NCBI GenBank assembly: GCA_015056495.1
Contig: SVGC01000010.1
Location: 1 to 64,000 of the forward strand
DNA length: 64,000 nucleotides
Direction of reading: 5' to 3'
Source: Butyrivibrio sp.
GTDB taxonomy: Bacteria; Bacillota; Clostridia; Lachnospirales; Lachnospiraceae
The notes under the pieces are model-generated. The model saw only the letters and a list, made by a program, of their open reading frames with translations. It was not told where the DNA came from and searched no databases. The translations under genes and the position numbers were made by a program. This document shows, in pieces, positions 1 to 64,000 of the stretch (its first letter is position 1; the number at the start of each line of letters is the position of its first letter).

Positions 1-231
1 AGATTTATCACACAAGGCATTTATATTTTTTAATGAAAATGTCGTAAAGATGCAATATTTGGAAATCCTTTGAAACTGATAAGGACTTTGGACAAGTCGC
101 CGCTATACCAGTTACAGTTGCCGGATAAGGAAGTGCTTAGAAAGAAACTGCAGGAATTGGTAGTACCCACATTTGAAGAAATGTGGTTTAGAAAAAGCCT
201 TATGGCTGTTTATGAAAGGGGATATACATGA
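1..231 (+). pseudogene. 3' remnant of an unknown gene, apparently frameshifted
   Basis: Two overlapping open stretches look like one protein broken by a frameshift. The first (frame 2) is open from the window edge to a TGA at 71-73; the second (frame 1) is open from 37 to a TGA at 229-231 and ends in MAVYERGYT. The second part has no ATG near its 5' end, so it cannot easily be an independent gene, and its helical, charged C-terminus reads like real protein. Its stop overlaps the start of the acetyltransferase gene by 4 bases (ATGA), as in a translationally coupled pair. The family is not recognised. The 5' part lies outside the window, so the frameshift is inferred only. Confidence 0.35.
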
Positions 232-722
232 CTTTTAGAGAAAAATTAGAAGCGCTTTCTCCATCAGAATGGGAAAATGAGAAAGTACATATCAAAGCAA
301 TAGTGAATCAAGATGAACTAATATATGCTACTTATGATTGCCAACTTAACGAAGAGCAAAGGGATTTGGTTAATCCTTCTTGGTTCGAAATTGGAAGAGC
401 TTATCTGAATCGTGACGATAATTATCCATGCATCATTTACAATGAAGCGATGACACCTATTGGATTTATAAATTTAAAAAAATGGATACCTACTAAAACT
501 CATTGTAGTTGGAGCTACTATATTGACAAGGATTTCCAAGGGAAGGGTTACGGATATGCGGCAGCTGAACTAGCTGTTAAAATTTTGAAGGCTGCTGAGC
601 CCGAGATGACAATTAAGCTAGCAACAGAAGAATGTAACCTAAAGGCGCAGAATTTGTACTCCGCATTGGGATTTAAACTACTTCCGGAGCTAGATGGGGA
701 TGATCTTGTATTCGGATTATAA
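228..722 (+). CDS. GNAT family N-acetyltransferase
   Basis: A 164-residue protein with the GNAT fold signature: a central strand (WSYYIDKDF) followed by the acetyl-CoA pyrophosphate-binding loop QGKGYG near residues 105-110, then helix and the late NLKAQNLYSALGF segment typical of motif B. It should transfer an acetyl group from acetyl-CoA to an amine; the arrangement resembles spermidine/aminoglycoside-type acetyltransferases, but the substrate cannot be read from sequence. The ATG overlaps the stop of the upstream remnant in ATGA, and an AAAGGGG ribosome site precedes it. Length is normal for a single-domain GNAT. Substrate-level naming would be a guess. Confidence 0.85.
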   Translation: MTFREKLEALSPSEWENEKVHIKAIVNQDELIYATYDCQLNEEQRDLVNPSWFEIGRAYLNRDDNYPCIIYNEAMTPIGFINLKKWIPTKTHCSWSYYIDKDFQGKGYGYAAAELAVKILKAAEPEMTIKLATEECNLKAQNLYSALGFKLLPELDGDDLVFGL

Positions 723-773
723 AGTTCTTGGGAATGGTTCATTCCCAATTCAAGTTTACAGAGGTGACTAATT

Positions 774-1196
774 TTGAAAAAGGGAATAAAGATTCTATAT
801 TATATTACAGTTGTAATAAGTGCTTTAGTGGGTGTGTGGCATTTCTTTGTCCCATGGATGTTTCAGTGGTATGACTATCTTCCAATGCAATATGAAAATC
901 TTATAGTGGGGATTGATTATACGAACTATTGCTTTTCGTTGCTGCTGTTTGGTTTAAGCACGATGCTAATTGTGTTAGGAAAAAGAGCATTGGCAAGAAA
1001 TCGAGAAATTATATATTTTTATTTCTTTCTTACGGTGGTTTGGATATTTAGGGCATGTCTTGCCAGTTTTATTGAGCCATGGCCGTTGCAGCCAATTCCA
1101 GCTGCTGCGATTGGGCAATTGATTGCTTCAGATATATTAGCTGTAATGATGATAATTGTCAGTGCGAGCTTTATTAAAGAACTTAGGAGAAAATAA
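774..1196 (+). CDS. Small four-helix membrane protein
   Basis: A 140-residue hydrophobic protein with four predicted transmembrane helices (about residues 5-25, 53-70, 80-98 and 114-133) and a lysine/arginine-rich C-terminal tail, suggesting a plasma-membrane protein with its C-terminus inside. It starts with TTG at 774; a GAGGTGA ribosome site lies 8-9 bases upstream and no better ATG is available. No catalytic motif is visible and I do not recognise a named family. It lies 51 bases behind the acetyltransferase and may be co-transcribed, with the hairpin at 1240-1274 as terminator. Confidence 0.7.
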   Translation: MKKGIKILYYITVVISALVGVWHFFVPWMFQWYDYLPMQYENLIVGIDYTNYCFSLLLFGLSTMLIVLGKRALARNREIIYFYFFLTVVWIFRACLASFIEPWPLQPIPAAAIGQLIASDILAVMMIIVSASFIKELRRK

Positions 1197-1239
1197 CAAC
1201 TTCCTGTTTGTCGGACAAAAATAAATAAAACTTTACATC

Positions 1240-1274
1240 GACCAGTTATCTCAGAAGAGATAGCTGGTCTTTTT
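1240..1274. terminator. Intrinsic terminator shared by convergent genes
   Basis: A 13-bp stem (GACCAGTTATCTC pairing with GAGATAGCTGGTC, one G-U) with an AGAA loop, followed on the + strand by TTTTT. It lies between the convergent membrane-protein gene and the XRE regulator gene; the A-rich stretch at 1216-1230 becomes a U-rich tract on the minus strand, so it may work in both directions. Confidence 0.85.
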
Positions 1275-1277
1275 GTA

Positions 1278-1592
1278 TTAAGCTTGCCATAGTTTGATAG
1301 TTTTTATAAGTTTTTCTTTTTGCTCATTATCTAGAGTTTGAATTACTGCCCACAGTGCGTTATCGGTTGATGTTTTTTTGTAGTCTGGCTCAATATTACC
1401 AACAAGTTCATCCAGAGTAATTCCCATAAGTTTTGAATAATAAATAAGAAGTCTAAGGGACATGGCAGTACGCCCGTTTTCAACATTACTGATATAGCCT
1501 GGTGTTACATCTAGCTCTTTTGCGACCTGATTTTGTGTCATTCCTAGATTTATGCGATAGTTTTTAATTTGTTCGCCGTAGTTTTCGTTCAT
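1278..1592 (-). CDS. XRE-family helix-turn-helix regulator
   Basis: A 104-residue protein with an N-terminal Cro/C1-type helix-turn-helix (about residues 8-62): IKNYRINLGMTQNQVAKELD, then the recognition helix with VTPGYISNVENGRTAMS. The C-terminal 40 residues are charged and helical and probably dimerise it. It should be a DNA-binding repressor acting in the cytoplasm. It is divergent from the gene at 1720, and the shared 127-base gap carries a perfect ATACTA/TAGTAT palindrome that overlaps a -35 box, the kind of site such a repressor would use. What it responds to is unknown. It could be the control gene of the split 108-codon gene opposite. Confidence 0.88.
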   Translation of the reverse strand: MNENYGEQIKNYRINLGMTQNQVAKELDVTPGYISNVENGRTAMSLRLLIYYSKLMGITLDELVGNIEPDYKKTSTDNALWAVIQTLDNEQKEKLIKTIKLWQA

Positions 1593-1627
1593 GAAACCAA
1601 CCTCATTTAGTAATAATATAGATAATT

Positions 1628-1668
1628 ATACTATTAGTATTGACTGAACTGTAGTATTTGTTTAGTAT
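1628..1668 (+). promoter_or_regulatory. Promoter with overlapping operator-like palindrome
   Basis: TTGACT at 1640-1645 and TAGTAT at 1663-1668 are separated by 17 bases, a sigma-A-like promoter for the gene at 1720. The palindrome ATACTA-T-TAGTAT at 1628-1640 overlaps the first base of the -35 box, and further TAGTAT copies follow at 1652 and 1663. This fits repression by the divergent XRE protein, by inference only. Confidence 0.5.
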
Positions 1669-1719
1669 AGAATATATCCTAAAGGTATATTAGACGATAA
1701 AGTGGAGGATGTTTGATAG

Positions 1720-1944
1720 ATGAATGGTAAAACAATAAGGGAATATGTTGATGATTATATTAAATATTATCCAGAAAAATGGAGCTGGTCATTAAAGAAT
1801 TCCCTTGAACAGAGTGAAAGATATATGGAGACTAGAGCAAGGAAAAGTAAAGATTTTTATGATACAAATAATGATTTGTTGCCTGATTTTTATTCAATAG
1901 AGAGGGATGCTGCACAATTTGAGTTAAGTTATAAAGTAAACTTT
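1720..1944 (+). pseudogene. Interrupted 108-codon gene, 5' part
   Basis: The first 75 codons of a small gene (starts MNGKTIREYVDDY, GTGGAGGATG ribosome site upstream) that runs into the left end of the IS200/IS605-type element. In the present sequence the frame adds GAT-like element codons and stops at 1956. Joining base 1944 to base 5059 restores an open frame of 108 codons ending at 5160, reading KVNF then KDSKKK across the junction. The protein is charged, rich in Tyr, Lys and Asp, with no transmembrane helix or motif that I recognise. Its regulation by the divergent XRE protein is likely. Loss of function is expected while the element is present; IS605-type elements can leave precisely. 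Confidence 0.75.
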
Positions 1945-1963
1945 GGCGCAACGTAGGCGAAAA

Positions 1964-1983
1964 CCCACAGGCTTGCCTGTGGG
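1964..1983. repeat. Left-end subterminal hairpin of the element
   Basis: CCCACAGG and CCTGTGGG form an 8-bp stem with a CTTG loop. The right end has the same hairpin with one base pair swapped (A-T to G-C), so pairing is kept while sequence varies. In the IS200/IS605 family such hairpins are bound by TnpA next to the cleavage site. A T-run follows (CCTTTTT at 1990-1996), so the hairpin may also stop transcription entering from outside. Confidence 0.8.
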
Positions 1984-2060
1984 ATGAAGCCTTTTTCTAT
2001 TTTGGCAAACACATAGAACAAATATATAATCTATGTAATAAACATAAAGGAAAAATACAA

Positions 2061-2687
2061 ATGGATAATTCGAAATGCGTAGAGTATGTGAATTCTCATG
2101 TAGACGAAATTGCTGAATATGTAAATGAGTGCTTTGATCAATCAAAAGAATTCATAAAAGCAAGGCTGATTCGTCGGATAAGAGATGAATTGTCACCCAC
2201 TCCAGTTCACTATGAGATAAAATATGTCTACGATCCTTATGATCATTCTGGAATACTTGTAGAAGACGGATATATTTCGCTCGAACAGACTGTAGGAGAA
2301 TTTCTTGAAAACGAATATAGCGGAAACAAGAAAGCTACTTATGAAAGCGGTCGCGGTTGGAATTATCTTACATACGGCTATGAAATAAGTTACGATACAT
2401 TAGATATGGCATCAGATATAATGTTTTCTGCAATACGCAGACATATTGAAAATCATTTTGGTGAAAATCTTTCTGATGATGAACTTGAAGATATTCGAGA
2501 ATCCTGCAGTGATTTCGATGATATATATGTGGATTGCAAAGCCTATGATTTTTTTTGGAGTATGGGTGCTGCTGAATTTGTTGGTATTGAGGATATGCAA
2601 CTTAAAGACATTGTTAAGAAAGGGAGAAATTCTAATGGCACGACCAAAAAGCGAAAATGTACAAATCAATATCTCTATCCCAGCTGA
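2061..2687 (+). CDS. Unknown 208-residue acidic protein carried by the IS element
   Basis: First gene of the element, starting 77 bases inside the left hairpin with an AAAGGAAAAA ribosome site. The protein is soluble, acidic and rich in Tyr, Asp and Glu; two-thirds in there is an acidic stretch (NLSDDELEDIRESCSDFDDI). The last 20 residues turn basic (KKRKCTNQ) because the frame overlaps the start of the next gene by 53 bases. No transmembrane helix, nuclease motif or known domain is visible and I do not recognise the family. Close overlap with the ribbon-helix-helix gene suggests one transcript. It could be a transposition accessory factor, a toxin-like cargo or a passenger; none can be preferred from sequence. 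Confidence 0.6.
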   Translation: MDNSKCVEYVNSHVDEIAEYVNECFDQSKEFIKARLIRRIRDELSPTPVHYEIKYVYDPYDHSGILVEDGYISLEQTVGEFLENEYSGNKKATYESGRGWNYLTYGYEISYDTLDMASDIMFSAIRRHIENHFGENLSDDELEDIRESCSDFDDIYVDCKAYDFFWSMGAAEFVGIEDMQLKDIVKKGRNSNGTTKKRKCTNQYLYPS

Positions 2688-2817
2688 ATGGAAAAAGGAA
2701 CTTGAAAACCTTGCACGGATCTATTCAGTTGAGAAAGGTGAAAACGTTACTTTCCTTGATCTTATGCGCAGGGGCATTCAGGAAAAATATCAGTTAGGAG
2801 TAAAAAACAATGAGTGA
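2635..2817 (+). CDS. Ribbon-helix-helix DNA-binding protein
   Basis: A 60-residue protein beginning MARPKSENV with an AAGGGAGAA ribosome site 6-8 bases upstream. It has the Arc/MetJ-type pattern: a short basic beta-strand (NVQINISIP), helix 1 (EWKKELENLARIYS) and helix 2 (FLDLMRRGIQEKY). Such proteins dimerise and place the paired strands in the DNA major groove. The gene overlaps the upstream gene by 53 bases and the TnpA-TnpB gene by 8 bases, so it is very likely co-translated with the transposase. A natural guess is a repressor of the element or a DNA-end-binding accessory protein. A longer frame opens at 2446, but only the ATG at 2635 has a ribosome site and gives a sensible domain. Confidence 0.75.
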   Translation: MARPKSENVQINISIPAEWKKELENLARIYSVEKGENVTFLDLMRRGIQEKYQLGVKNNE

Positions 2818-4825
2818 GGGGCAATATCATAGTGCTTCACATTGTAAATATCTGACACAATACCATATTATTTGGTGTCCGAAATTCAGATTTTCTGTAT
2901 TACAGAATGGAGCTGATGACACATTAAAAGGTATCTTTATCAATATTTGTAAACAGTATGGGTACGAGATTAAAGCATTGGAAGTAATGCCCGACCATAT
3001 ACATATATTTGTAGATTGTCCTCAAACTGATGCTCCATGCGATATTGTAAGAACTCTTAAAAGTATCAGTGCTATTGAGATGTTTAGGGCATATCCGCAG
3101 TTAAAACAGTTTTACGCCCGTTGCGGAGTATTGTGGTCGAGAGGATATTTCGTATCAACAGTAGGACATATAAGCGAAGCTACAGTAAAGAAGTATATTG
3201 ATGAACAAAAAAATATGACTGACGAAGAATATAAGAAAATTTTGAAGCAATTTCATAAACTTTCCGATAGGCATATCTTGGTTGCGGAAACCGATATGCC
3301 TTATTCTGATGTCATGAAAGTCGTAACTCTTTCTGATAAAATCCGCAAGGCAGGTAATGAACTTGTTGGTCTTATGAGAAAGAATTACGACCAGCTTTTG
3401 CATACAAAACGGTATCGCAAATTACTCAGTCTTTATGGCAATACTGTAGATAAAGACAAGCGTAAGACTTTGGCAAAGCAGCTTAATGAAATGCAGTCTG
3501 AATATAATGTCACATGGGATTTTTGTAGGACTTCTATGATTCCGATAGGAAAGAAATACGGTATAGATGCCGTTTTCGCTCTTACTAAAGCAGAAGATGT
3601 CTGGCGTGGAATAGAAAAATGCCTTTATGGCAATGGGAAAACTATCAATTTCTCGAAATACGGAGAGCTTCCATGTATCAGGGCGAAACAGATAAATCGT
3701 GGCATTCCTATATCTGTTAAGGATAACAAGCTGCAATTCAAAATCAGTAATAATATCTTTGGTATACGGGTAAATGACAGGTTCCAACAAGATGAAGTGG
3801 ATGCAGTTCTATCTTATCTTGCTAACCCTAAAATTATAGATGATAAAGCGGTCGATACACTTGTAGAAGACGCATATTGCATAAATACATACAGACCTTG
3901 CTATGCCACTCTTGTTCCTAAACTGATAAGAGGCAAATATAGGTTGTATCTTCATCTGACTATTGAAGGCAAGGCGAAGCCAAAATACGATAAATACGGC
4001 GATCCAAGACATATATACGGCAAAGGAATGATAGGAGCTGATATTGGCACTCAAACGGTTGCTTATACATCCAATACCGAAGTCGGATTGAAGAATCTTT
4101 CAGAGCGCGGTAATAGTATCCAGACATCTGAGAGAAAAGAACGTATGCTCTACAGGGCTATGGACAGGTCAAGAAGAGCCACCAATCCACAGAACTATAA
4201 TGATGATGGCACTATTAAGAAAGGCCGTAAGACTTGGAAATACTCAAATCATTATAAGAGACTAAAAACTAAACATACAGAATTATGTCGTATCAATGCT
4301 GTAAACAGGCAGCTTGCTATAAATGAGGATGCAAATCACTTACGGAGTCTTGGAGATGTTTTTGTAACTGAGCCTAAAAATGCAAGTAAGTTGATGAAAC
4401 GGACTAAAGAAACTACGGTCAACAGTAAAGGCAAGTTCAATAAGAAAAAGCGTTTTGGTAAATCCATAAAGAATAGATGCCCTTCGGGATTTCAGACTAC
4501 AGTAGAAAAGAAGTTCAAGGTCACGGGTGGCATGTATATAGAAGTTCCGAATAATTACAGGGCAAGCCAGTATGACCATACATCCGATGATTATATCAAA
4601 AAGAAATTGTCTGACAGGATGTATAAACTCACAGACGGAACTTTAGTGCAGAGAGACTGGTATTCATCATATCTACTCTACTGCTACGATTGCAGGACAC
4701 AAAGTATAGACAAGAACAAATGTATAACTGAATTCGATAAACATTACAACAAAGAAAAAGCCCTAATCACATGGATTAAGGCTAATAAGATAAAAATATT
4801 AAACAGCGGAATCAAAGTAGCTTAA
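2810..4825 (+). CDS. Fused TnpA (Y1/HUH transposase) - TnpB (RuvC nuclease)
   Basis: One 671-residue protein covers two usually separate IS605 proteins. Residues 1-145 are a complete Y1 transposase: the HUH metal site is PDHIHIF (His63, His65), and the catalytic tyrosine is in VKKYIDEQ (Tyr129), after WSRGYFVSTVG. Residues about 150-660 are TnpB-like: RuvC-I IGADIGTQT (Asp411), RuvC-II FVTEPKNASKLMK (Glu521) and RuvC-III VQRDWYSSY (Asp616). The canonical Cys4 zinc finger between RuvC-II and RuvC-III is missing, replaced by a Lys/Asp-rich loop; two cysteines (Cys625, Cys628) follow Asp616 instead. No stop or frameshift lies between the parts. TnpA would cut and join single strands at the hairpin ends; TnpB would be an RNA-guided nuclease if it still binds RNA. 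Confidence 0.88.
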   Translation: MSEGQYHSASHCKYLTQYHIIWCPKFRFSVLQNGADDTLKGIFINICKQYGYEIKALEVMPDHIHIFVDCPQTDAPCDIVRTLKSISAIEMFRAYPQLKQFYARCGVLWSRGYFVSTVGHISEATVKKYIDEQKNMTDEEYKKILKQFHKLSDRHILVAETDMPYSDVMKVVTLSDKIRKAGNELVGLMRKNYDQLLHTKRYRKLLSLYGNTVDKDKRKTLAKQLNEMQSEYNVTWDFCRTSMIPIGKKYGIDAVFALTKAEDVWRGIEKCLYGNGKTINFSKYGELPCIRAKQINRGIPISVKDNKLQFKISNNIFGIRVNDRFQQDEVDAVLSYLANPKIIDDKAVDTLVEDAYCINTYRPCYATLVPKLIRGKYRLYLHLTIEGKAKPKYDKYGDPRHIYGKGMIGADIGTQTVAYTSNTEVGLKNLSERGNSIQTSERKERMLYRAMDRSRRATNPQNYNDDGTIKKGRKTWKYSNHYKRLKTKHTELCRINAVNRQLAINEDANHLRSLGDVFVTEPKNASKLMKRTKETTVNSKGKFNKKKRFGKSIKNRCPSGFQTTVEKKFKVTGGMYIEVPNNYRASQYDHTSDDYIKKKLSDRMYKLTDGTLVQRDWYSSYLLYCYDCRTQSIDKNKCITEFDKHYNKEKALITWIKANKIKILNSGIKVA

Positions 4826-5058
4826 CAACCTAATATTGGGCGATTGACTGTACGCCCTTGTCGCAAGACAGAAATTTACCGCTTTCTGATGATAATGTAA
4901 TTATCAGAGTAATGTAGTCGTTGGACTGCTTGGTAATAAAAGTCCTGATTCAAACAGATTTACACTTGTAACTCCAAAGCCTGAAAATGGTGTACGATTA
5001 CAAGCTACGCTTGGTAATCAGAACCCCACGGGCTTGCCCGTGGGAGCAGTCAGATTTT
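4826..5058 (+). ncRNA. Candidate omega-RNA / right end of the element
   Basis: The 233 bases between the tnpB stop and the right edge have no convincing gene and several stems: GGGCG/CGCCC (4838-4857), TGATAAT/ATTATCA with a 3-base loop (4890-4906), and the right-end hairpin (5025-5044). In known TnpB systems the guide RNA is made from exactly this place, with the guide taken from flanking DNA after the right end, here starting at or near 5056-5059 with AAAGATTCT. The identity is inferred from position and structure only. Expression and binding to TnpB are untested, and the unusual TnpB may use no RNA at all. Confidence 0.5.
5025..5044. repeat. Right-end subterminal hairpin of the element
   Basis: CCCACGGG and CCCGTGGG form an 8-bp stem with a CTTG loop, the same as the left-end hairpin except for one compensating base-pair change. 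The likely cleavage site is 11-14 bases to the right, at about 5055-5058. Confidence 0.8.
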
Positions 5059-5160
5059 AAAGATTCTAAAAAGAAAATTTCAATATCTGTTGAGGACGAT
5101 GTGCTTAATACAGAAGATTTATTCTATTTATTAAAAACTAATGGGATTTCAATTAAATAG
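5059..5160 (+). pseudogene. Interrupted 108-codon gene, 3' part
   Basis: The last 33 codons of the gene split by the element. The frame starts KDSKKKISIS, continues with an acidic stretch (VEDDVLNTED) and ends at the TAG at 5158-5160. There is no start codon or ribosome site, so it is not expressed alone. Together with 1720-1944 it gives a 108-residue protein of unknown function. Confidence 0.7.
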
Positions 5161-5199
5161 CAATATAGAGATTGGAGAGAATAAAGGGAGCTTGCATAT

Positions 5200-5232
5200 A
5201 TGAATATACAATTCCTACATGGCATGTGGTAG
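5200..5232 (+). pseudogene. Possible 5' stub of an alpha/beta hydrolase gene
   Basis: An AAAGGGAG ribosome site and an ATG open a frame reading MNIQFLHGMW before a TAG. LHG followed by an aromatic residue is the usual first-strand/oxyanion segment of small alpha/beta hydrolases. The C-terminal part of such a protein lies at 6110-6376, so this may be the front end of the same broken gene. Evidence is thin. Confidence 0.2.
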
Positions 5233-5332
5233 TGTTATATTAAGAGCAACTATATGTTAGCCTGGATTTTGAAAAACTGCTATCAAAAGAAAAAAATTAT
5301 ATTTTGTTATTTTTTTTGGATAGGATCCCTGT

Positions 5333-6022
5333 ATGAAAAAATATAGTAAAAAGACTGTTATAACGATTATCATAGTGAATATAATGCTTGTTGTCACAGC
5401 GATATGCTGGATAAAACTGAATAAGTTTAATTATTCGGATCACCTGGATGAGGTTATTATTAAGATTGATGATAGTAGCGTGACACTCAGAGAATTTGGA
5501 TATTATATATATGAGGTGGAGGATTTTGTTCAAGAGCAGGCCCTCATATACGATCCGGATAATCCAAAGCATTGGTGGAATACGCATTTTTCAGCAGGTA
5601 TGGATTCTCAATTTGTGTGCGATTATGCCAAAAAGGTTGCCATAAATACATGCATATCAGATGAAATCTATTATCAGGAGGCTGTCAGCAGTGGAATTAC
5701 GCTGAGTAGTGATGAAGAAATCCAGGCAGCAGATACAGCAAAAGAAGCTTTTAATAGCATGACTCCAGAGCAGATTACAGCAACAGGCATTAATGAGGTC
5801 ATCGTTCTTGATATGACTAGAAGGCATGCACTGGCAGCTAAGTATGCAGAAACATTGATTGAAAATGAAGATATGACTGCTTACTCTGATGATCCGCAAA
5901 AACTTGTGAATTGGGATGGAGCTTTTTATCTTGAAAAAGTCCTTCCAAGGCATGTGACATGGACAAATGAGGAGGTTCTGGATCAGATAACTTTTGGATT
6001 AATAACTGTTAACCAGAGTTGA
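5333..6022 (+). CDS. Membrane-anchored foldase-like (SurA/PrsA N-terminal type) protein
   Basis: A 229-residue protein with one N-terminal hydrophobic anchor (residues 8-28) and a long extracytoplasmic part. The segment IIKIDDSSVTLREFGYYIYE followed by a helical region matches the chaperone domain of SurA/PrsA-like peptidyl-prolyl isomerases, where a substrate-binding helix bundle starts with a short strand and a VT-x-x-EF motif. No parvulin domain is visible, so it may be a chaperone only or a protein cut short at its 3' end. It would act at the outer face of the membrane. The start has an AGGATCC-like ribosome site. It stands alone between the split gene and the hydrolase fragment. Confidence 0.5.
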   Translation: MKKYSKKTVITIIIVNIMLVVTAICWIKLNKFNYSDHLDEVIIKIDDSSVTLREFGYYIYEVEDFVQEQALIYDPDNPKHWWNTHFSAGMDSQFVCDYAKKVAINTCISDEIYYQEAVSSGITLSSDEEIQAADTAKEAFNSMTPEQITATGINEVIVLDMTRRHALAAKYAETLIENEDMTAYSDDPQKLVNWDGAFYLEKVLPRHVTWTNEEVLDQITFGLITVNQS

Positions 6023-6109
6023 TGGCTGCTTGTTCAGATGCAGGATAGGCGTACATGGCGTTGAACCTGACTTGGCTTTGGTTAAAAACTTCTGTGGAAA
6101 AGAAACGGA

Positions 6110-6376
6110 ATGAATGATTGTTATATCGGTGAAGCAAAAACTGTGTTGGACAATGCAAAGCTTGTTGACAAAAGCGGTGAAATATATTGCCCGATTCTGA
6201 TGTTTGTATCTGATGGTAAGCAGGTATCCGCGAATTGGATTCAGTATCAGAAGGAGTTCGCAGAACGTAACAATGCAAAGATCATTCAATTAAACTGCGG
6301 ACATTATGTGCATTATTATGAGAGTGATTGCATCAGTGAAGAAATCATGAGGATAATCAATAAAAATATAATATAG
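6110..6376 (+). pseudogene. C-terminal fragment of an alpha/beta hydrolase
   Basis: Eighty-eight codons matching the last third of a small alpha/beta hydrolase: a strand then a loop with Asp (ILMFVSDGK) and the segment IIQLNCGHYVHYYE holding the expected catalytic histidine. The nucleophile elbow (G-x-S-x-G) is absent. Just upstream, a second frame starting at the ATG at 6055 (MALNLTWLWLKTS) ends at 6117, right where ATGAATGA occurs, so a small duplication or frameshift has broken the gene. No ribosome site precedes 6110. It is best read as decayed coding sequence, unlikely to make an active enzyme. Confidence 0.5.
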
Positions 6377-6391
6377 AGGAGGATTGTAACT

Positions 6392-6952
6392 ATGAGTAGA
6401 AAAGATTTTGGTGCAAAGCCACTAAGCTATCCACAGCCAGTATGGATTATCGCAACTTACGATGAGAATGGTGTTCCAAACGCCATGAACGCAGCCTGGG
6501 GTGGCATTAGTGAATCTAATGAGGTCTCTGTTTGCTTGTCAGTAGGACACAAGACTTGCAAGAATTTTGAGAAGACCGGAGCTTTTACTATCAGTATGGC
6601 TGATGCAGATCATGTTGCAGCATGTGATTATGTTGGAATTGCATCTGGTAATAAGGCTGAGGACAAGTTTGCCAAGGCTGGATTTACCGCAACAAAAAGT
6701 GCAAATGTTAATGCGCCTATTATTAATGAGCTTGCAGTTTGCATAGAATGCAAGGTAAAGAGCTACGACCATGACAGCTGCATCCTAAAGGGAGAGATTG
6801 TAAATGTCAGTGTTGATGAATCTGCTCTTACAGATGGCAAAGTGGATGTCAGCAAGGTGAAGCCTATCACTTTTGATCCATTCAACAATACGTATCATGT
6901 TGTTGGTGAGAAGGTTGGCGATGCCTGGGGAAGCGGAAAGAGTCTGATGTAA
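6392..6952 (+). CDS. Flavin reductase family protein (FMN-binding split barrel)
   Basis: A 186-residue protein with the flavin-reductase/flavoredoxin layout: an opening strand PVWIIATYDENGVPNAMNAA in which the enzyme holds FMN phosphate, then GISESNEVSVCLSVGHKTCKNF and the T-GAFTIS strand. It probably binds FMN and reduces it or passes electrons from NAD(P)H to a partner; the partner is not in the neighbourhood. It is cytoplasmic, with no signal peptide. The ATG has a strong AGAGGAGG ribosome site 8 bases upstream and lies 15 bases behind the hydrolase fragment. The palindromic repeat at 7005-7060 closes the unit. Confidence 0.85.
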   Translation: MSRKDFGAKPLSYPQPVWIIATYDENGVPNAMNAAWGGISESNEVSVCLSVGHKTCKNFEKTGAFTISMADADHVAACDYVGIASGNKAEDKFAKAGFTATKSANVNAPIINELAVCIECKVKSYDHDSCILKGEIVNVSVDESALTDGKVDVSKVKPITFDPFNNTYHVVGEKVGDAWGSGKSLM

Positions 6953-7004
6953 TAGAGGCTAAAAGGATCCTTGGAGCAGAATTATGGAAATTAAGGATTA
7001 GAAT

Positions 7005-7060
7005 ACCGGGGACGTATCAAGATGACTCTTTTCAATGAGCCATTATGATACATCCCCGGT
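7005..7060. repeat. Palindromic intergenic repeat, family A
   Basis: ACCGGGGACGTATCA at the left and TGATACATCCCCGGT at the right form a 15-bp stem with one mismatch; the inside carries TGACTC and ATGAGC, the second palindrome of this family. Other copies are at 12827-12939, 13901-13948 and 14899-14931. It lies between convergent genes and ends before T-rich sequence (7077-7087), so it may also terminate transcription. Confidence 0.75.
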
Positions 7061-7098
7061 GTTTTACTTCCAAAATAATTTTTTTTAAAAGAGTGTTA

Positions 7099-8349
7099 TT
7101 ACTGCTGGATCAGCCATTCCGCTACGGCTATGCAGTTATATGCATAATCAAATGATGCCATATGATAGGATGAGCCGTTGCCACCACCGGCACCGCCACC
7201 GGCCTGCATTCCTCTGCCCATTCCTTCGGAATCAGATGAGGACATATCTGTATTTGCAGAATCAGTTTCTAATTCTACATCTTCTGAAATCTCAGATGAT
7301 CCCATTCCAGCATTATCAGCAGACATCATTCGCTCTGTACCATTGCTGCTATCAGAACTGTCTACCTCTATAGTACCTGCTGCCCATGATATGAAATAAG
7401 CATTGGTATCATTTTCACTGAATAATTCAGATGCAGCTTCTGAAAGCTCGTCTACAGACCATGTTCCATCCCACTGGGCATATGTGTATTCTACAGAATC
7501 TTCATCGTACATATTCATGACTTCCTGCATTCCAGTCCATGCACTGGTATCATCTTCAGCTGCGAAGTAGATAAATGTCTGTCCTTCAAGTCCCTCAAGC
7601 TGTGTTACATCCCACTGTCCATCTACAAACATGCAGGCTGCATACAGATCAGGATACTCAGATGCAAGGATGAGAGTTGTCATACATCCCATTGACTGAC
7701 CTGTACCATATATTTTTTCAGTATCGACTGAATATGTTTCTGTCATGTAGTCAATGAAACGCTTTGTAAGCTCTACATATTCTGTAGTTGTATAACCATC
7801 ATGATCATCAAGTATTGTTTCTGGATATGTTGGAACTGCAACAATAGTTGGATATGTTGACTGCCATTCATCGCTTGCCCATACAAGTGCACCAAGACCC
7901 TGTGTCAATGAATATGTAGCATCAGTTCCTGCGCAGCTTGAATCACCTATAAATACAACCATAGGGTACTCTGTAGATTCATCATATCCCTCTGGCAGGT
8001 ATAGATTGTAGGTAATAGAGAGGCCTGTTTCTTCGTCCGTATATGTGAGCTGTTCAAATTCTGAAGCATAGGTATCAACAAGGCTTCCTTCATCCTCAGC
8101 CAATGTGTTGTCAACATTTCCAAGGCTTACGTCAGAAGAACCTTCAGACTCTGTTGCTTCTGAGGCTTCAGATGTTTCAGTGCTTGTACTGTCAGATTCA
8201 GTTTCACTGCTTTCTTCCTGTACTTCTTCTGAAGTAGCTTCAGATGAAACTACACTATCTTCCTGAGTTTCAACGGATCCTGTTCCACAGGCTACTAATG
8301 ATACTGTTATGGCTGTTGACATCAACAGCAAAAATAATTTTTTTAGCAT
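7099..8349 (-). CDS. Secreted lipoprotein esterase/peptidase (alpha/beta hydrolase)
   Basis: A 416-residue protein with a lipoprotein signal peptide: hydrophobic segment and lipobox VSLVAC (Cys about residue 21), then a Ser/Glu/Thr-rich linker to about residue 85. The catalytic domain follows: the oxyanion-side strand PMVVFIGDSSCAG, the nucleophile elbow GTGQSMGCMTT (Ser in GQSMG), and the C-terminal histidine in SSYHMASFDYAYNCIAVAEW. Before that end there is a Gly/Met-rich insert. It should be anchored outside the membrane and cleave ester or peptide bonds, as in PHB-depolymerase/peptidase-like hydrolases. The ATG at 8349 is chosen because GGAGGA lies 7 bases upstream; the TTG at 8364 overlaps that site. 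The gene stands alone. Confidence 0.8.
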   Translation of the reverse strand: MLKKLFLLLMSTAITVSLVACGTGSVETQEDSVVSSEATSEEVQEESSETESDSTSTETSEASEATESEGSSDVSLGNVDNTLAEDEGSLVDTYASEFEQLTYTDEETGLSITYNLYLPEGYDESTEYPMVVFIGDSSCAGTDATYSLTQGLGALVWASDEWQSTYPTIVAVPTYPETILDDHDGYTTTEYVELTKRFIDYMTETYSVDTEKIYGTGQSMGCMTTLILASEYPDLYAACMFVDGQWDVTQLEGLEGQTFIYFAAEDDTSAWTGMQEVMNMYDEDSVEYTYAQWDGTWSVDELSEAASELFSENDTNAYFISWAAGTIEVDSSDSSNGTERMMSADNAGMGSSEISEDVELETDSANTDMSSSDSEGMGRGMQAGGGAGGGNGSSYHMASFDYAYNCIAVAEWLIQQ

Positions 8350-8552
8350 TATTTTTTCCTCCAAATTTAATAGTATTATTGGAGTAATTTATATTGCGAG
8401 CTACCATTCGCATTAGTCATATCTTACAGATGCTATATTACAAAAGAAACTTAAAACATAACTAAATGTATTCTAAATAAATTCTTAAGTATTGGGCGAC
8501 CTTAATATGTTAATATAGACTTAATGTTTTGATGAAAGAAAGAGGTATAGAG

Positions 8553-9029
8553 ATGTTTAGAGAAATGCGAAGATTTAAACAGCAGGTGTCAGAGGCTGAG
8601 TGTATTGAGATATTGAAGAACACTAAGAGAGGTGTTTTGTCAGTAATAGGAGATGATGGTTATCCATATGGAATGCCAATCAATCACTATTATAGCGAAG
8701 AAGATGGAAAGCTCTATTTTCATGGTGCGAAGCAAGGACACAAGATTGATGCCATCAAGGCTTGCGATAAGGCCAGCTATTGTGTTTATAACGAGGGCTT
8801 TCGCAAAGAGGGTGAATGGGCACTGAATATTACAAGCGTAATAACTTTTGGCAGAATACATCTGGTAGAGGATGAGGAGTTGGCTCTTAAGATCTGTTCT
8901 GAGCTTACAAGAAAGTTCACTGATGATCAGGAATATCTGGATCATGAGATCAAAAACTTTTTCCATAATGTGCAATGCCTTGAGTTGGTACCAGAACACA
9001 TGACTGGAAAGCTTGTTAATGAGTCATAA
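8553..9029 (+). CDS. NimA-type pyridoxamine 5'-phosphate oxidase-like protein
   Basis: A 158-residue FMN split-barrel protein. It begins MFREMRRFKQQ, continues with the typical NIL/VLSVIGDDGYPYGMPINH strand in which the flavin is held, and has the YFHGAKQGHKIDAI loop of NimA-type proteins. Members reduce nitro groups or serve unknown redox roles; 5-nitroimidazole resistance is known only for some. No substrate can be assigned. An in-frame start at 8529 lacks a ribosome site, whereas AGAGGT lies 7 bases before the ATG at 8553. Two FMN-type genes occur in this 3-kb stretch, separated by the esterase gene on the other strand. Confidence 0.82.
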   Translation: MFREMRRFKQQVSEAECIEILKNTKRGVLSVIGDDGYPYGMPINHYYSEEDGKLYFHGAKQGHKIDAIKACDKASYCVYNEGFRKEGEWALNITSVITFGRIHLVEDEELALKICSELTRKFTDDQEYLDHEIKNFFHNVQCLELVPEHMTGKLVNES

Positions 9030-9056
9030 TATGATGATAGGATTAAATGGCTGATT

Positions 9057-9797
9057 ATGAAAAAGAAATTTGAATTAATATATCTTATTTTAGCAGTACT
9101 GTCTTTTTTGTATTCTATCGCAGTTTACATGGTAGGTAGCGGAACTTTTTCCTTTATGATATGGGTTGCAGCTGCTGTATTTTTTGGCTTTTTATTTTTT
9201 ATGGAAAAATGGCAGTTGTGGGCCAAGGTCCCAAAGGCGCTTAGATATGCTTTTAGGGCTGTGGTGGCAGCAGGACTTATTATTTTTCTTATTTGCCAGA
9301 GCTGCATTCTATCAAGCTTTTTTTCAAAAGGAGAGCCGGAGGCTGATTATATCATAGTGCTTGGGGCGCAGATGAGAAGTTGGGGACCAAGCGTTGTTTA
9401 TAAGGCAAGGCTTGATTCTGCAATAGTGTACTTGAATAATAATCCCGAGGCAAAAGTAGTCGTGACTGGCGGCCAGGGCGGCAATGAGCCTGTATCTGAA
9501 GGCGAAGGCGGAAAAGTATATCTGATGGAACAAGGGATTTCTGAGGATAGGATCATAGTTGAAAACACTTCTCTGGATACGGATGAAAATGTTTCCAATG
9601 CATTGGAGCTTATAAATGCAACTGACGATATGACGATAGGCATTGTCACTAACAATTTTCATGTATTTAGAGGAATGATGCTTGCTAGGCACTACACAGA
9701 CGCTGATATAATGGGCATTGCAGCTCATACAGAGTATCAGTATCTGCCAAACAATATGGTTAGAGAGACTTTCGGAATATTGAAAGATGTTTTTTAA
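9057..9797 (+). CDS. YdcF/SanA-like (DUF218) membrane protein
   Basis: A 246-residue protein with three N-terminal transmembrane helices (about 5-25, 28-47, 62-83) and a DUF218 domain from residue 97: YIIVLGAQ, the long KARLDSAIVYL helix, VVVTGGQGG, the ISEDRIIVENTSLDTDEN segment and NFHVFRGMMLAR. The family is linked to envelope functions such as vancomycin sensitivity in E. coli (SanA) and cyclic enterobacterial antigen (ElyC); the exact reaction is not known. The domain should face outside. It lies 27 bases behind the NimA-type gene and is probably read from the same transcript. The repeat at 9803-9872 follows directly. Confidence 0.85.
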   Translation: MKKKFELIYLILAVLSFLYSIAVYMVGSGTFSFMIWVAAAVFFGFLFFMEKWQLWAKVPKALRYAFRAVVAAGLIIFLICQSCILSSFFSKGEPEADYIIVLGAQMRSWGPSVVYKARLDSAIVYLNNNPEAKVVVTGGQGGNEPVSEGEGGKVYLMEQGISEDRIIVENTSLDTDENVSNALELINATDDMTIGIVTNNFHVFRGMMLARHYTDADIMGIAAHTEYQYLPNNMVRETFGILKDVF

Positions 9798-9802
9798 TTT
9801 TT

Positions 9803-9872
9803 TGACCCTAAGGGACGGGGTCAAGGGGACATTTTTGACAAAATGACCCGCTGTCCCCGTCCCCTAGGGTCA
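9803..9872. repeat. Palindromic intergenic repeat, family B
   Basis: TGACCCTAAGGGACGGGG at the left and CCCCGTCCCCTAGGGTCA at the right form an almost perfect 18-bp palindrome, with inner AAGGGGACA and TGACAAAATGACC segments. Another, doubled copy is at 17852-17979. Such GGGGACGGGG/TGTCCCC units resemble REP-type elements of Clostridia. It lies 6 bases behind the YdcF gene stop, so it may also act as a terminator. Confidence 0.8.
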
Positions 9873-10020
9873 TTTTCTCGCTTTTTTTGTCTGATAACAT
9901 GCTTCTAATACAGTGTGTTATTGCTTCACAAGGCGTAAATAAACAGTATAATTAGGTAATGTAAGCTTTTCATTATTATGAAAGGTTTTGGGAGAAAGTT
10001 GGAAATGAGGATGTGATGAT

Positions 10021-11463
10021 ATGAGACGGAGAATCTTACCTATGATGTTGATGAGCGCGGTCATGATCACGGGGTGTTCGGTTAATAATGCGGGTTCAAG
10101 CACTTCGGAAATAACAAATAGCACGGAAGAAATATCAAATGAGTCGGAAACAGCAGTGGTGGCACAGACCACGGAAACAGGAGATGCGGAAACAGCAGTA
10201 GTGGCGCAGACTACGGAAACAGGAGATACAGAAACAGAAGAGCAGGATTCTGCTATAGATAACAAAGCCTTAGAAGAACAATATATTGAAGCCGTAAAGA
10301 ATCTCTATGAGAATAATATAGATTTGTTTGGTAATATTGTTGAAAATTTTCATGATGCGCCGGAGTATAATAAGTTTGCAATCGCTGACGTTGATAATGA
10401 TGGTGCTCTTGAACTCATCCTCAGCTGGAAAGATAGCACTGTTGCAGGGCGTTGGGGCGGTGTCTATCAATATGATCTTAATAAACAAGAGTATTACAGC
10501 GAAGGACTGAGAGAACCTGAGATTACTTTTTATGACAATGGTGTTGCCTATGAGCCATGGAGACATAATCAGGGGCCTTCAGAGATGTGGCCATTTGATG
10601 CATCACTTTATAATGCTGACACAGATCAGTACGAGCATGCTTTCAGTGCTGATTCCTGGAGCAAAAATATGGTGGAAGAGAACTTCCCTGATGATATTGA
10701 TACAGATGGGGCAGGCGTTGTTTATTACACAGACATAAACTCTGAAGAGGGGCTTGATTACGACAATCCTATCAGCCAGTCTGCGTTTGACTCTATTTAC
10801 AATCAGTATTTTGGCGATGCAAAAGAGATTTCTATAGATTATTATAAGCTTAGCGAAGAGGGAATGAATGATTACCTCTCAGCTTCCAGAGATAATTCCG
10901 GAACCGCTGAAAAGGATGGCGCACAGAGCGAAGTTACTACAGATGAGGCACTCTTGGCTTTTGCAGGTGGTGACATGTCTGTTCTTGCAGACGGTCAGAT
11001 AGAAGAGTACTACATCCCTGATTTTGCAGGAGATGATTTTACTTACGAATATACATTTCTTGATCTTGATGCAGATAATGAAAATGAGCTTGTAATCCAA
11101 AAAGAAGGTGAGCCACAAGGCTATCTGGCTATTTTTAATGCCGATGCCGGAAAGGTTTATTGTTGGTTTAGTGATAGCATTGAGGTGTTATGTTACGATT
11201 ATCCTCTTGATAACGGGCTTATGGTACATGAGTATGATTATGGTGAAATTGTTACATATTCGGTTTACAGCTTCGCTCAGAATGGACAGATGACAGATCT
11301 GACAACAATGGTTTGCGAAGAGCCTACAGGTAGCAATGCTTCAAGTAAGGAACCGGAATATCGCATTGATGATCAGACAGTATCCAAAGAAGAGTTTGAA
11401 GAAATGCTCAAGACCACTATTTCTGATCATCTGCTGAGTCCTTTGGTTTGGACAAAAATGTGA
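10021..11463 (+). CDS. Lipoprotein with FG-GAP/EF-hand-like repeats
   Basis: A 480-residue lipoprotein: signal peptide with lipobox MITGCS (Cys about residue 19), then a Ser/Thr/Glu-rich linker holding two copies of a 14-residue repeat (ETAVVAQTTETGD). Two Asp-rich calcium-loop-like motifs follow, DVDNDGALELIL and DLDADNENELVIQ, as in VCBS/FG-GAP-like proteins. The C-terminal region has a YRIDDQTVSKEEFEEML segment common in similar Lachnospiraceae lipoproteins. It should sit on the outer face of the membrane; ligand and role are unknown. The start has a modest GATGTGATG ribosome site. Its own promoter probably lies in 9877-10020. The gene has no partner with a matching function. Confidence 0.75.
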   Translation: MRRRILPMMLMSAVMITGCSVNNAGSSTSEITNSTEEISNESETAVVAQTTETGDAETAVVAQTTETGDTETEEQDSAIDNKALEEQYIEAVKNLYENNIDLFGNIVENFHDAPEYNKFAIADVDNDGALELILSWKDSTVAGRWGGVYQYDLNKQEYYSEGLREPEITFYDNGVAYEPWRHNQGPSEMWPFDASLYNADTDQYEHAFSADSWSKNMVEENFPDDIDTDGAGVVYYTDINSEEGLDYDNPISQSAFDSIYNQYFGDAKEISIDYYKLSEEGMNDYLSASRDNSGTAEKDGAQSEVTTDEALLAFAGGDMSVLADGQIEEYYIPDFAGDDFTYEYTFLDLDADNENELVIQKEGEPQGYLAIFNADAGKVYCWFSDSIEVLCYDYPLDNGLMVHEYDYGEIVTYSVYSFAQNGQMTDLTTMVCEEPTGSNASSKEPEYRIDDQTVSKEEFEEMLKTTISDHLLSPLVWTKM

Positions 11464-11519
11464 ACCCCTGAAATATAATCAGTGATTCAAAAAGGATTTT
11501 ATGAAAAAAGGATTTTGTT

Positions 11520-12830
11520 ATGGGATTTGATTTTTTTAATAGACCTATTTTGAAAGAGAGCTATAAGCAAAAGCTGGGATCTTTCGTTGAAACTTTGGGA
11601 AATGCAATTGGAAAAGGAGAGAAAATCTCTTTTGCAGATAATGATATAACTTATGCTATATCTCTCCAAAATAAGCGTATACAGGACAAGGGACTCTCAA
11701 TGGACTACACGGTCACAGACAGAGATCTGAATGAAGGTCCCAGTATATTGTATAATCGTAAAGACGTACATTACGATAGTGCGGTATGCTATGAGGCATT
11801 CAAGGTAAACAGGAAGCTGACCAGAAATGAAAGAAAGCTTTTTGCTGATAAGACTTTAAACGAACTATATACGACCATCACAGATGTTGCTACCGGAATA
11901 CATCCGGATAATGAGGCCTATTCCTGCCCTAACTGCGGCAATGTAAGTACTGTTGCAGGACTGCAAAACGGTTGCCCATACTGCGGAACCATGTACAAGA
12001 TGGACGACCTGTTTCCAAAGATCACAGGATATTTTTTTCAGGAAGACTATGAGCTAAATAATAAAGAATTCAAAAAAGGTGAAGGACGACCGATGATCCT
12101 GGGAGTTATAATTGCACTCATATATGGATTCTTTTTGGTTTTTAGTGACTGTTCATATTTCACGGAGGAAAGATTTTTAAGTACACCAGGTAGAATACGT
12201 GAGTTTATTTTTCAGATTCTGTTTGTGTTAGTATTTTTTTCTATGATTGGTATGTTTGCTGCCAGAGTGGTTTTCTTTGCCTATTATATTATTCGTATGA
12301 ATATTATTGGGTTTAGAAATATTAGTGCCCGAGGATTAAGTGGTTCCATGTGGAAGTTTGAAAAAAATATGAAGCAATATTGCCCTGAATTTTCATATGA
12401 TTATTTTACCAGCAAGGCAATTTCCATGATCAAGACTGCCATTTATTCTGGTAATGCGCAGGAATTATTGTTTTATAAAGGTGAACAGCTTGCACCATCA
12501 TTTAAGGATATAATAGACATGAATTACATCGGCGGCTGGAAACTAAAAAATTTTAGCGTGGAAAATGGCGTTGCCACCCTCAAGGCACAGGTATATTTTG
12601 ATGTATTATATGCTACTAACAGTAAGGTCAGAAAAAAATATGAGAAATTCACGGCTGTTTTTCGCAGAAGAGTTGACAGACCTATCAATCTGAATTTCTC
12701 AATGACCAAGATACAATGTCCTGATTGCGGCAGCAGCTTCAATGCAGTTCATAACAAAATATGCCCATACTGCGGTCAGCCATATGATATCGAATCTCAG
12801 GACTGGGTACTTATGGAGCTTACAAAATGA
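11520..12830 (+). CDS. Zinc-ribbon membrane protein with Tim44-like domain
   Basis: A 436-residue protein with two zinc ribbons: YSCPNCG...GCPYCG (about residues 140-160) and IQCPDCG...ICPYCG (about 405-425). Between them are two transmembrane helices (about 193-212 and 228-262) and a region (MWKFEKNMKQYCPEFSYDYF...MIKTAIYSGN) that looks like the Tim44-like/import-associated fold seen in many bacterial membrane proteins. The C-terminal ribbon closes the protein. Zinc binding is likely; the biological role is not known. The start has an AAAGGATTTTGTT site. The stop codon TGA at 12828-12830 lies inside the palindromic repeat that follows (AAATGAGTCA). Confidence 0.65.
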   Translation: MGFDFFNRPILKESYKQKLGSFVETLGNAIGKGEKISFADNDITYAISLQNKRIQDKGLSMDYTVTDRDLNEGPSILYNRKDVHYDSAVCYEAFKVNRKLTRNERKLFADKTLNELYTTITDVATGIHPDNEAYSCPNCGNVSTVAGLQNGCPYCGTMYKMDDLFPKITGYFFQEDYELNNKEFKKGEGRPMILGVIIALIYGFFLVFSDCSYFTEERFLSTPGRIREFIFQILFVLVFFSMIGMFAARVVFFAYYIIRMNIIGFRNISARGLSGSMWKFEKNMKQYCPEFSYDYFTSKAISMIKTAIYSGNAQELLFYKGEQLAPSFKDIIDMNYIGGWKLKNFSVENGVATLKAQVYFDVLYATNSKVRKKYEKFTAVFRRRVDRPINLNFSMTKIQCPDCGSSFNAVHNKICPYCGQPYDIESQDWVLMELTK

Positions 12831-12939
12831 GTCACCGGGGACGTATCAAATTGACTCATTGCGCACAATGAGTCACTGGGGACGTATCAAATCGACTCAT
12901 TGCATACAATGAGTCATTTTGATACGTCACCGCTGACTC
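12827..12939. repeat. Palindromic intergenic repeat, family A, doubled
   Basis: Two direct copies of a unit reading AATGAGTCACYGGGGACGTA then TCAAATYGACTCATTGC (starting at 12827 and 12868), followed by a partial inverted copy, AATGAGTCATTTTGATACGT. The outer arms TGAGTCA and TGACTCA pair. The upstream gene's stop codon falls in the first ATGAGTCA. About 37 bases of ordinary sequence with a GGAGGA ribosome site then lead to the next gene. Confidence 0.8.
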
Positions 12940-12976
12940 ACCCTATTTATCAGAAAAAGAAATACTGGAGGACAAC

Positions 12977-13891
12977 ATGAGATATTTTTTAGAAAATAAC
13001 AGAATAAAGGTTGAGATTGATTCCCATGGAGCTGAGATCAAATCAGTACTGAACAAGAACAACATGAGAGAGTACATGTGGTACGGCAATCCAAAGTTCT
13101 GGGGACGTACATCGCCTGTGCTATTCCCATTTGTCGGAAGCCTAAAGGATAAGAAGTACACCTGGAAGGGTCAGGAGTATGCCATGGGACAGCATGGTTT
13201 TGCCAGGGATAATGAGTTTGAACTGGTGAGCCAGGAAGAAGACGAGATATGGTTCCAGTTCAAGTCGAATCCGGAAACCCTTGCAAAATATCCTTTTGAG
13301 TTCATTTTGAAGATAGGTTACAAGATTACAACTGAGCAGGACACTGACAATGTGCAGGTCATGTGGGAGGTTGTAAATCCTGCAGATGAGACCATGTATT
13401 TCTCAATAGGCGCTCACCCTGCATTTTTATGCCCTTTCCATGGATCAGAAGCAGGCAAAAAAGGCTGCAAGGATGGTTACAAGCTCTATTTTGAAGGAAC
13501 AGATGTGATACATCATCATGGAAATGATGTAGGAACAGGGCTGGCACTTCGCGAAGATATTGAGCTACCTCTGGATAATGGATATGCAACCATCACTACA
13601 GATTTCTTTGACCGCTGCACCTATATGGTAGAGGGCAATCAGACCAAATGTGTTGGTATTGCTGATGAAGAAGGTAAGCATATTGTAGATGTTTGCTTTG
13701 ATACTCCGCTTTTTGCCATCTGGTCACCTGAAAAGAAAAATGCGCCATTTATCTGCATCGAACCATGGTATGGAAGATGCGATGCCGTAGATTTTGACGG
13801 AGACTTGAGCCAGAGAGAGTTTACCAACGTGCTTGAGGCCGGCAAGACTTTTGAAGGTGGATACACCATGAAGTTTCATGAGTATTATTGA
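12977..13891 (+). CDS. Aldose 1-epimerase-like protein
   Basis: A 304-residue member of the galactose-mutarotase fold. The start matches (MRYFLENNRIKVEIDSHGAE), and the conserved loops are present: GRTSPVLFPFVGSLKD, QHGFARDNEF (histidine-Gly-Phe-Ala-Arg, a substrate-side site), IGAHPAFLCPF (second histidine) and ICIEPWYGRCD (glutamate expected as the base). It should interconvert alpha and beta anomers of an aldose or a sugar phosphate; the LacX/YihR-type sequence suggests a substrate other than free galactose. It is cytoplasmic. A CTGGAGGACAAC ribosome site lies right before the ATG. No sugar operon is next to it. Confidence 0.88.
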   Translation: MRYFLENNRIKVEIDSHGAEIKSVLNKNNMREYMWYGNPKFWGRTSPVLFPFVGSLKDKKYTWKGQEYAMGQHGFARDNEFELVSQEEDEIWFQFKSNPETLAKYPFEFILKIGYKITTEQDTDNVQVMWEVVNPADETMYFSIGAHPAFLCPFHGSEAGKKGCKDGYKLYFEGTDVIHHHGNDVGTGLALREDIELPLDNGYATITTDFFDRCTYMVEGNQTKCVGIADEEGKHIVDVCFDTPLFAIWSPEKKNAPFICIEPWYGRCDAVDFDGDLSQREFTNVLEAGKTFEGGYTMKFHEYY

Positions 13892-13900
13892 TGATAAAAA

Positions 13901-13948
13901 GAGTCATTGGATTTAAACATGAGTCAATTTGAAATGTCCCCAATGACT
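13901..13948. repeat. Palindromic intergenic repeat, family A
   Basis: GAGTCATTGG and CCAATGACTC form a 10-bp outer palindrome; inside are ATGAGTCAATTTGAAATGTC and CCC, a partial copy of the family A core. It separates the epimerase gene from the U32-like gene. Confidence 0.7.
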
Positions 13949-13979
13949 CCCCATAGACATACAAAAAGGAATGAATTTG

Positions 13980-14894
13980 ATGACGAATACTGCGTACTAC
14001 CATCTTCCGGGGCTGTTTGAATTTTATGATTTCTATAAAGCTTTTTTGCCTCTGTACAAAGAGCATAGAGATTATTTCTATGACTGGTGCGAGATTGGAT
14101 CGATCTATGGCGCACCATCTGACTGCATATGGGGCGGGGGACGCGTGGGATTTGGTGATGAAGAGCCTCAGAGGGTTTACGAGCTTATGAGGGAGTATGG
14201 GATATCTGCCAGACTTACCTTTAGTAATCTTTTGCTGGAAAAAAAGCATCTATCAGACAAGCTCGGCAATCGCCTTTGCCAGATGTTTGAAACTGCCGCG
14301 GGGACTAGCATACAGAGACCAGAAAACGGTGTGATAATTGCTTCTGATATTCTTTTAGACTACATAAGCAGGACTTACCCAGGGTACTATTTTGTATCAT
14401 CCACAACCAAGGTACTTACTGATTTTGATGAGCTGGTAAAAGAACTTGACCATGCTGAGTTTCGATATGTCGTGCCTGACTTTAGATTAAACAAGTCCTA
14501 TGACAAATTAAACCAGCTGACACAGGTGCAAAAAGATAAAGTGGAATTTCTATGCAACGAGTGCTGCTGGTTTGGATGTTATGATAGAAAAAATTGTTAT
14601 GAAAATGTAAGCCGTAAAGCCCTTTTAGAAGAATGCGAAGACCATATCTGCGTATCGCCTACAGCAGAGCGTGGATATCGCTTTTCTGATGCCATGAAAA
14701 ATCCGGGCTTCATTGGAATAGAAGATATTCAGAAAACGTATCTTCCATCAGGATTTTCCAATTTCAAGATAGAGGGCAGAAGCCTTGGAAGTGCACTGAT
14801 ACTTGAGTTTTTGCTTTATTACATGACCAAACCTGAATATCAACTCAAAGTAAGAGAAGAAATCTATCTTGATAGTTCACTGGATCTTTTTTAA
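13980..14894 (+). CDS. U32-peptidase-like protein with cysteine cluster
   Basis: A 304-residue protein with the overall pattern of U32/UbiU-type TIM-barrel proteins: YDWCEIGSIYGAPSDCIWGG, ISARLTFSNLLLE (substrate-side Arg), NGVIIASDILLDYI, YYFVSSTTKVL and RYVVPDFRLN. It then has a cysteine-rich stretch, FLCNECCWFGCYDRKNCYE, which can hold a 4Fe-4S cluster as the four cysteines do in UbiU/UbiV. A peptidase or hydroxylase role is not proven. No membrane segment is visible. The ATG at 13980 lies 9 bases behind an AAAAAGGA site; the ATG at 13971 touches that site. It could be a distant radical-SAM-free barrel of another family. Confidence 0.5.
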   Translation: MTNTAYYHLPGLFEFYDFYKAFLPLYKEHRDYFYDWCEIGSIYGAPSDCIWGGGRVGFGDEEPQRVYELMREYGISARLTFSNLLLEKKHLSDKLGNRLCQMFETAAGTSIQRPENGVIIASDILLDYISRTYPGYYFVSSTTKVLTDFDELVKELDHAEFRYVVPDFRLNKSYDKLNQLTQVQKDKVEFLCNECCWFGCYDRKNCYENVSRKALLEECEDHICVSPTAERGYRFSDAMKNPGFIGIEDIQKTYLPSGFSNFKIEGRSLGSALILEFLLYYMTKPEYQLKVREEIYLDSSLDLF

Positions 14895-14898
14895 AGAA

Positions 14899-14931
14899 TG
14901 AGTCAATTTGATACGTCCCCAGTGACTCATT
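14899..14931. repeat. Palindromic intergenic repeat, family A
   Basis: ATGAGTCA and TGACTCAT are the arms, with ATTTGATACGTCCCCAG inside. It lies between convergent genes and overlaps the last codon of the diguanylate cyclase gene, whose TGA stop (14927-14929 on the minus strand) is part of AAATGAGTCA. Confidence 0.75.
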
Positions 14932-16594
14932 TCCTTCTATCCAGCCCGCTTTCTTTATAGTATTTGGCCTTGTCCTCATACATTCTGTTGTCAGCAATCT
15001 TGGAGAGCTCTTCAAGAGGCATGTCGCCGTCATTTCTGACACAGGCATGGCCAATAGATACGCTGATTCCATCAACGTATTTACCTTTCCATTTCTGAAG
15101 GGCAGAATTGAAGTGATTAAGCCTCTTGTTCAGATCATTTTCGCTGGCAAGAAGTAATACTGAAAATTCGTCGCCTCCCATTCTACTGATAGTAGAAGTG
15201 GAATTGCTGCTAAATGCTTTTTGCAGGCACTGGCTGGTGCCTATCAGCAGCTCGTCACCGGCATCGTGGCCATAGTTGTCATTGTAGAACTTCAAACGGT
15301 TTACATCGATAGCTATGATTGTAAGGTCATTTGGCAATTTATGTTTTTCAAAATCTTCCATAACGTTGTAAAAATGGCGTCTGTTGCCAAGGCCAGTCAG
15401 TTCATCTGTGAAGGCATAAATCTTTGCTCTCGCAAATTCTTTTTCCTCCTGAACATTTAGACCGATCCTTCTGTAGATAAGTCCCACCTGCACCATCACA
15501 TAGATGAGCAGGTCTATAATTATCAGCAGAATATAACTCGTATTAACGTTGTTGACGTATTGAACCAGGGCAAGTCCTGCGATCAGTATAAAGAATATAT
15601 TGGCAAAAGCTATGGCAGTTTTGGATGTGAGCTTTTGCTCATCCTTGAGACTCTTATAGGAGTAGATCCCAACCATGATCATGACTACAACATCCAGTAA
15701 ATGAGCTATGTATACGATGCTTCCCCAATCAATGACTCCGGTTATGCACATGAAGCAGGAGATGATTATCGTGAGAGCCATGATGCCATCTATCAGATTG
15801 TCTATAGGCCCGATTCGCATGAATAGGGCTCTTGCTATTTCAAAAAACATCAGTGGCATCAGTAAAAATGCTATTACAGTCAATATTGAAAATCCTGTAG
15901 TATAGCCAAAGACGATAAATGGAACCCTGGTTTCCTGTATGATCCACTGGGCTGACACGATTGAGAACACGCCCGCATAGAACAATGCTTCAAAAGACAG
16001 CTTGCGGATGAGGTGGGTTCTTTTCAGTATGAAAAAGAGAGAAATGATTACTTCCAATATTCCGGTAACTGTAAATACAACAAATAAGATAGCAGAGGGT
16101 ATATTTTTTTTGAGCTGAGTAATTGCATAGGCAGAGCGTGTAGAAATAATGCATTCAGTCATTTCAGAACCATAAATTGATTCCTGGAGATTTAACTTGA
16201 TTGAAATTTTTTGTCCTGTATATTCAGATTGTAGAGGAATCCAGATCTCTTTTTTGCCTACGTCTGTTGAAACTCCAAAGAGTCTGTTGGAGCGGCTTTC
16301 AAGAATGAGATCGTTGTTTATATATACTTCGTAATCCTGATAATATGCACGAAGTATCAGGAGCTGGTCACCGTAGACAGTCGGAAGAGTATTGGACATG
16401 GTAAATTCTTCATGATTACTGTACGGAAAAGTGATGATCTTGCCATCAATATTCCAGAAGTTATCAAAGTAAACCATATTTTCTCTAAGTTCGTCATTAG
16501 TTTCATTGGAATAGCAGAAGCCAATCCCAACGAAAGTAAGTATGATCGCTACATAGATAAAAGAGACGAGCCTACGTATAAACTGCCAGTCCAT
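14927..16594 (-). CDS. Diguanylate cyclase with 7TM sensor region
   Basis: A 555-residue membrane protein. An N-terminal helix (about 8-27) leads to an extracytoplasmic domain (about 40-170) with a beta-sandwich-like pattern (7TMR-DISM type), then a 7TM block (about 172-385) and a GGDEF domain (about 395-550). DELTGLGNRRHFY and SRMGGDEFSVLL are intact, so two GTP should be joined into c-di-GMP. The residues 5-8 before GGDEF do not form the RxxD inhibitory site, so it is not expected to be product-inhibited in the usual way. Its message could be read by the PilZ protein at 47794. The stop codon lies in a family A repeat. An AAGGAGCAATTTC ribosome site precedes the start. Confidence 0.9.
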   Translation of the reverse strand: MDWQFIRRLVSFIYVAIILTFVGIGFCYSNETNDELRENMVYFDNFWNIDGKIITFPYSNHEEFTMSNTLPTVYGDQLLILRAYYQDYEVYINNDLILESRSNRLFGVSTDVGKKEIWIPLQSEYTGQKISIKLNLQESIYGSEMTECIISTRSAYAITQLKKNIPSAILFVVFTVTGILEVIISLFFILKRTHLIRKLSFEALFYAGVFSIVSAQWIIQETRVPFIVFGYTTGFSILTVIAFLLMPLMFFEIARALFMRIGPIDNLIDGIMALTIIISCFMCITGVIDWGSIVYIAHLLDVVVMIMVGIYSYKSLKDEQKLTSKTAIAFANIFFILIAGLALVQYVNNVNTSYILLIIIDLLIYVMVQVGLIYRRIGLNVQEEKEFARAKIYAFTDELTGLGNRRHFYNVMEDFEKHKLPNDLTIIAIDVNRLKFYNDNYGHDAGDELLIGTSQCLQKAFSSNSTSTISRMGGDEFSVLLLASENDLNKRLNHFNSALQKWKGKYVDGISVSIGHACVRNDGDMPLEELSKIADNRMYEDKAKYYKESGLDRRK

Positions 16595-16856
16595 AGAAAT
16601 TGCTCCTTTGTAAAAAACATGGAAATAGTTGCTCCGACAGGATAATTATACATTCAATATATAAAATTGCGCTTAACTTTTAATGAAATAAAAGTTACTA
16701 TTTGGCCAATAGCCAGCAATACGCTGTTGCACGTGAGAACATGATTCAGGAGTTATGGACTTAATACTGATTTGGAGGATATAATAAAAAGGGTTATAGA
16801 GGAACTTTGGTTACTGTTCAGAGATCATGTGCCTATTACTGTAAGTGGAGGTTGTT
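16595..16856. other. Divergent intergenic region with one hairpin
   Basis: This 262-base gap separates the diguanylate cyclase and WYL genes. It holds an 8-bp hairpin, AACTTTTA-ATGAAA-TAAAAGTT (16675-16696), and the ribosome sites of both genes. A short frame from 16771 has no ribosome site. No clear promoter consensus is seen. Confidence 0.4.
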
Positions 16857-17846
16857 ATGCCAAAGGGAACCAATCAGAAACTTAAATTATACTATCTTAT
16901 GAAAATCATGCAGGAAAAAACTGATGATGAACACAGTCTGACAATGCCCCAGATTATGCAGGAGCTTGCGGCCTATGAGGTCAGTGCTGAGAGAAAGAGC
17001 ATTTATTCAGATTTTGCAGAAATGGAAAAACTTGGAGTTGAGGTCATTGGCGAGCAAGTGGGCAGAGACTACCTATACCATGTAGGAACAAGACAGTTTG
17101 AGCTTGCAGAGTTGAAACTCCTTATAGATGCTATCCAGTCTTCCAAGTTTATAACTGAGAAAAAGTCCAATCAGCTTATAGCCAAGATCAAAGGCTTTGC
17201 CAGTGAATATGAGGGCAAAAAGCTTGACAGACAAGTCTTTGTTCATGGCAGAATCAAGACTATGAACGAAAGTATCTACTATTCAGTAGATGATATCCAT
17301 ACAGCTATCAATCAAAATAAAAAGATCACTTTTCAATATTTTAAATGGACCATAAAAAAAGAACTGGTTCCGATGCACTATGGCGACTACTTTACAGTAA
17401 GCCCATGGGCTCTGACCTGGGACGATGAAAATTATTATCTGGTGGCCTTCGACGATCTGAGTAAGACCATTAAGCATTATAGAGTGGACAAGATGATGCA
17501 CATTCAGGTCCTTGATGAGAAAAGAGAAGGCAAGGATCTCTTTACAAGCTTTGACATGGCACTATATGCCAAGCAGAATTTTGGAATGTACAACGGAAAC
17601 CTTGAGAAGGTGAGCATTGAGTTTCCTAACAGGAAATGCGGAATATTCATTGACCGATTTGGCAAGGACATAACACTGATCCCGGTTGATGAGGAACACG
17701 TGAGATTGAATATTGATGTTGCCATAAGCCCGCAGTTCTTTGGCTGGATATTTAGTCTTGGCAATGATGTGAAGATTGTCGGACCAGAGAATGTTAAGGC
17801 ACAGGTAAAAGAGGCAGCAGAATTGTTTTTGAAAAACTATGAATGA
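16857..17846 (+). CDS. WYL-domain transcriptional regulator
   Basis: A 329-residue regulator with an N-terminal helix-turn-helix (about residues 5-70, including SLTMPQIMQELAAYEVSAE and the RKSIYSDFAEMEKLG recognition segment) and a WYL domain in the middle (about 140-230) with the diagnostic NYYLVAFDDLSKTIKHYRVDKM. WYL domains bind nucleotides or other small ligands. The C-terminal WCX-like part follows. It is expected to bind DNA and control unknown genes. The ATG at 16857 has GTGGAGG 8 bases upstream; GTG at 16845 overlaps this site and is unlikely. A family B repeat separates it from the convergent parA-like gene. Confidence 0.88.
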   Translation: MPKGTNQKLKLYYLMKIMQEKTDDEHSLTMPQIMQELAAYEVSAERKSIYSDFAEMEKLGVEVIGEQVGRDYLYHVGTRQFELAELKLLIDAIQSSKFITEKKSNQLIAKIKGFASEYEGKKLDRQVFVHGRIKTMNESIYYSVDDIHTAINQNKKITFQYFKWTIKKELVPMHYGDYFTVSPWALTWDDENYYLVAFDDLSKTIKHYRVDKMMHIQVLDEKREGKDLFTSFDMALYAKQNFGMYNGNLEKVSIEFPNRKCGIFIDRFGKDITLIPVDEEHVRLNIDVAISPQFFGWIFSLGNDVKIVGPENVKAQVKEAAELFLKNYE

Positions 17847-17851
17847 AAAAG

Positions 17852-17979
17852 TGACCCTAGGGGACGGGGTTAAGGGGACATATTGACCATCGGTCAAAAT
17901 GTCCTCTTAACCCCGTCCCCTAGGGACATATTGACCATTAGTCAAAATGTCCCCTTGTCCCCGTCCCCTGGGGTCATTT
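17852..17979. repeat. Palindromic intergenic repeat, family B, doubled
   Basis: A large nested palindrome: GTGACCCTAGGGGACGGGG opens it, ACATATTGACC-ATC-GGTCAAAATGT sits in the middle, CCCCGTCCCCTAGGG follows, then a second ACATATTGACC-ATTA-GTCAAAATGTCC unit and CCCCGTCCCCTGGGGTCA. It lies between convergent genes; the parA stop (17974-17976 on the minus strand) is within its last AAAATGACC. Confidence 0.8.
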
Positions 17980-18729
17980 TAACAATTCCTTTGTGAACTC
18001 TACGTAGTCAACGCAGGTATTGCAGCTTGGAGCGTAGTCGATAAGGAGCTTTTTCTTTTCCTGAGCTTCCTTAGTCTTGACGCATTCACGGATTGGAGTC
18101 TTGAAGAGCTTGGTGCCCATTTCCTTGGCGCGTTTGGCTATTACATCCTTGGTTTCCTTGTCAAGATTGGATCTGCCGGCATATTTTACAAGCAGGAGAC
18201 CTGCAATCTCGAGATTCTTGTTCTGTCTGCGTTTTACAGCCATGATGGTGTCATGGAGCTGCTGGATGCCTTGCATTGCGTAAGAGTCAGCAGTTACAGG
18301 GATGATGACCTTGTCTGCTGCAATGAGGCAGTTATATAGGATGATATTCAGTGATGGAGCAGTGTCGATCACAATGTACTTGTAACCCTTAAGCTCATCT
18401 AATGCATCCTTTAATCTGTAAAAACCTTCCACGTCACCGTCCAGCATTTTTTCAGCCTTAACAAGAAGTGGATCGGAGGCAACAATGTCGCCGTTTGGTG
18501 TATGCTGTATAGCTTCTGAAATAGGAAGTCTGTCTGAATCGATCATTACATCATAGAGAGTAGCTACGTCCTCGACCTTGGCTTCGTAGGTACTTGTGCT
18601 GTTTCCCTGAGGGTCAGCGTCAATGAGAAGAGTTTTTGCACTCTTAGATAATATTCCTGCAAGGTTAGTTGCTGTTGTACTTTTTCCAATACCGCCCTTT
18701 TGATTGGCTACAACAAAGATAGTTGCCAT
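17974..18729 (-). CDS. ParA/Soj-like partition ATPase
   Basis: A 251-residue deviant-Walker ATPase. The P-loop is NQKGGIGKSTTATNLA with the signature lysine before GG, then LLIDADPQGNSTS (Walker A') and YIVIDTAPSLNIIL (Walker B). ParA proteins bind DNA non-specifically as ATP dimers and move chromosomes, plasmids or large complexes. No parB or parS-like site is visible here; the 84-residue gene upstream is the only partner. Chromosomal ParA genes of this kind can also position other cargo. The start has AAGGGGGAATATTAAAA. The C-terminus is intact and its stop comes from the family B repeat. Confidence 0.88.
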   Translation of the reverse strand: MATIFVVANQKGGIGKSTTATNLAGILSKSAKTLLIDADPQGNSTSTYEAKVEDVATLYDVMIDSDRLPISEAIQHTPNGDIVASDPLLVKAEKMLDGDVEGFYRLKDALDELKGYKYIVIDTAPSLNIILYNCLIAADKVIIPVTADSYAMQGIQQLHDTIMAVKRRQNKNLEIAGLLLVKYAGRSNLDKETKDVIAKRAKEMGTKLFKTPIRECVKTKEAQEKKKLLIDYAPSCNTCVDYVEFTKELLK

Positions 18730-18747
18730 TTTTAATATTCCCCCTTA

Positions 18748-19002
18748 TTAAAAATCAATGGAACCGTTGATATTTTTGTTGATTACGTAAAAGACCTTGT
18801 GTTCTTCAGGCTTGACGTACAGGTCAACCTCCTGAAAATCAGAATCCTTGACGCCTTTGTTTAGCGCATCCTGTCTGATCTGTGATAACAGATCCTCGGT
18901 GTTTCGCTCCTTGGAGCCATACTGTATCACTATGTTTTTCCTGGCAGTAGCAAATGCTCCTGTTTTTTCTTCGGCTCTCTGAGCACTGATCTTTCTGGCC
19001 AT
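18748..19002 (-). CDS. Small ParA-associated protein, DUF6465-like
   Basis: An 84-residue protein, first gene of a two-gene unit with parA (19-base gap). It begins MARKISAQRAEEKTGAFATA and ends with a pattern (VDLYVKPEEHKVFYVINKNI) that I associate with the DUF6465 family next to parA in Lachnospiraceae; this assignment is tentative. The N-terminal third is basic, the rest alternates strands and helices. It could be a ParA regulator or cargo adaptor. The ATG at 19002 is chosen since AAGGGGG lies 8 bases upstream, whereas the TTG at 19008 overlaps that spacing. Confidence 0.6.
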   Translation of the reverse strand: MARKISAQRAEEKTGAFATARKNIVIQYGSKERNTEDLLSQIRQDALNKGVKDSDFQEVDLYVKPEEHKVFYVINKNINGSIDF

Positions 19003-19130
19003 ATTCAATTCCCCCTTATGTAAAAAGTAGAAATAACAGTATTTTTAAAACAATCAACACTACCATTTTATTTTCTTTATCGATAAATATCAATTCTTTT
19101 TGCGAAAATGCTTATTATCGGAGTTTTCTT

Positions 19131-19145
19131 AATTTTCAAACAATT
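19131..19145. promoter_or_regulatory. CodY-box-like site (distal)
   Basis: AATTTTCAAACAATT matches 13 of 15 positions of the CodY box AATTTTCWGAAAATT. It lies 40 bases upstream of a second, similar site in front of codY. Confidence 0.5.
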
Positions 19146-19170
19146 TTAAAAATTATACAAAATTTAACTA

Positions 19171-19185
19171 AATTTTCATAAAATA
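19171..19185. promoter_or_regulatory. CodY-box-like site (proximal)
   Basis: AATTTTCATAAAATA matches 13 of 15 positions of the CodY box. It ends 14 bases before the -35 box of the codY promoter, consistent with autoregulation by branched-chain amino acids and GTP. Confidence 0.55.
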
Positions 19186-19199
19186 TACAGTCATTTCAA

Positions 19200-19228
19200 T
19201 TGATGAAGGCATTATTATATGCTAATAT
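19200..19228 (+). promoter_or_regulatory. codY promoter
   Basis: TTGATG (19200-19205) and TAATAT (19223-19228) are 17 bases apart, a sigma-A-like promoter. Transcription would start near 19235 and give a leader of about 125 bases with a hairpin. Confidence 0.55.
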
Positions 19229-19360
19229 TACAGTAGTTTATGATTTTGAATACAAAATTTGATATATTTAGTGGCTTGAAAAACTCAAAAATGGCAATGT
19301 TGAGCTGGAAAAATCCTGCAAAGTCACTAAATATTAGCATGTTTGAAAAGGAGATGCGAA

Positions 19361-20140
19361 ATGGGCAGTGTACAGCTGTTGGATAAGACTAGAAAAATCG
19401 GAAAATTATTACACAATAACAGTTCCGGAAAAGTAGTTTTTAACGATATCTGTAAAGTACTATGCGATATATTATCATCAAATATGTTGGTGATCAGTAA
19501 AAAAGGTAAAGTACTGGGCTTTGGAGTAACTCCACAGACAGAGGCTTTGGAAGGCCTTGTGACCAATAAAGTGGGCAGCTTTATTGATCCTCTTTTAAAT
19601 GACAGACTGCTGACAGTTCTATCTACAAAAGAAAATGTCAATCTTGCCACACTTGGCTTTGAAAATATTGATACAAGCAGGTATCAGGGAATCATTGCCC
19701 CTATTGAGATTGCAGGTGAGAGACTTGGCACACTTTTTATCTACAAGATGGACGAGTCCTACGATATTGATGATATCATTCTCTGCGAGTACGGAACTAC
19801 TGTTGTAGGTCTTGAGATGCTCAGAGCAGTAAATGAAGAAAGTGCAGAAGAGAACCGTAAGATCGCGGTTGTCAAATCTGCTATAAATACTTTGTCATTT
19901 TCAGAAATGGAAGCTATCGTGCATATATTTGACGAGCTCGATGGCACAGAGGGCGTTCTGGTTGCCAGCAAGATAGCTGACAGAGTAGGGATCACTCGAA
20001 GCGTGATCGTCAATGCCCTTAGGAAGTTCGAGAGTGCAGGTGTCATTGAGTCAAGATCCTCCGGAATGAAGGGTACCTATATCAAGGTATTAAATGACGC
20101 CGTATTTGATGAACTTAGTAAACTCAAGCAGGAGATGTGA
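19361..20140 (+). CDS. codY: Global nutritional repressor CodY
   Basis: A 259-residue protein, the same length as B. subtilis CodY. The N-terminal GAF domain (about 1-155) starts SVQLLDKTRKIGKLL, and the winged helix-turn-helix (about 200-245) has ASKIADRVGITRSVIVNALR, almost identical to known recognition helices. CodY senses branched-chain amino acids and GTP and represses adaptive genes, motility among them in several Firmicutes. Here it is the gene right before the flagellar cluster, an arrangement also found in B. subtilis. The ATG at 19361 has AAAGGAG 7 bases upstream; a frame start at 19343 has none. Two CodY-like boxes upstream suggest autoregulation. Confidence 0.95.
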   Translation: MGSVQLLDKTRKIGKLLHNNSSGKVVFNDICKVLCDILSSNMLVISKKGKVLGFGVTPQTEALEGLVTNKVGSFIDPLLNDRLLTVLSTKENVNLATLGFENIDTSRYQGIIAPIEIAGERLGTLFIYKMDESYDIDDIILCEYGTTVVGLEMLRAVNEESAEENRKIAVVKSAINTLSFSEMEAIVHIFDELDGTEGVLVASKIADRVGITRSVIVNALRKFESAGVIESRSSGMKGTYIKVLNDAVFDELSKLKQEM

Positions 20141-20156
20141 TCTTTTAAAAAACAAT

Positions 20157-20184
20157 TAAAGTAATTGGCCATCTTAGCCGATAA
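20157..20184 (+). promoter_or_regulatory. Sigma-28 (FliA/SigD)-like promoter
   Basis: TAAA at 20157-20160 and GCCGATAA at 20177-20184 are separated by 16 bases, matching the motility sigma-factor consensus (TAAA, about 15 bases, GCCGATAT). A hairpin terminator follows within about 30 bases, so its transcript may be short unless read-through occurs. Confidence 0.45.
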
Positions 20185-20209
20185 AGTAAATAAGGATGGA
20201 TGTATGATG

Positions 20210-20241
20210 AAGGGACTTATCGCAAATATAGGTCCCTTTTT
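20210..20241 (+). terminator. Terminator between codY and flgB
   Basis: AAGGGAC (20210-20216) pairs with GTCCCTT (20232-20238), with an inner TAT/ATA extension and a TTTTT run at the end. It separates codY from the flagellar cluster. Confidence 0.65.
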
Positions 20242-20342
20242 CTTATCTACAACAAACACAGGTATAACCTTTAAAATACTATAAATTGTATAAAAAGATT
20301 CTTAAAACTACAATATCGAGTGGATTTTTGTTTGAAAAAACC

Positions 20343-20371
20343 TTGCAATTACTAACGAAAAAACATAATAT
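20343..20371 (+). promoter_or_regulatory. Candidate main promoter of the fla/che cluster
   Basis: TTGCAA (20343-20348) and TAATAT (20366-20371) are 17 bases apart, sigma-A-like, in the 183-base space between the terminator and flgB. An imperfect repeat, GGTATACC and GGTTTATACC (20380-20409), lies after it near the start of the leader. Confidence 0.5.
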
Positions 20372-20424
20372 AGTATTAAGGTATACCCTATTCTTGGTGG
20401 TTTATACCCTTGAGGGAGGTCTAA

Positions 20425-20814
20425 ATGTTCAATAGTAACGCTTTTGATTATATCAATGTTCTGGACAAGGCGGCTGATGCGTCTTGGACACGTAATGAAG
20501 TAATAGCCAATAATATTGCCAACGTAGATACTCCTGGTTATAAGAGGCAGGATATCAACTTTGAAGATGAGCTTGAGAAGGCACTTGGCAATTCACGTTA
20601 CATTTCCATGGATACCAAAGTAGCTAATTTAAAGACCACAAGACTTGATGCCAGAGTAGTTAATGATTATTCTAATTTCTCATACAGATTAGATGGCAAT
20701 AATGTTGATATTGATACAGAAAATGTTACTCTCGCAGCCAACCAGCTAAAATATCAAGGTCTGACAGCAAGCATTACATCTGAATTTACCAATTTATCCA
20801 AAGCAGCCACATGA
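20425..20814 (+). CDS. flgB: Flagellar proximal rod protein FlgB
   Basis: A 129-residue rod protein that forms part of the proximal rod between MS ring and hook. The hallmark EVIANNIANVDTPGYKRQDINF of rod/hook proteins is at residues 28-50, and the C-terminus lies in helical coiled-coil sequence. It is exported by the flagellar type III gate without a cleaved signal. It is the first gene of the cluster, 285 bases behind codY; GAGGGAGG precedes the ATG. The 19-base gap to flgC indicates co-transcription. Length is normal for FlgB. Confidence 0.95.
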   Translation: MFNSNAFDYINVLDKAADASWTRNEVIANNIANVDTPGYKRQDINFEDELEKALGNSRYISMDTKVANLKTTRLDARVVNDYSNFSYRLDGNNVDIDTENVTLAANQLKYQGLTASITSEFTNLSKAAT

Positions 20815-20833
20815 TCATAAGAGGTAATAGCCT

Positions 20834-21283
20834 ATGAGTATTTTTGATTCATTTAATATCAATTCATCTGGCATGACAGCTCAGAGATTCCGTATGGATA
20901 TCATTTCTGAAAATATAGCCAATGCCAATACAACAAGAACAGAGGACGGAACGCCTTATGTCAGAAAGGTTGTCACCTTTACGGAAAAAGGTAACCAGAC
21001 GCCTTTTAGCCGTATATTAAACGAACGCCTTGATCATTATTCAGGAAGAGGTGTTAAGGTAACACAGGTTCAGGAAGATACCTGGACTCAGATGAATGTG
21101 GTTTACGACCCGTCTCATCCGGATGCTGACGAAAATGGATATGTTACATACCCTAATGTCAACACTGTTACTGAGATGACCAACCTGATAGATGCCAGCA
21201 GATCTTATGAAGCCAATGCTACTGCATTCCAGGCAAGTAAGAGTATCGCTACAAGGGGACTGAGCATCTCCGGCATGGCATGA
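20834..21283 (+). CDS. flgC: Flagellar proximal rod protein FlgC
   Basis: A 149-residue rod protein, partner of FlgB. The N-terminus has SGMTAQRFRMDIISENIANA, the rod-type N-D0 motif, followed by NTTRTEDGTPYVRK. The C-terminus has TEMTNLIDASRSYEANATAF, the D0 coiled-coil end typical of FlgC/FlgG. It assembles outside FlgB in the proximal rod. Ribosome site AAGAGG lies before the ATG. The sequence is complete and ordinary. Confidence 0.95.
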   Translation: MSIFDSFNINSSGMTAQRFRMDIISENIANANTTRTEDGTPYVRKVVTFTEKGNQTPFSRILNERLDHYSGRGVKVTQVQEDTWTQMNVVYDPSHPDADENGYVTYPNVNTVTEMTNLIDASRSYEANATAFQASKSIATRGLSISGMA

Positions 21284-21328
21284 TAACTTCATGAAAAAAT
21301 AATACTGATAAAAAAAGGAATAAAACCC

Positions 21329-21670
21329 ATGGCTGATATCGATATTGCCAGCCTTAGACTTGTGCATTCAGGTGCTATCAAAGAGGCTGAAAACAAATAT
21401 AGTAAAGTTTATAACGTTTTAGATGATAATTCAGGACACCAGGATTCTTTCTCACTTCTTTTTAACAAAGCGATAGATAACATTAACACGACCAATGCTT
21501 ACCTGTCGGATGCTGAAAACGAAGAAATCAAATGGGCTCTTGGTGAGACGGATAATACGCATGATCTTGCTATCGCTCTTCAAAAAGGTCAGACAGCATT
21601 GCAATACACGATCGCAGTAAGAGACAGAGCACTGCAGGCTTATCAGGAGATCATGCAGATACAGGTATAA
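21329..21670 (+). CDS. fliE: Hook-basal body adaptor FliE
   Basis: A 113-residue protein joining the MS ring to the rod. Its C-terminal half holds the usual FliE block: HDLAIALQKGQTALQYTIAV, then RDRALQAYQEIMQIQV, which in other species contacts FlgB and the export gate. The N-terminal part is variable. It is encoded between flgC and fliF as in other Firmicutes, 45 bases behind flgC, with an AAAAAAGGA ribosome site. Confidence 0.92.
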   Translation: MADIDIASLRLVHSGAIKEAENKYSKVYNVLDDNSGHQDSFSLLFNKAIDNINTTNAYLSDAENEEIKWALGETDNTHDLAIALQKGQTALQYTIAVRDRALQAYQEIMQIQV

Positions 21671-21760
21671 GCATTTTTTGAGATTTTTGGAAAAAGTGAC
21701 AAAAATCTATGTGCAATAGCCGCGTAAAAGCTGTTGCTATATATGAAAGGGGAGAGGGGC

Positions 21761-23383
21761 ATGCCGGCAAGAATCAAAGCATTGTTGGACAAAGCTTTAG
21801 AGTGGTGGAATAAGTTTACCATTAAGCAAAAAACATTGATAATCAGTGTGGCTTCAGCCGCGCTTGTTACTATAGTCATTCTGGTTACAATTCTCAATCA
21901 GCCAAGGTATGTACTTCTTGTAAACGCAGAGTCAACAAAAGAGGCGTCTACAGTTACAGACCTTCTTGAAGGTGAGAATATTCCTTATCAGATATCTAAT
22001 GACGGGCTGCAGATCAAAGTCCTGGAAAAGGATGAAGCAAATGCCAGCCTTCTTCTTGGCGCCAATGATATTCCTTCAGAAGGATATAGCATTGACAACG
22101 TCACAAGTGGTAGTTTTTCAACTACTGAATCAGATAAGCAGAAAAAATATGTTTATTACCTGGAAAGCAGACTCGAGAATCAGTTCATGACATGCTTTGA
22201 TGCCATTGAATCTGCAAGAGTTGAACTTCATATTCCTGATGATGATGGAACTCTTATAGCCAATACGCAGGAATCATCAGCAACGATCCTTTTAGAGCTT
22301 GACCCTGCTATCGAATTTACAGAAGATAATGCCTCTTATCTGGCAAGAGCCGTTGCTACAGCACTTGGCAATAAGACAACTGACCAGATCGTGATCATGG
22401 ACACAGCTGGTAATCTTCTTTTTTCCGGAAGTGAAGAATCATCTGTTGCCGGCCTTGCAAGTACTCAGCTCACTGTAAAAGCCAAGGCAGAACAGCAGAT
22501 GAAGGGAGAGGTCAAAACAGTTCTTCTTGGAACCAACAGATACGACAACATTGAAGTAGCCAGCAATCTCATAATAGATTTTTCCGATCAGGAATCAACT
22601 TATCATGGATATACTCCGGCAGAAGACCAGACACAGGGTGTTCTCAGTCATGAAGATACCTACACAGCAGAGAATATCAATGGTGTCAGCGGTATCCCTG
22701 GAACTGATAGTAACGAAGGTGATGAGACTACATATGTAACTCAGGATAGTGAGACTTCTTCATCAAATATCGAAGAGATTTCAAGAGACTATCTTCCAAA
22801 TGAGACTATCACTACAACCACTACACCAGGAGGAAAAGTGGATTACACCAACTCATCTATCTCAGTTACAGCGATCAATTATGTCATTGTAAAAGAAGAT
22901 GATTTTAATGAAGCTGATGCCGGCATGACCTGGGAAGAGTACAAGGCAGCCAATAGCGAACCCGTTGCCATAGATGGAGATCTCACTTCTGATATCAATA
23001 TCATCGCCAAGGCAACAGGCATTGCAAGTAGCAATATAGCTCTTGCAGCATACAATCAGAATGTATTTTTTGATTCAGAAGGAAGCAATATATCTCTTAC
23101 AGATATTTTACAGATCGTGCTGATCCTGATCATTCTTGCACTTCTGGCATTTGTAGTACTCAGAAGCATGATGACAGAGAAACAGCAGCAGGAGGAAGAG
23201 GAGATTCCAGAGCAGCTGTCTGTTGAGCAGCTCCTTGAGTCACAGCCGGTGGAAGAGGCACTTGATAATATCGAAATGGATGAAGGTTCAGAAACCAAGC
23301 GTCTTATTGAGAAGTTTATCGATGAAAATCCTGAAGCCGCAGCTAATCTGCTTAGGAACTGGCTTAACGAGGAATACGGCTGA
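21761..23383 (+). CDS. fliF: MS-ring protein FliF
   Basis: A 540-residue membrane-ring protein. The first transmembrane helix lies around 22-42 (TLIISVASAALVTIVILVTI) and a second near 445-465 (ILQIVLILIILALLAFVVL). Between them is the ring-building extracytoplasmic region with YVYYLESRLENQF and the PDDDGTLIANTQESSATILL block. The C-terminal cytoplasmic tail (RLIEKFIDENPEAAANLLRNW) is the FliG-binding helix. The TTG start at 21734 is rejected, because the AGGGGAGAGGGGC site serves the ATG at 21761. It forms the base on which rotor and export gate are built. Confidence 0.93.
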   Translation: MPARIKALLDKALEWWNKFTIKQKTLIISVASAALVTIVILVTILNQPRYVLLVNAESTKEASTVTDLLEGENIPYQISNDGLQIKVLEKDEANASLLLGANDIPSEGYSIDNVTSGSFSTTESDKQKKYVYYLESRLENQFMTCFDAIESARVELHIPDDDGTLIANTQESSATILLELDPAIEFTEDNASYLARAVATALGNKTTDQIVIMDTAGNLLFSGSEESSVAGLASTQLTVKAKAEQQMKGEVKTVLLGTNRYDNIEVASNLIIDFSDQESTYHGYTPAEDQTQGVLSHEDTYTAENINGVSGIPGTDSNEGDETTYVTQDSETSSSNIEEISRDYLPNETITTTTTPGGKVDYTNSSISVTAINYVIVKEDDFNEADAGMTWEEYKAANSEPVAIDGDLTSDINIIAKATGIASSNIALAAYNQNVFFDSEGSNISLTDILQIVLILIILALLAFVVLRSMMTEKQQQEEEEIPEQLSVEQLLESQPVEEALDNIEMDEGSETKRLIEKFIDENPEAAANLLRNWLNEEYG

Positions 23384-23459
23384 TAGGGGTCTGGGCACAA
23401 GGATGACTTGGAGCCAAATTAATTAGTAGCAGTAACAAAGTTGATAGGGGTGATGAGAA

Positions 23460-24500
23460 TTGGCAGAAGAAACTAGCATGGCCGAAGGCGCTGCGCTGAC
23501 AGCCGACCTGTCCGGTACGCAAAAAGCAGCAATATTACTGATAGCTCTGGGACCAGAGAAGTCCTCAGCTATTTTTAAACACCTAAAGGAAGATGAAATT
23601 GAAGAGCTGACATTGGAAATAGCCAATACAAGAAGTATCACTCCTCAGATAAAAGAGGCCGTGATAAATGAGTTCTATGGCATATGTCTGGCTCAGCAAT
23701 ACATCGCTGAAGGTGGTATTAACTATGCTAAGGAACTTCTGGAGAAGGCTCTTGGTGAAGATAAGGCTATGGATGTTATCAGTAAGCTGACAGCATCACT
23801 GCAGGTAAAACCTTTCGAATTTATCAGAAAAACAGATCCTTCACAGCTCCTTACATTTATTCAGGACGAGCATCCGCAGACTATCGCTCTTATCCTGTCT
23901 TACATGTCTCCGGCTCAGAGTGCAATGATCCTGGGTGCTCTGCCGCCTGAGAGACAGGCCGATGTAACTAAACGTATAGCAACCATGGACCGTACAAGTC
24001 CTGAGACTATAAAAGACGTTGAGAGAGTACTGGAATCCAAGCTGTCATCACTGGTAAATCAGGACTTCACTATTATTGGTGGTGTCGATGCTGTTGTTGA
24101 GATCCTCAATACTGTTGACCGTGCTACTGAAAAACATATTATGGAGACTCTCGAAATCGAAGAGCCAGAGCTTGCTGATGAGATCAGAAAGAAGATGTTC
24201 GTATTCGAAGACGTACTTCTTCTGGACGACAGATCTATCCAGAGAGTGCTGCGTGATGTTGATAACAGTGACCTTGCTCTTGCATGTAAGGGCGCTACTG
24301 AAAACGTTCAGACCGCTATCTTTAACAACCTGTCTAAACGTCTTGCTGTTATGATCAAGGAAGATATGGACTTCATGGGTCCTGTTCGTATGAAGGATGT
24401 TGAAGAGGCTCAGCAGAAGATCGTTAACGTTATCAGAAAACTTGAAGATTCTGGTGAAATTGTTATCTCCAGAGGCGGAGGTGATGAGCTAGTTGTCTAA
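23460..24500 (+). CDS. fliG: Flagellar motor switch protein FliG
   Basis: A 346-residue rotor protein. LSGTQKAAILLIALGPEKSS starts the FliF-binding N-terminal domain; the EHPQTIALILSYM motif is the middle-domain FliM contact; the C-terminal torque helix has RSIQRVLRDVDNSDLALACK with its charged residues in place. It converts stator force into rotation. It starts with TTG, about 8 bases behind AGGGGTGAT. Its last bases overlap the start of fliH. Confidence 0.96.
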   Translation: MAEETSMAEGAALTADLSGTQKAAILLIALGPEKSSAIFKHLKEDEIEELTLEIANTRSITPQIKEAVINEFYGICLAQQYIAEGGINYAKELLEKALGEDKAMDVISKLTASLQVKPFEFIRKTDPSQLLTFIQDEHPQTIALILSYMSPAQSAMILGALPPERQADVTKRIATMDRTSPETIKDVERVLESKLSSLVNQDFTIIGGVDAVVEILNTVDRATEKHIMETLEIEEPELADEIRKKMFVFEDVLLLDDRSIQRVLRDVDNSDLALACKGATENVQTAIFNNLSKRLAVMIKEDMDFMGPVRMKDVEEAQQKIVNVIRKLEDSGEIVISRGGGDELVV

Positions 24501-25386
24501 GAATCTGTATAAAGCCAGTTTTGTAACAATTGAGAGGCAAGGCAAAAGAGTCATCGACAACAATGACCTTGCTCAAAAGAGAATAGATGAATTTAATATG
24601 AAAGAACGCCAGCGACTGGCTGAAGAACTTGCTGCCCAGGGACAGGGTATGGAAGGCGGCGGCGGAGAGTTTGTGGAAGGACTTGATGCTGCTCAGATCA
24701 GCAGGCTGACGGAAGATTTTGGAGATGAAGAATCAAGTAACCTTGGCTATCAGAGCGAGTCTGATGAAGAAACCATGGCTAAGATCCAGGAACAGATAGA
24801 AGCTATGGTAGCAGATGCCAGAGCTCAGGCAGATCAGATCCTTGCAGATGCCCAGGCTCAGGCAGACCAGATAAAGGATGATGCGATGCAGCAGGGCAGA
24901 GCTCAGGGCTATGAAGAAGGCTACAATCAGGGCGTTTCCGAAGCTGAAAATATTAAAGCCGAGGCAGAGCAGGAGCGAGCAGCTCTTGAAGAACAGTATC
25001 AGCAGCTTGTTGATGAGATGGAGCCTCAGCTGGTAGATGTTATCACTGATATTTTTGAACATGTATTTAATATCGATTTTAGAGAAGATAAAAAAATAGT
25101 ACTTCACCTGTTGAAGTCTACTCTCAGCAGAGTCGAGCCCGGCAACAACATGATAGTCCATGTATCATCAATGGATTATGACATGATGCTGGAAGAAAGA
25201 GGAAGACTTGAGGAGGCTATTACAGCACCTAATGCATCCCTTGAGATCATTGAAGATCCGACCCTGAAAGAAAATGAATGCATGGTGGAGACTGATGGTG
25301 GTGTTTTTGATTGCAGCATAGGAGTAGAACTATCAGAGCTGATCAGAAAGCTCAAGCTATTGTCCTATGACAGACAACGTCATTAA
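24493..25386 (+). CDS. fliH: Flagellar assembly protein FliH
   Basis: A 297-residue soluble stator of the export ATPase, which holds FliI in an inactive form and links it to FliN/FliY. A long coiled coil with Ala/Gln/Asp heptads (about 95-170: ARAQADQILADAQAQADQI) is typical, and the C-terminal part (from EPQLVDVITDIFEHVFN) is the FliI-binding domain. The start is a TTG inside the last codons of fliG (8-base overlap) behind GGAGGTGATG, an almost perfect ribosome site. It overlaps fliI by 20 bases. Gly/Glu-rich N-terminal residues are variable. Confidence 0.88.
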   Translation: MSKNLYKASFVTIERQGKRVIDNNDLAQKRIDEFNMKERQRLAEELAAQGQGMEGGGGEFVEGLDAAQISRLTEDFGDEESSNLGYQSESDEETMAKIQEQIEAMVADARAQADQILADAQAQADQIKDDAMQQGRAQGYEEGYNQGVSEAENIKAEAEQERAALEEQYQQLVDEMEPQLVDVITDIFEHVFNIDFREDKKIVLHLLKSTLSRVEPGNNMIVHVSSMDYDMMLEERGRLEEAITAPNASLEIIEDPTLKENECMVETDGGVFDCSIGVELSELIRKLKLLSYDRQRH

Positions 25387-26752
25387 GGAGAAGAAGTTTT
25401 TGTTAACAAGTAAGATTGATTATGATAAATACAAAAAACTTCAAAACATGCCTTTTTACAGGATGAGCGGTAAGGTGATCAATGTCATTGGACTGACTAT
25501 TGAATCCGCAGGTCCTGATGCCAAGCTTGGAGATATCTGCTGGATATACCCCAAGAAAAAGGATTCTGATGTATCGTCACCTTCAGGCAGACCTACAATG
25601 GCAGAGGTTGTTGGTTTTAAGAATAATCATGTACAGCTGATGCCTTATCAGAATACCAGTGGTATTGGAAGTGGCAGTATTGTTGAAAATACTGATGCGC
25701 CACTTAGGGTTAACGTCGGTGAAGGCCTTCTTGGTAAGACTCTTGACGGACTTGGACGTATCGATGGTACGACCTATGGACAGGGCTCCATTCTTGAAAA
25801 TGGTATTTCCTATTCCGTAGAGAATCAGCCACCGGACCCTATGACCAGAGACCCAATATCAGAGGTTCTTCCCCTTGGAGTTAAGGCTGTGGATGGACTT
25901 TTGACTGTAGGAAAAGGACAGCGTATCGGCATATTTGCAGGCTCCGGTGTTGGTAAATCAACGCTCCTTGGCATGTTTGCAAGAAATACAGCGGCCGATA
26001 TCAATGTCATCGCGCTTATAGGAGAGCGTGGCCGTGAGGTCAGGGAATTTATAGAAAGAGACCTGGGTCCCGAAGGTATGGCCCGTTCAGTAGTTGTTGT
26101 AGCGACCTCTGATAAGCCGGCCCTTGAGAGACTTAAGGCAGCCAAAACAGCAACCTCAATTGCCGAGTATTTTAGAGATCAGGGAAAAGATGTATTGCTC
26201 ATGATGGACTCTCTTACCCGTTTTTCAATGGCTCAGAGAGAAATCGGTCTTGCCAATGGCGAACCGCCTGTTTCAAGAGGCTATCCGCCTTCTGTGTACG
26301 CTGAGATGCCCAAGCTCCTTGAGAGAGCGGGCAAGTCCAGAAAAGGCTCCATTACAGGCCTCTACACAGTACTTGTAGACGGTGATGATTTTAATGAACC
26401 TATTACAGACCTTGCCAGATCTATCCTGGACGGCCATATAGTCCTTGATCGTAAGCTGGCGCAAAAAAATCATTACCCGGCCATAGACGTACTGGCCAGC
26501 ATTTCAAGATGTATGAGTGCAATTGCATCTCCTGAGCAGAAAAAGGCTGCAGGTCAGATGAAGAATGTAATGGCTGTATATAACGATGCTGAAGATCTGA
26601 TAAACATCGGTGCCTACAAAGCCGGTGCCAATAAAAATATAGATTATGCTATTTCGAAGATCGATCAGGTAAATGCTTTTCTTATGCAGGAAACTGATGC
26701 AAAATTTACTTTTGATGAGGAAGTGGCACAGCTCCAGAGTATTTTTAGTTAA
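25367..26752 (+). CDS. fliI: Flagellar export ATPase FliI
   Basis: A 461-residue F1-beta-like ATPase that energises flagellar export. The P-loop is GIFAGSGVGKSTLLG, followed by VIALIGERGREVREFIERDL, LLMMDSLTRFSMAQREI (Walker B) and PPVSRGYPPSVYAEMPKLLERAG, all hallmarks of type III secretion ATPases. The N-terminal 20 residues would bind FliH. It starts within the last 20 bases of fliH. The length is usual for the family. Confidence 0.97.
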   Translation: MTDNVIKEKKFLLTSKIDYDKYKKLQNMPFYRMSGKVINVIGLTIESAGPDAKLGDICWIYPKKKDSDVSSPSGRPTMAEVVGFKNNHVQLMPYQNTSGIGSGSIVENTDAPLRVNVGEGLLGKTLDGLGRIDGTTYGQGSILENGISYSVENQPPDPMTRDPISEVLPLGVKAVDGLLTVGKGQRIGIFAGSGVGKSTLLGMFARNTAADINVIALIGERGREVREFIERDLGPEGMARSVVVVATSDKPALERLKAAKTATSIAEYFRDQGKDVLLMMDSLTRFSMAQREIGLANGEPPVSRGYPPSVYAEMPKLLERAGKSRKGSITGLYTVLVDGDDFNEPITDLARSILDGHIVLDRKLAQKNHYPAIDVLASISRCMSAIASPEQKKAAGQMKNVMAVYNDAEDLINIGAYKAGANKNIDYAISKIDQVNAFLMQETDAKFTFDEEVAQLQSIFS

Positions 26753-26767
26753 AGGAAGATGCGTGCT

Positions 26768-27223
26768 ATGGCAAGATTTGTCTATTCTATGCAGACTGTT
26801 CTTAATGTCAAGAAGAAGACAGAAGATCAGGTAAAAATGGAATTTGCCCAGGCCCAGATGAAGCTGAATGCTGAAGTGGACAAGCTCAATGAGCTCAGAG
26901 GCAGGAAGGTATCCTATATCCAATATGGCGTGGAACTTAGGCAGACCAGATTGGATGTTCAGGAGATCGCTGATACTAATTATGCCGTAGCTCAGATGGA
27001 TGTTCTCATCAAAAATCAGGAAAGAGTTGTCCAGTTCTACCGTATGGAGTTTGAAAAAGTCAGAGCCAGACTCAGGATCGCAGTGCAGGAGCGCAAGATG
27101 CAGGAGAGGCTCAGGGAAAAAGCTTTCGAAGAGTTCCTTGAAGAGGAAAAGAAGGCTGAATTTAAGGAGATGGATCAGAGAACCAGTTTTACTTATGGTC
27201 AAAGAATAAACGAACAGGAATGA
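26768..27223 (+). CDS. fliJ: Flagellar export chaperone FliJ
   Basis: A 151-residue helical protein made of two long coiled coils, as expected for FliJ, which sits in the FliI ring and couples it to the export gate. The start MARFVYSMQTVLNVKKKTED fits the family's N-terminus (a hydrophobic stretch then L-x-x-K). The C-terminal half is rich in Arg, Glu and Lys. The ATG at 26768 is chosen since AAAGGAAG ends 9 bases earlier; the one at 26759 touches that site. It is placed right after fliI as in B. subtilis. Confidence 0.82.
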   Translation: MARFVYSMQTVLNVKKKTEDQVKMEFAQAQMKLNAEVDKLNELRGRKVSYIQYGVELRQTRLDVQEIADTNYAVAQMDVLIKNQERVVQFYRMEFEKVRARLRIAVQERKMQERLREKAFEEFLEEEKKAEFKEMDQRTSFTYGQRINEQE

Positions 27224-27251
27224 TTGTGAATAACAATCAACGGAGAGACAT

Positions 27252-28208
27252 ATGGCAGACGAGAACAATATACCAGATGACCCTAAACTGGCCAAAGCGC
27301 AATTAAAAGCCGACAGAAAAAAATTCAAGGATGAGCTGAAGGCACAGAAAAAGGAACAGAAAGAAAGAGAGCAGGAACTTGCTGAGAGGCAGGCGGAGAT
27401 AAATGGTGACAATGGTGGTGGTCTTGCAACGCTTATGATCACGCTGCTCATTATCATCATATGGCTTATCATCATGGCTCTTCTCATCAAGATGGATGTG
27501 GGCGGTTTTGGCTCAGGTGTCCTGGCGCCTATTATCGGAGATGTTCCTTATGTAAATATGATCCTGCCGGAAGGGTCAACTACTCAGAATGTTACCTACA
27601 ATACTTATAATGTTAATGTCAGCTCTGATGGAAGCAGCACTGGCGCTTCAGTTGGTATTAACAATATGGATGAGGCCAATGCTTACATCAAGAGGCTTGA
27701 AAATGCTCTAAAGGATGAGATGGAGCTTAACAGCCAGTACGCCTCATCTATAGAAAAGCTTCAGGCTGAGGTTGAAAGGCTACAGCCTTTTGAAGAAGAG
27801 CAGGCCGAGTTTGAGGAGCAGCGGGCCAGCTTCTACAACAGCATCGTATATGGTGATTATGCTCCGGATGCTGATGCCTACGCTTCATATTATGCAATGA
27901 TAGAGCCTGACATAGCTGCCCAGATATATGCGCAGATCGTCAGCGATTCTGTTACAGATGAAGCTATCGAAGAATATGCCAAGACCTATTCAGGAATGAA
28001 GGCCAAGGCTGCAGCAGCTATTTTTGATGAAATGGTTGAAAATCAAGATCAGGCAGAGCTTGTTGCCAAGATCCTTGCCAAGATGAGCAGCGAAAATCGT
28101 GGTGATATCCTTGCAGCTATGGCAGAAGACAACGCAGCAAGAGTTACAAGGCTTCTTGAGCCATCATCCCTTCAGAGTGAGAGCACTGAGGTAACGGGAA
28201 CAAATTAA
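27252..28208 (+). CDS. MotE/YlxF-like flagellar protein
   Basis: A 318-residue protein with a lysine/glutamate-rich N-terminus, one transmembrane helix (about 58-80: TLMITLLIIIIWLIIMALLI) and an extracytoplasmic part: a coiled coil (about 140-185) and a C-terminal MgtE-N-like region (IAAQIYAQIV, AAAAIFDEMVENQDQAELVAKIL, ENRGDILAAM). MotE-type proteins guide MotC or FliK-like partners; in Firmicutes the equivalent gene ylxF stands between fliJ and fliK, as here. A strong terminator follows in the gap before fliK. The GGAGAGAC ribosome site precedes the ATG. Confidence 0.75.
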   Translation: MADENNIPDDPKLAKAQLKADRKKFKDELKAQKKEQKEREQELAERQAEINGDNGGGLATLMITLLIIIIWLIIMALLIKMDVGGFGSGVLAPIIGDVPYVNMILPEGSTTQNVTYNTYNVNVSSDGSSTGASVGINNMDEANAYIKRLENALKDEMELNSQYASSIEKLQAEVERLQPFEEEQAEFEEQRASFYNSIVYGDYAPDADAYASYYAMIEPDIAAQIYAQIVSDSVTDEAIEEYAKTYSGMKAKAAAAIFDEMVENQDQAELVAKILAKMSSENRGDILAAMAEDNAARVTRLLEPSSLQSESTEVTGTN

Positions 28209-28247
28209 GAATTATTTATATAAAATTTATATATTTACCGAACATAG

Positions 28248-28297
28248 ATCGGACATTCAGGTTAAGAAAACAGCCTGTTTGTCCGATATTTTTTTTG
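28248..28297 (+). terminator. Strong intrinsic terminator inside the cluster
   Basis: ATCGGACA (28248-28255) pairs with TGTCCGAT (28280-28287), with an inner CAGG/CCTG stem and a run of eight T. It lies 39 bases behind the motE-like stop, so the first nine genes may form their own unit. Confidence 0.8.
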
Positions 28298-28337
28298 AGG
28301 AAGTATCTGGAATATTATGCATTTTTGAGCCCTGGCT

Positions 28338-28391
28338 GCTAAGTGCCTTGGATAAGCATTTAGCGAAAAAAGCATGACTCAAAGATCATGC
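28338..28391 (+). other. Two hairpins in the leader of fliK
   Basis: GCTAAGTGC (28338-28346) pairs with GCATTTAGC (28356-28364, one G-U), then GCATGA (28372-28377) pairs with TCATGC (28386-28391), followed by a U-rich patch. The 233-base gap 28209-28441 thus holds a terminator, these hairpins and the fliK ribosome site, but no gene. Confidence 0.5.
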
Positions 28392-28441
28392 CCGATTTTA
28401 TTTTGGAGAACCTTGACAACTAAATGAAAGGAGATGACAGC

Positions 28442-29908
28442 ATGGGAGCGGTTAATGCACAGGATGTTCTCACACTGGCAGGCGTTTCACCCGGTCAGAC
28501 AGCTGACTTGTTAAAAATGCCAGGCAACAGCCAGATAGATACATCCACAGACTCTTTTGCATCTGTTTTACACAAGACTACACAATTCAGCGTTTCCGTA
28601 TCAGTTAATACATCTGAGAGAAACATAGCTAATCTGGCCGTAGATGATAATTCAACAGACAAGCTGCAGAACGTTCAAAAGGACGATGGAGCGGCCAAGA
28701 CAGATGAAGACGCCAAGACTGATAAAAAAGACCAGAACAATTTAAAGGCTGATAATAAATCTAAGGAAACAGAGAATACTAAATCTGATCCTAAACAGGA
28801 TGCAGCGGTAGATAAAGCAGAGAAGGCAGGCAAGGATCTTATAAAAGATGTTTCTGAAAAGCTTGAGATCAGTGAAGAAGAGGTTGTAAACGCAATGGAG
28901 GTCTTAGGGATCAGCGCTATCGATCTCTTACAGCCAGAGAATATGGCAGATCTTGTTAATCTGATCGTAGAACAGTCAGAGAACTTGCAGATCATTGATA
29001 ACGGCGGTTTGTTCAATGCCATTGATGAGCTGATGGAGGATTCTTCCAATGCAATGCAGGATATCTTAGACGAGCTTGGAGTTACTCAGGAAGAATTTGA
29101 CGGACTTCTTACAGAGGCAGTTAAGAACAGGAATCCACAGCAGGAAATAATGACTTTTGCAGATCAGACCAAAGAAGATAATGCCACTATCATTGATCCA
29201 ATGCAGGATAAACAGAGTATTGAGATCAAAAAGCCTGAATTTGAAGATCATGAAGATCATGGATCAGGTCATGACGAAAAAAGAAAGGCTGAGTATTTTG
29301 GCAAGGTTTCAACAACAGCAGTTAAAGACACAATAGATATGCTTCAGGATCATGATATGTCAGTCAATTCTTTTTGGAATCAGCTGATGGATAAGGTAAA
29401 TGACAGCATAGCCAATACTTCTCAGATCCAGGAAAACAGTCTTCATACATCTGCCCGCGACATAATCGATCAGGTTACAGAATTTATCAAGGTCAGTGTA
29501 GAAACAGATATGACTAAAATGGAGCTTAGACTTCATCCGGAAAGCCTTGGAAATATCAATATCATGCTTGCATCCACCAAGGATGGCAACATGGTAGCAC
29601 AGTTTACTACACAGAATGAAACTGTGAGAGATGCTCTTTTATCTCAGATAGCTCAGCTGCAGAAGCAGTTCAATGAACAGGGACTTAAAGTAACAGAGAT
29701 CAGCGTTTCAGTTGAGACTCATGCTTTTGAACAGAACCTTGAACAGAATGAGCACAGATCTGGCGAAGAAGAGGCTCAGAGCAAAAAGACAAGAAGGATC
29801 AATCTTGGGGACTTAAGTCTTGAAATTGATGACGAGATGGATGATGCGGATAAGCTCGTAGCAGAAATGATGGCCGCAAATGGCAATACAATTGATTACA
29901 CGGCCTGA
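28442..29908 (+). CDS. fliK: Hook-length control protein FliK
   Basis: A 488-residue protein: a long, low-complexity N-terminal part rich in Asp, Lys and Thr (molecular-ruler part) and a conserved C-terminal domain (about 375-450) with TKMELRLHPESLGNINIMLA and LLSQIAQLQKQFNEQGLKV. FliK is secreted while the hook grows and switches export from hook to filament subunits. The ATG at 28442 has AAAGGAGATGAC before it; an in-frame start at 28424 would place that site inside the gene. It may be transcribed separately from the upstream genes because a strong terminator lies ahead. Confidence 0.88.
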   Translation: MGAVNAQDVLTLAGVSPGQTADLLKMPGNSQIDTSTDSFASVLHKTTQFSVSVSVNTSERNIANLAVDDNSTDKLQNVQKDDGAAKTDEDAKTDKKDQNNLKADNKSKETENTKSDPKQDAAVDKAEKAGKDLIKDVSEKLEISEEEVVNAMEVLGISAIDLLQPENMADLVNLIVEQSENLQIIDNGGLFNAIDELMEDSSNAMQDILDELGVTQEEFDGLLTEAVKNRNPQQEIMTFADQTKEDNATIIDPMQDKQSIEIKKPEFEDHEDHGSGHDEKRKAEYFGKVSTTAVKDTIDMLQDHDMSVNSFWNQLMDKVNDSIANTSQIQENSLHTSARDIIDQVTEFIKVSVETDMTKMELRLHPESLGNINIMLASTKDGNMVAQFTTQNETVRDALLSQIAQLQKQFNEQGLKVTEISVSVETHAFEQNLEQNEHRSGEEEAQSKKTRRINLGDLSLEIDDEMDDADKLVAEMMAANGNTIDYTA

Positions 29909-29950
29909 TTTTACAAACAATAGCAGAGCAAAAATAATAGGAGGGAGTAC

Positions 29951-30661
29951 ATGTCAGATAATAGTAATATTACCAATGTGAATGCTGTTATTGAAGATGG
30001 TAAGGTGCTTGATACTACTACCAAAAAGACCAACACCACTAATTCTGGATATGATAAAGATGCTTTTATGAACATCCTCGTAGCTCAGATGAAGTATCAG
30101 GATCCACTGCAGCCGACTTCTAATACAGAGTACATTTCACAGTATGCTACTTTTACCCAGGTTGAGCAGTTGCAGAATATGGCTGATGCCATGACTCTAT
30201 CAAGAGCTTCTGATCTTGTAGGTAAGACAGTTATCATCAATCAGACAAGTGAAGCAACAGGTACTACTACTCAGATTCAGGGTAAGGTTGATTACGTAAC
30301 ATACAGCGCTGGCGAGGCATATCTCAACATCGATGGTACCAACTACAAGATGGATAACCTTTATGCAGTTGCTGATGATGATTACATTACAGCTCAGGAG
30401 ACAGCAGAGAAGTTTGAAGAAGCTATCGACAATCTGCCATCAACAATTGAACAGGTTAGTCTTGATAATGCTGAGACTATCAACAGTCTGGGAATTGCTT
30501 ATGATGGATTCTCTGATAAGGTAAAGAGCTTTATCGATACTGATCATGTTACAGCACTTAAGCAGTACATCCTGAGAATATCAGATCTTCAGAAGGCAGC
30601 AGACTCAGGTACAAGCACAGATTCAACCAGCACTTCAAGCACAACAACAGCTACAACATAA
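29951..30661 (+). CDS. flgD: Hook-capping protein FlgD
   Basis: A 236-residue scaffolding protein that caps the growing hook. The N-terminal export and assembly block KDAFMNILVAQMKYQDPLQP is the diagnostic FlgD motif, followed by NTEYISQYATFTQVEQLQNM. The middle part has the usual SLVGKTV-like strand (ASDLVGKTVIINQ). The C-terminal tail is Ser/Thr-rich and probably disordered. It is removed when the hook is complete. Its start follows AGGAGGGAGTAC, an excellent ribosome site, 42 bases after fliK. Confidence 0.93.
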   Translation: MSDNSNITNVNAVIEDGKVLDTTTKKTNTTNSGYDKDAFMNILVAQMKYQDPLQPTSNTEYISQYATFTQVEQLQNMADAMTLSRASDLVGKTVIINQTSEATGTTTQIQGKVDYVTYSAGEAYLNIDGTNYKMDNLYAVADDDYITAQETAEKFEEAIDNLPSTIEQVSLDNAETINSLGIAYDGFSDKVKSFIDTDHVTALKQYILRISDLQKAADSGTSTDSTSTSSTTTATT

Positions 30662-30765
30662 GACTGGATTTATAATTTACTAAACTAGCTACATTAAAAA
30701 AGTAACATAAAGTTTATTTTTTCAAAAAGAATTGTTATTAAATAATCTCATGGAGGAGACGATAT

Positions 30766-31170
30766 ATGATACAGAACAATTCAAATTTCCTCTCCATTGA
30801 GCAGGTACAAAGTCAATATTTAAACAACAAACCAAAACAGGTTAGCATGAAGCCTTCACAGAATGGTTATTCTTTTAACCAGGTTCTGGAACAGATCCAA
30901 AGCCAGAATGCTACAGAAGGTGTAAAATTTTCCAAACATGCGATGGAAAGACTTGGCGATAGAAATATTGAACTTACAGATACACAGATGGCTCGACTGA
31001 ATAAGGGCATGATTCAGGCAGAAGAGAAGGGAATAAATGAATCTCTAATACTGGTAGATCAGCTGGCATTTATAGTAAATGTTCCAAACAATACAGTGGT
31101 TACAGCAATGGATCAGACCAGTACAGATAGTAATGTTTTTACTAATATAGACGGAGCAGTTATTGCATGA
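30766..31170 (+). CDS. Flagellar operon protein (Flg_new/TIGR02530 type)
   Basis: A 134-residue protein with the signature of the small flagellar family usually encoded between flgD and flgE in Firmicutes: VKFSKHAMERLGDRNIELTD, then ARLNKGMIQAEEKGINESLILVD and the ending AFIVNVPNNTVVTAMD. The helical middle lies near 55-105. Its role is not settled; it is thought to accompany hook assembly. It is cytoplasmic with no signal peptide. A GGAGGAGACG site precedes the start. Confidence 0.85.
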   Translation: MIQNNSNFLSIEQVQSQYLNNKPKQVSMKPSQNGYSFNQVLEQIQSQNATEGVKFSKHAMERLGDRNIELTDTQMARLNKGMIQAEEKGINESLILVDQLAFIVNVPNNTVVTAMDQTSTDSNVFTNIDGAVIA

Positions 31171-31381
31171 CTGGACCTTAAGCTACCTGACCGGTAGACA
31201 GGAAGTCATAGATTCCTGACTGACAGATGGAATCTAAAGCTTTACGATCCGTCCTCACTGGGATGAGAGTATAAGTTTTGATTTTCTTCAATGTGAAGCA
31301 AATGACATTAAGTGTTATTTTGTTTGATTGAAATAATTCGAATTTATATTCTGTCCTGAATTAATTGGAGGACTTTTCGTT
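31171..31381. other. Structured gap before flgE
   Basis: This 211-base gap has no gene but two good hairpins, CTACC-TGAC-CGGTAG (31182-31197) and CAGGAA/TTCCTG (31199-31219), and a later stem CCTCACTGGGATGAG near 31253-31267, followed by U-rich sequence. The flgE ribosome site is GGAGGA at 31367-31372. Confidence 0.4.
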
Positions 31382-33787
31382 ATGATGAAATCACTTTTTT
31401 CTGGTGTGGCAGGTCTTCGTACCCACCAGACAAAGATGGACGTTATCGGTAACAATATTGCCAACGTTAACACAACATCTTTCAAATCACAATCTATTAC
31501 ATTTAGTGATCTTATGTATCAGACAACCCAGAGTGCAACTGCAGCTTCAGAGACTAAGGGTGGTGTAAACCCTAGACAGATCGGTCTTGGTTCTAAATCA
31601 GGTGCCATCGGAACTGCTATTGATACCCAAGGTGCTACTCAGACTACAAATAATCCTTTCGATATGATGATAACAGGTGACTCCTTCTTTATCGTTAATG
31701 ATGGAGCACAGACCAAGTATACAAGAGACGGCTCTTTCTATGTAGACGGTGCCGGCAACCTTGCTATGCAGTCAACAGGTTATTATGTATATGGATGGAG
31801 TGCAGTAGAAGATACTACAACTGGTGAGATCACAGTTAATACCAACGGCGGTATTGGCAAACTTCAGATCATGAGCGCTGAAAATACAACATATCCACCT
31901 GCAGGAACAACTCAGGGCGTTGTAAGCGGCAACATCGATGCCAATGATACTAACGTAACATCTGATTCAGGTAAGACTGTAACTCTTGAGTTCTACGACA
32001 ATCTTGGTTATCTCTATACAGCTAAGTTCTCAGTTAGAGACGTTGATAACCTTGAACATACATATACATTTACACTTGATGACATCCTTGATTCTGATGG
32101 AAATACTATCGGTGCTGATAAGATGCAGTATGTAAGCTTTACAGATTCTGAGACTGGTAATGGCCAGACAACTGTAACTCCTACCGGATATACTGTTTCT
32201 ACTTATACAGATACAGCTATTACTCTTAAGAGTAGTACTACTTACACTGATATTCCTAGAAGTGGTGATTCATCTGATCTTAGTTCATTATATGCTCAGT
32301 ATCCTAACTTCTTTAGAGAAATATATGAGATTGATGATGAGGTTATCGAGAATTATATCACTGCCGGATCAAGTTCTGATACAACAGTAACATATTCTAT
32401 AGCAAGTGATGGTACTCTTACTATTGCAACTTCAACTACAGCTGATGCAGAAGGCACAGAAACAAGTAATTTGAAGTCCAGCTATAAGTATTCATCTGAT
32501 TTTATCTATACAGATGGAACAACCAATTATACTTTACCAACTAATATATTCCTGGATAAGGACGAATATGGTGATATACTGACAACTGTATTTGATGTAG
32601 ATCTTTCATCCTACAGTGACTCTGCAACATATATGGTATCAGGAACAGTTGCAAGCCCAACACTTACAATTACAGATGGTGGCTCATCAGTATCTGTTTC
32701 AACTTTGAATAGTGGAATCAGTGCAGCATCAGGAGCTACTCCGACTATTTCTATATATGATGGAAGCAATAATCTTGTGGCACCTAGCATTACACCTGAT
32801 GATTCTTATGAAATCAGTAGTTACGCCAATGCAGATGCTTTATTTGCAGCTTATGGATATACAGCAAGTAATTATACTGATGGCACAGTTGGTACTGACG
32901 GCTCATTCCAGATAGATAGTAGTGGTAAGATCACAATTACATATAATTATGAGAAGACAACTACCAGTTCTACCAATTATTCTGTGGCAAACAGCTCAGT
33001 ATCTTCTTATGACAGCAGCAATATTTCATACGCAAGTTCAGTATACGAAGATATTGACCGTGTAGGTTACGTTACAGATATTACAAAATCAACAACTACA
33101 GCCAACTTCTTCAAGAACGTATATGGTCTTGATACATCCAAGCTGGATTCTACTGAGACCTACGAGATCCTGTCAGATGGTACACTTGTACTTCAGAACA
33201 ACAATGTAACTATGACATTCAATCCAAAGACAGGTGCTCTTGTTACTCCTTCTGGCAAGATTACAATGGATTTTAACCAGAATGCAGTTGATTCTAATGG
33301 ACAGCTCTTCATGGCAGGCTTTACAGATGTAGCAATGGATCTTTCTACAATCACTAACTATAATACTAAGGGTACATCTACAATCAAAGCAGTTAAGGGT
33401 GACCTTAGCAGTCTTAACACAGGTAGATCTGTTGGTGAGATGAATGGTATCACAATTGGTACTGATGGTAAGATCAATGCAACCTATAGTAATGGTCAGA
33501 CCAAGCTCCTTGGCCAGATTGCAACAGCACAGTTTGCCAATGCTTCAGGTCTTTCACATGAAGGTGATAACCTCTATACAGAGACACTTAACTCTGGCAC
33601 AGCTACTGTTCAGGATATCACAGTAGATGGCGGTTACATGAACACAGGTGTTTTGGAAATGTCTAACGTTGACCTTTCTAACGAATTTACCAACATGATC
33701 ACTACTCAGCGTGGTTTCCAGGCAAACAGCCGTATCATCACAGTATCAGATACACTTCTGGAAGAACTTACAAATCTGAAGAGATGA
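31382..33787 (+). CDS. flgE: Flagellar hook protein FlgE (unusually long)
   Basis: An 801-residue hook subunit, about twice the common length. The N-terminus has the D0 motif SLFSGVAGLRTHQTKMDVIG, then NNIANVNTTSFKSQSITFSD and the RDGSFYVDGAGNLAMQSTGYYVYGW block. The C-terminus has YMNTGVLEMSNVDLSNEFTN and MITTQRGFQANSRIITVSD, the hook-type D0 end. Between about residues 280 and 610 lies a large Ser/Thr/Tyr/Asp-rich insert, probably surface-exposed extra domains D2/D3. No ordinary FlgG or FlgF gene lies here. GGAGGA 9 bases upstream supports the first ATG. Confidence 0.92.
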   Translation: MMKSLFSGVAGLRTHQTKMDVIGNNIANVNTTSFKSQSITFSDLMYQTTQSATAASETKGGVNPRQIGLGSKSGAIGTAIDTQGATQTTNNPFDMMITGDSFFIVNDGAQTKYTRDGSFYVDGAGNLAMQSTGYYVYGWSAVEDTTTGEITVNTNGGIGKLQIMSAENTTYPPAGTTQGVVSGNIDANDTNVTSDSGKTVTLEFYDNLGYLYTAKFSVRDVDNLEHTYTFTLDDILDSDGNTIGADKMQYVSFTDSETGNGQTTVTPTGYTVSTYTDTAITLKSSTTYTDIPRSGDSSDLSSLYAQYPNFFREIYEIDDEVIENYITAGSSSDTTVTYSIASDGTLTIATSTTADAEGTETSNLKSSYKYSSDFIYTDGTTNYTLPTNIFLDKDEYGDILTTVFDVDLSSYSDSATYMVSGTVASPTLTITDGGSSVSVSTLNSGISAASGATPTISIYDGSNNLVAPSITPDDSYEISSYANADALFAAYGYTASNYTDGTVGTDGSFQIDSSGKITITYNYEKTTTSSTNYSVANSSVSSYDSSNISYASSVYEDIDRVGYVTDITKSTTTANFFKNVYGLDTSKLDSTETYEILSDGTLVLQNNNVTMTFNPKTGALVTPSGKITMDFNQNAVDSNGQLFMAGFTDVAMDLSTITNYNTKGTSTIKAVKGDLSSLNTGRSVGEMNGITIGTDGKINATYSNGQTKLLGQIATAQFANASGLSHEGDNLYTETLNSGTATVQDITVDGGYMNTGVLEMSNVDLSNEFTNMITTQRGFQANSRIITVSDTLLEELTNLKR

Positions 33788-33924
33788 TGATTTGATCATA
33801 TGAATGGTTAGAAGGCAGTATTGCGAAGATGATTTGATGATATGGCCAAAATGTTGTAATGCAACCATGATTTCATAAATCGAATCATGTTATTTCTAAA
33901 TATTGAGTCATGTGAATAACCAGT

Positions 33925-33959
33925 GGGCTTTGGTCAATTGCGACCAAAGCCTGCTTTTT
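33925..33959 (+). terminator. Intrinsic terminator after flgE
   Basis: GGCTTTGGTC (33926-33935) pairs perfectly with GACCAAAGCC (33942-33951) around a six-base loop and is followed by TTTTT. It lies about 135 bases behind the flgE stop. Confidence 0.85.
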
Positions 33960-34042
33960 ACGTGGAAGATAGAGTATGTCATTTGCGAACATGAATAATG
34001 TCAGGTGTCTACTTTTTCGTTATCACATCAAGTGAGAAAAAA

Positions 34043-34093
34043 AGTGAAATTAATTATCGAAATACCGACTGCCATCCGAAAATTAATTTCACT
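34043..34093. repeat. Perfect 13-bp inverted repeat between flgE and flbD
   Basis: AGTGAAATTAATT (34043-34055) and AATTAATTTCACT (34081-34093) pair perfectly around a 25-base loop. The element lies in the 428-base gene-free gap 33788-34215, after the flgE terminator. It could be an operator or a hairpin in an RNA leader; the rest of the gap is AT-rich with no other structure I can support. Confidence 0.55.
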
Positions 34094-34215
34094 CAGACGC
34101 ATTTTTGAACATTAAAACGCAGACAAATAGTGGATAAGGTGTTAAAATTGAACATATAAGAACAAAAATGAAATTAAATTTCGAATGAAATCAAGCTGGA
34201 AGGAAAAATGAAATC

Positions 34216-34404
34216 ATGATAGAGGTAACAAAGATGGATAGCCACAAGATTTTGATTAATCCTGATCACATAGAAGTTGTTGAAGAAACTCCGGATACTG
34301 TGATTTCATTGACTACCGGAAGAAAGTTCATTGTAAAAGAAAGTAGACAAGACATACAAAATCTAGTAAAATCATTTAAAAGAGATATTTTTGCAAATAA
34401 TTAA
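34216..34404 (+). CDS. flbD: Flagellar protein FlbD/SwrD
   Basis: A 62-residue protein of the FlbD family: the start MIEVTKMDSHKILINPDHIE, the middle EETPDTVISLTTGRKFIVKE and a helical end are all typical. In B. subtilis the counterpart SwrD raises motor torque and is needed for swarming. Here, as there, it precedes motA and the switch genes. The ribosome site AAGGAAAAATG is 9-10 bases before the ATG. Complete and ordinary. Confidence 0.9.
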   Translation: MIEVTKMDSHKILINPDHIEVVEETPDTVISLTTGRKFIVKESRQDIQNLVKSFKRDIFANN

Positions 34405-34757
34405 TAAATTAATGAAATTGCGAATATTTATATCAAGACCAAGATATAAGAAAAATTATCCAAGTAAGAAATACAAACAGTAATTAGTAATTAACGTAAT
34501 AACGCTTGCAAAAATCAAAGCAGCAATGCTATACAAGCAATAAAACCTGCAAAAACCAAAGCAGCAACACTATACAAGCAATAACACCTGCAAAAAAACA
34601 AAACTGCAGCGTTAAAACAAACAATAACGATCACACAAAAATCAAAACTTCTAGAAACAATTACATAAATACATAAAATGACATTAATATTTTGGCTGGC
34701 ATAATTTCCAAAATATAGTAGCTATAACAAATTGATTTTTAATGAGGGGAAAACAAC
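34405..34757. other. A-rich gap with three tandem 41-bp repeats
   Basis: No gene in 353 bases. Three tandem units start at 34505, 34546 and 34587 (CTTGCAAAAATCAAAGCAGC, CCTGCAAAAACCAAAGCAGC, then a diverged copy). The top strand is rich in A and C and poor in G and T, so an RNA here would be mostly unfolded. The motA ribosome site GAGGGG is at 34743-34748. Confidence 0.6.
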
Positions 34758-35561
34758 GTGGATATAGCGTCATTAGTTGGATTAGTAATGGGTCTCGTCA
34801 TAATGCTTATCGGCATTGCGACATCTGGTGGTATTCAGACCATCGGTAACTTCATCGACGTTCCGTCAGTTTTGGTTACATTCGGTGGTGCATTCATGGC
34901 TACGATGGCTACAGTTACGATGCCTGAATTCATTAACGGATTGAAATCATTCGGATTGATCTTAAAACTCCCACCTTTTGATACGGGTACACTTATCAAA
35001 CAGATAGTGGATCTGTCTAATACTGCACGTAAGGAAGGTCTTCTTGCACTGGAAGAAGCTGCTCACGGAATAGAAGAGCCACTTTTGCAAAAAGGCCTTC
35101 TACTCATAGTCGATGGTACTGAACCTGAACTGGTTAAAGGTATCATGCAGGCAGAAATAGATGCGATGAACGACAGACACATGTCTACAGCAGCCTTTTG
35201 GGAGACTCTTGGTGCCATGGGTCCTGCGTGGGGTATGATCGGTACACTGATCGGTCTTGTAAACATGCTTCAGAACCTGTCTGACTCTGCATCTCTTGGA
35301 CCATCTATGGCGACTGCTCTTATTACAACATTCTATGGTTCACTACTTGCTAACTGGGTATGTACTCCATGTAACTCCAAACTAAAAGGTCAGAATGCAG
35401 CGGAGTATGCATATAAGTCACTGATGATTGAGGGACTTCTGTCTATACAGGCAGGCGAGAACCCTCGTGTAACAGAGGAGAAGCTTAAGGCGTTCATGGC
35501 TCCTGCAGACAGAGCAGCATATGAAGCAGCTAACGGCGATGGATCCGGTGGAGGTGAATAA
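34758..35561 (+). CDS. motA: Flagellar stator protein MotA
   Basis: A 267-residue membrane protein with four transmembrane helices (about 4-24, 33-53, 145-170, 180-205) and the large cytoplasmic loop (about 60-140) that touches FliG. MotA family blocks present include GGAFMATMATVTMPEF and WETLGAMGPAWGMIGTLIGL, with ALITTFYGSLLANWVCTPC near the C-terminal helix. With MotB it forms the ion channel that drives rotation. The start is GTG behind GAGGGG. Ion type (H+ or Na+) is not readable. It lies 6 bases before motB. Confidence 0.95.
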   Translation: MDIASLVGLVMGLVIMLIGIATSGGIQTIGNFIDVPSVLVTFGGAFMATMATVTMPEFINGLKSFGLILKLPPFDTGTLIKQIVDLSNTARKEGLLALEEAAHGIEEPLLQKGLLLIVDGTEPELVKGIMQAEIDAMNDRHMSTAAFWETLGAMGPAWGMIGTLIGLVNMLQNLSDSASLGPSMATALITTFYGSLLANWVCTPCNSKLKGQNAAEYAYKSLMIEGLLSIQAGENPRVTEEKLKAFMAPADRAAYEAANGDGSGGGE

Positions 35562-35566
35562 GGCGT

Positions 35567-36511
35567 ATGGCTAAAAAAGAACCACCGCCACCCAAAGGGA
35601 GTCCTGCATGGATGGCGACTTTCGGTGATCTGATGAACCTGCTGCTGTGTTTCTTCGTTTTGCTTTATGCGATGTCCAGCGTAGACGCAGCTAAATTTGA
35701 TGAGATTGCAGCTTCATTCAGTTCAGCCTTTGGTATATTCAAAGGCGGCGAGATGTCCATTGGTGAAGGAGCACTTATTGGTGACGGTATATCACAACTT
35801 AGTCAGTTGTCTTCATATGTTACTTCCATGGGTGTATCTCAAAATGGATCCACAACTACTGAAGTAACTTCGACAACTGGAAGCAAAGATTCTGAATCCA
35901 CCGGAGGTGAAGGTGATTCAGAAACCACCTATACAAGTGAAGGAAATATAGGTGAAGTAGATTCTGAAAATACTGAAGAGGGAACTCTGGCAGAAGCTTC
36001 TGCGGAAGAACTGAAAGAAGCCCTTGAAGAAGATCAGATGGAGGAATCTGAAAAACTTGCCGAAGCAGTTGCTCAGGCACTTAACGAAGCTGAAATCGAG
36101 AGCGACGTTGAGCTTAATTTTACAAGTCAGTATGTCCAATTGACCATACAAGGTGCAATCTTGTTTGACTCAGGTTTTGCAGATATCAGAACTGAAGCAT
36201 ATCCGATACTGGACAAGGTAGGTGCCATACTTGAAAGGTATGCTGGTGGAACGATCGAGATAGAAGGTCATACAGACAATGTTCCAATGTCCAAGGGCAG
36301 AAAATATGCCAATAACGATGAACTCAGTGACGCAAGAGCACTTGCTGTTTTCTATTATCTGACTGAAAACACAAATCTTGATCCTGCCAACATCAAACAT
36401 TCAGGACGCGGCGAATATAGTCCGGTTGCTGACAATTCTACCCCTGAGGGACGTGCTAAGAACCGTAGAGTAGAGATCAGGATATATAATCCGCTCAGCT
36501 CAAACTATTAG
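35567..36511 (+). CDS. motB: Flagellar stator protein MotB
   Basis: A 314-residue stator with one transmembrane helix (about 18-38). The helix carries FGDLMNLLLCFFVLLYAMSS, where Asp21 is the ion-binding residue. A Ser/Glu-rich linker (about 95-165) leads to the OmpA-like peptidoglycan-binding domain, with IEIEGHTDNVP and the ending YSPVADNSTPEGRAKNRRVE. It anchors MotA to the cell wall. It follows motA by 6 bases. The acidic linker is longer than in the smallest MotB proteins. Confidence 0.95.
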   Translation: MAKKEPPPPKGSPAWMATFGDLMNLLLCFFVLLYAMSSVDAAKFDEIAASFSSAFGIFKGGEMSIGEGALIGDGISQLSQLSSYVTSMGVSQNGSTTTEVTSTTGSKDSESTGGEGDSETTYTSEGNIGEVDSENTEEGTLAEASAEELKEALEEDQMEESEKLAEAVAQALNEAEIESDVELNFTSQYVQLTIQGAILFDSGFADIRTEAYPILDKVGAILERYAGGTIEIEGHTDNVPMSKGRKYANNDELSDARALAVFYYLTENTNLDPANIKHSGRGEYSPVADNSTPEGRAKNRRVEIRIYNPLSSNY

Positions 36512-36530
36512 TAACAGGAGGGTACCTGTA

Positions 36531-37067
36531 ATGAAAAAGAATTTGTTGTCTATACTCATTTTGGCACTGCTTGTAGTTAACCTTGCTATGACAGGATTTA
36601 TGCTGCTTAGCGTAATGACTACTAATAATCAGACCAAACAGATCATCTCTGATATTGCATCAGCACTTCAGCTGGAAGCCAATGGTGGTACAAATGGACA
36701 AGGCTTTTCCAATTCTGCTACAGGAAACGTAGCTGCTGAGAATATAGCTACAATGACAATTCCTAGTGAAGGAGATATGACAATATCTTTAAAGCTTGGA
36801 GAAGATGGCGTTCAGCATTATATGGCGCAGACGATCGTAGTTTTATCTATGGATACTTCTAATGATGGTTATGCTAAATACAGCGAGAGCATGACTGGCA
36901 TGGAGAGTCTTATGTCTACCAAGATACAGACTATAATTGCAGCTCATACAAAAGAGGAGATTGAAGCAGATGTCAGCGCTATCAAGGAAGAAATTCTTGA
37001 GGCGCTGCAGGATATGTATGGATCAAACTTTATCTATGCAGTTGATATGTCTTATATCATCGCTTAA
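36531..37067 (+). CDS. fliL: Flagellar basal body protein FliL
   Basis: A 178-residue single-pass membrane protein: N-terminal helix LLSILILALLVVNLAMTGFM and an extracytoplasmic domain with the typical end pattern KEEIEADVSAIKEEILEALQD. FliL surrounds the stator and supports its function. Its gene follows motB by 20 bases and precedes fliM, the classical order. The AGGAGGGTACCTGT ribosome site fits. The hydrophilic linker (about 45-70) is Gly/Asn-rich. Assignment rests on position plus topology, because FliL is weakly conserved. Confidence 0.85.
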   Translation: MKKNLLSILILALLVVNLAMTGFMLLSVMTTNNQTKQIISDIASALQLEANGGTNGQGFSNSATGNVAAENIATMTIPSEGDMTISLKLGEDGVQHYMAQTIVVLSMDTSNDGYAKYSESMTGMESLMSTKIQTIIAAHTKEEIEADVSAIKEEILEALQDMYGSNFIYAVDMSYIIA

Positions 37068-37172
37068 ACAGGTGTGATCAGATACAAGCGGGGCCTATCA
37101 ACATATGTAATGGATTAGAATGAATCGTTAATAATACAGGAAAAATACAGTAACAAGCGAGGTGGTTTTAAG

Positions 37173-38156
37173 GTGAGCGAAGTACTGTCACAAAATGAGA
37201 TTGATAATCTGCTGGCTGCCTTAAGTACCGGTGAGCTTGATGTAGACCAGATGTCCAATGCGGATGAGAAAAAAGTCAGAGATTATGACTTCAAACGTCC
37301 GGCTAAGTTCTCAAAAGAACATCTGCGTACTCTTGAGATTATCTATGAACATTATGGAAGACTGTTATCAACAACGCTTCCTCTTTATCTTAGAAAAAAT
37401 GTAAGTATTTCAGTGGCAAACTCGGAGACAGTTACATATTCAGAATTTAGTAACGCTCTGTCAAACCCTGTAATCCTGGGCATCATTAACTTTTTGCCAT
37501 TGCAGGGCAATATAATACTAGAACTCCAGGCCAACATAGGATATGCATTCATTGATCGTATGCTTGGCGGAGAAGGTGGCACTCTTGAAAAGCCAAGACC
37601 TTTTACAGATATAGAGATGCCTCTGATTGAAAAACTTGTGACCATCTGCATGCAGCTCATGGTTGAACCGTGGCAGAACGTTCTTGATATCAATCCTGTA
37701 ATGGAGAGGATCGAGACCAACCCACAGTTTGCACAGGTTATTTCACCTACAGATATGATCGCTATCGTCACACTTAATATCAAGATAGGTGATACAGAAG
37801 GTCTTATGAACATGTGTCTTCCATACTTTACTTTGGAAAGTATCATGGACAAGCTCAATACCAAGTATTGGTTTTCAACTATGCAGAAGCATAATGATGA
37901 GACCTATGAGGAACATCTTGAAACGCTTGTAAGACATGTATCTGTTCCGGTCAAAGCGGTGCTTGGTAAATGTAATGTATCAGTAAATGATTTCGTACAT
38001 TTACAGGCTGGAGACATTATAAGACTTGATAACAGGGTAAATAACGACATGCAGATATATGTCGGCGATATATATAAATTTACTGCATTGCCAGGTACTC
38101 AAAAGGACAAATATGCTGTCCGAATAACGTCAATACACAGAGAGGAGGAACAGTAA
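37173..38156 (+). CDS. fliM: Flagellar motor switch protein FliM
   Basis: A 327-residue switch protein. Its N-terminal EVLSQNEIDNLLAALSTGE is the CheY-P-binding peptide; the middle domain starts YDFKRPAKFSKEHLRTLEII and resembles CheC; the C-terminal SpoA-like part binds FliN/FliY (AGDIIRLDNRVNNDMQIYVG). It controls rotation sense by shifting FliG. The start is GTG, 8-10 bases behind GAGGTGG. It ends 4 bases before fliY. Confidence 0.96.
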   Translation: MSEVLSQNEIDNLLAALSTGELDVDQMSNADEKKVRDYDFKRPAKFSKEHLRTLEIIYEHYGRLLSTTLPLYLRKNVSISVANSETVTYSEFSNALSNPVILGIINFLPLQGNIILELQANIGYAFIDRMLGGEGGTLEKPRPFTDIEMPLIEKLVTICMQLMVEPWQNVLDINPVMERIETNPQFAQVISPTDMIAIVTLNIKIGDTEGLMNMCLPYFTLESIMDKLNTKYWFSTMQKHNDETYEEHLETLVRHVSVPVKAVLGKCNVSVNDFVHLQAGDIIRLDNRVNNDMQIYVGDIYKFTALPGTQKDKYAVRITSIHREEEQ

Positions 38157-38160
38157 AAGC

Positions 38161-39432
38161 ATGGATGGAATGTTATCCCAGGACGAAATTAATGCTTTAC
38201 TGGCAGGTATGGATACTTCTGGCACGCCGGCTGAAGATGCAGGCGGAGGCGATGCTGCTGCTCCTGCAGATGCTGCTGCGCCAGCGGGTGGAGCAGGTGA
38301 TGATACGATTGATGAGTCTCTTCTTACTGAAGTTGAAAGAGACGCCATTGGTGAAATTGCCAACATCAGTATGGGTTCATCTGCAACAACACTGTATTCA
38401 CTGGTAAATCAAAAGGTTAATATCACTACGCCTGTAGTAGAACTTTCAAACTGGCATGGTGTTATAGACAGTTATGAAAAACCTTGTGTATTTGTTCAGA
38501 TCAAGTACACAGTAGGTATCGATGGTTCCAATATCCTTATCCTTAAAGAAAGAGACGTTTTGATCATCACTGACCTTATGATGGGCGGAGATGGTACCAA
38601 TGTTGAAGGTGAGATAGGAGAACTACAGCTGTCAGCTATTTCTGAAGCCATGAACCAGATGATGGGCGCTGCTGCAACATCTATCTCTACAATGATCGGT
38701 GAAAAGGTTGATATCTCACCGCCAAAGGCAACTGTACTTGAGATGATCGATGATGATCCTAGAGATATTGCTGAATTCCTTACAGGTACATTCTGTAAGA
38801 TTTCCTTTAAGATGCAGATCTCAGATCTTGTAGATTCATCACTGATGCAGCTGTATCCTATAGATTTTGCCAAGAGTCTGTATGATACATTCAGCACAAG
38901 TACTAAAGGTAATTCTGAACCTACTGCAGCACAAGGCGCTGCAGCATTGGCTCCACCTCCAGGTGCAGCACCGGCTCAGGCAGCACCGGCTCAGGCAGCA
39001 CCGGCTCCGGATATGTCAGGCCAGCAGATGATGGGTCAGCAGCCGATGATGGGTCAGCAGCCGATGATGGGCCAGCCAATGATGGGACAACCAATGATGG
39101 GCCAGCCTATGATGATGCCGGTGCAGCCGATGATGAATATGAACATATCACCGGCGCAGTTCCAGAATTTTGCCGGAGATTCACCTATTCTTTCAACTGG
39201 CGAGAATATTGGTATTATCAAAGATGTTCCATTGGAAGTTACAGTAGAACTTGGACGAACAGCCAAGCCTATCGCGGACATCCTGGATTTTGCTCCCGGT
39301 ACTATCATAGAGCTTGATAAGGTTGCCGGTGAGCCTGTAGATGTACTTGTAAATGGCAAGTTTGTTGCCAAAGGGGAAGTAGTAGTAATTGAAGAAAGTT
39401 TTGGTGTACGTGTAACTGAAATTGTTCAGTAG
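38161..39432 (+). CDS. fliY: Flagellar switch phosphatase FliY
   Basis: A 423-residue FliN-type switch component with an N-terminal CheY-binding peptide (MLSQDEINALLAGMDTSG), an Ala/Gly-rich linker, a CheC-like phosphatase domain (about 55-245) with EIANISMGSSATTL and ISEAMNQMMGAAATSI, a long repeat linker (about 260-330: QQPMMGQQPMMGQPMMGQ-type), and a C-terminal SpoA domain (VTVELGRTAKPIADILDF). It acts in the C-ring, docks FliH and removes phosphate from CheY. Together with CheC this cell has two phosphatase-type proteins. The methionine/glutamine-rich repeat is unusual in length. Confidence 0.92.
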   Translation: MDGMLSQDEINALLAGMDTSGTPAEDAGGGDAAAPADAAAPAGGAGDDTIDESLLTEVERDAIGEIANISMGSSATTLYSLVNQKVNITTPVVELSNWHGVIDSYEKPCVFVQIKYTVGIDGSNILILKERDVLIITDLMMGGDGTNVEGEIGELQLSAISEAMNQMMGAAATSISTMIGEKVDISPPKATVLEMIDDDPRDIAEFLTGTFCKISFKMQISDLVDSSLMQLYPIDFAKSLYDTFSTSTKGNSEPTAAQGAAALAPPPGAAPAQAAPAQAAPAPDMSGQQMMGQQPMMGQQPMMGQPMMGQPMMGQPMMMPVQPMMNMNISPAQFQNFAGDSPILSTGENIGIIKDVPLEVTVELGRTAKPIADILDFAPGTIIELDKVAGEPVDVLVNGKFVAKGEVVVIEESFGVRVTEIVQ

Positions 39433-39476
39433 ATTCATAGTGATCTTCTACACATTTTATAGAGAGGGGCATTAAG

Positions 39477-39839
39477 ATGGCAAAAAATGTTCTTGTAAGT
39501 GATGACGCTGCATTCATGCGAATGATGATCAAGGATATTTTATCCAAGAACGGATACAATATCGCTGGCGAAGCAGAAAATGGCGCCATTGCAGTTGAAA
39601 AGTATAAAGAGTTAAAACCTGATCTTGTGCTTATGGATATTACAATGCCTGAAAAGGATGGTATTCAGGCTTTGAAGGATATCAAAGCGGCAGATCCTAA
39701 TGCCAATGTGATCATGTGCAGTGCCATGGGTCAGCAGGCAATGGTAATTGAAGCTATTCAGGCAGGAGCAAAAGATTTTATTGTTAAACCTTTCCAGGCA
39801 GACAGAGTTTTAGAGGCAGTTAAGAAGGTAATAGGATAA
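39477..39839 (+). CDS. cheY: Chemotaxis response regulator CheY
   Basis: A 120-residue receiver domain. The acidic pair Asp9-Asp10 (LVSDDAAFMRM) and the phosphorylation site Asp54 (VLMDITMPEKDG), with Ser82 (MCSAMGQ) and Lys104 (VKPF), are all in place. Phosphorylated by CheA, it binds FliM and FliY. AGAGAGGGGC precedes the start. It sits between fliY and fliO as in B. subtilis. The stop TAA and fliO's ATG touch. Confidence 0.96.
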   Translation: MAKNVLVSDDAAFMRMMIKDILSKNGYNIAGEAENGAIAVEKYKELKPDLVLMDITMPEKDGIQALKDIKAADPNANVIMCSAMGQQAMVIEAIQAGAKDFIVKPFQADRVLEAVKKVIG

Positions 39840-40178
39840 ATGACAACTAATAGCATAGCTCAGTTCATTACTGTTTTGATCTTGTTTATTGCAGTGCTTG
39901 TACTAACCGGCTTTGTAAGTATGTGGATCGCCAAATATCAAAAAGTTCAGGAAAAAGGTACAAATATTGAGATTATTGAAACTGCAAGGATTTCTTCAAC
40001 CAAGTATATACAGCTTGTACGTATTGGTGAACGATATGTAGCTTATGCCGTTTGCAAGGATACTGTTACCAAGCTGGCTGACGTTCCGGAGGAAGAGATC
40101 CAGACAAAAGAATCTATAGCAGGTGAGACTAAGAGTTTTAAAGATGTCCTTGAGCTTCTGAAAATACAAAAGCAGTAA
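39840..40178 (+). CDS. fliO: Flagellar export protein FliO
   Basis: A 112-residue single-pass membrane protein: helix at about 7-30 (FITVLILFIAVLVLTGFVSM), then a cytoplasmic domain with EIIETARISSTKYIQLVRIG, matching FliO/FliZ. It helps FliP assemble into the export gate. Its ATG directly follows the cheY stop with no ribosome site of its own, so it is probably translated by reinitiation. The end is a short charged helix. Confidence 0.82.
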   Translation: MTTNSIAQFITVLILFIAVLVLTGFVSMWIAKYQKVQEKGTNIEIIETARISSTKYIQLVRIGERYVAYAVCKDTVTKLADVPEEEIQTKESIAGETKSFKDVLELLKIQKQ

Positions 40179-40199
40179 AGAAATGCAGAGGTCAGAAGT

Positions 40200-41144
40200 A
40201 TGGATGATATGAGGGAGAGAGAACTTAAATTAAAGAAATTATGGAAAAGAGTCATATCTATGGCTCTTCTTTCTGTTGCCATGATCACATTTCTATTCAT
40301 GGCTGTTCCTATTGCAGCAAGTGCTACATATAATGAGGCGACTTTCGTTGATGATACAACTCCAACTGATCCTACGGTGGACAATACTGATGCACAAGTA
40401 GGACAGGACAATGAGAGAACCAATATCACAGGCCCCGGCACTTCTGATAATCCCGAAGAATTAAAAGAATTAAATATTGCCAATACAGTTACTGTTACCT
40501 ACGACAATGGCAACGGTACTATTAATGGTGCTCTGAGAATCCTTATAACTCTGACACTCATATCCCTTGCACCGACAATTCTTGTAATGATGACGTCGTT
40601 TACACGTATCATTATCGTCCTTCATTTTACAAGAACTGCAATTGGTACACAGACATCTCCGCCTAACCAGGTGCTTCTTGGATTGGCACTTATTTTGACG
40701 TTCTTTATCATGCAGCCTACAATTACCACTATTTATGATAATGCCATTGTTCCTTTTGATCAGGGAGAGATAGATCAGGAGGAGTTTCTGGATAGAGCAA
40801 TGGATCCCATCAGAGAATTTATGTATGCTCAGACCCAGACTAAGGATGTAAGACTTTTCATGGATATAGATGGCATGGAGTGGGATGGTGAGCTTAGTTC
40901 CATTCCTAATGCTGTACTTGTGCCAAGTTTTATTGTGAGCGAATTAAGGACAGCTTTTATCATTGGTTTCCTGATCTATATTCCATTCATAATCATTGAT
41001 ATGGTAGTAGCTTCAGTACTTATGAGTATGGGTATGATGATGCTGCCGCCAACTACGATTTCGTTGCCTTTCAAGATACTGTTGTTTGTACTTGCTGACG
41101 GATGGAGCCTGATACTGGGTAATCTTGTCAGAACCTTTTACTGA
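40200..41144 (+). CDS. fliP: Flagellar export gate protein FliP
   Basis: A 314-residue gate protein with a cleavable-type signal peptide (about 20-45) and an added Thr/Asp-rich stretch (about 50-100) before the conserved core. The core opens with LRILITLTLISLAPTILVMM, has TSFTRIIIVLHFTRTAIGTQ and the PPNQVLLGLALILTFFIMQP loop, and ends in MMMLPPTTISLPFKILLFVL. It builds the pore with FliQ and FliR. It is longer than E. coli FliP (245) because of the N-terminal extension. The start is ATG behind AGAGGTC, 21 bases after fliO. Confidence 0.95.
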   Translation: MDDMRERELKLKKLWKRVISMALLSVAMITFLFMAVPIAASATYNEATFVDDTTPTDPTVDNTDAQVGQDNERTNITGPGTSDNPEELKELNIANTVTVTYDNGNGTINGALRILITLTLISLAPTILVMMTSFTRIIIVLHFTRTAIGTQTSPPNQVLLGLALILTFFIMQPTITTIYDNAIVPFDQGEIDQEEFLDRAMDPIREFMYAQTQTKDVRLFMDIDGMEWDGELSSIPNAVLVPSFIVSELRTAFIIGFLIYIPFIIIDMVVASVLMSMGMMMLPPTTISLPFKILLFVLADGWSLILGNLVRTFY

Positions 41145-41159
41145 TGGGAGGTATAGCCT

Positions 41160-41429
41160 ATGACTGCGGATACAGTAACAATGATAATGTCGGAAGCATT
41201 GTTTATGGTCATTACAGTTTCAGCACCACTGTTATTAGTGTCGCTGATAGTGGGACTTGTTGTGTCTATTTTTCAGACTGTAACATCTATCCATGAGCAG
41301 ACCCTTACATTCGTGCCCAAGATCATCAGCGTATTCTTGACTCTTATGATTCTTGGTAACTGGATGATAACCAAGATTACTGATTATATAACTATTTTAT
41401 GGCATGATTTTACTTTATATATAAAATAG
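41160..41429 (+). CDS. fliQ: Flagellar export gate protein FliQ
   Basis: An 89-residue protein with two transmembrane helices (about 16-40 and 53-75) and the FliQ signature LLVSLIVGLVVSIFQTVTSI, HEQTLTFVPKI. It packs around FliP and FliR in the export gate. A strong GGGAGG ribosome site lies 8 bases before the ATG. Complete, usual length. Confidence 0.94.
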   Translation: MTADTVTMIMSEALFMVITVSAPLLLVSLIVGLVVSIFQTVTSIHEQTLTFVPKIISVFLTLMILGNWMITKITDYITILWHDFTLYIK

Positions 41430-41439
41430 GGGATGCTCT

Positions 41440-42222
41440 ATGATCGAGTATACATTTACTTATGGAGAATTGGAGACCTTTCTCCTGATATTTGTTCGCA
41501 TTGCCAGCTTTATATTTGTTGCTCCGTTCATAGGAAACAGAGGTGTACCGAACAGGACTAAGATAGGTTTTGCGCTTATTCTGACTTTTCTTCTTTTTGA
41601 TAATGTTTCCAGAGGAGTTCTGGATTACAATACTGTGCTTGGATATGGGGTTATAGTGTTAAAAGAGGTCCTGACAGGCATGCTTATTGGATTTTCCTTT
41701 ATGATATGTAACCTTATAGCCTCTTTTGCAGGTTATATCGTCGATATGCAGATAGGCTTGTCTATGGTTTCGTTGTTTGATCCCAATTCCAATGAGCAGA
41801 TCACTATCTCAGGTTCCTTGTATCAACAGGTTGTCATGATCATGCTCATCATCAGCGGCATGTATCAGTATATTCTCAGGGCTTTGGTTGATTCTTATAC
41901 TATGGTTCCTATCAATGGTGCTGTTTTTCAGACTGACAAGCTGGTGCAGTCCATTATTGATTTTATTGGTGCATTTATAATCATTGGTTTTAGGATAGCG
42001 ATGCCGGTATTTATAGTTACACTTATCCTTAATGTTATTTTAGGTGTCTTGGCAAAGGTATCTCCGCAGCTTAACATGTTTGCGGTCGGTATGCAGATCA
42101 AGATATTACTTGGCCTTGCAATCCTGTATCTTACAGCAGGAATACTGTATGGTGCATCAGATTTTGTTTTTAACGAGATGAAGATACTGCTTCATCAATT
42201 TATGGATGGAATGGTGGCTTAA
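41440..42222 (+). CDS. fliR: Flagellar export gate protein FliR
   Basis: A 260-residue membrane protein with six predicted helices. FliR features include FLLIFVRIASFIFVAPFIGN, VPNRTKIGFALILTFLLF, KEVLTGMLIGFSFMICNLI and DMQIGLSMVSLFDPNSN. It caps the FliP ring in the export gate. Its last base is the first base of flhB (TAATG overlap), so translation is coupled. A GGGGATGC ribosome site precedes the start. Confidence 0.95.
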   Translation: MIEYTFTYGELETFLLIFVRIASFIFVAPFIGNRGVPNRTKIGFALILTFLLFDNVSRGVLDYNTVLGYGVIVLKEVLTGMLIGFSFMICNLIASFAGYIVDMQIGLSMVSLFDPNSNEQITISGSLYQQVVMIMLIISGMYQYILRALVDSYTMVPINGAVFQTDKLVQSIIDFIGAFIIIGFRIAMPVFIVTLILNVILGVLAKVSPQLNMFAVGMQIKILLGLAILYLTAGILYGASDFVFNEMKILLHQFMDGMVA

Positions 42223-43364
42223 TGACGATTACCCTTGATTCGATGGAGAAACATTTAATTGAATATGATCTCCAGTTTTTTGCCCAGGAAGGACCCGGCG
42301 GTGAAAAGACTGAAGAGCCTACCGCCAAAAAGAAGTCAGATGCTAGAAAAGATGGTAATGTTGCCAATAGTAATGAAGTTAATAATGCAGCTTCTCTTTT
42401 GATATTTTTTATTCTGATTGCTGTCTATTATGATGATATGGCAGACAGAATAATGGGGATATTCAGAAATGTGTACTCCCAGATTCCGGAATATATCGTC
42501 ATGTACGACGGTTATGTGCCGGTAAGGTCCATGGAGACTATGGTTGGGCAGATCCTTGTTAATGTCCTCATAATTTCCATGCCATTTATGCTTTTAGCTG
42601 TGATCGTGGGGCTTATCTGTAATATAGCTCAGGTAGGATGGCAGATAACTACTAAGCCACTGAAGCCTAAATTTAGTAAACTCAATCCCATAAAGGGTAT
42701 GAAGAATCTTTTTTCTACAAAAAAGATATTTGAGCTGATTAAATCCTTACTTAAACTGATACTTCTCTTTACAGTTATTTACACCTATGTTGCAGGGCTT
42801 GATGAGTCAATTTATCTGCTGTACGACATTTCCCTTGGACAATCCATCAAGACCATGGGAACTATCCTTGTAAATCTGGGGATCAGGATTGCAGCCTGGT
42901 ACATACTTATTGCCGCGGCTGATGTGGTATATACAAGATACAAGCACCATGAAGATCTCAAGATGACCAAGCAGGAAGTAAAAGACGAATACAAAAATAC
43001 TGAAGGTGATCCACAGATCAAGGGCAAACAGCGTCAGAGGATGATGGAGGCCTCAAGAAGACGTATGATGCAGCAATTGCCTCAGGCAGATGTTGTTATC
43101 ACCAACCCTACCCATTATGCAGTAGCTATTTTGTATGAAGCTGATAAATATGAGGCTCCGCGAGTGATTGCTAAGGGTGAAGATTACCTGGCCCAGCGTA
43201 TTAAAGAGATTGCAAGAGAAAACGATATTGAGATAGTTGAAAATAAGCCACTTGCCAGGATGCTATACGCTACAGTCGAAGTGGGAGAATTCGTTCCGCC
43301 GGAGCTGTATAAGGCAGTAGCAGAGGTACTGGCTTTCGTATATCACCTGAAAGGAAAAGTGTAA
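42222..43364 (+). CDS. flhB: Flagellar export switch protein FlhB
   Basis: A 380-residue protein with four transmembrane helices and a C-terminal cytoplasmic domain. EKTEEPTAKKKSDARKDGNV marks the N-terminus, and the autocleavage motif NPTH is within VVITNPTHYAVAILYE. Self-cleavage here changes the gate's specificity from hook to filament substrates with FliK. A leading 20-residue extension (MTITLDSMEKHLIEYDLQFF) is longer than usual. Coupled to fliR by TAATG. Confidence 0.96.
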   Translation: MTITLDSMEKHLIEYDLQFFAQEGPGGEKTEEPTAKKKSDARKDGNVANSNEVNNAASLLIFFILIAVYYDDMADRIMGIFRNVYSQIPEYIVMYDGYVPVRSMETMVGQILVNVLIISMPFMLLAVIVGLICNIAQVGWQITTKPLKPKFSKLNPIKGMKNLFSTKKIFELIKSLLKLILLFTVIYTYVAGLDESIYLLYDISLGQSIKTMGTILVNLGIRIAAWYILIAAADVVYTRYKHHEDLKMTKQEVKDEYKNTEGDPQIKGKQRQRMMEASRRRMMQQLPQADVVITNPTHYAVAILYEADKYEAPRVIAKGEDYLAQRIKEIARENDIEIVENKPLARMLYATVEVGEFVPPELYKAVAEVLAFVYHLKGKV

Positions 43365-43431
43365 AAATATTAAATTATTATTACTTTTTAGATTATAAGC
43401 TAGTAATAATACGCGATTTATCGTAAAGTTA

Positions 43432-43440
43432 TGATATAAT
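43432..43440 (+). promoter_or_regulatory. Extended -10 promoter-like site before flhA
   Basis: TGATATAAT is a perfect extended -10 (TG-N-TATAAT), 25 bases before the flhA start, in the 100-base gap after flhB. The -35 region is poor. It could start a separate transcript for flhA and the chemotaxis genes. Confidence 0.45.
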
Positions 43441-43464
43441 ATAGGTATGGGAAGGGGGAGTTTA

Positions 43465-45519
43465 ATGAATAGCAAAGTCATTAACAGAGTATATGACTAT
43501 GGCGTAGCTATGTATATAGTAGCAGCCATTACTATGCTCATTATTCCTATCCCCAACTGGTTAATGGACATCCTGCTTGCTTTTGACTTTATGCTTTCAT
43601 TCGTTATCCTTTTTACCTGTATGTATACTACGGAAGTTCTAGAGATGTCCAACTTTCCCACAATACTTCTTATAACAACAATTTTCCGTATCGCGTTGAA
43701 CGTATCATCTACAAGACTTATTTTGACAAGCGGAGATCCTGGTGAGGTTATCAAGGTCTTTGGAGAATTCGTTGGTGGTGGTGATCTGATTGTTGGTATC
43801 ATCATTTATTTAATTCTTTTGATCGTTCAGTTTATGGTTATCAATAAAGGTTCAGAGCGTGTAGCTGAAGTTACAGCCCGTTTTACTCTGGACGCTATGC
43901 CGGGTAAACAGATGGCGATTGATGCTGATCTTAATACCGGTGCTATAGATGATGCAGAGGCCAAGAGAAGAAGAGATAAGATCCAGGAGGAATCAAGTTT
44001 CTTTGGAGCTATGGACGGTGCATCTAAGTATGTTAAAGGAGATGCAACAGCAGGTCTTGTAATCACAGCAGTCAATATCATAGGCGGTATCGCCATGGGA
44101 ATGCTCAGACAGGGGCTGGACATTGGCGAAGCGGTAAATAAATATACGATCCTTACAATGGGTGATGGTCTTGTAAGTTCAATCCCATCACTGCTCATAT
44201 CACTTTCAACAGGTATTCTGGTTACCAAGGGCTCCAAGGAAGCAGATTTTGGACATGTCCTTATCGATCAGCTCTTTGGTTCAGACAAGGTACTGTACCT
44301 TGTAGGCGGAGTTATAGCAGCCCTCGGAATACTGACGCCACTGCCTTGGCCTATATATGTTGGACTTGGTGTATTGGTGATGATAGTTGGCAGACTTAAT
44401 GCCAAGACTATTGGAACGAAACAGATTGAGGAAGAGACTCAGGAAGAAGAGGCTGCAGAGGCTGAGACCATCAGACAGCCTGAAAATGTTACAACTCTTC
44501 TTCAGGTTGATCCTATTGAACTTGAATTTGGTTACGGAATCATCCCGCTGGCTGATGTTAATCAGGGCGGTGACTTGCTTGACAGAGTAGTAATGATCAG
44601 AAGACAGATAGCACTGGAACTTGGTACTGTAGTTCCTATCATCCGTCTTCGTGATAATATTCAGCTCAATCCAAACCAGTATATCATCAAGATCAAAGGC
44701 ATACAGGTCAGTGACGGAGAGATATTATTTGATCACTACATGGCTATGAATCCTGGCCGTGTTGAGGAAGAAATCACCGGTATTCCTACATTTGAACCTT
44801 CCTTCCACCTGCCGGCTATCTGGATCACTGAAAGCCAGAGAGAAAGAGCGGAGAGCCTTGGTTATACCGTAGTAGATCCGCCTTCTATCATAGCTACGCA
44901 TCTTACAGAGGTTATCAGAGAGCATATTTCAGAGCTTCTTACAAGACAGGATGTACAGAATCTTGTTAATAACCTTAAGGAAAACAATGGTGCCCTTGTT
45001 GATGAACTTGTACCTAAGCTCATGAGTCTTGGTGAGATAGAAAAGGTTCTTCAGAACCTGTTAAAAGAGGGTATTTCCATTAGAGATCTGGTAACTATTT
45101 TTGAAACACTTGCTGATTATGCTCCATCTACCAGAGATTCAGATATTCTTACAGAATATGTAAGACAGTCTCTGAAGAGAGCTATATCAAATAAATTTTT
45201 CCCAATGGGAGAAACAACCAGCGTTTTAACACTTGATCCTAATATTGAACAGGAGATCATGAACAGTGTTAAACAGACAGAAACGGGAGCTTATCTAACA
45301 CTTGATCCTGGAAGGACCAAGGCAATACTTAAAGCCACAGGAGAACAGATCAAGAAGCTTGAGGATGCAGGCAAAGTACCTATTGTTATGACTTCACCTA
45401 TAGTCAGAATGTACTACAAGAAAATGACGGAGGATTACTATAAGGATCTGATTGTTATTTCCTACAACGAAGTTGAGTCATCAATTGAACTACAATCGAT
45501 CGGAATGGTGACAGCATAA
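43465..45519 (+). CDS. flhA: Flagellar export gate protein FlhA
   Basis: A 684-residue FHIPEP-family protein. The N-terminal half has about eight transmembrane helices; the family block GSERVAEVTARFTLDAMPGK followed by QMAIDADLNTGAIDDAEAKR is present. The cytoplasmic C-terminal half (from about 340) forms the ring that docks chaperone-substrate complexes, with the IRLRDNIQLNPNQYIIKIKG strand. It uses proton flow for export. The ATG at 43465 is 6-7 bases behind AAGGGGGAG; the one at 43447 has no site. A promoter-like site lies just upstream. Confidence 0.96.
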   Translation: MNSKVINRVYDYGVAMYIVAAITMLIIPIPNWLMDILLAFDFMLSFVILFTCMYTTEVLEMSNFPTILLITTIFRIALNVSSTRLILTSGDPGEVIKVFGEFVGGGDLIVGIIIYLILLIVQFMVINKGSERVAEVTARFTLDAMPGKQMAIDADLNTGAIDDAEAKRRRDKIQEESSFFGAMDGASKYVKGDATAGLVITAVNIIGGIAMGMLRQGLDIGEAVNKYTILTMGDGLVSSIPSLLISLSTGILVTKGSKEADFGHVLIDQLFGSDKVLYLVGGVIAALGILTPLPWPIYVGLGVLVMIVGRLNAKTIGTKQIEEETQEEEAAEAETIRQPENVTTLLQVDPIELEFGYGIIPLADVNQGGDLLDRVVMIRRQIALELGTVVPIIRLRDNIQLNPNQYIIKIKGIQVSDGEILFDHYMAMNPGRVEEEITGIPTFEPSFHLPAIWITESQRERAESLGYTVVDPPSIIATHLTEVIREHISELLTRQDVQNLVNNLKENNGALVDELVPKLMSLGEIEKVLQNLLKEGISIRDLVTIFETLADYAPSTRDSDILTEYVRQSLKRAISNKFFPMGETTSVLTLDPNIEQEIMNSVKQTETGAYLTLDPGRTKAILKATGEQIKKLEDAGKVPIVMTSPIVRMYYKKMTEDYYKDLIVISYNEVESSIELQSIGMVTA

Positions 45520-45520
45520 G

Positions 45521-46843
45521 ATGATTATAAAAAAGTTTACGGGGAAAACTGAAAATGAAGCCACTGAACTTGCCAAGAAGGAGCTGGGGCAGAATATTGT
45601 GATCATGAATGTTCGTCCGGTTAAAAAAGAGGGCTTTTTCTCATTTCTTTTGCCGCAAAAGACAGAGGTCACTGTGGCTCTTGAAGAGGAAACTGAAAAG
45701 CCTGTATCTTCTGTGATACAACCGATCAGACGTCCTGTAGAGGTCACATCCAGGTCCGGAGGCGTAAAGGATGAATATGCGCCTTCTGGCGGAAGTGTTG
45801 GCGACAGGCTTGTTAGAGCTACCAGTGAAGGCACTCTCCCTCCACTTAAGGTTGGAGGCATGGAAAAAGCATCTTCCAAGTTTGACGAGAGTAGTGTTAT
45901 CGAGGAAAAGCTTGATAATCTGCATTCTCTTTTGGAGCAGAATATTCTAAAGCCTGAGAAGGACAACATAGAGCCCTCTAAAGATGAATCCAAAGAGGAG
46001 GAGACTACTATCGGCAAGAGTCCTATATCTGAAGAGACAATGTCTTTTATCAAGCTGTTGTATAACACACTTCTCGAAAATGAAGTTGATGAAAAATATG
46101 CCAATCAGCTGACGGATGAACTGGAAAAGCTTGCCAAGCCTAATCTTCCTTTTGAATACACACTTGCCAATGTATATCAGAAGATGGTTCTTAAATTTGG
46201 TAAGGCTGAGACTATAAAAGAAGATAATGAAGGTCCTATTGCTGAGATATTTATAGGACCGACAGGAGTAGGCAAGACTACTACAATTGCCAAGCTTGCT
46301 TCTGAGTTATATCTGAATAAAAAGAGGAAAGTAGCTCTTTTGACAATTGATACATACAGGATCGCGGCTGCAGAACAGCTAAAGACCTATGCTTCTATTA
46401 TGGAGATCCCTTTCAGGGTTATCTATACAGTCGAAGAGATGCGCCAGGCTATTGAGGATTTTAGAGATTATGACTATCTCATGATCGATACAGCCGGCTA
46501 TTCGATACACAATGATGAGTTAAAAAAGGCCACCAATGATTTCATAAGCGTTATCAAAGACAATATGGACTATGAGAATTTCCTTGTACTTAGCGCAACA
46601 ACCAAGTACAGAGACTTAAAAGAGATAGTTGACTGTTATTCGGACATGGTGGAATACAAGCTTATTTTTACCAAGATGGATGAGACCAATTGTGCTGGCA
46701 ATCTGTACAACATTCGTATGTACACAGGTGCACCGATGTCGTATATCACTAATGGTCAGAACGTACCTGATGATATAGCAGTATTTGATGCTCAGAAGTC
46801 GGTTAAAAGTCTGCTAGGTGGAGAAAGTAAAGAAAAAAGGTAA
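45521..46843 (+). CDS. flhF: Flagellar SRP-type GTPase FlhF
   Basis: A 440-residue SRP-GTPase relative that places the flagellum. The N-terminal B domain is basic; a variable Ser/Glu-rich linker leads to the N domain (about 165-215). The G domain has IFIGPTGVGKTTTIAKLA (G1), LLTIDTYRIAAAEQLKTYA (G2), YLMIDTAGYS (G3) and FTKMDETNCAGN (G4/G5). It is activated by FlhG, the next gene. Its ATG follows the flhA stop by 1 base. Length is normal. Confidence 0.95.
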   Translation: MIIKKFTGKTENEATELAKKELGQNIVIMNVRPVKKEGFFSFLLPQKTEVTVALEEETEKPVSSVIQPIRRPVEVTSRSGGVKDEYAPSGGSVGDRLVRATSEGTLPPLKVGGMEKASSKFDESSVIEEKLDNLHSLLEQNILKPEKDNIEPSKDESKEEETTIGKSPISEETMSFIKLLYNTLLENEVDEKYANQLTDELEKLAKPNLPFEYTLANVYQKMVLKFGKAETIKEDNEGPIAEIFIGPTGVGKTTTIAKLASELYLNKKRKVALLTIDTYRIAAAEQLKTYASIMEIPFRVIYTVEEMRQAIEDFRDYDYLMIDTAGYSIHNDELKKATNDFISVIKDNMDYENFLVLSATTKYRDLKEIVDCYSDMVEYKLIFTKMDETNCAGNLYNIRMYTGAPMSYITNGQNVPDDIAVFDAQKSVKSLLGGESKEKR

Positions 46844-46849
46844 GAGATT

Positions 46850-47779
46850 ATGGATCAGGCGGAACAGCTTAGAAATATTATTAAATCCAGTAATACTCCT
46901 CAACGTCCCCTGGCAAGAGTAATTACTGTTACCAGTGGTAAGGGCGGAGTTGGTAAATCAAACGTGGCCATCAATCTGGCGATCCAGTTCAAAAAGATGG
47001 GGCAGAGGGTTATCATCCTGGATGCGGATTTTGGACTTGCCAATATTGAGATCATGTTTGGAACAGTCCCTAAACATAATTTAAGCGATCTTATATATCA
47101 GGGCAAAAATATTAAAGATGTGATTACCTGGGGGCCTATGGGCGTCGGATTTATATCCGGAGGCTCCGGAATATCAGGTATGTACAATCTCAGCAGAGAT
47201 TATCTTGTTTATATCATCGTTAATCTTGCTGAACTTGATGCAATAGCCGATACAATTATCATAGATACTGGTGCGGGAATATCTAATGCGGTTATGGAAT
47301 TTTTGGTGGCAAGTGGTGAGATCATTCTGGTCACAACACCTGAGCCTACATCTATCACGGATTCCTATTCACTGCTCAAAGCTTTGAACCAGTACCCGAG
47401 ATTTTCAAAAGAAAATACTGTGATAAAGGTTGTGTCGAATAAGGTTTCTACAGATGAAGAAGGGCAGCAGTTGTTTAATAAATTAAATGCAGTTGTTGCC
47501 AGATATCAGAAGTTGCCATTGACGTATCTGGGTGCGATCCAGCAGGATCCTAATCTTGCCCGAAGCGTAATGCAGCAGACTCCGGTATCTATACAGTATC
47601 CAAATGCCAAGTCTACAAGGGCATTTGAGCAGATTGCAGCTTCTTTATCAGGCAAAGACGGAATGGAAGTAAAGCCCAGAGGTATGGCAGCCTTCTTTTC
47701 ACATATTATTACCGGCAGAAAGCTAAACGCTGCCGGAAATGCAGGCACAGCAAGTGCGGCATCTATTACAAATACTTAA
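46850..47779 (+). CDS. flhG: Flagellar number regulator FlhG (MinD-like ATPase)
   Basis: A 309-residue ParA/MinD-type ATPase. It opens with DQAEQLRNII, the DQAxxLR helix that activates FlhF's GTPase. Then comes the P-loop TSGKGGVGKSNVAIN, the switch LDADFGLANIEIMFGT and IIIDTGAGISNAVMEF. The C-terminal part holds the amphipathic membrane-targeting region. It limits flagellar number and position together with FlhF. AAGAGATT precedes the ATG; it lies 6 bases behind flhF and 14 bases before the PilZ gene. The terminal 30 residues are Ala/Gly-rich. Confidence 0.93.
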   Translation: MDQAEQLRNIIKSSNTPQRPLARVITVTSGKGGVGKSNVAINLAIQFKKMGQRVIILDADFGLANIEIMFGTVPKHNLSDLIYQGKNIKDVITWGPMGVGFISGGSGISGMYNLSRDYLVYIIVNLAELDAIADTIIIDTGAGISNAVMEFLVASGEIILVTTPEPTSITDSYSLLKALNQYPRFSKENTVIKVVSNKVSTDEEGQQLFNKLNAVVARYQKLPLTYLGAIQQDPNLARSVMQQTPVSIQYPNAKSTRAFEQIAASLSGKDGMEVKPRGMAAFFSHIITGRKLNAAGNAGTASAASITNT

Positions 47780-47793
47780 ATTAAGGAGCCTAA

Positions 47794-48516
47794 ATGTTAG
47801 CGGACTATTTAACTGTCGGAAATAAAGTAGAGCTAAAGGCGGTTGATAAGATGTGGATGCAGGATGATCCGGAATCGTCGAGGTTATACTTTAGCAAACT
47901 GAATGGAGTGCTGTCGGAAGAGCGTATTGAGATCTTGATGCCCATGATTCAGGGTAAATTGATCCTGCTTCCTGTCAATCTGCAATATAACTTGTGCTTT
48001 TATACCAAAAACGGGTTGATGCAATGCTATGCCAAGGTTGTGGACAGATACAGAAGTAACAACGTGTATCTGGCTGTCCTGGAGTTGTCCAGTAGCCTGT
48101 CCAAGCTGCAGAGGCGAGAATATTACAGATTTAGCTGTGCACTGGAGCTTCATACCAGAGCTTTTTCGGAAGATGAGCTCAAGGCGGTAAAAAATAATTG
48201 GGATTTCCTTGTCAATAAGGATAAGCCGCTTCAAAAAGCTGTGATCGTAGATATCAGTGGCGGAGGACTGAGATTTGTTTCCAATTTTCAGTTTGAAGAG
48301 GGTAACACGATTTATTGTACCTATCAGCTGCCGGGATATTATAACAATAAAGACTTCGAAATGATCTCTACGGTTTTGAAAGTTCAAGAGCTGGAAAATA
48401 AACCGGGACTCTTTGAACATCGTATCAAATACATACACATAGACGAAGATGCCAGAGAAGATATTATTCATTTTATCTTTGATGAGGAACGAAAAATCAG
48501 AAAGAAGCAATCATAA
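47794..48516 (+). CDS. PilZ-domain flagellar brake protein (YcgR-like)
   Basis: A 240-residue protein with a YcgR-type N-terminal domain (about 1-105) and a PilZ domain (about 110-230). The c-di-GMP-binding signature is complete: QRREYYRFSC (RxxxR switch) and IVDISGGGLRFVS (D/NxSxxG). On binding c-di-GMP such proteins slow or stop the motor through MotA or FliG. Its place inside the flagellar cluster, next to flhG and cheB, suits this. The ligand may come from the 7TM cyclase at 14927. GGAGCC precedes the ATG. It ends 2 bases before cheB. Confidence 0.9.
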   Translation: MLADYLTVGNKVELKAVDKMWMQDDPESSRLYFSKLNGVLSEERIEILMPMIQGKLILLPVNLQYNLCFYTKNGLMQCYAKVVDRYRSNNVYLAVLELSSSLSKLQRREYYRFSCALELHTRAFSEDELKAVKNNWDFLVNKDKPLQKAVIVDISGGGLRFVSNFQFEEGNTIYCTYQLPGYYNNKDFEMISTVLKVQELENKPGLFEHRIKYIHIDEDAREDIIHFIFDEERKIRKKQS

Positions 48517-48518
48517 TT

Positions 48519-49589
48519 ATGAAAAAAATTCTTATTATTGATGACTCTGCACTCATGAGAACAGTACTTAGTGATATCATAAACTCAGATTCGAGGTTCC
48601 ATGTAGAAGAAACGGCAAAAGACGGAGTAGAAGGTTTAGAACTTCTTAAGAAAAAATCATACGATGCAGTTGTTCTTGACGTAAACATGCCGAGAATGGA
48701 TGGTATCACACTTCTTAAGGAAGTTCAAAAAAATGGTATTAAGGCCAAGATCATGATGGCCAGCACCGATACAAAAGAAGGTGCCAAGGTCACAATGGAA
48801 GCCTTAGACCTGGGAGCACTTGACTTTGTTCATAAACCTGACAGAGCTTCTGCTTGTAGAGAAGAAGATTTTGCAAAGCAGATGCTGAACACACTGGCTG
48901 CAGTTGCAGAAAGTAGAGTTACAGCACCTTCAAGAACATTCTCTATAGAAGATATCAAAGCTCAGAAAAAGGTTGTTGAACTTGTCAGTAAATCAGCCCA
49001 CAAGGTTACCGGTAATAAGATTGTAGCTATTGCAAGCTCTACCGGTGGACCAAGAGCATTACAGGCTGTTATACCAAAGCTTCCTAAAAATCTCAAGGCT
49101 CCAGTCGTTTTAGTTCAGCATATGCCACAGGGATTCACAGCTTCTCTAGCTGAGAGACTGGATTCCTTAAGTGACGTACATGTGGTTGAAGCCAAAGAAG
49201 GGGATGTATTAGAGCCTGGAACTGTTTATCTTGCAGCTGGCGGTAAGCATATGCATATCAAGACAGCTGGCGGTAGACATACCATCTATTACAAGGATGG
49301 ACCTACACGTGAAGGTGTAAGGCCATGTGCAAACTTTATGTACGAGTCGCTTATGGATTCAGACTATGATGAAATCGTTTGTGTGGTGCTGACAGGTATG
49401 GGCGCTGACGGTACTGAGGGTATCAAGAATCTGGAGGGAAAGAAAAAAGTTCATGTGATTGGGCAGGATGAAGCGTCATGCACAGTTTATGGCATGCCTA
49501 AATCAGTTGCAGTTGCTGGGCTTGTTGATCAAGTTGTCCCTTTGGATAATGTAGCTCAGGAAATAATAATGAACGTCGGCGTAAAGTGA
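48519..49589 (+). CDS. cheB: Chemotaxis methylesterase CheB
   Basis: A 356-residue protein: receiver domain (1-120) with Asp8-Asp9, phosphorylated Asp54 (VVLDVNMPRMDG) and Lys in HKPD, then a linker and the methylesterase domain (about 165-350). The catalytic serine is in IASSTGGPRALQAV, the histidine in VLVQHMPQGFTASLAERL and the aspartate in VLTGMGADGTEG. It removes methyl groups from receptors for adaptation. No cheR gene is in the window. Its ATG follows the PilZ gene by 2 bases. Confidence 0.95.
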   Translation: MKKILIIDDSALMRTVLSDIINSDSRFHVEETAKDGVEGLELLKKKSYDAVVLDVNMPRMDGITLLKEVQKNGIKAKIMMASTDTKEGAKVTMEALDLGALDFVHKPDRASACREEDFAKQMLNTLAAVAESRVTAPSRTFSIEDIKAQKKVVELVSKSAHKVTGNKIVAIASSTGGPRALQAVIPKLPKNLKAPVVLVQHMPQGFTASLAERLDSLSDVHVVEAKEGDVLEPGTVYLAAGGKHMHIKTAGGRHTIYYKDGPTREGVRPCANFMYESLMDSDYDEIVCVVLTGMGADGTEGIKNLEGKKKVHVIGQDEASCTVYGMPKSVAVAGLVDQVVPLDNVAQEIIMNVGVK

Positions 49590-49601
49590 AGGAACATCCA
49601 T

Positions 49602-49665
49602 ACCTCCATTTTATGTCAGACAAGGCTAAATAAGCTTTTAGTCTAACAATTTTTTTAATGGAGGT
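49602..49665 (+). promoter_or_regulatory. Hairpin that can mask the cheA ribosome site
   Basis: ACCTCCATT (49602-49610) is the exact complement of AATGGAGGT (49657-49665), which contains the cheA GGAGG site; an inner AGAC/GTCT stem extends it. When folded, the ribosome site is hidden; translation of cheA would need opening of the stem. Confidence 0.6.
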
Positions 49666-49673
49666 AAAAAGAT

Positions 49674-51824
49674 ATGGATGTTTCTCAGTATCTTGGAGTC
49701 TTTCTTGATGAGGCAAAGGAGCATATTCAGAATCTTAATGACAGCATTATGACTCTGGAAGATGATCCGGGTAACGAAGATTGCGTCAACGAAATCTTCA
49801 GAGCTGCCCATTCTATGAAGGGTATGGCAGGCACAATGGGTTATACAAGGATGCAGAATCTGACCCATGATATGGAAGATGTATTTTCAGATGTACGTAA
49901 TGGTACATTGAAATTCGATTCCAGCATGACCGATACCTTATTCCAATGTCTGGATGCAATTCAAGCTTATGTCGACAATATTGAATCAACGCAGGATGAA
50001 GGAACAGAGGACAATGCTCATCTGATCCAGGCTCTTGCTGATATCAGAGCGGGTAAAACTGTTGGCGGTGGAGCAGCACCGGCAGCTGCAGCACCAGCTC
50101 CTGAAGCAGCACCTGCAGCTCCTGCACAGGAAGCAGCTCCTGAAGCAGCACCTGCTGATTCTGGAAAGAAAACATTTAAAAATATCAAACTTGATCCTTC
50201 TATCAAAACTACTCTTGAAGATGCAGCAAAGGCTGGAAAGAAGCTCTATGGAGTAGATGTTAAGGTTCAGGAATCCTGTATCCTTAAGGCTGCAAGAGCG
50301 TTCCTTGTATTTAAGGGACTTGAGGAAATCGGCGAAATAGCTGTTTCTGATCCTTCAGCGCAGGATATTGAAGATGAGAGATTCGATTTTGAATTTGCTC
50401 TTGTAGTAATTACCGATGTAGACCCTAACCAGATAAGAAATATCGTTATGGGCGTATCTGAAATAGAAGACTGTGAAGTGGCTGATTTTGATCCTTCAGC
50501 AGCAAGATCTACTGAAGATAAAGATGCTCCTGCAGCACCTGCTCCAGAACCAGCTCCAGCAGTTCCAGCAGCACCAGCTCCTGCTCCGGCAGCCAAGGCT
50601 CCGGAACCTGCACCTAAAAAAGAGGTTGCACCAGCTGCAGCAGGCGGCAAGAAGCCAGCCGGCAAGCCTGTTGTTAACCAGACTATCCGTGTAGGTATTG
50701 ATAAGCTGGATGTTCTCATGAACCTTGTAAGTGAGCTTATTATTGCCAAGAACTCACTTATATCTGCAGCTAACAGCTCAGGACTTACAAATGGTGCTGT
50801 TAACGAACAGATCGAATATCTTGAAAGTGTTACCACCAATCTTCATGAATCGGTCATGAAGGTAAGAATGGTACCTATCGAGAGCGTATTACAGAAATTC
50901 CCACGTATGATCCGTGATCTGAACAAGACACTTGGTAAGCAGATGGAGCTGACCATGACTGGTGAAGATACTGAAATGGATCGTACCGTTGTTGATGAAA
51001 TTGGTGATCCTCTGATGCATCTTCTCAGAAACAGTGCTGACCATGGTATTGAATCTGCAGAAGTCCGTGCAGAGAGAGGCAAGCCGGCTGCAGGTCAGAT
51101 CTTCCTTCATGCATTCCAGGATGGTAACAGTGTTGTTATCGAAGTTGGTGATGATGGTAATGGTATTGATGCAGAGGCAGTTAAGAAGAAAGCTGTCGAA
51201 AAAGGCGTTATAACTCAGGAACAGGCAGATACAATGACTGAAAAACAGGCTGTTGAGCTGTTGTTCCATCCTGGTTTCTCTACAGCCAAGGTTGTATCAG
51301 AAATTTCAGGTAGAGGTGTAGGTCTTGACGTAGTTAAGTCCAAAGTTGAGTCCCTTAGCGGTGAAGTTGATGTTAAGACCAAGCTCGGCGAAGGCTCTAC
51401 ATGGACTATCAGACTTCCTCTTACACTTGCTATCATTCAGGCTCTGATGGTTGTTATCGGTGGCGAGAAATATGCTATTCCACTTGATGCTATCCAGAGT
51501 ATTGAAGATGTATCTCCAAGTGATCTGAAGTTTGTAGAAAATAGAGAAGTAATTAATCTTCGTGGCATTGTAACTCCTATTGTTAGACTTAATGAAGTGC
51601 TTGATATTGAAAGCACAAGAAGTGATGACGAAGACCTGGTAGTTGTTATTACCAAGAAGGGTGATAAGTTGTTCGGATTTGTTATCGATGAACTTATGGG
51701 ACAGCAGGAAATAGTTATCAAACCTCTTGGAAAGTATATCAACAAGTGCAAGATGATAAGCGGCGCTACTATTCTTGGTGATGGTGAAATTGCCCTTATT
51801 CTTGATACTAACCAGCTTGTTTAA
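49674..51824 (+). CDS. cheA: Chemotaxis histidine kinase CheA
   Basis: A 716-residue kinase. P1 has IFRAAHSMKGMAGTMGY (His46, phosphorylated). P2-like domains lie between Pro/Ala-rich linkers (about 130-160 and 285-325). The dimerisation helices begin RVGIDKLDVLMNLVSELIIA. The kinase core has DPLMHLLRNSADHGIE (N box), VGDDGNGID (G1) and GRGVGLDVV (G2), and the CheW-like end has YAIPLDAIQSIEDV. It phosphorylates CheY and CheB on signals from receptors. Its leader can form a ribosome-site-masking hairpin. The start is ATG behind GGAGGTAAAAAGAT. Confidence 0.96.
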   Translation: MDVSQYLGVFLDEAKEHIQNLNDSIMTLEDDPGNEDCVNEIFRAAHSMKGMAGTMGYTRMQNLTHDMEDVFSDVRNGTLKFDSSMTDTLFQCLDAIQAYVDNIESTQDEGTEDNAHLIQALADIRAGKTVGGGAAPAAAAPAPEAAPAAPAQEAAPEAAPADSGKKTFKNIKLDPSIKTTLEDAAKAGKKLYGVDVKVQESCILKAARAFLVFKGLEEIGEIAVSDPSAQDIEDERFDFEFALVVITDVDPNQIRNIVMGVSEIEDCEVADFDPSAARSTEDKDAPAAPAPEPAPAVPAAPAPAPAAKAPEPAPKKEVAPAAAGGKKPAGKPVVNQTIRVGIDKLDVLMNLVSELIIAKNSLISAANSSGLTNGAVNEQIEYLESVTTNLHESVMKVRMVPIESVLQKFPRMIRDLNKTLGKQMELTMTGEDTEMDRTVVDEIGDPLMHLLRNSADHGIESAEVRAERGKPAAGQIFLHAFQDGNSVVIEVGDDGNGIDAEAVKKKAVEKGVITQEQADTMTEKQAVELLFHPGFSTAKVVSEISGRGVGLDVVKSKVESLSGEVDVKTKLGEGSTWTIRLPLTLAIIQALMVVIGGEKYAIPLDAIQSIEDVSPSDLKFVENREVINLRGIVTPIVRLNEVLDIESTRSDDEDLVVVITKKGDKLFGFVIDELMGQQEIVIKPLGKYINKCKMISGATILGDGEIALILDTNQLV

Positions 51825-51846
51825 ATTATAGTAAAGGAGAATTGCG

Positions 51847-52332
51847 ATGAACGAACTTAGAGACAATGCGGATACTGGTGAAATGATACAGTTTATTGTC
51901 ATAAGACTTGGTGATGAGTCCTATGGTATCGACATCAGATATATAGATAATATTGTTAGAATGCAGCAGATTACAAGAGTTCCTCAGGTTGCAGAGTATT
52001 TGAAGGGTGTTATCAACATCCGTGGTGAGATTGTTCCTGTTATGAGTCTTAGACGTAAGATGGGAATTGCTGATGATGAGATCACAGATAAGACAAGGAT
52101 CATCATCTTAAAGACCGCTGACGGCGACCTTGTAGGAATCATAGTAGATCAGGTTAATCAGGTTCTTACTCTCAGTTCCAATAATATTGAAAAGGTTGGA
52201 TATGACAGCAAGAGTAAGGAGAAAAAGAATTCATTCATCAGTGGCGTAGGTCATCATGAGAATGGTCTTGTATCTATCCTTGATCTTAATACCGTTGAAC
52301 TTGATCCATCTGAAAAGAAGGAAAATGCCTAA
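51847..52332 (+). CDS. cheW: Chemotaxis coupling protein CheW
   Basis: A 161-residue adaptor that links CheA to receptors. It has the CheW strands GDESYGIDIRYIDNIVRMQQ, VPQVAEYLKGVINIRGEIVP and IIVDQVNQVLTLSSNNIEK. The last 20 residues are charged and variable. GAGAATTGCG follows AAAGGAG as the ribosome site. It lies 22 bases after cheA and 25 bases before cheC. Complete. Confidence 0.95.
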   Translation: MNELRDNADTGEMIQFIVIRLGDESYGIDIRYIDNIVRMQQITRVPQVAEYLKGVINIRGEIVPVMSLRRKMGIADDEITDKTRIIILKTADGDLVGIIVDQVNQVLTLSSNNIEKVGYDSKSKEKKNSFISGVGHHENGLVSILDLNTVELDPSEKKENA

Positions 52333-52357
52333 CGTCATAGACAGGAGGGAGTAGAGC

Positions 52358-52990
52358 TTGAGTAACTTAAGTTTCGATGAACTATCTAGCCAGTATTTTG
52401 ATGTTTTAAAAGAAATTGGTAACATTGGTGCAGGTAACGCGACTACAGCTCTTGCCCAGATGATGGGCGGCAAGATAGATATGTCAGTACCACAGGTCAA
52501 ACTTCTTGATTTCAAAGATGTTGGCGACATGATGGGTGGTGCTGAGCAGATCATGGCTGGTATCTACCTCAAGGTAGAAGGCGATATTGATGGTAGTATT
52601 ATGTTCCTGCTTGAGCAGAGTTCTGCAAGACATCTTGTTAGCAAGATGATGATGCAGGAAGAGACAGATACTGATGAACCGCTGGATGAAATTCAGATGT
52701 CTGCTTTAAAAGAAGTAGGTAACATCATTGCAGGTTCCTATCTGAACTCTTTGGCTCAGATGACAAATCTAAAGATGATACCTTCTGTTCCATATCTTGC
52801 GATCGATATGGCGGGTGCGATACTTAGTGTTCCTGCTATTGAATTTGGAGTTATGGGAGACAGCATGCTCCTTATCGAGACACAGTTTTTTGATGAGATC
52901 AAGCTTAGCGGTTATTTCATTCTTTTACCTGATCTTGAAGGATATGCCAAGATACTAAAGGCTTTAGGAATTAGTGATATCAATTTGTAA
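52358..52990 (+). CDS. cheC: CheY-P phosphatase CheC
   Basis: A 210-residue protein with two copies of the phosphatase motif: LKEIGNIGAGNATTAL (about 20-35) and LKEVGNIIAGSYLNSL (about 125-140), each with the acidic-plus-Asn pair. It removes phosphate from CheY and also binds CheD. The start is TTG, preceded by AGGAGGGAGTAGAGC. It lies directly upstream of cheD, its partner. Length is normal. Confidence 0.95.
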   Translation: MSNLSFDELSSQYFDVLKEIGNIGAGNATTALAQMMGGKIDMSVPQVKLLDFKDVGDMMGGAEQIMAGIYLKVEGDIDGSIMFLLEQSSARHLVSKMMMQEETDTDEPLDEIQMSALKEVGNIIAGSYLNSLAQMTNLKMIPSVPYLAIDMAGAILSVPAIEFGVMGDSMLLIETQFFDEIKLSGYFILLPDLEGYAKILKALGISDINL

Positions 52991-53009
52991 TTGTTAAAGG
53001 AGTGACATA

Positions 53010-53495
53010 ATGAGTCAGATTATAAAGGTTGGAATGGCCGATCTGAATGTCTGTGTCAGCCCTGATGGTATCACTACTCTGGGGCTTGGATCATGCGTAG
53101 GTATTGCTATCAGAGATCCTGTTACTAAGATTGGCGGGCTGGCACATGTTATGCTACCGGATTCAACGGAAATAAAAAATAATAGTAATATTCCTAAGTT
53201 TGCAGATACCGGCATAGAAGAACTTGTAAAGCAGGTTGTTGCCAAGGGTGCGAGCAGACAGAGACTTGTGGCTAAAATTGCCGGAGGTGCTCAGATGTTT
53301 GCTTTTCAGAGTGCTAACAACAGTATGCGAGTAGGCGATAGAAATGTTGCAGCTTCTCTGAAGAAACTCAAGGAGATGAATATAAAGGTTCTTGCCCAAG
53401 ATACAGGTGATTCCTATGGTAGAACAGTTATATTCTATCCTGAAACCGGAGATTATGTGATTAGGGCAGTTGGTAAGCCTGAGAAGGTTATATGA
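53010..53495 (+). CDS. cheD: Chemoreceptor glutamine deamidase CheD
   Basis: A 161-residue enzyme. Its catalytic cysteine is in GLGSCVGIAIRD, and the histidine is in GGLAHVMLPDS. It converts receptor glutamines to glutamates and is regulated by CheC. The IAGGAQMF loop typical of the family is present. An AAAGGAGTGACATA site precedes the ATG. Its stop overlaps the next gene by 4 bases (ATGA). Confidence 0.95.
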   Translation: MSQIIKVGMADLNVCVSPDGITTLGLGSCVGIAIRDPVTKIGGLAHVMLPDSTEIKNNSNIPKFADTGIEELVKQVVAKGASRQRLVAKIAGGAQMFAFQSANNSMRVGDRNVAASLKKLKEMNIKVLAQDTGDSYGRTVIFYPETGDYVIRAVGKPEKVI

Positions 53496-53824
53496 AGACC
53501 GGAAAAGAAGCTAATAAAGTAAAACTTATTACTCCATTCGTGATGCTGCTGGGTACGGCGATCATTTCGATCCACACGTACCTGCAGCGTTTCGCGATGG
53601 GAGATTGGTTGGTAATAGTACTTGGTTCGGCAGTTCTTTTTCTGATACTTGGTGCATCGCTGGAAAAGATGATCACTTATTTCATGCGTATAAATCAGGA
53701 AAAAGAGGATGCTGAAAGAGCGGCCGAAGAAGCTGAAATGGCCGAAATGGAAGCTGAAGCTGGCGAGGAACTTGATATTGACGCTGAAGGCGGCGATACA
53801 GATCCTCGTGAGTTTAAGCAATAA
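53492..53824 (+). CDS. Two-helix membrane protein between cheD and fliA
   Basis: A 110-residue protein with two transmembrane helices (about 12-30 and 40-60) and an acidic C-terminal tail (EEAEMAEMEAEAGEELDIDA) that should be cytoplasmic. Its ATG overlaps the cheD stop (ATGA), so it is coupled to the chemotaxis genes. I do not recognise a named family. A place next to fliA, near where B. subtilis has swrB/ylxL, might suggest a role in motility regulation, but topology and sequence differ and this is only position-based. Confidence 0.6.
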   Translation: MKTGKEANKVKLITPFVMLLGTAIISIHTYLQRFAMGDWLVIVLGSAVLFLILGASLEKMITYFMRINQEKEDAERAAEEAEMAEMEAEAGEELDIDAEGGDTDPREFKQ

Positions 53825-53867
53825 TCTTGTATACAAGAATTCTTACTTATTTGGGGTGCGTTTGACT

Positions 53868-54638
53868 ATGGATGAGGCAGGCAAGAATAAGTTGTGGAGT
53901 GATTATCAGGCAAGTAAATCACCAGAACTTAGAGAACAACTCATATTGGAATATGCTCCGCTTGTTAAACTTGTTGCAGGCAGACTTAGCATGTATTTGG
54001 GATTCAATGTTGAGTATGATGATCTGGTTGGTTACGGAATATTTGGTCTGATAGACGCAATTGATAAATTTGATCTGATGAAGGATGTTAAGTTTGAGAC
54101 TTATGCAAGCCTTCGTATTCGTGGTGCAATTCTGGATCAGATCAGAAAGATGGACTGGATTCCTCGTACTGTAAGGCAGCGTCAGAAAAAGATAGATGCC
54201 GCTATCAAAGAGATCGAAAAGGATGGCGGACATGTAGCAACTGATGCTGAGATTGCTGAAAAGCTGGAAATTAGTGACGATGAGTATCAGGCATGGCAGA
54301 ATCAGATGAAGGTCACCAATGTTGTATCACTTAACGAATTTATGGATCAGGGCAGTGATATTCCAGAGGATGAAAATAATCACAATGCCGGATTTATCAA
54401 GCCTGAAGAAGCTGTAGAAAAAGAAGAACTTAAGAAGATGCTTGCTGAAGCTCTTGAACTTCTTACTGATAAGGAGAAAAAAGTCATCCTTCTGTATTAT
54501 TACGAGGAGCTGACTTTGAAAGAAATCAGCAATGTTCTTGAGGTTTCTGAATCACGAGTGTCTCAGCTGCATACCAGAGCACTTCAGAAAATGCGAACAA
54601 AACTTGGTGATTATCTGGGTATATTAAATAACCTGTGA
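53868..54638 (+). CDS. fliA: Flagellar sigma factor FliA (sigma-28/SigD)
   Basis: A 256-residue sigma factor. Region 2 has REQLILEYAPLVKLVAGRLS, YDDLVGYGIFGLIDAIDKFD and FETYASLRIRGAILDQIRKM, followed by the sigma-28-type DWIPRTVRQRQKKI. Region 4 has YYEELTLKEISNVLEVSESR and VSQLHTRALQKM. It transcribes late flagellar and chemotaxis genes, e.g. from TAAA/GCCGATAA sites like that at 20157. A longer frame opens at 53709, but the match to the family starts at 53868 (GGGGTG upstream). Confidence 0.95.
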   Translation: MDEAGKNKLWSDYQASKSPELREQLILEYAPLVKLVAGRLSMYLGFNVEYDDLVGYGIFGLIDAIDKFDLMKDVKFETYASLRIRGAILDQIRKMDWIPRTVRQRQKKIDAAIKEIEKDGGHVATDAEIAEKLEISDDEYQAWQNQMKVTNVVSLNEFMDQGSDIPEDENNHNAGFIKPEEAVEKEELKKMLAEALELLTDKEKKVILLYYYEELTLKEISNVLEVSESRVSQLHTRALQKMRTKLGDYLGILNNL

Positions 54639-54679
54639 TCACCAGATCGATATAAAATTATATATAGGGGTAATGTGCA

Positions 54680-56263
54680 ATGAATGGGTATTTTCAATTG
54701 GTAATAACTGATGAAGGAACCGGCATCAAAGTGTTTCCTCCTACGGAAGGTAGTAAGGCCCTGCAAACAAACGATGTCAGGGATTATCTTGATGCCCATA
54801 AAATTGAACATGATGTAGTAATAATCAATGATGCTGTAACAAAAGCGGAAGGAAACGTGGTGATCTTCTCTAAGGTGCAGATATTGCCTATAAGAGAATC
54901 ATATGCGATCAGCGTTTCAAAAGACCGTATGCTTGTTACAGCTATTTTTTATCCTCCTACAGAGGGAGCGCAGCTTATAGATGAGGCGGAGATTGTTAAA
55001 GAACTGGCTTATCGTAAGATCAATACCGGAATTAAAAATGATAATATAAAGGCATTTTTTGCAAAAAGAGAATATTGTAAAGAGATAGTCCTTGCAGAGG
55101 GCGAGGCAGTCAGAGAGGGCCATGATGCCAAGGTGGAATACCATTTTACTATGAATCTGCATGCCAGACCTACTCTGAATGAGGATGGAAGTGTAGATTA
55201 CAAGCATCTCAATCTCATCACCAATGTCAATGAGGGAGACCTTCTTGCAACCCTTCATCCTGAGGATCGTGGTGATCCGGGCAAAAATGTCTATGGAGAG
55301 TTTGTAAAGCCTCATAATGTAAGGACTACATTTATCAAGGCAGGTCCAAACACCGTTCTTGCAGAGGATAAGATGACTCTTAGAGCTGGAGCATCAGGCC
55401 ATGTAACGGTTAAGGAAGGCAAGATATCTGTATCCAATGTCCTTACTATCCAGAACGTGGGTGTATCTACCGGAAATATAGATTATGAGGGCAGCGTAGA
55501 GGTGGTTGGTAATGTTGCTGCAGGTTTTTCAATAAATGCAGGCGGCAATGTTCATGTAAAAGGTTCTGTAGAAGGTGCTAGTATTAATGCCGGTGCTGAT
55601 GTTATACTAGAGAGAGGAATAAATGGTATGGGCCGCGGCGAAATAGTTGCTGGCGGCAACATTGTGACTAAATTCATCGAGAATGCCAAGGTTCAGGCTA
55701 ACGGCAGTATTACATCAGAGACAATCATGCATTCGACTGTGGCATCCGGCACAGAGGTCAACGTTTCAGGTAAAAAAGGATTTATTGCAGGTGGTAAGGT
55801 TAGTGCTACTAACAGGATATCTGCCAAGGTCCTTGGTTCTGAAATGGGAGCCAACACTCAGATCGATGTCGGTGCAGATCCTACAGTCAAAGTCAGGCTT
55901 AAAGAACTCCAAAAATCAATTGCGGTGACCCAGAAAAATCTTGAAAGTATCCAGCCAACGCTGGAGAGCATTACAGCCAAGGTCAAGCAGGGTGCGAAGC
56001 TTACACCAGAGCAGTTAAAATATGCACAGCAATTAGTTGCTACAAATAAACAACTTAATGAAAAATTAATAGAAGATACAGAAAAATTTGTCACTCTGCA
56101 GGAACAGCTTGCAGATACTGGAAAAGCTGAGGTTGTGGTAGAAGAAAATGCTTATCCGGGTACCGTTGTTAGTATTGGGGAATTATCAATGGTAGTGAAA
56201 AAAGTTGTAAAATATAGTAAATTTATTATAAGAGATGGAGATGTCAGATTAGATTCTCTATAA
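54680..56263 (+). CDS. fapA: FapA/DUF342 flagellar assembly protein
   Basis: A 527-residue protein of the FapA (DUF342) family: residues about 140-390 have repeated glycine-rich beta turns (GDVLATLHPEDRGDPGKNVYGE-type, ASGHVTVKEGKISV, VEVVGNVAAGFSINAGGNVH, VKGSVEGASINAGADV), the pattern of a right-handed beta-helix. A coiled coil follows (about 405-490) and a short C-terminal domain. It is typically encoded behind fliA or flhF genes and may link polar placement or sensing; its exact role is not known. GGGGTAATGTGC precedes the start. Confidence 0.85.
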   Translation: MNGYFQLVITDEGTGIKVFPPTEGSKALQTNDVRDYLDAHKIEHDVVIINDAVTKAEGNVVIFSKVQILPIRESYAISVSKDRMLVTAIFYPPTEGAQLIDEAEIVKELAYRKINTGIKNDNIKAFFAKREYCKEIVLAEGEAVREGHDAKVEYHFTMNLHARPTLNEDGSVDYKHLNLITNVNEGDLLATLHPEDRGDPGKNVYGEFVKPHNVRTTFIKAGPNTVLAEDKMTLRAGASGHVTVKEGKISVSNVLTIQNVGVSTGNIDYEGSVEVVGNVAAGFSINAGGNVHVKGSVEGASINAGADVILERGINGMGRGEIVAGGNIVTKFIENAKVQANGSITSETIMHSTVASGTEVNVSGKKGFIAGGKVSATNRISAKVLGSEMGANTQIDVGADPTVKVRLKELQKSIAVTQKNLESIQPTLESITAKVKQGAKLTPEQLKYAQQLVATNKQLNEKLIEDTEKFVTLQEQLADTGKAEVVVEENAYPGTVVSIGELSMVVKKVVKYSKFIIRDGDVRLDSL

Positions 56264-56300
56264 GGCGGATAGTACTCTTTTTGGGGAGAGGAGGAAGACT

Positions 56301-56696
56301 ATGTCGATAAACAGGATTGATATGCAGGGCGCCATTTTAAGAACAGGTGACGTTGCACAACATGGAGCACATGATTCCAGCAAGATTTCTATTGATCAGA
56401 ATAATTTTGCTGATCAGTTTACGCGCGAGATCGACGAGAAGTTGACTTCCGTTAATGAAACTAATAAAACTGACCAAAAAGAAGAAAAATTTGATGCCAA
56501 GGAAGAAGGCAGCAACAAGTACTATAAGGACGAGAACGAGAAAAAGAAGGATAAAAAGAAACAGGAAGAGGAACTTAGCAAAGGTTTGGCTGGTAAATCA
56601 GCAGAAGAACTAGAAAAGATGGCAGGCAACATGATCGATAAGAATGGCAGGCCTATTCAACTTGGACTTTCTTCGGGCTTTGATTTTAAGGTATAG
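56301..56696 (+). CDS. Small charged protein in the flagellar cluster
   Basis: A 131-residue hydrophilic protein with no transmembrane helix. The middle (about 60-95) is Lys/Glu-rich coiled coil (DENEKKKDKKKQEEELSKG); the C-terminal GNMIDKNGRPIQLGLSSGF is moderately hydrophobic. GGAGAGGAGGAAGACT before the ATG is a strong ribosome site. I do not recognise a named family. It is placed 37 bases behind fapA and 24 bases before the next gene, so it is probably co-expressed with both. Confidence 0.6.
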   Translation: MSINRIDMQGAILRTGDVAQHGAHDSSKISIDQNNFADQFTREIDEKLTSVNETNKTDQKEEKFDAKEEGSNKYYKDENEKKKDKKKQEEELSKGLAGKSAEELEKMAGNMIDKNGRPIQLGLSSGFDFKV

Positions 56697-56720
56697 TATT
56701 TTTTCTACGGGGGAGAAAGT

Positions 56721-57836
56721 ATGATAAGTATTACTGAAATCTTGCTTATTGTTGCCGGTTTTGGCGCAATTATCGCAGGCTATTTGATTCCAGCAGGTAA
56801 AAATGCAGATGAGGAACAAAAAAGACTTATTGAAGAAGAGGTCAATGAGTCTATTCGTCGTGCAATCGATAATTCCAGAAATAAAATAGAAGATATGGTT
56901 GACGACACAATGGAGGATAGCATAAACAAGGCAGAGCGTGCCATCGAGCGACTGACCAATGAAAAGATATCTGCTATCAGCGAATATTCGGATACTGTGA
57001 TCAATGATATCCACAAAAATCATGATGAAGTGGTATTTATGTATGACATGCTCAATGACAAACATAAAAATCTTACTTCTACTGTCAGTGAAGTTACCAA
57101 AAAGGCTGATGAAGCTAAACAGACAGTCCTTGATGCTCAGATAACAGCTCATGAAGCTGAAGAGGCGGTTGAGAGGATCAAGAACCTTGAAAATAAAACT
57201 AATGTTAGTGATACCATCCGTAATAACAGTGATGAAGTGCATATATCTGAGGTCAGGGCACAGCAGGCCAGAGCTCTTGAGAATAAAGTTCAGGAAAAGC
57301 TAAACAGATTGATCAGACCTGATATTACTGAAGATGAATCTGTAGATGAGACCAGAGTCATAAGGCCTGTTAAAAATGCTGAAACAGTCATCAAAGAGCC
57401 TCCTTCTGATAATAGTAGCAAGTCGAAAATGGAAGATAAGCTTGATAAAGAATTTAAGGCCCTTCAGGATATTCCGGTAGTACATATACTTGAGGATGAG
57501 CTTGCTGAGAATATCAAAGGATATCTTGATGAGGACGAGGATGATGATGTTGCAGCTCTCACAGGCAAAAAAGTCGGAGAGGAAGAAGAAAATAACAGCG
57601 TCTCAGATAAGGTAGTACAGCTATCTGAAGCAAAGGAGGAAGTATTAAAAAATAAAATAGTGACTCCTTGTGTGGAAGATGATATGGATATTGATCCATC
57701 AGCACAGAATAAACAGATATTGGAGATGCATAAAGCAGGCAAGTCCAATATGGTGATCGCAAGAGAGCTGGGACTTGGAATTGGTGAAGTCAGGCTTGTG
57801 ATCGATCTGTCTAATAAGCATAAAAGAGCCAGATGA
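56721..57836 (+). CDS. Membrane-anchored coiled-coil protein with C-terminal HTH-like end
   Basis: A 371-residue protein: one N-terminal helix (about 5-22), a long coiled coil (about 30-200: EEQKRLIEEEVNESIRRAID), an acidic linker (about 200-320) and a C-terminal helix-turn-helix-like segment (MHKAGKSNMVIARELGLGIG). The last part resembles the DUF6115-type domain, a tentative label. It should sit at the inner membrane with its coiled coil in the cytoplasm. It may organise a polar or motility structure. The ATG follows GGGGGAGAAAGT. Confidence 0.55.
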   Translation: MISITEILLIVAGFGAIIAGYLIPAGKNADEEQKRLIEEEVNESIRRAIDNSRNKIEDMVDDTMEDSINKAERAIERLTNEKISAISEYSDTVINDIHKNHDEVVFMYDMLNDKHKNLTSTVSEVTKKADEAKQTVLDAQITAHEAEEAVERIKNLENKTNVSDTIRNNSDEVHISEVRAQQARALENKVQEKLNRLIRPDITEDESVDETRVIRPVKNAETVIKEPPSDNSSKSKMEDKLDKEFKALQDIPVVHILEDELAENIKGYLDEDEDDDVAALTGKKVGEEEENNSVSDKVVQLSEAKEEVLKNKIVTPCVEDDMDIDPSAQNKQILEMHKAGKSNMVIARELGLGIGEVRLVIDLSNKHKRAR

Positions 57837-57861
57837 TTTTTTCTGACTATGTGGGGGCAAG

Positions 57862-58644
57862 ATGAAATTAAAGTATTATTTACGGGGAATAGGAATAGGA
57901 GTCATAATAGCTTCGCTTGTTATGGGAATTGCCCTTGGAGGCAGGAACAAGCAGTTAAGTGACAGCGAGATAAGAGAAAGAGCTCTTGAGCTTGGAATGG
58001 TTGATGGAGACACCGGAACGCTTACAGAATATGCTTCAGCTGCTTCTGATGCCAGTACAGCAAGTAATATTGTTGTAGAAGAAATAGATGCTAATGATGC
58101 AGAGCTTATGGCAAGTGCTGATTCATCTGTGGCAGTAGGAGGATCAACCCAGCAAGCTCCTTCTGATAGTACCGAAGATACTGATAAAGCAGTTGCAGAA
58201 AAGAGTACTTCAGATAAAGCTCTGGAAGAAAACAGTAATGCTGCTGCAGAGAGTACAGCTTGGCAGGATACCACAGCTGCAGAAGAAACTACTGCCCAGG
58301 CCACAACAGAGACTTCAACTCTGACAACCATTGCAGCATCTGAAGTTGCCACAGCACCTACTCCTGAAGCAGTTGATACCATAACAACACCTGACGGAGA
58401 ACAGCTTCCGGTAACAGAAGATGAAAACACAGGAACTCTGTATGTTACAGTAACGATCCCTGGAGGCATTGGTTCAGATACTGTATGTTCCATACTTCAA
58501 AAGGCTGGACTTATAGACAGCGCATCTTCTTTTAACAGATTCCTGATTGATAAGGGACTGGACAGGTATATCAGATCCGGTTCCAAGAGGATACCGGAAG
58601 GCGCAACCTACGATGAAATAGCAGAAATAATATGTAGAAAATAA
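57862..58644 (+). CDS. Membrane-anchored protein with MltG/LysM-like C-terminal domain
   Basis: A 260-residue protein with one N-terminal helix (about 8-27), a Ser/Thr/Ala-rich extracytoplasmic linker (about 60-170) and a small C-terminal domain (about 195-260): TVTIPGGIGSDTVCSILQKA, SFNRFLIDKGLDRYIRSG and the IPEGATYDEIAEIICRK ending. This resembles the LysM-like part of MltG/YceG proteins, but the transglycosylase catalytic domain is absent, so it may only bind peptidoglycan. It is the last gene of the cluster before a strong terminator. The ATG follows GGGGGCAAG. Confidence 0.6.
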   Translation: MKLKYYLRGIGIGVIIASLVMGIALGGRNKQLSDSEIRERALELGMVDGDTGTLTEYASAASDASTASNIVVEEIDANDAELMASADSSVAVGGSTQQAPSDSTEDTDKAVAEKSTSDKALEENSNAAAESTAWQDTTAAEETTAQATTETSTLTTIAASEVATAPTPEAVDTITTPDGEQLPVTEDENTGTLYVTVTIPGGIGSDTVCSILQKAGLIDSASSFNRFLIDKGLDRYIRSGSKRIPEGATYDEIAEIICRK

Positions 58645-58654
58645 ATGATCACTA

Positions 58655-58688
58655 AGCCCGATATTACAATAATAGTATCGGGCTTTTT
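58655..58688 (+). terminator. Terminator ending the fla/che cluster
   Basis: AGCCCGATA pairs with TATCGGGCT around a 12-base loop and ends in TTTTTC. It lies about 10 bases behind the last gene of the cluster. Confidence 0.85.
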
Positions 58689-58711
58689 CTTTGATTTATC
58701 GAATAAACCTC

Positions 58712-58740
58712 TTGATAATTCGATTTTCTTATGGTAAAAT
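58712..58740 (+). promoter_or_regulatory. rpsB-tsf promoter
   Basis: TTGATA (58712-58717) and TAAAAT (58735-58740) are exactly 17 bases apart, a good sigma-A promoter. Transcription would start at about 58747, giving a 170-base leader. Confidence 0.8.
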
Positions 58741-58746
58741 AACAAG

Positions 58747-58863
58747 GCTGTGGTCTGAAATCACAGCATATAACAAGTAAACACGCACATTCGTTTCCTG
58801 GTCGGTGTCATCATGAGATGATCAGCCAGGGGTCTGTCATATAAGCGTAACGCCCTTATATGA
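58747..58863 (+). promoter_or_regulatory. Structured leader of rpsB
   Basis: Three hairpins: GCTGTG/CACAGC (58747-58767), a compound stem CTGG...CCAG with inner TCATC-ATGA-GATGA (58798-58829), and TCATATAAG/CTTATATGA (58837-58863). Such leaders can bind a ribosomal protein, often S2 itself, for feedback. I cannot match it to a named leader class. The GGAGGTAATATC ribosome site follows at 58904. Confidence 0.5.
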
Positions 58864-58915
58864 GCTCAAGGACTAAGGAGTGCGGAAGATTATTTAACCA
58901 AATGGAGGTAATATC

Positions 58916-59659
58916 ATGAGCGTTGTATCAATGAAACAGTTACTTGAAGCAGGTGTTCATTTTGGACATCAGACAAGAAGATGGAACCCTAAAATGGCTC
59001 CTTACATCTTCACAGAGAGAAACGGAATCCACATCATCGATCTTCAGAAGTCAGTTGTAAAGGTTGATGAGGCTTATAAGGCAGTTTTCGAAATTGCTGA
59101 GCAGGGTGGAACAATCCTTTTCGTTGGAACAAAGAAGCAGGCACAGGATGCTGTTAAGTCAGAAGCTGAGAGATGTGGTATGTACTACATCAACGAGAGA
59201 TGGCTTGGTGGTATGCTCACAAACTTCAGAACAATCCAGACAAGAATCGAAAGAATGAAGAAGATCGAGAAGATGCAGGAAGATGGTACTTTCGATGTAC
59301 TTCCTAAGAAGGAAGTTGCAGTTCTTAAGAAGGAACTTGAGAAACTTCAGAAGAACCTTGGCGGTATCAGAGACATGAAGAGAATTCCTGATGCTATCTT
59401 CGTAGTAGATCCTAAGAAGGAAAGAATCTGCGTACAGGAAGCTCACACTCTTGGAATCACATTAGTTGGTATCGGTGATACAAACTGCGATCCAGAAGAG
59501 CTTGATTATATCATTCCTGGTAACGATGACGCTATCAGAGCCGTAAAGCTTATCGTTGGTAAGATGGCTGACGCTGTTATCGAAGCTAATCAGGGTGCTG
59601 AGAACGAAGTTGCTGCAGAGTCTGCAGAAGCTGATGTTGAGACAGCAGAAGAGAACTAA
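58916..59659 (+). CDS. rpsB: 30S ribosomal protein S2
   Basis: A 247-residue ribosomal protein. It starts [20 protein letters not shown]-like ([19 protein letters not shown]), followed by [20 protein letters not shown], the [18 protein letters not shown] block and [20 protein letters not shown]. It binds the small-subunit head near S1. The last 20 residues are acidic. It is followed by tsf, the common order. Expression is expected to be high: codon use is plainer and AAG/GTT-rich than in the accessory genes. Confidence 0.98.
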
Positions 59660-59676
59660 TTTATTATGAATTCATT

Positions 59677-59706
59677 GTTCAGGGTGACCTTTCGGGTACC
59701 CTGAAC
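59677..59706 (+). terminator. Hairpin between rpsB and tsf
   Basis: GTTCAGGGT-G-ACC pairs with GGT-ACCCTGAAC (one bulged base), then GTTCTTTT follows. The T-run is short, so it may only reduce read-through into tsf (attenuator). Confidence 0.6.
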
Positions 59707-59741
59707 GTTCTTTTAAATTAAATATACGGAGGATTATTACA

Positions 59742-60692
59742 ATGGCAGTTACAGCAGCAATGGTAAAAGAATTACGTGAGTCAACTGGCGCTGGTATGAT
59801 GGAGTGCAAAAAGGCTCTTACAGAAACAAACGGTGATATGGATGCAGCCGTAGAATATCTTAGAAAGAATGGTCAGGCTAAGGCTGAGAAGAAGGCTAGC
59901 AGAATCGCAGCTGAAGGTCTTACAACAGTAGCAGTTAAGGATGACAAGACAGCTGCAGTTGTAGAAGTTAACTCAGAGACAGACTTCGTTGCTAAGAACG
60001 AAAAGTTCCAGACATTCGTTAACGCTGTTGCTAAGCAGGCTGTTGAATCAGATTCAACTGATCTTGAAAGCTTTATGGCTGAGAAATGGCATGAGAACCC
60101 AGCTATCACAGTTCAGGATGCTCTTGTTGAGATCACAGCTGTTATCAGCGAAAAGCTCAGCATCAGACGTTTCCAGAAGGTTACAGCTGCTAACGGTATC
60201 GTAGTTCCTTATGTACACGGCGAAGGCAGAATCTCAGTTCTTGTTGAAGCTGATACAGATGTTGTTAACGACGAGATCAAGGACGCTGTCAAGAACGTAG
60301 CTATGCAGGTTGCAGCTCTTTCACCAAAGTATGTTGGTATGGAAAACGTTTCAGAAGAGTTCAAGAACCATGAGAAGGAAATCCTTCTTGCACAGGCTAT
60401 GAAGGAAAATGAAGAGCTTCCAGAAAACAAGAGAAAGCCACAGCAGATCATTGAGAAGATGCTTATTGGTCGTCTTAACAAAGAGCTTAAGGAAATCTGC
60501 TTAAATGAGCAGGTATACGTTAAGGCTGAAGATGGAAAGCAGACAGTTGGACAGTACATCGAGCAGGTTGCTAAGGCAAACGGCGCTAACCTTAAGATCA
60601 AGAACTTTGTTCGTTTTGAGACAGGTGAAGGTATCGAGAAGAAGAACGAGAACTTTGCTGAAGAAGTTATGGCTCAGGCTGGTCTTAAATAA
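59742..60692 (+). CDS. tsf: Elongation factor Ts
   Basis: A 316-residue protein that exchanges GDP for GTP on EF-Tu. The TDVGMV-type motif region is seen as VKELRESTGAGMMECKKALT, followed by GDMDAAVEYLRKNG and VNSETDFVAKNEKFQTFV. The C-terminal core has KLSIRRFQK and a second dimer-like subdomain. The length is normal. ACGGAGGATTATTACA is the ribosome site. A strong terminator follows at 60707. Confidence 0.98.
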   Translation: MAVTAAMVKELRESTGAGMMECKKALTETNGDMDAAVEYLRKNGQAKAEKKASRIAAEGLTTVAVKDDKTAAVVEVNSETDFVAKNEKFQTFVNAVAKQAVESDSTDLESFMAEKWHENPAITVQDALVEITAVISEKLSIRRFQKVTAANGIVVPYVHGEGRISVLVEADTDVVNDEIKDAVKNVAMQVAALSPKYVGMENVSEEFKNHEKEILLAQAMKENEELPENKRKPQQIIEKMLIGRLNKELKEICLNEQVYVKAEDGKQTVGQYIEQVAKANGANLKIKNFVRFETGEGIEKKNENFAEEVMAQAGLK

Positions 60693-60706
60693 TAATTGTA
60701 ATTGTT

Positions 60707-60737
60707 ATGCCGCCACAGTAATGTGGCGGCATTTTTT
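60707..60737 (+). terminator. Terminator after tsf
   Basis: ATGCCGCCAC pairs with GTGGCGGCAT (10 bp, perfect) around a six-base loop and ends in TTTTTT. It lies 14 bases after the tsf stop. Confidence 0.95.
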
Positions 60738-60831
60738 CATATCATAGGAATTACTTTCCTTGGATTTTAAGTATTCCAAATACACCCAAAATGTTATAGA
60801 ATATAAGGGTGTCATGTTGGTGAGGAGTTGT

Positions 60832-61656
60832 ATGGAACAAACAGTAACAATTAAGGGGACTAAATCAGGAATCATCCTGGTCTTGGATGATAAAATTCCC
60901 TTCTCGCAGCTTAAAGAGACTATTTCTGAAAAGTTTCAAAGCGCAGCTTCTTTTTTAGGAAGTGCGCAGATGGCCCTTACTGTTAAGGGTAGAGAACTGT
61001 CAGATGATGAGGAACAGGAAGTTCTTAGTATCATTAAGCTAAATACAAAAGTTGATATTGTATGTGTTCTTCTCGAAGATGCTGAGAAGGAAAAAGTATT
61101 TGCCAAGTATGTTGGTAAGAGTGATCTTGCTAAGCTTGAGCAAAAGAAGAAAGAATTGTCTCGAAAGGAAAAGGAAATCTACGAGACAAAAGCAATGGTT
61201 CAGGGCGAGCTTTTGAAGAAGGAAAAGCAGCTCCAGGATATGGAAGCACAGCTTGGAAGTGGAAATGCCAGAGTTTATAAGGGAATTCTTAGATCCGGGC
61301 AGGAAATTTCAAGTCAGCAAAATGTTGTTATCCTTGGTGATGTTAAGCCGGGTTCAAGAATATGTTCTGTAGGAAGTATTTTTGTACTGGGTAAGATGCA
61401 GGGAAGCGCATTTGCAGGTATGACTGGAGATAGAGATGCTATAGTAATGGCTCTTGAACTTAATCCTCAGCAGGTAAGGATTGCAGATCTTATTGCAATA
61501 GCTCCTGATGCTGAGAAAAAGACAGGCTTTAGATTTAGAAAGAATGTGGTAAAAGAAGAAGTAAGTGAACCTGAGGTTGCATGTATCGAGGCTGACCACA
61601 TTGTAAAGAAAGCTTATAATCAAACCTTTTTAAAGGAATATCATATAGACAGATAA
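60832..61656 (+). CDS. minC: Septum site-determining protein MinC
   Basis: A 274-residue division inhibitor. The N-terminal domain begins MEQTVTIKGTKSGIILVLDD; the C-terminal beta-helix has VYKGILRSGQEISSQQNVVI, LGDVKPGSRICSVGSIFVLG and GKMQGSAFAG, the MinD- and FtsZ-contact part. It blocks FtsZ assembly near poles. A central helix (about 115-155) is longer than in B. subtilis. A frame start at 60760 exists, but GAGGAG (60822-60827) serves the ATG at 60832 and the family start fits there. Confidence 0.92.
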   Translation: MEQTVTIKGTKSGIILVLDDKIPFSQLKETISEKFQSAASFLGSAQMALTVKGRELSDDEEQEVLSIIKLNTKVDIVCVLLEDAEKEKVFAKYVGKSDLAKLEQKKKELSRKEKEIYETKAMVQGELLKKEKQLQDMEAQLGSGNARVYKGILRSGQEISSQQNVVILGDVKPGSRICSVGSIFVLGKMQGSAFAGMTGDRDAIVMALELNPQQVRIADLIAIAPDAEKKTGFRFRKNVVKEEVSEPEVACIEADHIVKKAYNQTFLKEYHIDR

Positions 61657-61687
61657 CCCAAAATGAATAGATACGGAGGGAGATAAA

Positions 61688-62479
61688 ATGGGAGAAGTAA
61701 TAGTAGTAACATCTGGAAAGGGTGGTGTTGGTAAGACAACTACTACTGCCAATATCGGAACCGGTTTGGCTAAATTAAACAAAAAGGTTGTTCTTATCGA
61801 TACAGATATAGGTCTTCGCAATCTTGACGTAGTAATGGGTCTTGAAAATCGTATTGTTTACAACCTTGTTGATGTTGTAGAAGGCAACTGCAAGATCAAG
61901 CAGGCGCTTATTAAGGATAAGAGATATGAGAATCTCTTCCTCTTACCTGCAGCTCAGACTAAGGATAAGACAAGCGTTACTCCTGATCAGATGAAGAAAC
62001 TTGCTGAAGAACTTAAGGAAGAATACGACTATATTATCATGGATTGCCCAGCTGGTATCGAGCAGGGATTCAAGAATGCTATAGCAGGAGCTGACAGAGC
62101 TCTTATCGTAACAACTCCTGAGGTTTCAGCTGTAAGAGATGCAGACAGGATCATCGGTCTTTTAGATGCAAATGAGATCAAGACAAAGCATCTTATTGTA
62201 AACAGACTTAGACCAGATATGGTCAGCAGAGGAGATATGATGTCAGCTGATGACGTTATTGATATTCTTGCTGTTGATCTGATCGGTGTAGTACCTGATG
62301 ATGAAAATATCGTAGTAGCTACAAATAATGGTGAACCACTTGCCGGTGATAAGTCACTTGCTGGACAGGCATATATGAATATCTGCCGTCGTATCACAGG
62401 TGAGCAGGTTACTTTCCTGGATCTTGATGACAAGAAAGGATTCTTTTCAGCTATTGCAGGACTTTTCAAAAAGAAATAA
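61688..62479 (+). CDS. minD: Septum site-determining ATPase MinD
   Basis: A 263-residue ATPase. The P-loop is SGKGGVGKTTTTANIG, then LIDTDIGLRNLDVVMGLENR and YIIMDCPAGIEQGFKNAIAG. The C-terminal FFSAIAGLFKKK is the amphipathic membrane-targeting helix. ATP-bound dimers hold MinC at the membrane and are released by MinE. It stands between minC and minE with 31- and 15-base gaps. ACGGAGGGAGATAAA precedes the ATG. Confidence 0.97.
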   Translation: MGEVIVVTSGKGGVGKTTTTANIGTGLAKLNKKVVLIDTDIGLRNLDVVMGLENRIVYNLVDVVEGNCKIKQALIKDKRYENLFLLPAAQTKDKTSVTPDQMKKLAEELKEEYDYIIMDCPAGIEQGFKNAIAGADRALIVTTPEVSAVRDADRIIGLLDANEIKTKHLIVNRLRPDMVSRGDMMSADDVIDILAVDLIGVVPDDENIVVATNNGEPLAGDKSLAGQAYMNICRRITGEQVTFLDLDDKKGFFSAIAGLFKKK

Positions 62480-62494
62480 GGGGGATTTTTAGGT

Positions 62495-62770
62495 ATGAAA
62501 CTGTCAGATATTTTCAAAAAGAAATCGTCAAGTGATGTTGCCAAGGATAGACTTAAGCTTGTCCTCGTATCCGACAGAGCCAGCTGCTCCCCGGAAATAA
62601 TGGCAAAGATCAAAAACGATATTATTGAAGTATTATCCAAATATGTTGAGATTGATCAGGGCGGTATCGACATCAATATTACTCAAATGGATGCTGAAAC
62701 CAGTGATGGAAAGACTGTTCCAGCACTTTATGCAAATATTCCGATTAAGAATATTAAACATGAAGGTTAA
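62495..62770 (+). CDS. minE: Division-site topology factor MinE
   Basis: A 91-residue protein. It has KDRLKLVLVSDRASCSPEIM in the N-terminal anti-MinCD part, then IKNDIIEVLSKYVEIDQGGI in the topological-specificity part. It stimulates MinD's ATPase and confines MinC/MinD to poles. The membrane-anchoring start is MKLSDIFKKKSS. GGGGGATTTTTAGGT lies before the ATG. Complete. Confidence 0.93.
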   Translation: MKLSDIFKKKSSSDVAKDRLKLVLVSDRASCSPEIMAKIKNDIIEVLSKYVEIDQGGIDINITQMDAETSDGKTVPALYANIPIKNIKHEG

Positions 62771-62786
62771 TGATTTTAAAATTAGT

Positions 62787-62810
62787 AGCAGACCATTTAC
62801 ATGGTCTGCT
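62787..62810 (+). terminator. Hairpin between minE and the P-type ATPase gene
   Basis: AGCAGACCAT (62787-62796) pairs perfectly with ATGGTCTGCT (62801-62810) around TTAC. The following ATTGCTTTAG is only weakly U-rich, so it is a probable attenuator or processing hairpin. It ends 10 bases before the next gene's ribosome site. Confidence 0.6.
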
Positions 62811-62833
62811 ATTGCTTTAGGAGGGTATGCTAG

Positions 62834-64000
62834 ATGATAGGACTTACATCTGAAGCGGCTAAAGGGTTACTTAGAGATGGTTATGGCAATACTCAGGTTG
62901 ATAATACAGCAAAGACTACCAAAGACATTTTAAGAGAAAATATCTTTACGTATTTTAACCTTATTTTTGCGATCATGGCTGTTCTTGTGATCATTGCAGG
63001 TGATTACAGGAGTCTTACTTTTTTGCCGGTTGTCATAGCCAATGCACTTATTGGTATATATCAGGAATTACAGGCCAAAAAGGTACTGGATAATCTTGCT
63101 GTAATACATGAAGCTACCGTGACAGCTATACGAGACGGGCAGGAGACCATAGTTCCCGTTGATCAGTTGGTACTTGGAGATGTTATCGTTCTTAGAAGTG
63201 GTAATCAGATATGTGCTGATGCAGTTGTTCTGCAGGGTGAGATAGCTGTAAATGAGGCACTTCTTACAGGTGAAGCTGATGAAATAGTCAAGACTACTGA
63301 TAGTGAGCTTATGTCAGGAAGCTTTGTTGTATCAGGAGAGTGTCTTGCCCAGCTTACAAGAGTAGGAACCAATTCCTATATCTCCAAGCTGATGTTAAAG
63401 GCTAAGAAGATGCCATCCAGTGAACAGTCTGAAATGGTAAAGTCTATAAACAGATTGGTCATTGCAGCCGGTATCATCATCATTCCTATTGGTATTACTC
63501 TTTTTACCCAGAGCTATGTAATGCAGGGCAATGATTTTAAGAGCAGTGTCATATCAATGGTTGCAGCTCTTGTAGGTATGATCCCGGAAGGCTTGTATCT
63601 GCTTGTTAGTATTGCTCTTGGAGCAAGTGCTGTACGTCTTGCCATGAAGAAGATCATGCTCCATGACATGAGAAGTATTGAGACTCTTGCCAGAGTAGAT
63701 ACTCTCTGTGTTGATAAGACTGGAACTATCACTGATAACAGTATGCTTGTAGCTGACGTTGTGCCTGTGGAAGATATTCCTGTTGAGGTATATGAAGGCT
63801 ATAAGGAACTGGTTTCCAGATATATCGGAGTGCTTCCTGATGACAATATCACCATGAAGGCTCTGGAAGATTATTTTGGTGGAAGGATATCTACAGGTTG
63901 CATTTCTTTTCATTCTTTTTCATCAAAATATAAATACAGCAGTGTTCAGTTTGCGGAAGGGACATTTGTCCTTGGGGCACCTGAATTTTTGTTGGGAAAG
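62834..64000 (+). CDS. P-type cation-transporting ATPase (5' part, runs off window)
   Basis: At least 389 codons, open to the window edge. It starts MIGLTSEAAKGLLRDGYGNT, has transmembrane pairs near 38-70 and 205-260, the actuator loop LLTGEADEI (TGES/TGEA position, Glu next), the ion-site helix VGMIPEGLYLLVSIALGASA and the phosphorylation site CVDKTGTITDN with its Asp. It is an E1-E2 pump of the PacL/calcium-type group by the PEGL motif; the ion is not known. The TGES motif reads TGEA here, usual in some bacterial members. GGAGGGTATGCTAG precedes the ATG. The ATP-binding domain is cut by the window edge. Confidence 0.9.
   Translation, partial: MIGLTSEAAKGLLRDGYGNTQVDNTAKTTKDILRENIFTYFNLIFAIMAVLVIIAGDYRSLTFLPVVIANALIGIYQELQAKKVLDNLAVIHEATVTAIRDGQETIVPVDQLVLGDVIVLRSGNQICADAVVLQGEIAVNEALLTGEADEIVKTTDSELMSGSFVVSGECLAQLTRVGTNSYISKLMLKAKKMPSSEQSEMVKSINRLVIAAGIIIIPIGITLFTQSYVMQGNDFKSSVISMVAALVGMIPEGLYLLVSIALGASAVRLAMKKIMLHDMRSIETLARVDTLCVDKTGTITDNSMLVADVVPVEDIPVEVYEGYKELVSRYIGVLPDDNITMKALEDYFGGRISTGCISFHSFSSKYKYSSVQFAEGTFVLGAPEFLLGK

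Follow-up and report, generated by a model that had tools for sequence, protein, structure and literature searches.

The locus described here raises the question of whether a single open reading frame, in which a complete HUH transposase (TnpA) passes into a TnpB-like RuvC protein, represents a natural fusion or two normally separate genes that have become joined. The window referred to throughout is the whole stretch of Butyrivibrio DNA that was analysed, 64,000 nucleotides in length. The reading preferred, with a probability of about 0.9, is that of one IS200/IS605-type copy with normally separate TnpA and TnpB-like proteins, joined in this instance by a single missing A, whether lost from the copy or from its assembly; judged by sequence comparison, the fusion as read is probably an ordinary mutation or a sequence error at the joint. 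The features of the joined genes are as follows.

2810..4825, + strand: tnpA-tnpB as a single 671-codon ORF (translation, no stop)
2996..3196, + strand: codons for HUH His63/His65 and catalytic Tyr129 (residue mapping)
3207..3213, + strand: A7 run at the tnpA/tnpB joint, A8 in relatives L006, L007 and L057 (alignment)
3215..4825, + strand: tnpB, 536 aa, starting at an ATG of its own, no zinc ribbon (alignment, fold, residue mapping)
4040-4042, 4370-4372 and 4655-4657, + strand: RuvC codons Asp411, Glu521 and Asp616, respectively (residue mapping)

Translation of 2810..4825 on the + strand bore out the uninterrupted frame of the original prediction, 671 codons with zero stops, and His63, His65, Tyr129, Asp411, Glu521 and Asp616 were all located where they had been placed. 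The N-terminal part of the protein is an IS200-type Y1 transposase with both the HUH motif and the tyrosine, matched by Pfam Y1_Tnp over residues 13-133 (E = 9e-35) and by NCBIfam transpos_IS200 over residues 6-132 (E = 3e-40). Among 50 TnpA loci with a best match extending over the position concerned, histidine was kept at His63 in 47 and at His65 in 47, and tyrosine at Tyr129 in 49. As TnpA is undamaged through and past Tyr129, activity of the fused protein is possible in principle.

Taken together, sequence and model indicate a divergent TnpB-like RuvC protein, lacking a zinc ribbon and presumably a nuclease, in the C-terminal half. Its D/E/D triad was invariant in all 45 aligned rows, in which the window is present twice, as itself and as L001. 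Neither Pfam nor NCBIfam gave a TnpB match for this half; the NCBIfam model NF040570 (guided_TnpB) matched 5 of 33 aligned relatives, the window protein not being among them. PHROG 506, labelled 'transposase', matched residues 359-630 (E = 2.1e-16), and many of the named best matches from the viral library were likewise transposases, one of them being called TnpB-like. A profile search of the PDB with this half returned a weak match alone (9j09, E = 2.4e-4). The AlphaFold model (pLDDT 82.5, pTM 0.50) has a predicted TnpB-like fold, its top PDB fold matches being TnpB and Cas12f structures. The best two were the ISFba1 TnpB (8iaz, E = 8.4e-13), yet with 14% identity, and the ISDra2 TnpB (8h1j, E = 1.3e-12), yet with 12% identity, the corresponding TM-scores being modest at 0.42 and 0.38 by query length and 0.54 and 0.52 by target length. 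The sole cysteine of the window protein between Glu521 and Asp616 is residue 557, so that a zinc ribbon is absent, and no CxxC..CxxC pattern was seen in the aligned core TnpB family when read by eye. The term 'TnpB-like' is used because of this missing C-terminal zinc ribbon.

The limits of the element, which spans about 1928-5053, were established by comparison with relatives, and comprise the following.

1720..1932, + strand: 5' remnant of an interrupted gene, 71 codons (homologues)
1928..1934, + strand: GTTATAA, left boundary, either a target-side/TAM-like motif or the first left-end bases (left-end comparison)
1964..1983, + strand: left-end subterminal hairpin, CCCACAGGCTTGCCTGTGGG (left-end alignment)
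4838..5053, + strand: omegaRNA/reRNA-like scaffold with a pseudoknot, ending at the right end (covariation)
5024..5045, + strand: right-end hairpin (right-end alignment)
5049..5053, + strand: GTCAG, the final conserved right-end bases (right-end comparison)

Of 31 left ends extracted by their BLAST coordinates, 30 have GTTATAA at the boundary, preceded by flanks that are unrelated to one another; within this set L028 and L061 show identical sequence, and the sole exception was L050, with GTTTATAA. The right ends of relatives stop at or near GTCAG, after the hairpin. Relatives, too, have subterminal hairpins at each end, and by eye there were no terminal inverted repeats. The interrupted gene is represented in 2 of 40 further genomes of the genus by homologues whose open frames run to 246-248 codons. 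Its C-terminal part was absent from the right flank (5054-5160) and was not found elsewhere in the same genome, in a search conducted without a positive control, and no clean empty site was found; either insertion with loss of flank or a later deletion would account for the missing remainder.

In ISDra2, the guide RNA derives from the right end. An alignment of the corresponding region from 30 of 44 printed right ends (mean column identity 80%, the L021 row being a few bases short) yielded a structure of 49 pairs that formed in 99.1% of 1464 cells across the 30 sequences, a figure favoured by the structure having been derived mainly from the alignment that scores it. Two-sided changes were observed in 21 of the 49 pairs, and all 49 form in the window. 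None of 500 shuffles reached any of the measures, and slid versions attained at most 52%. The pseudoknot combines a GGGCG/CGCCC helix, added by inspection, with a stem closing on the right-end GCAGTCA. No Rfam model matched within the window at its gathering score. The scaffold is covarying, pseudoknotted and guide-RNA-like, with a putative guide role, for which the flank from 5054 onward would serve as the guide. An extra hairpin at 4884-4908 (TTCTGATGATAATGTAATTATCAGA) occurs, among the 30 aligned sequences, in the window, L006 and L018 only.

Three sources supplied the relatives: a peptide-pattern scan over 84,980 species genomes, with 52 loci; a set of 299 genomes from the family, in which 12 matched at E 1e-40 or better, the window's own being one of them; and viral contigs, with 2 loci. 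Entries were retained where the best TnpA match reached residue 120 and the TnpB match started no more than 6 residues from the start of the query, loci with a single half and those cut by a contig end thereby lying outside the set. The resultant 43 entries count the window twice (as itself and as L001) and three other places twice (L057/L069, L061/L070 and L063/L071), with further possible duplicates, such as L028 and L061, or L007 and L057, that may be the same record. In 40 of the 43 the tnpA and tnpB frames differ, a result that does not support the natural architecture, coupling excision to cutting, that had been proposed for the fused frame. The remaining three are the window, its duplicate L001, and L005, considered and rejected as a second fusion in that its frame is common only via a frameshift midway in tnpA, with an internal stop. 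No recurrence with both catalytic sites intact, as expected of a conserved TnpA-TnpB fusion family, was found among the 43 entries.

The frames themselves, and the difference at the joint, could be read directly. In the nearest relative, L006, which is ~98% identical to the window in both halves, TnpA ends ..EQKKYD followed by a stop, and the window has one A fewer in the homopolymer at the junction. The A7 of the window set against the A8 of its nearest relatives identifies the joint as either a private one-nucleotide deletion or a homopolymer error. In most other printed relatives the A stretch is interrupted by G, T or C and contains no run of 7 or more, a typical junction site being CAGAAAAATCATG or similar. 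The tnpB ATG sits within the end of tnpA, the nearest relatives reading ATGACTGA, and is retained in the window at 3215. By a first-ATG rule, the overlap between the two genes was exactly 8 nt in 26 of the 40 out-of-frame entries and from 4 to 44 nt in the others. GAGG precedes the tnpB ATG in most relatives, and its replacement by GATG in the window and L006 suggests that initiation at tnpB itself may be weaker there. In several of the out-of-frame relatives (L007, L057/L069, L010, L011, L016, L033, L038, L041 and L062) tnpA is short or broken, with 4 to 87 open codons at the TnpA end, so that not all 40 are working two-gene elements.

Wider searches were also unfavourable to the original prediction, against which the lack of any fused homologue was to count: no other intact fusion was found in the sets searched. 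With Y1_Tnp as the query, 151 of 299 genomes from the phylum had a match, and among the matches listed there were, besides the window, at least three frames of over 300 codons. One of these, G541 (L098, contig C107, 1717-3798, - strand), is a second TnpA-TnpB read-through, of 693 codons; it was rejected as an intact fusion, being the product of a frameshift at a G7 homopolymer that leaves the Tyr helix in a different frame and so lost from the protein. Another, G449, joins TnpA not to TnpB but to a stretch that by our own reading is recombinase-like, and the third, G407, is an N-terminally open frame with a separate tnpB. Matches were recorded in 80 of 50,697 phage records and 1702 of 72,556 plasmid records, of which, among the 15 best listed in each case, 5 and 6 respectively covered at least 80% of the query in one place. 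Ten of these 11 records were split into two BLAST pieces, including H1, with separate genes overlapping by 8 nt, and H5, in which the TnpB-like gene is annotated without a joined TnpA; the other, H16 from a Pontibacillus plasmid, gave one BLAST piece over both halves and is annotated as two genes. No fused record was encountered among the 11, with annotations viewed for H16, H1 and H5. Searches of open-access papers yielded no natural TnpA-TnpB fusion, hence a weak negative: in the available portion of PMC8612924 the wording 'tnpB fused' refers to an expression tag, and the tnpAB of PMC3414803 belongs, in the part accessible, to Tn554-like elements.

These results bear unequally on the alternative explanations for the joint. 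That an A was dropped in sequencing or assembly, tnpA and tnpB being two normal genes in the cell, overlaps with the preferred reading and is unlikely, if far from negligible: the difference sits in a homopolymer, where mistakes of this kind are common, and A8 is what the nearest relatives carry. The window contains 28 homopolymers of 7 or more, 17 of which, counting the one at the junction, lie within ORFs of 200 aa or longer and 11 outside; the 16 other runs inside open ORFs argue mildly against a poor assembly, but the count is in part circular, an ORF being open by definition and a gene-breaking run falling outside. Selection for a tether between TnpA and TnpB, by which excision would be coupled to renewed guided cutting at the empty site, is a very improbable explanation despite the two intact catalytic sites and the uninterrupted frame, given that the fusion is intact in one place only and that the long TnpA frames listed from the 299 phylum genomes supplied just one more joint, from which the Tyr helix has been lost. 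The substitutions separating the window from L006 add no sign that selection has kept the copy. With 11 residue-changing and 3 synonymous codons among the 536 of tnpB, and 2 residue-changing and 3 synonymous among the 133 of tnpA, the differences are few, and purifying selection since the split appears to have left no sign in them. Least probable of all is programmed slippage, in which relatives with A8 would make some fusion protein and the window would have fixed the slippage product. A8 is indeed found in L006, L007 and L057, but most printed relatives contain no run of 7 or more; the family has thus not conserved the run, as it would if a slippage signal were being kept at this site.

According to the preferred reading, that of a single missing A in an otherwise ordinary copy, the element in its normal form would comprise a small HUH/Y1 TnpA, a separate TnpB-like RuvC nuclease and a right-end guide-RNA-like scaffold, and rhh (the ribbon-helix-helix-like gene considered below), tnpA and tnpB, which overlap by a few bases, are probably translationally coupled. 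With one A gone from the A8 that closely precedes the stop codon of tnpA, ribosomes translating tnpA would continue into tnpB, the likely products being a TnpA::TnpB read-through protein together with some ordinary TnpB initiated at the internal ATG. Free TnpA would be scarce, TnpA being made mainly as read-through into TnpB. We infer both this effect and all of the activities concerned: by analogy with ISDra2, TnpA would excise and insert single-stranded DNA at the hairpin ends, and TnpB, with a guide supplied by the right flank, would cut the vacated donor site again.

The available portions of the relevant accounts describe ISDra2 as having partially overlapping tnpA and tnpB genes, a Y1/HUH TnpA with tnpB downstream, and palindromic ends (PMC8612924), and its TnpA as excising the element as single-stranded DNA, TnpB being unneeded for excision (PMC8612924, PMC2806898). 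On that evidence the two elements are alike in their Y1/HUH TnpA, overlapping downstream tnpB and palindromic ends. Unlike ISDra2, the window element has a longer TnpB (536 aa) without zinc-ribbon cysteines, has an rhh-like and a passenger gene before tnpA, and has its frames joined. A 2018 survey of HUH proteins noted and discarded cases of TnpA-Y1 gene fusions or annotation errors (PMC6006769); these were also unexpectedly long TnpA-Y1 proteins, and TnpB is not named as a partner in the accessible part of that survey.

If true, the claimed fusion would constitute a transposase and a guided nuclease in a single chain. As matters stand, the window and G541 are two cases that serve as a warning that homopolymer indels in overlapping tnpA/tnpB genes can give apparent fusions, and the family around the joint matters more than the fusion itself. 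That family is a moderately interesting variant of IS200/IS605, taken here as new, and its lineage provides a zinc-ribbon-less TnpB-like protein together with a well-defined covarying RNA. The available part of PMC8612924 states that IS200/IS605 and IS607 elements hold only genes for transposition and regulation, and the window lineage differs from that partial account in its interchangeable passengers and recombination between copies. The members identified here were mostly Lachnospiraceae and Erysipelotrichaceae records, with some from spirochaetes. The features upstream of tnpA are as follows.

2002..2030, + strand: promoter-like TTGGCA-17-TATAAT, 11/12 (motif scan)
2012..2035, no strand assigned: palindrome CATAGA..TCTATG over the -10 box, proposed operator (left-end comparison)
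2061..2687, + strand: 208-aa passenger (cargo) ORF that matched no family convincingly (ORF list, relatives)
2635..2817, + strand: 60-aa ribbon-helix-helix-like gene (rhh), overlapping tnpA by 8 nt, ATGAGTGA (alignment, model)

A promoter-like site lies in a similar place in relatives; the region as a whole contained 12 such sites against 12.2 expected from shuffles, and hence no excess. Allowing one mismatch at most, 33 of the 40 distinct left ends carry the palindrome, compared with a mean of 0.06 after shuffling, and 4 of the 40 lack it even at two mismatches; as the left ends are related, the count demonstrates conservation rather than independent origin. The 40 were drawn from 47 of the 56 rhh-bearing entries, the other 9 having no left end detected by the script. 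An rhh match was present in 56 of 76 records, with 90% mean conservation across 12 aligned members. Nothing above the Pfam cut-off and no meaningful PDB sequence match was obtained for the rhh protein; it looks like a ribbon-helix-helix protein, its low-confidence model (pLDDT 58.8) having an extended segment followed by two helices. The protein is a putative repressor of its own operon, which would act at the palindrome.

The extra DNA between the left end and rhh ranged from 0 to about 590 nt across relatives. In 10 of 47 entries, which count one place twice and perhaps a second, just 121-126 nt separate GTTATAA from rhh, leaving no room for a gene. At least four unrelated passenger families occupy the same slot elsewhere: one of 195-208 aa (208 aa in the window, with 195-aa versions in L018, L021 and L039), one of 150-176 aa (L017, L075, L074 and L004, a copy in the window's own genome), a cysteine-containing family of ~120-150 aa (L006, L010, L033, L014 and L032, and broken in L013) and a cysteine-rich family of 46-48 aa (L052, L041 and L031). 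L055 and L051 each have a single-case passenger, and some slots are without a clear ORF. Six passengers compared with Pfam and PHROGs gave no convincing match, and no account of passenger genes or of a ribbon-helix-helix gene in IS605 elements was apparent in searches of open-access papers, a weak negative.

The window copy is itself a mosaic, agreeing with L018/L021 in its left end, passenger and rhh-like gene and with L006 from tnpA through tnpB to the right end. In 100-base steps over 2001-2800 it is 96-100% identical to L018/L021 and at most 78% to L006, whereas over 2901-5060 it is 95-100% identical to L006 (at least 97% up to 5000) and 58-95% to L018/L021. Sites at 2600-2839 that distinguish L018 from L006 follow L018 except at 2646, 2694, 2804 and 2806, and those printed for 2856-2950 all follow L006, the switch point lying at 2839-2856, within tnpA. 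A comparable case is provided by L074 and L010, which are 98.9% identical over 283 nt from the rhh start and have passengers that do not match. Together, the mosaic copy in the window and the L074/L010 pair indicate that exchange of left end and passenger has been recent and has occurred more than once. Recombination stimulated by TnpB is a conjectural cause of such module exchange. A more general model is offered tentatively, as possible though somewhat doubtful: a lineage of modular carriers with an rhh autorepressor acting on the palindrome over the left-end promoter, a slot behind that promoter for swappable passengers, and a guided, zinc-ribbon-less TnpB whose recutting of sites without the element would drive swaps of left end and passenger such as the one in the window copy.

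Several copies in the wider lineage are reduced. Three from Bullifex porci (L023, L025 and L027) are without tnpA, which indicates that copies without TnpA have multiplied, and in L023 and L027 the first 37 rhh codons continue in frame into tnpB. L004, on contig C64 of the window's own genome, is a decayed copy with a different passenger, a truncated rhh and a retained right end, tnpA and most of tnpB being missing. Elsewhere in the window, a palindromic repeat of ~115-120 bp occupies 12824-12943, and six more examples are listed from elsewhere in that genome, on other contigs; the copies are 92-97% identical, and also match on the opposite strand at ~79-82%.
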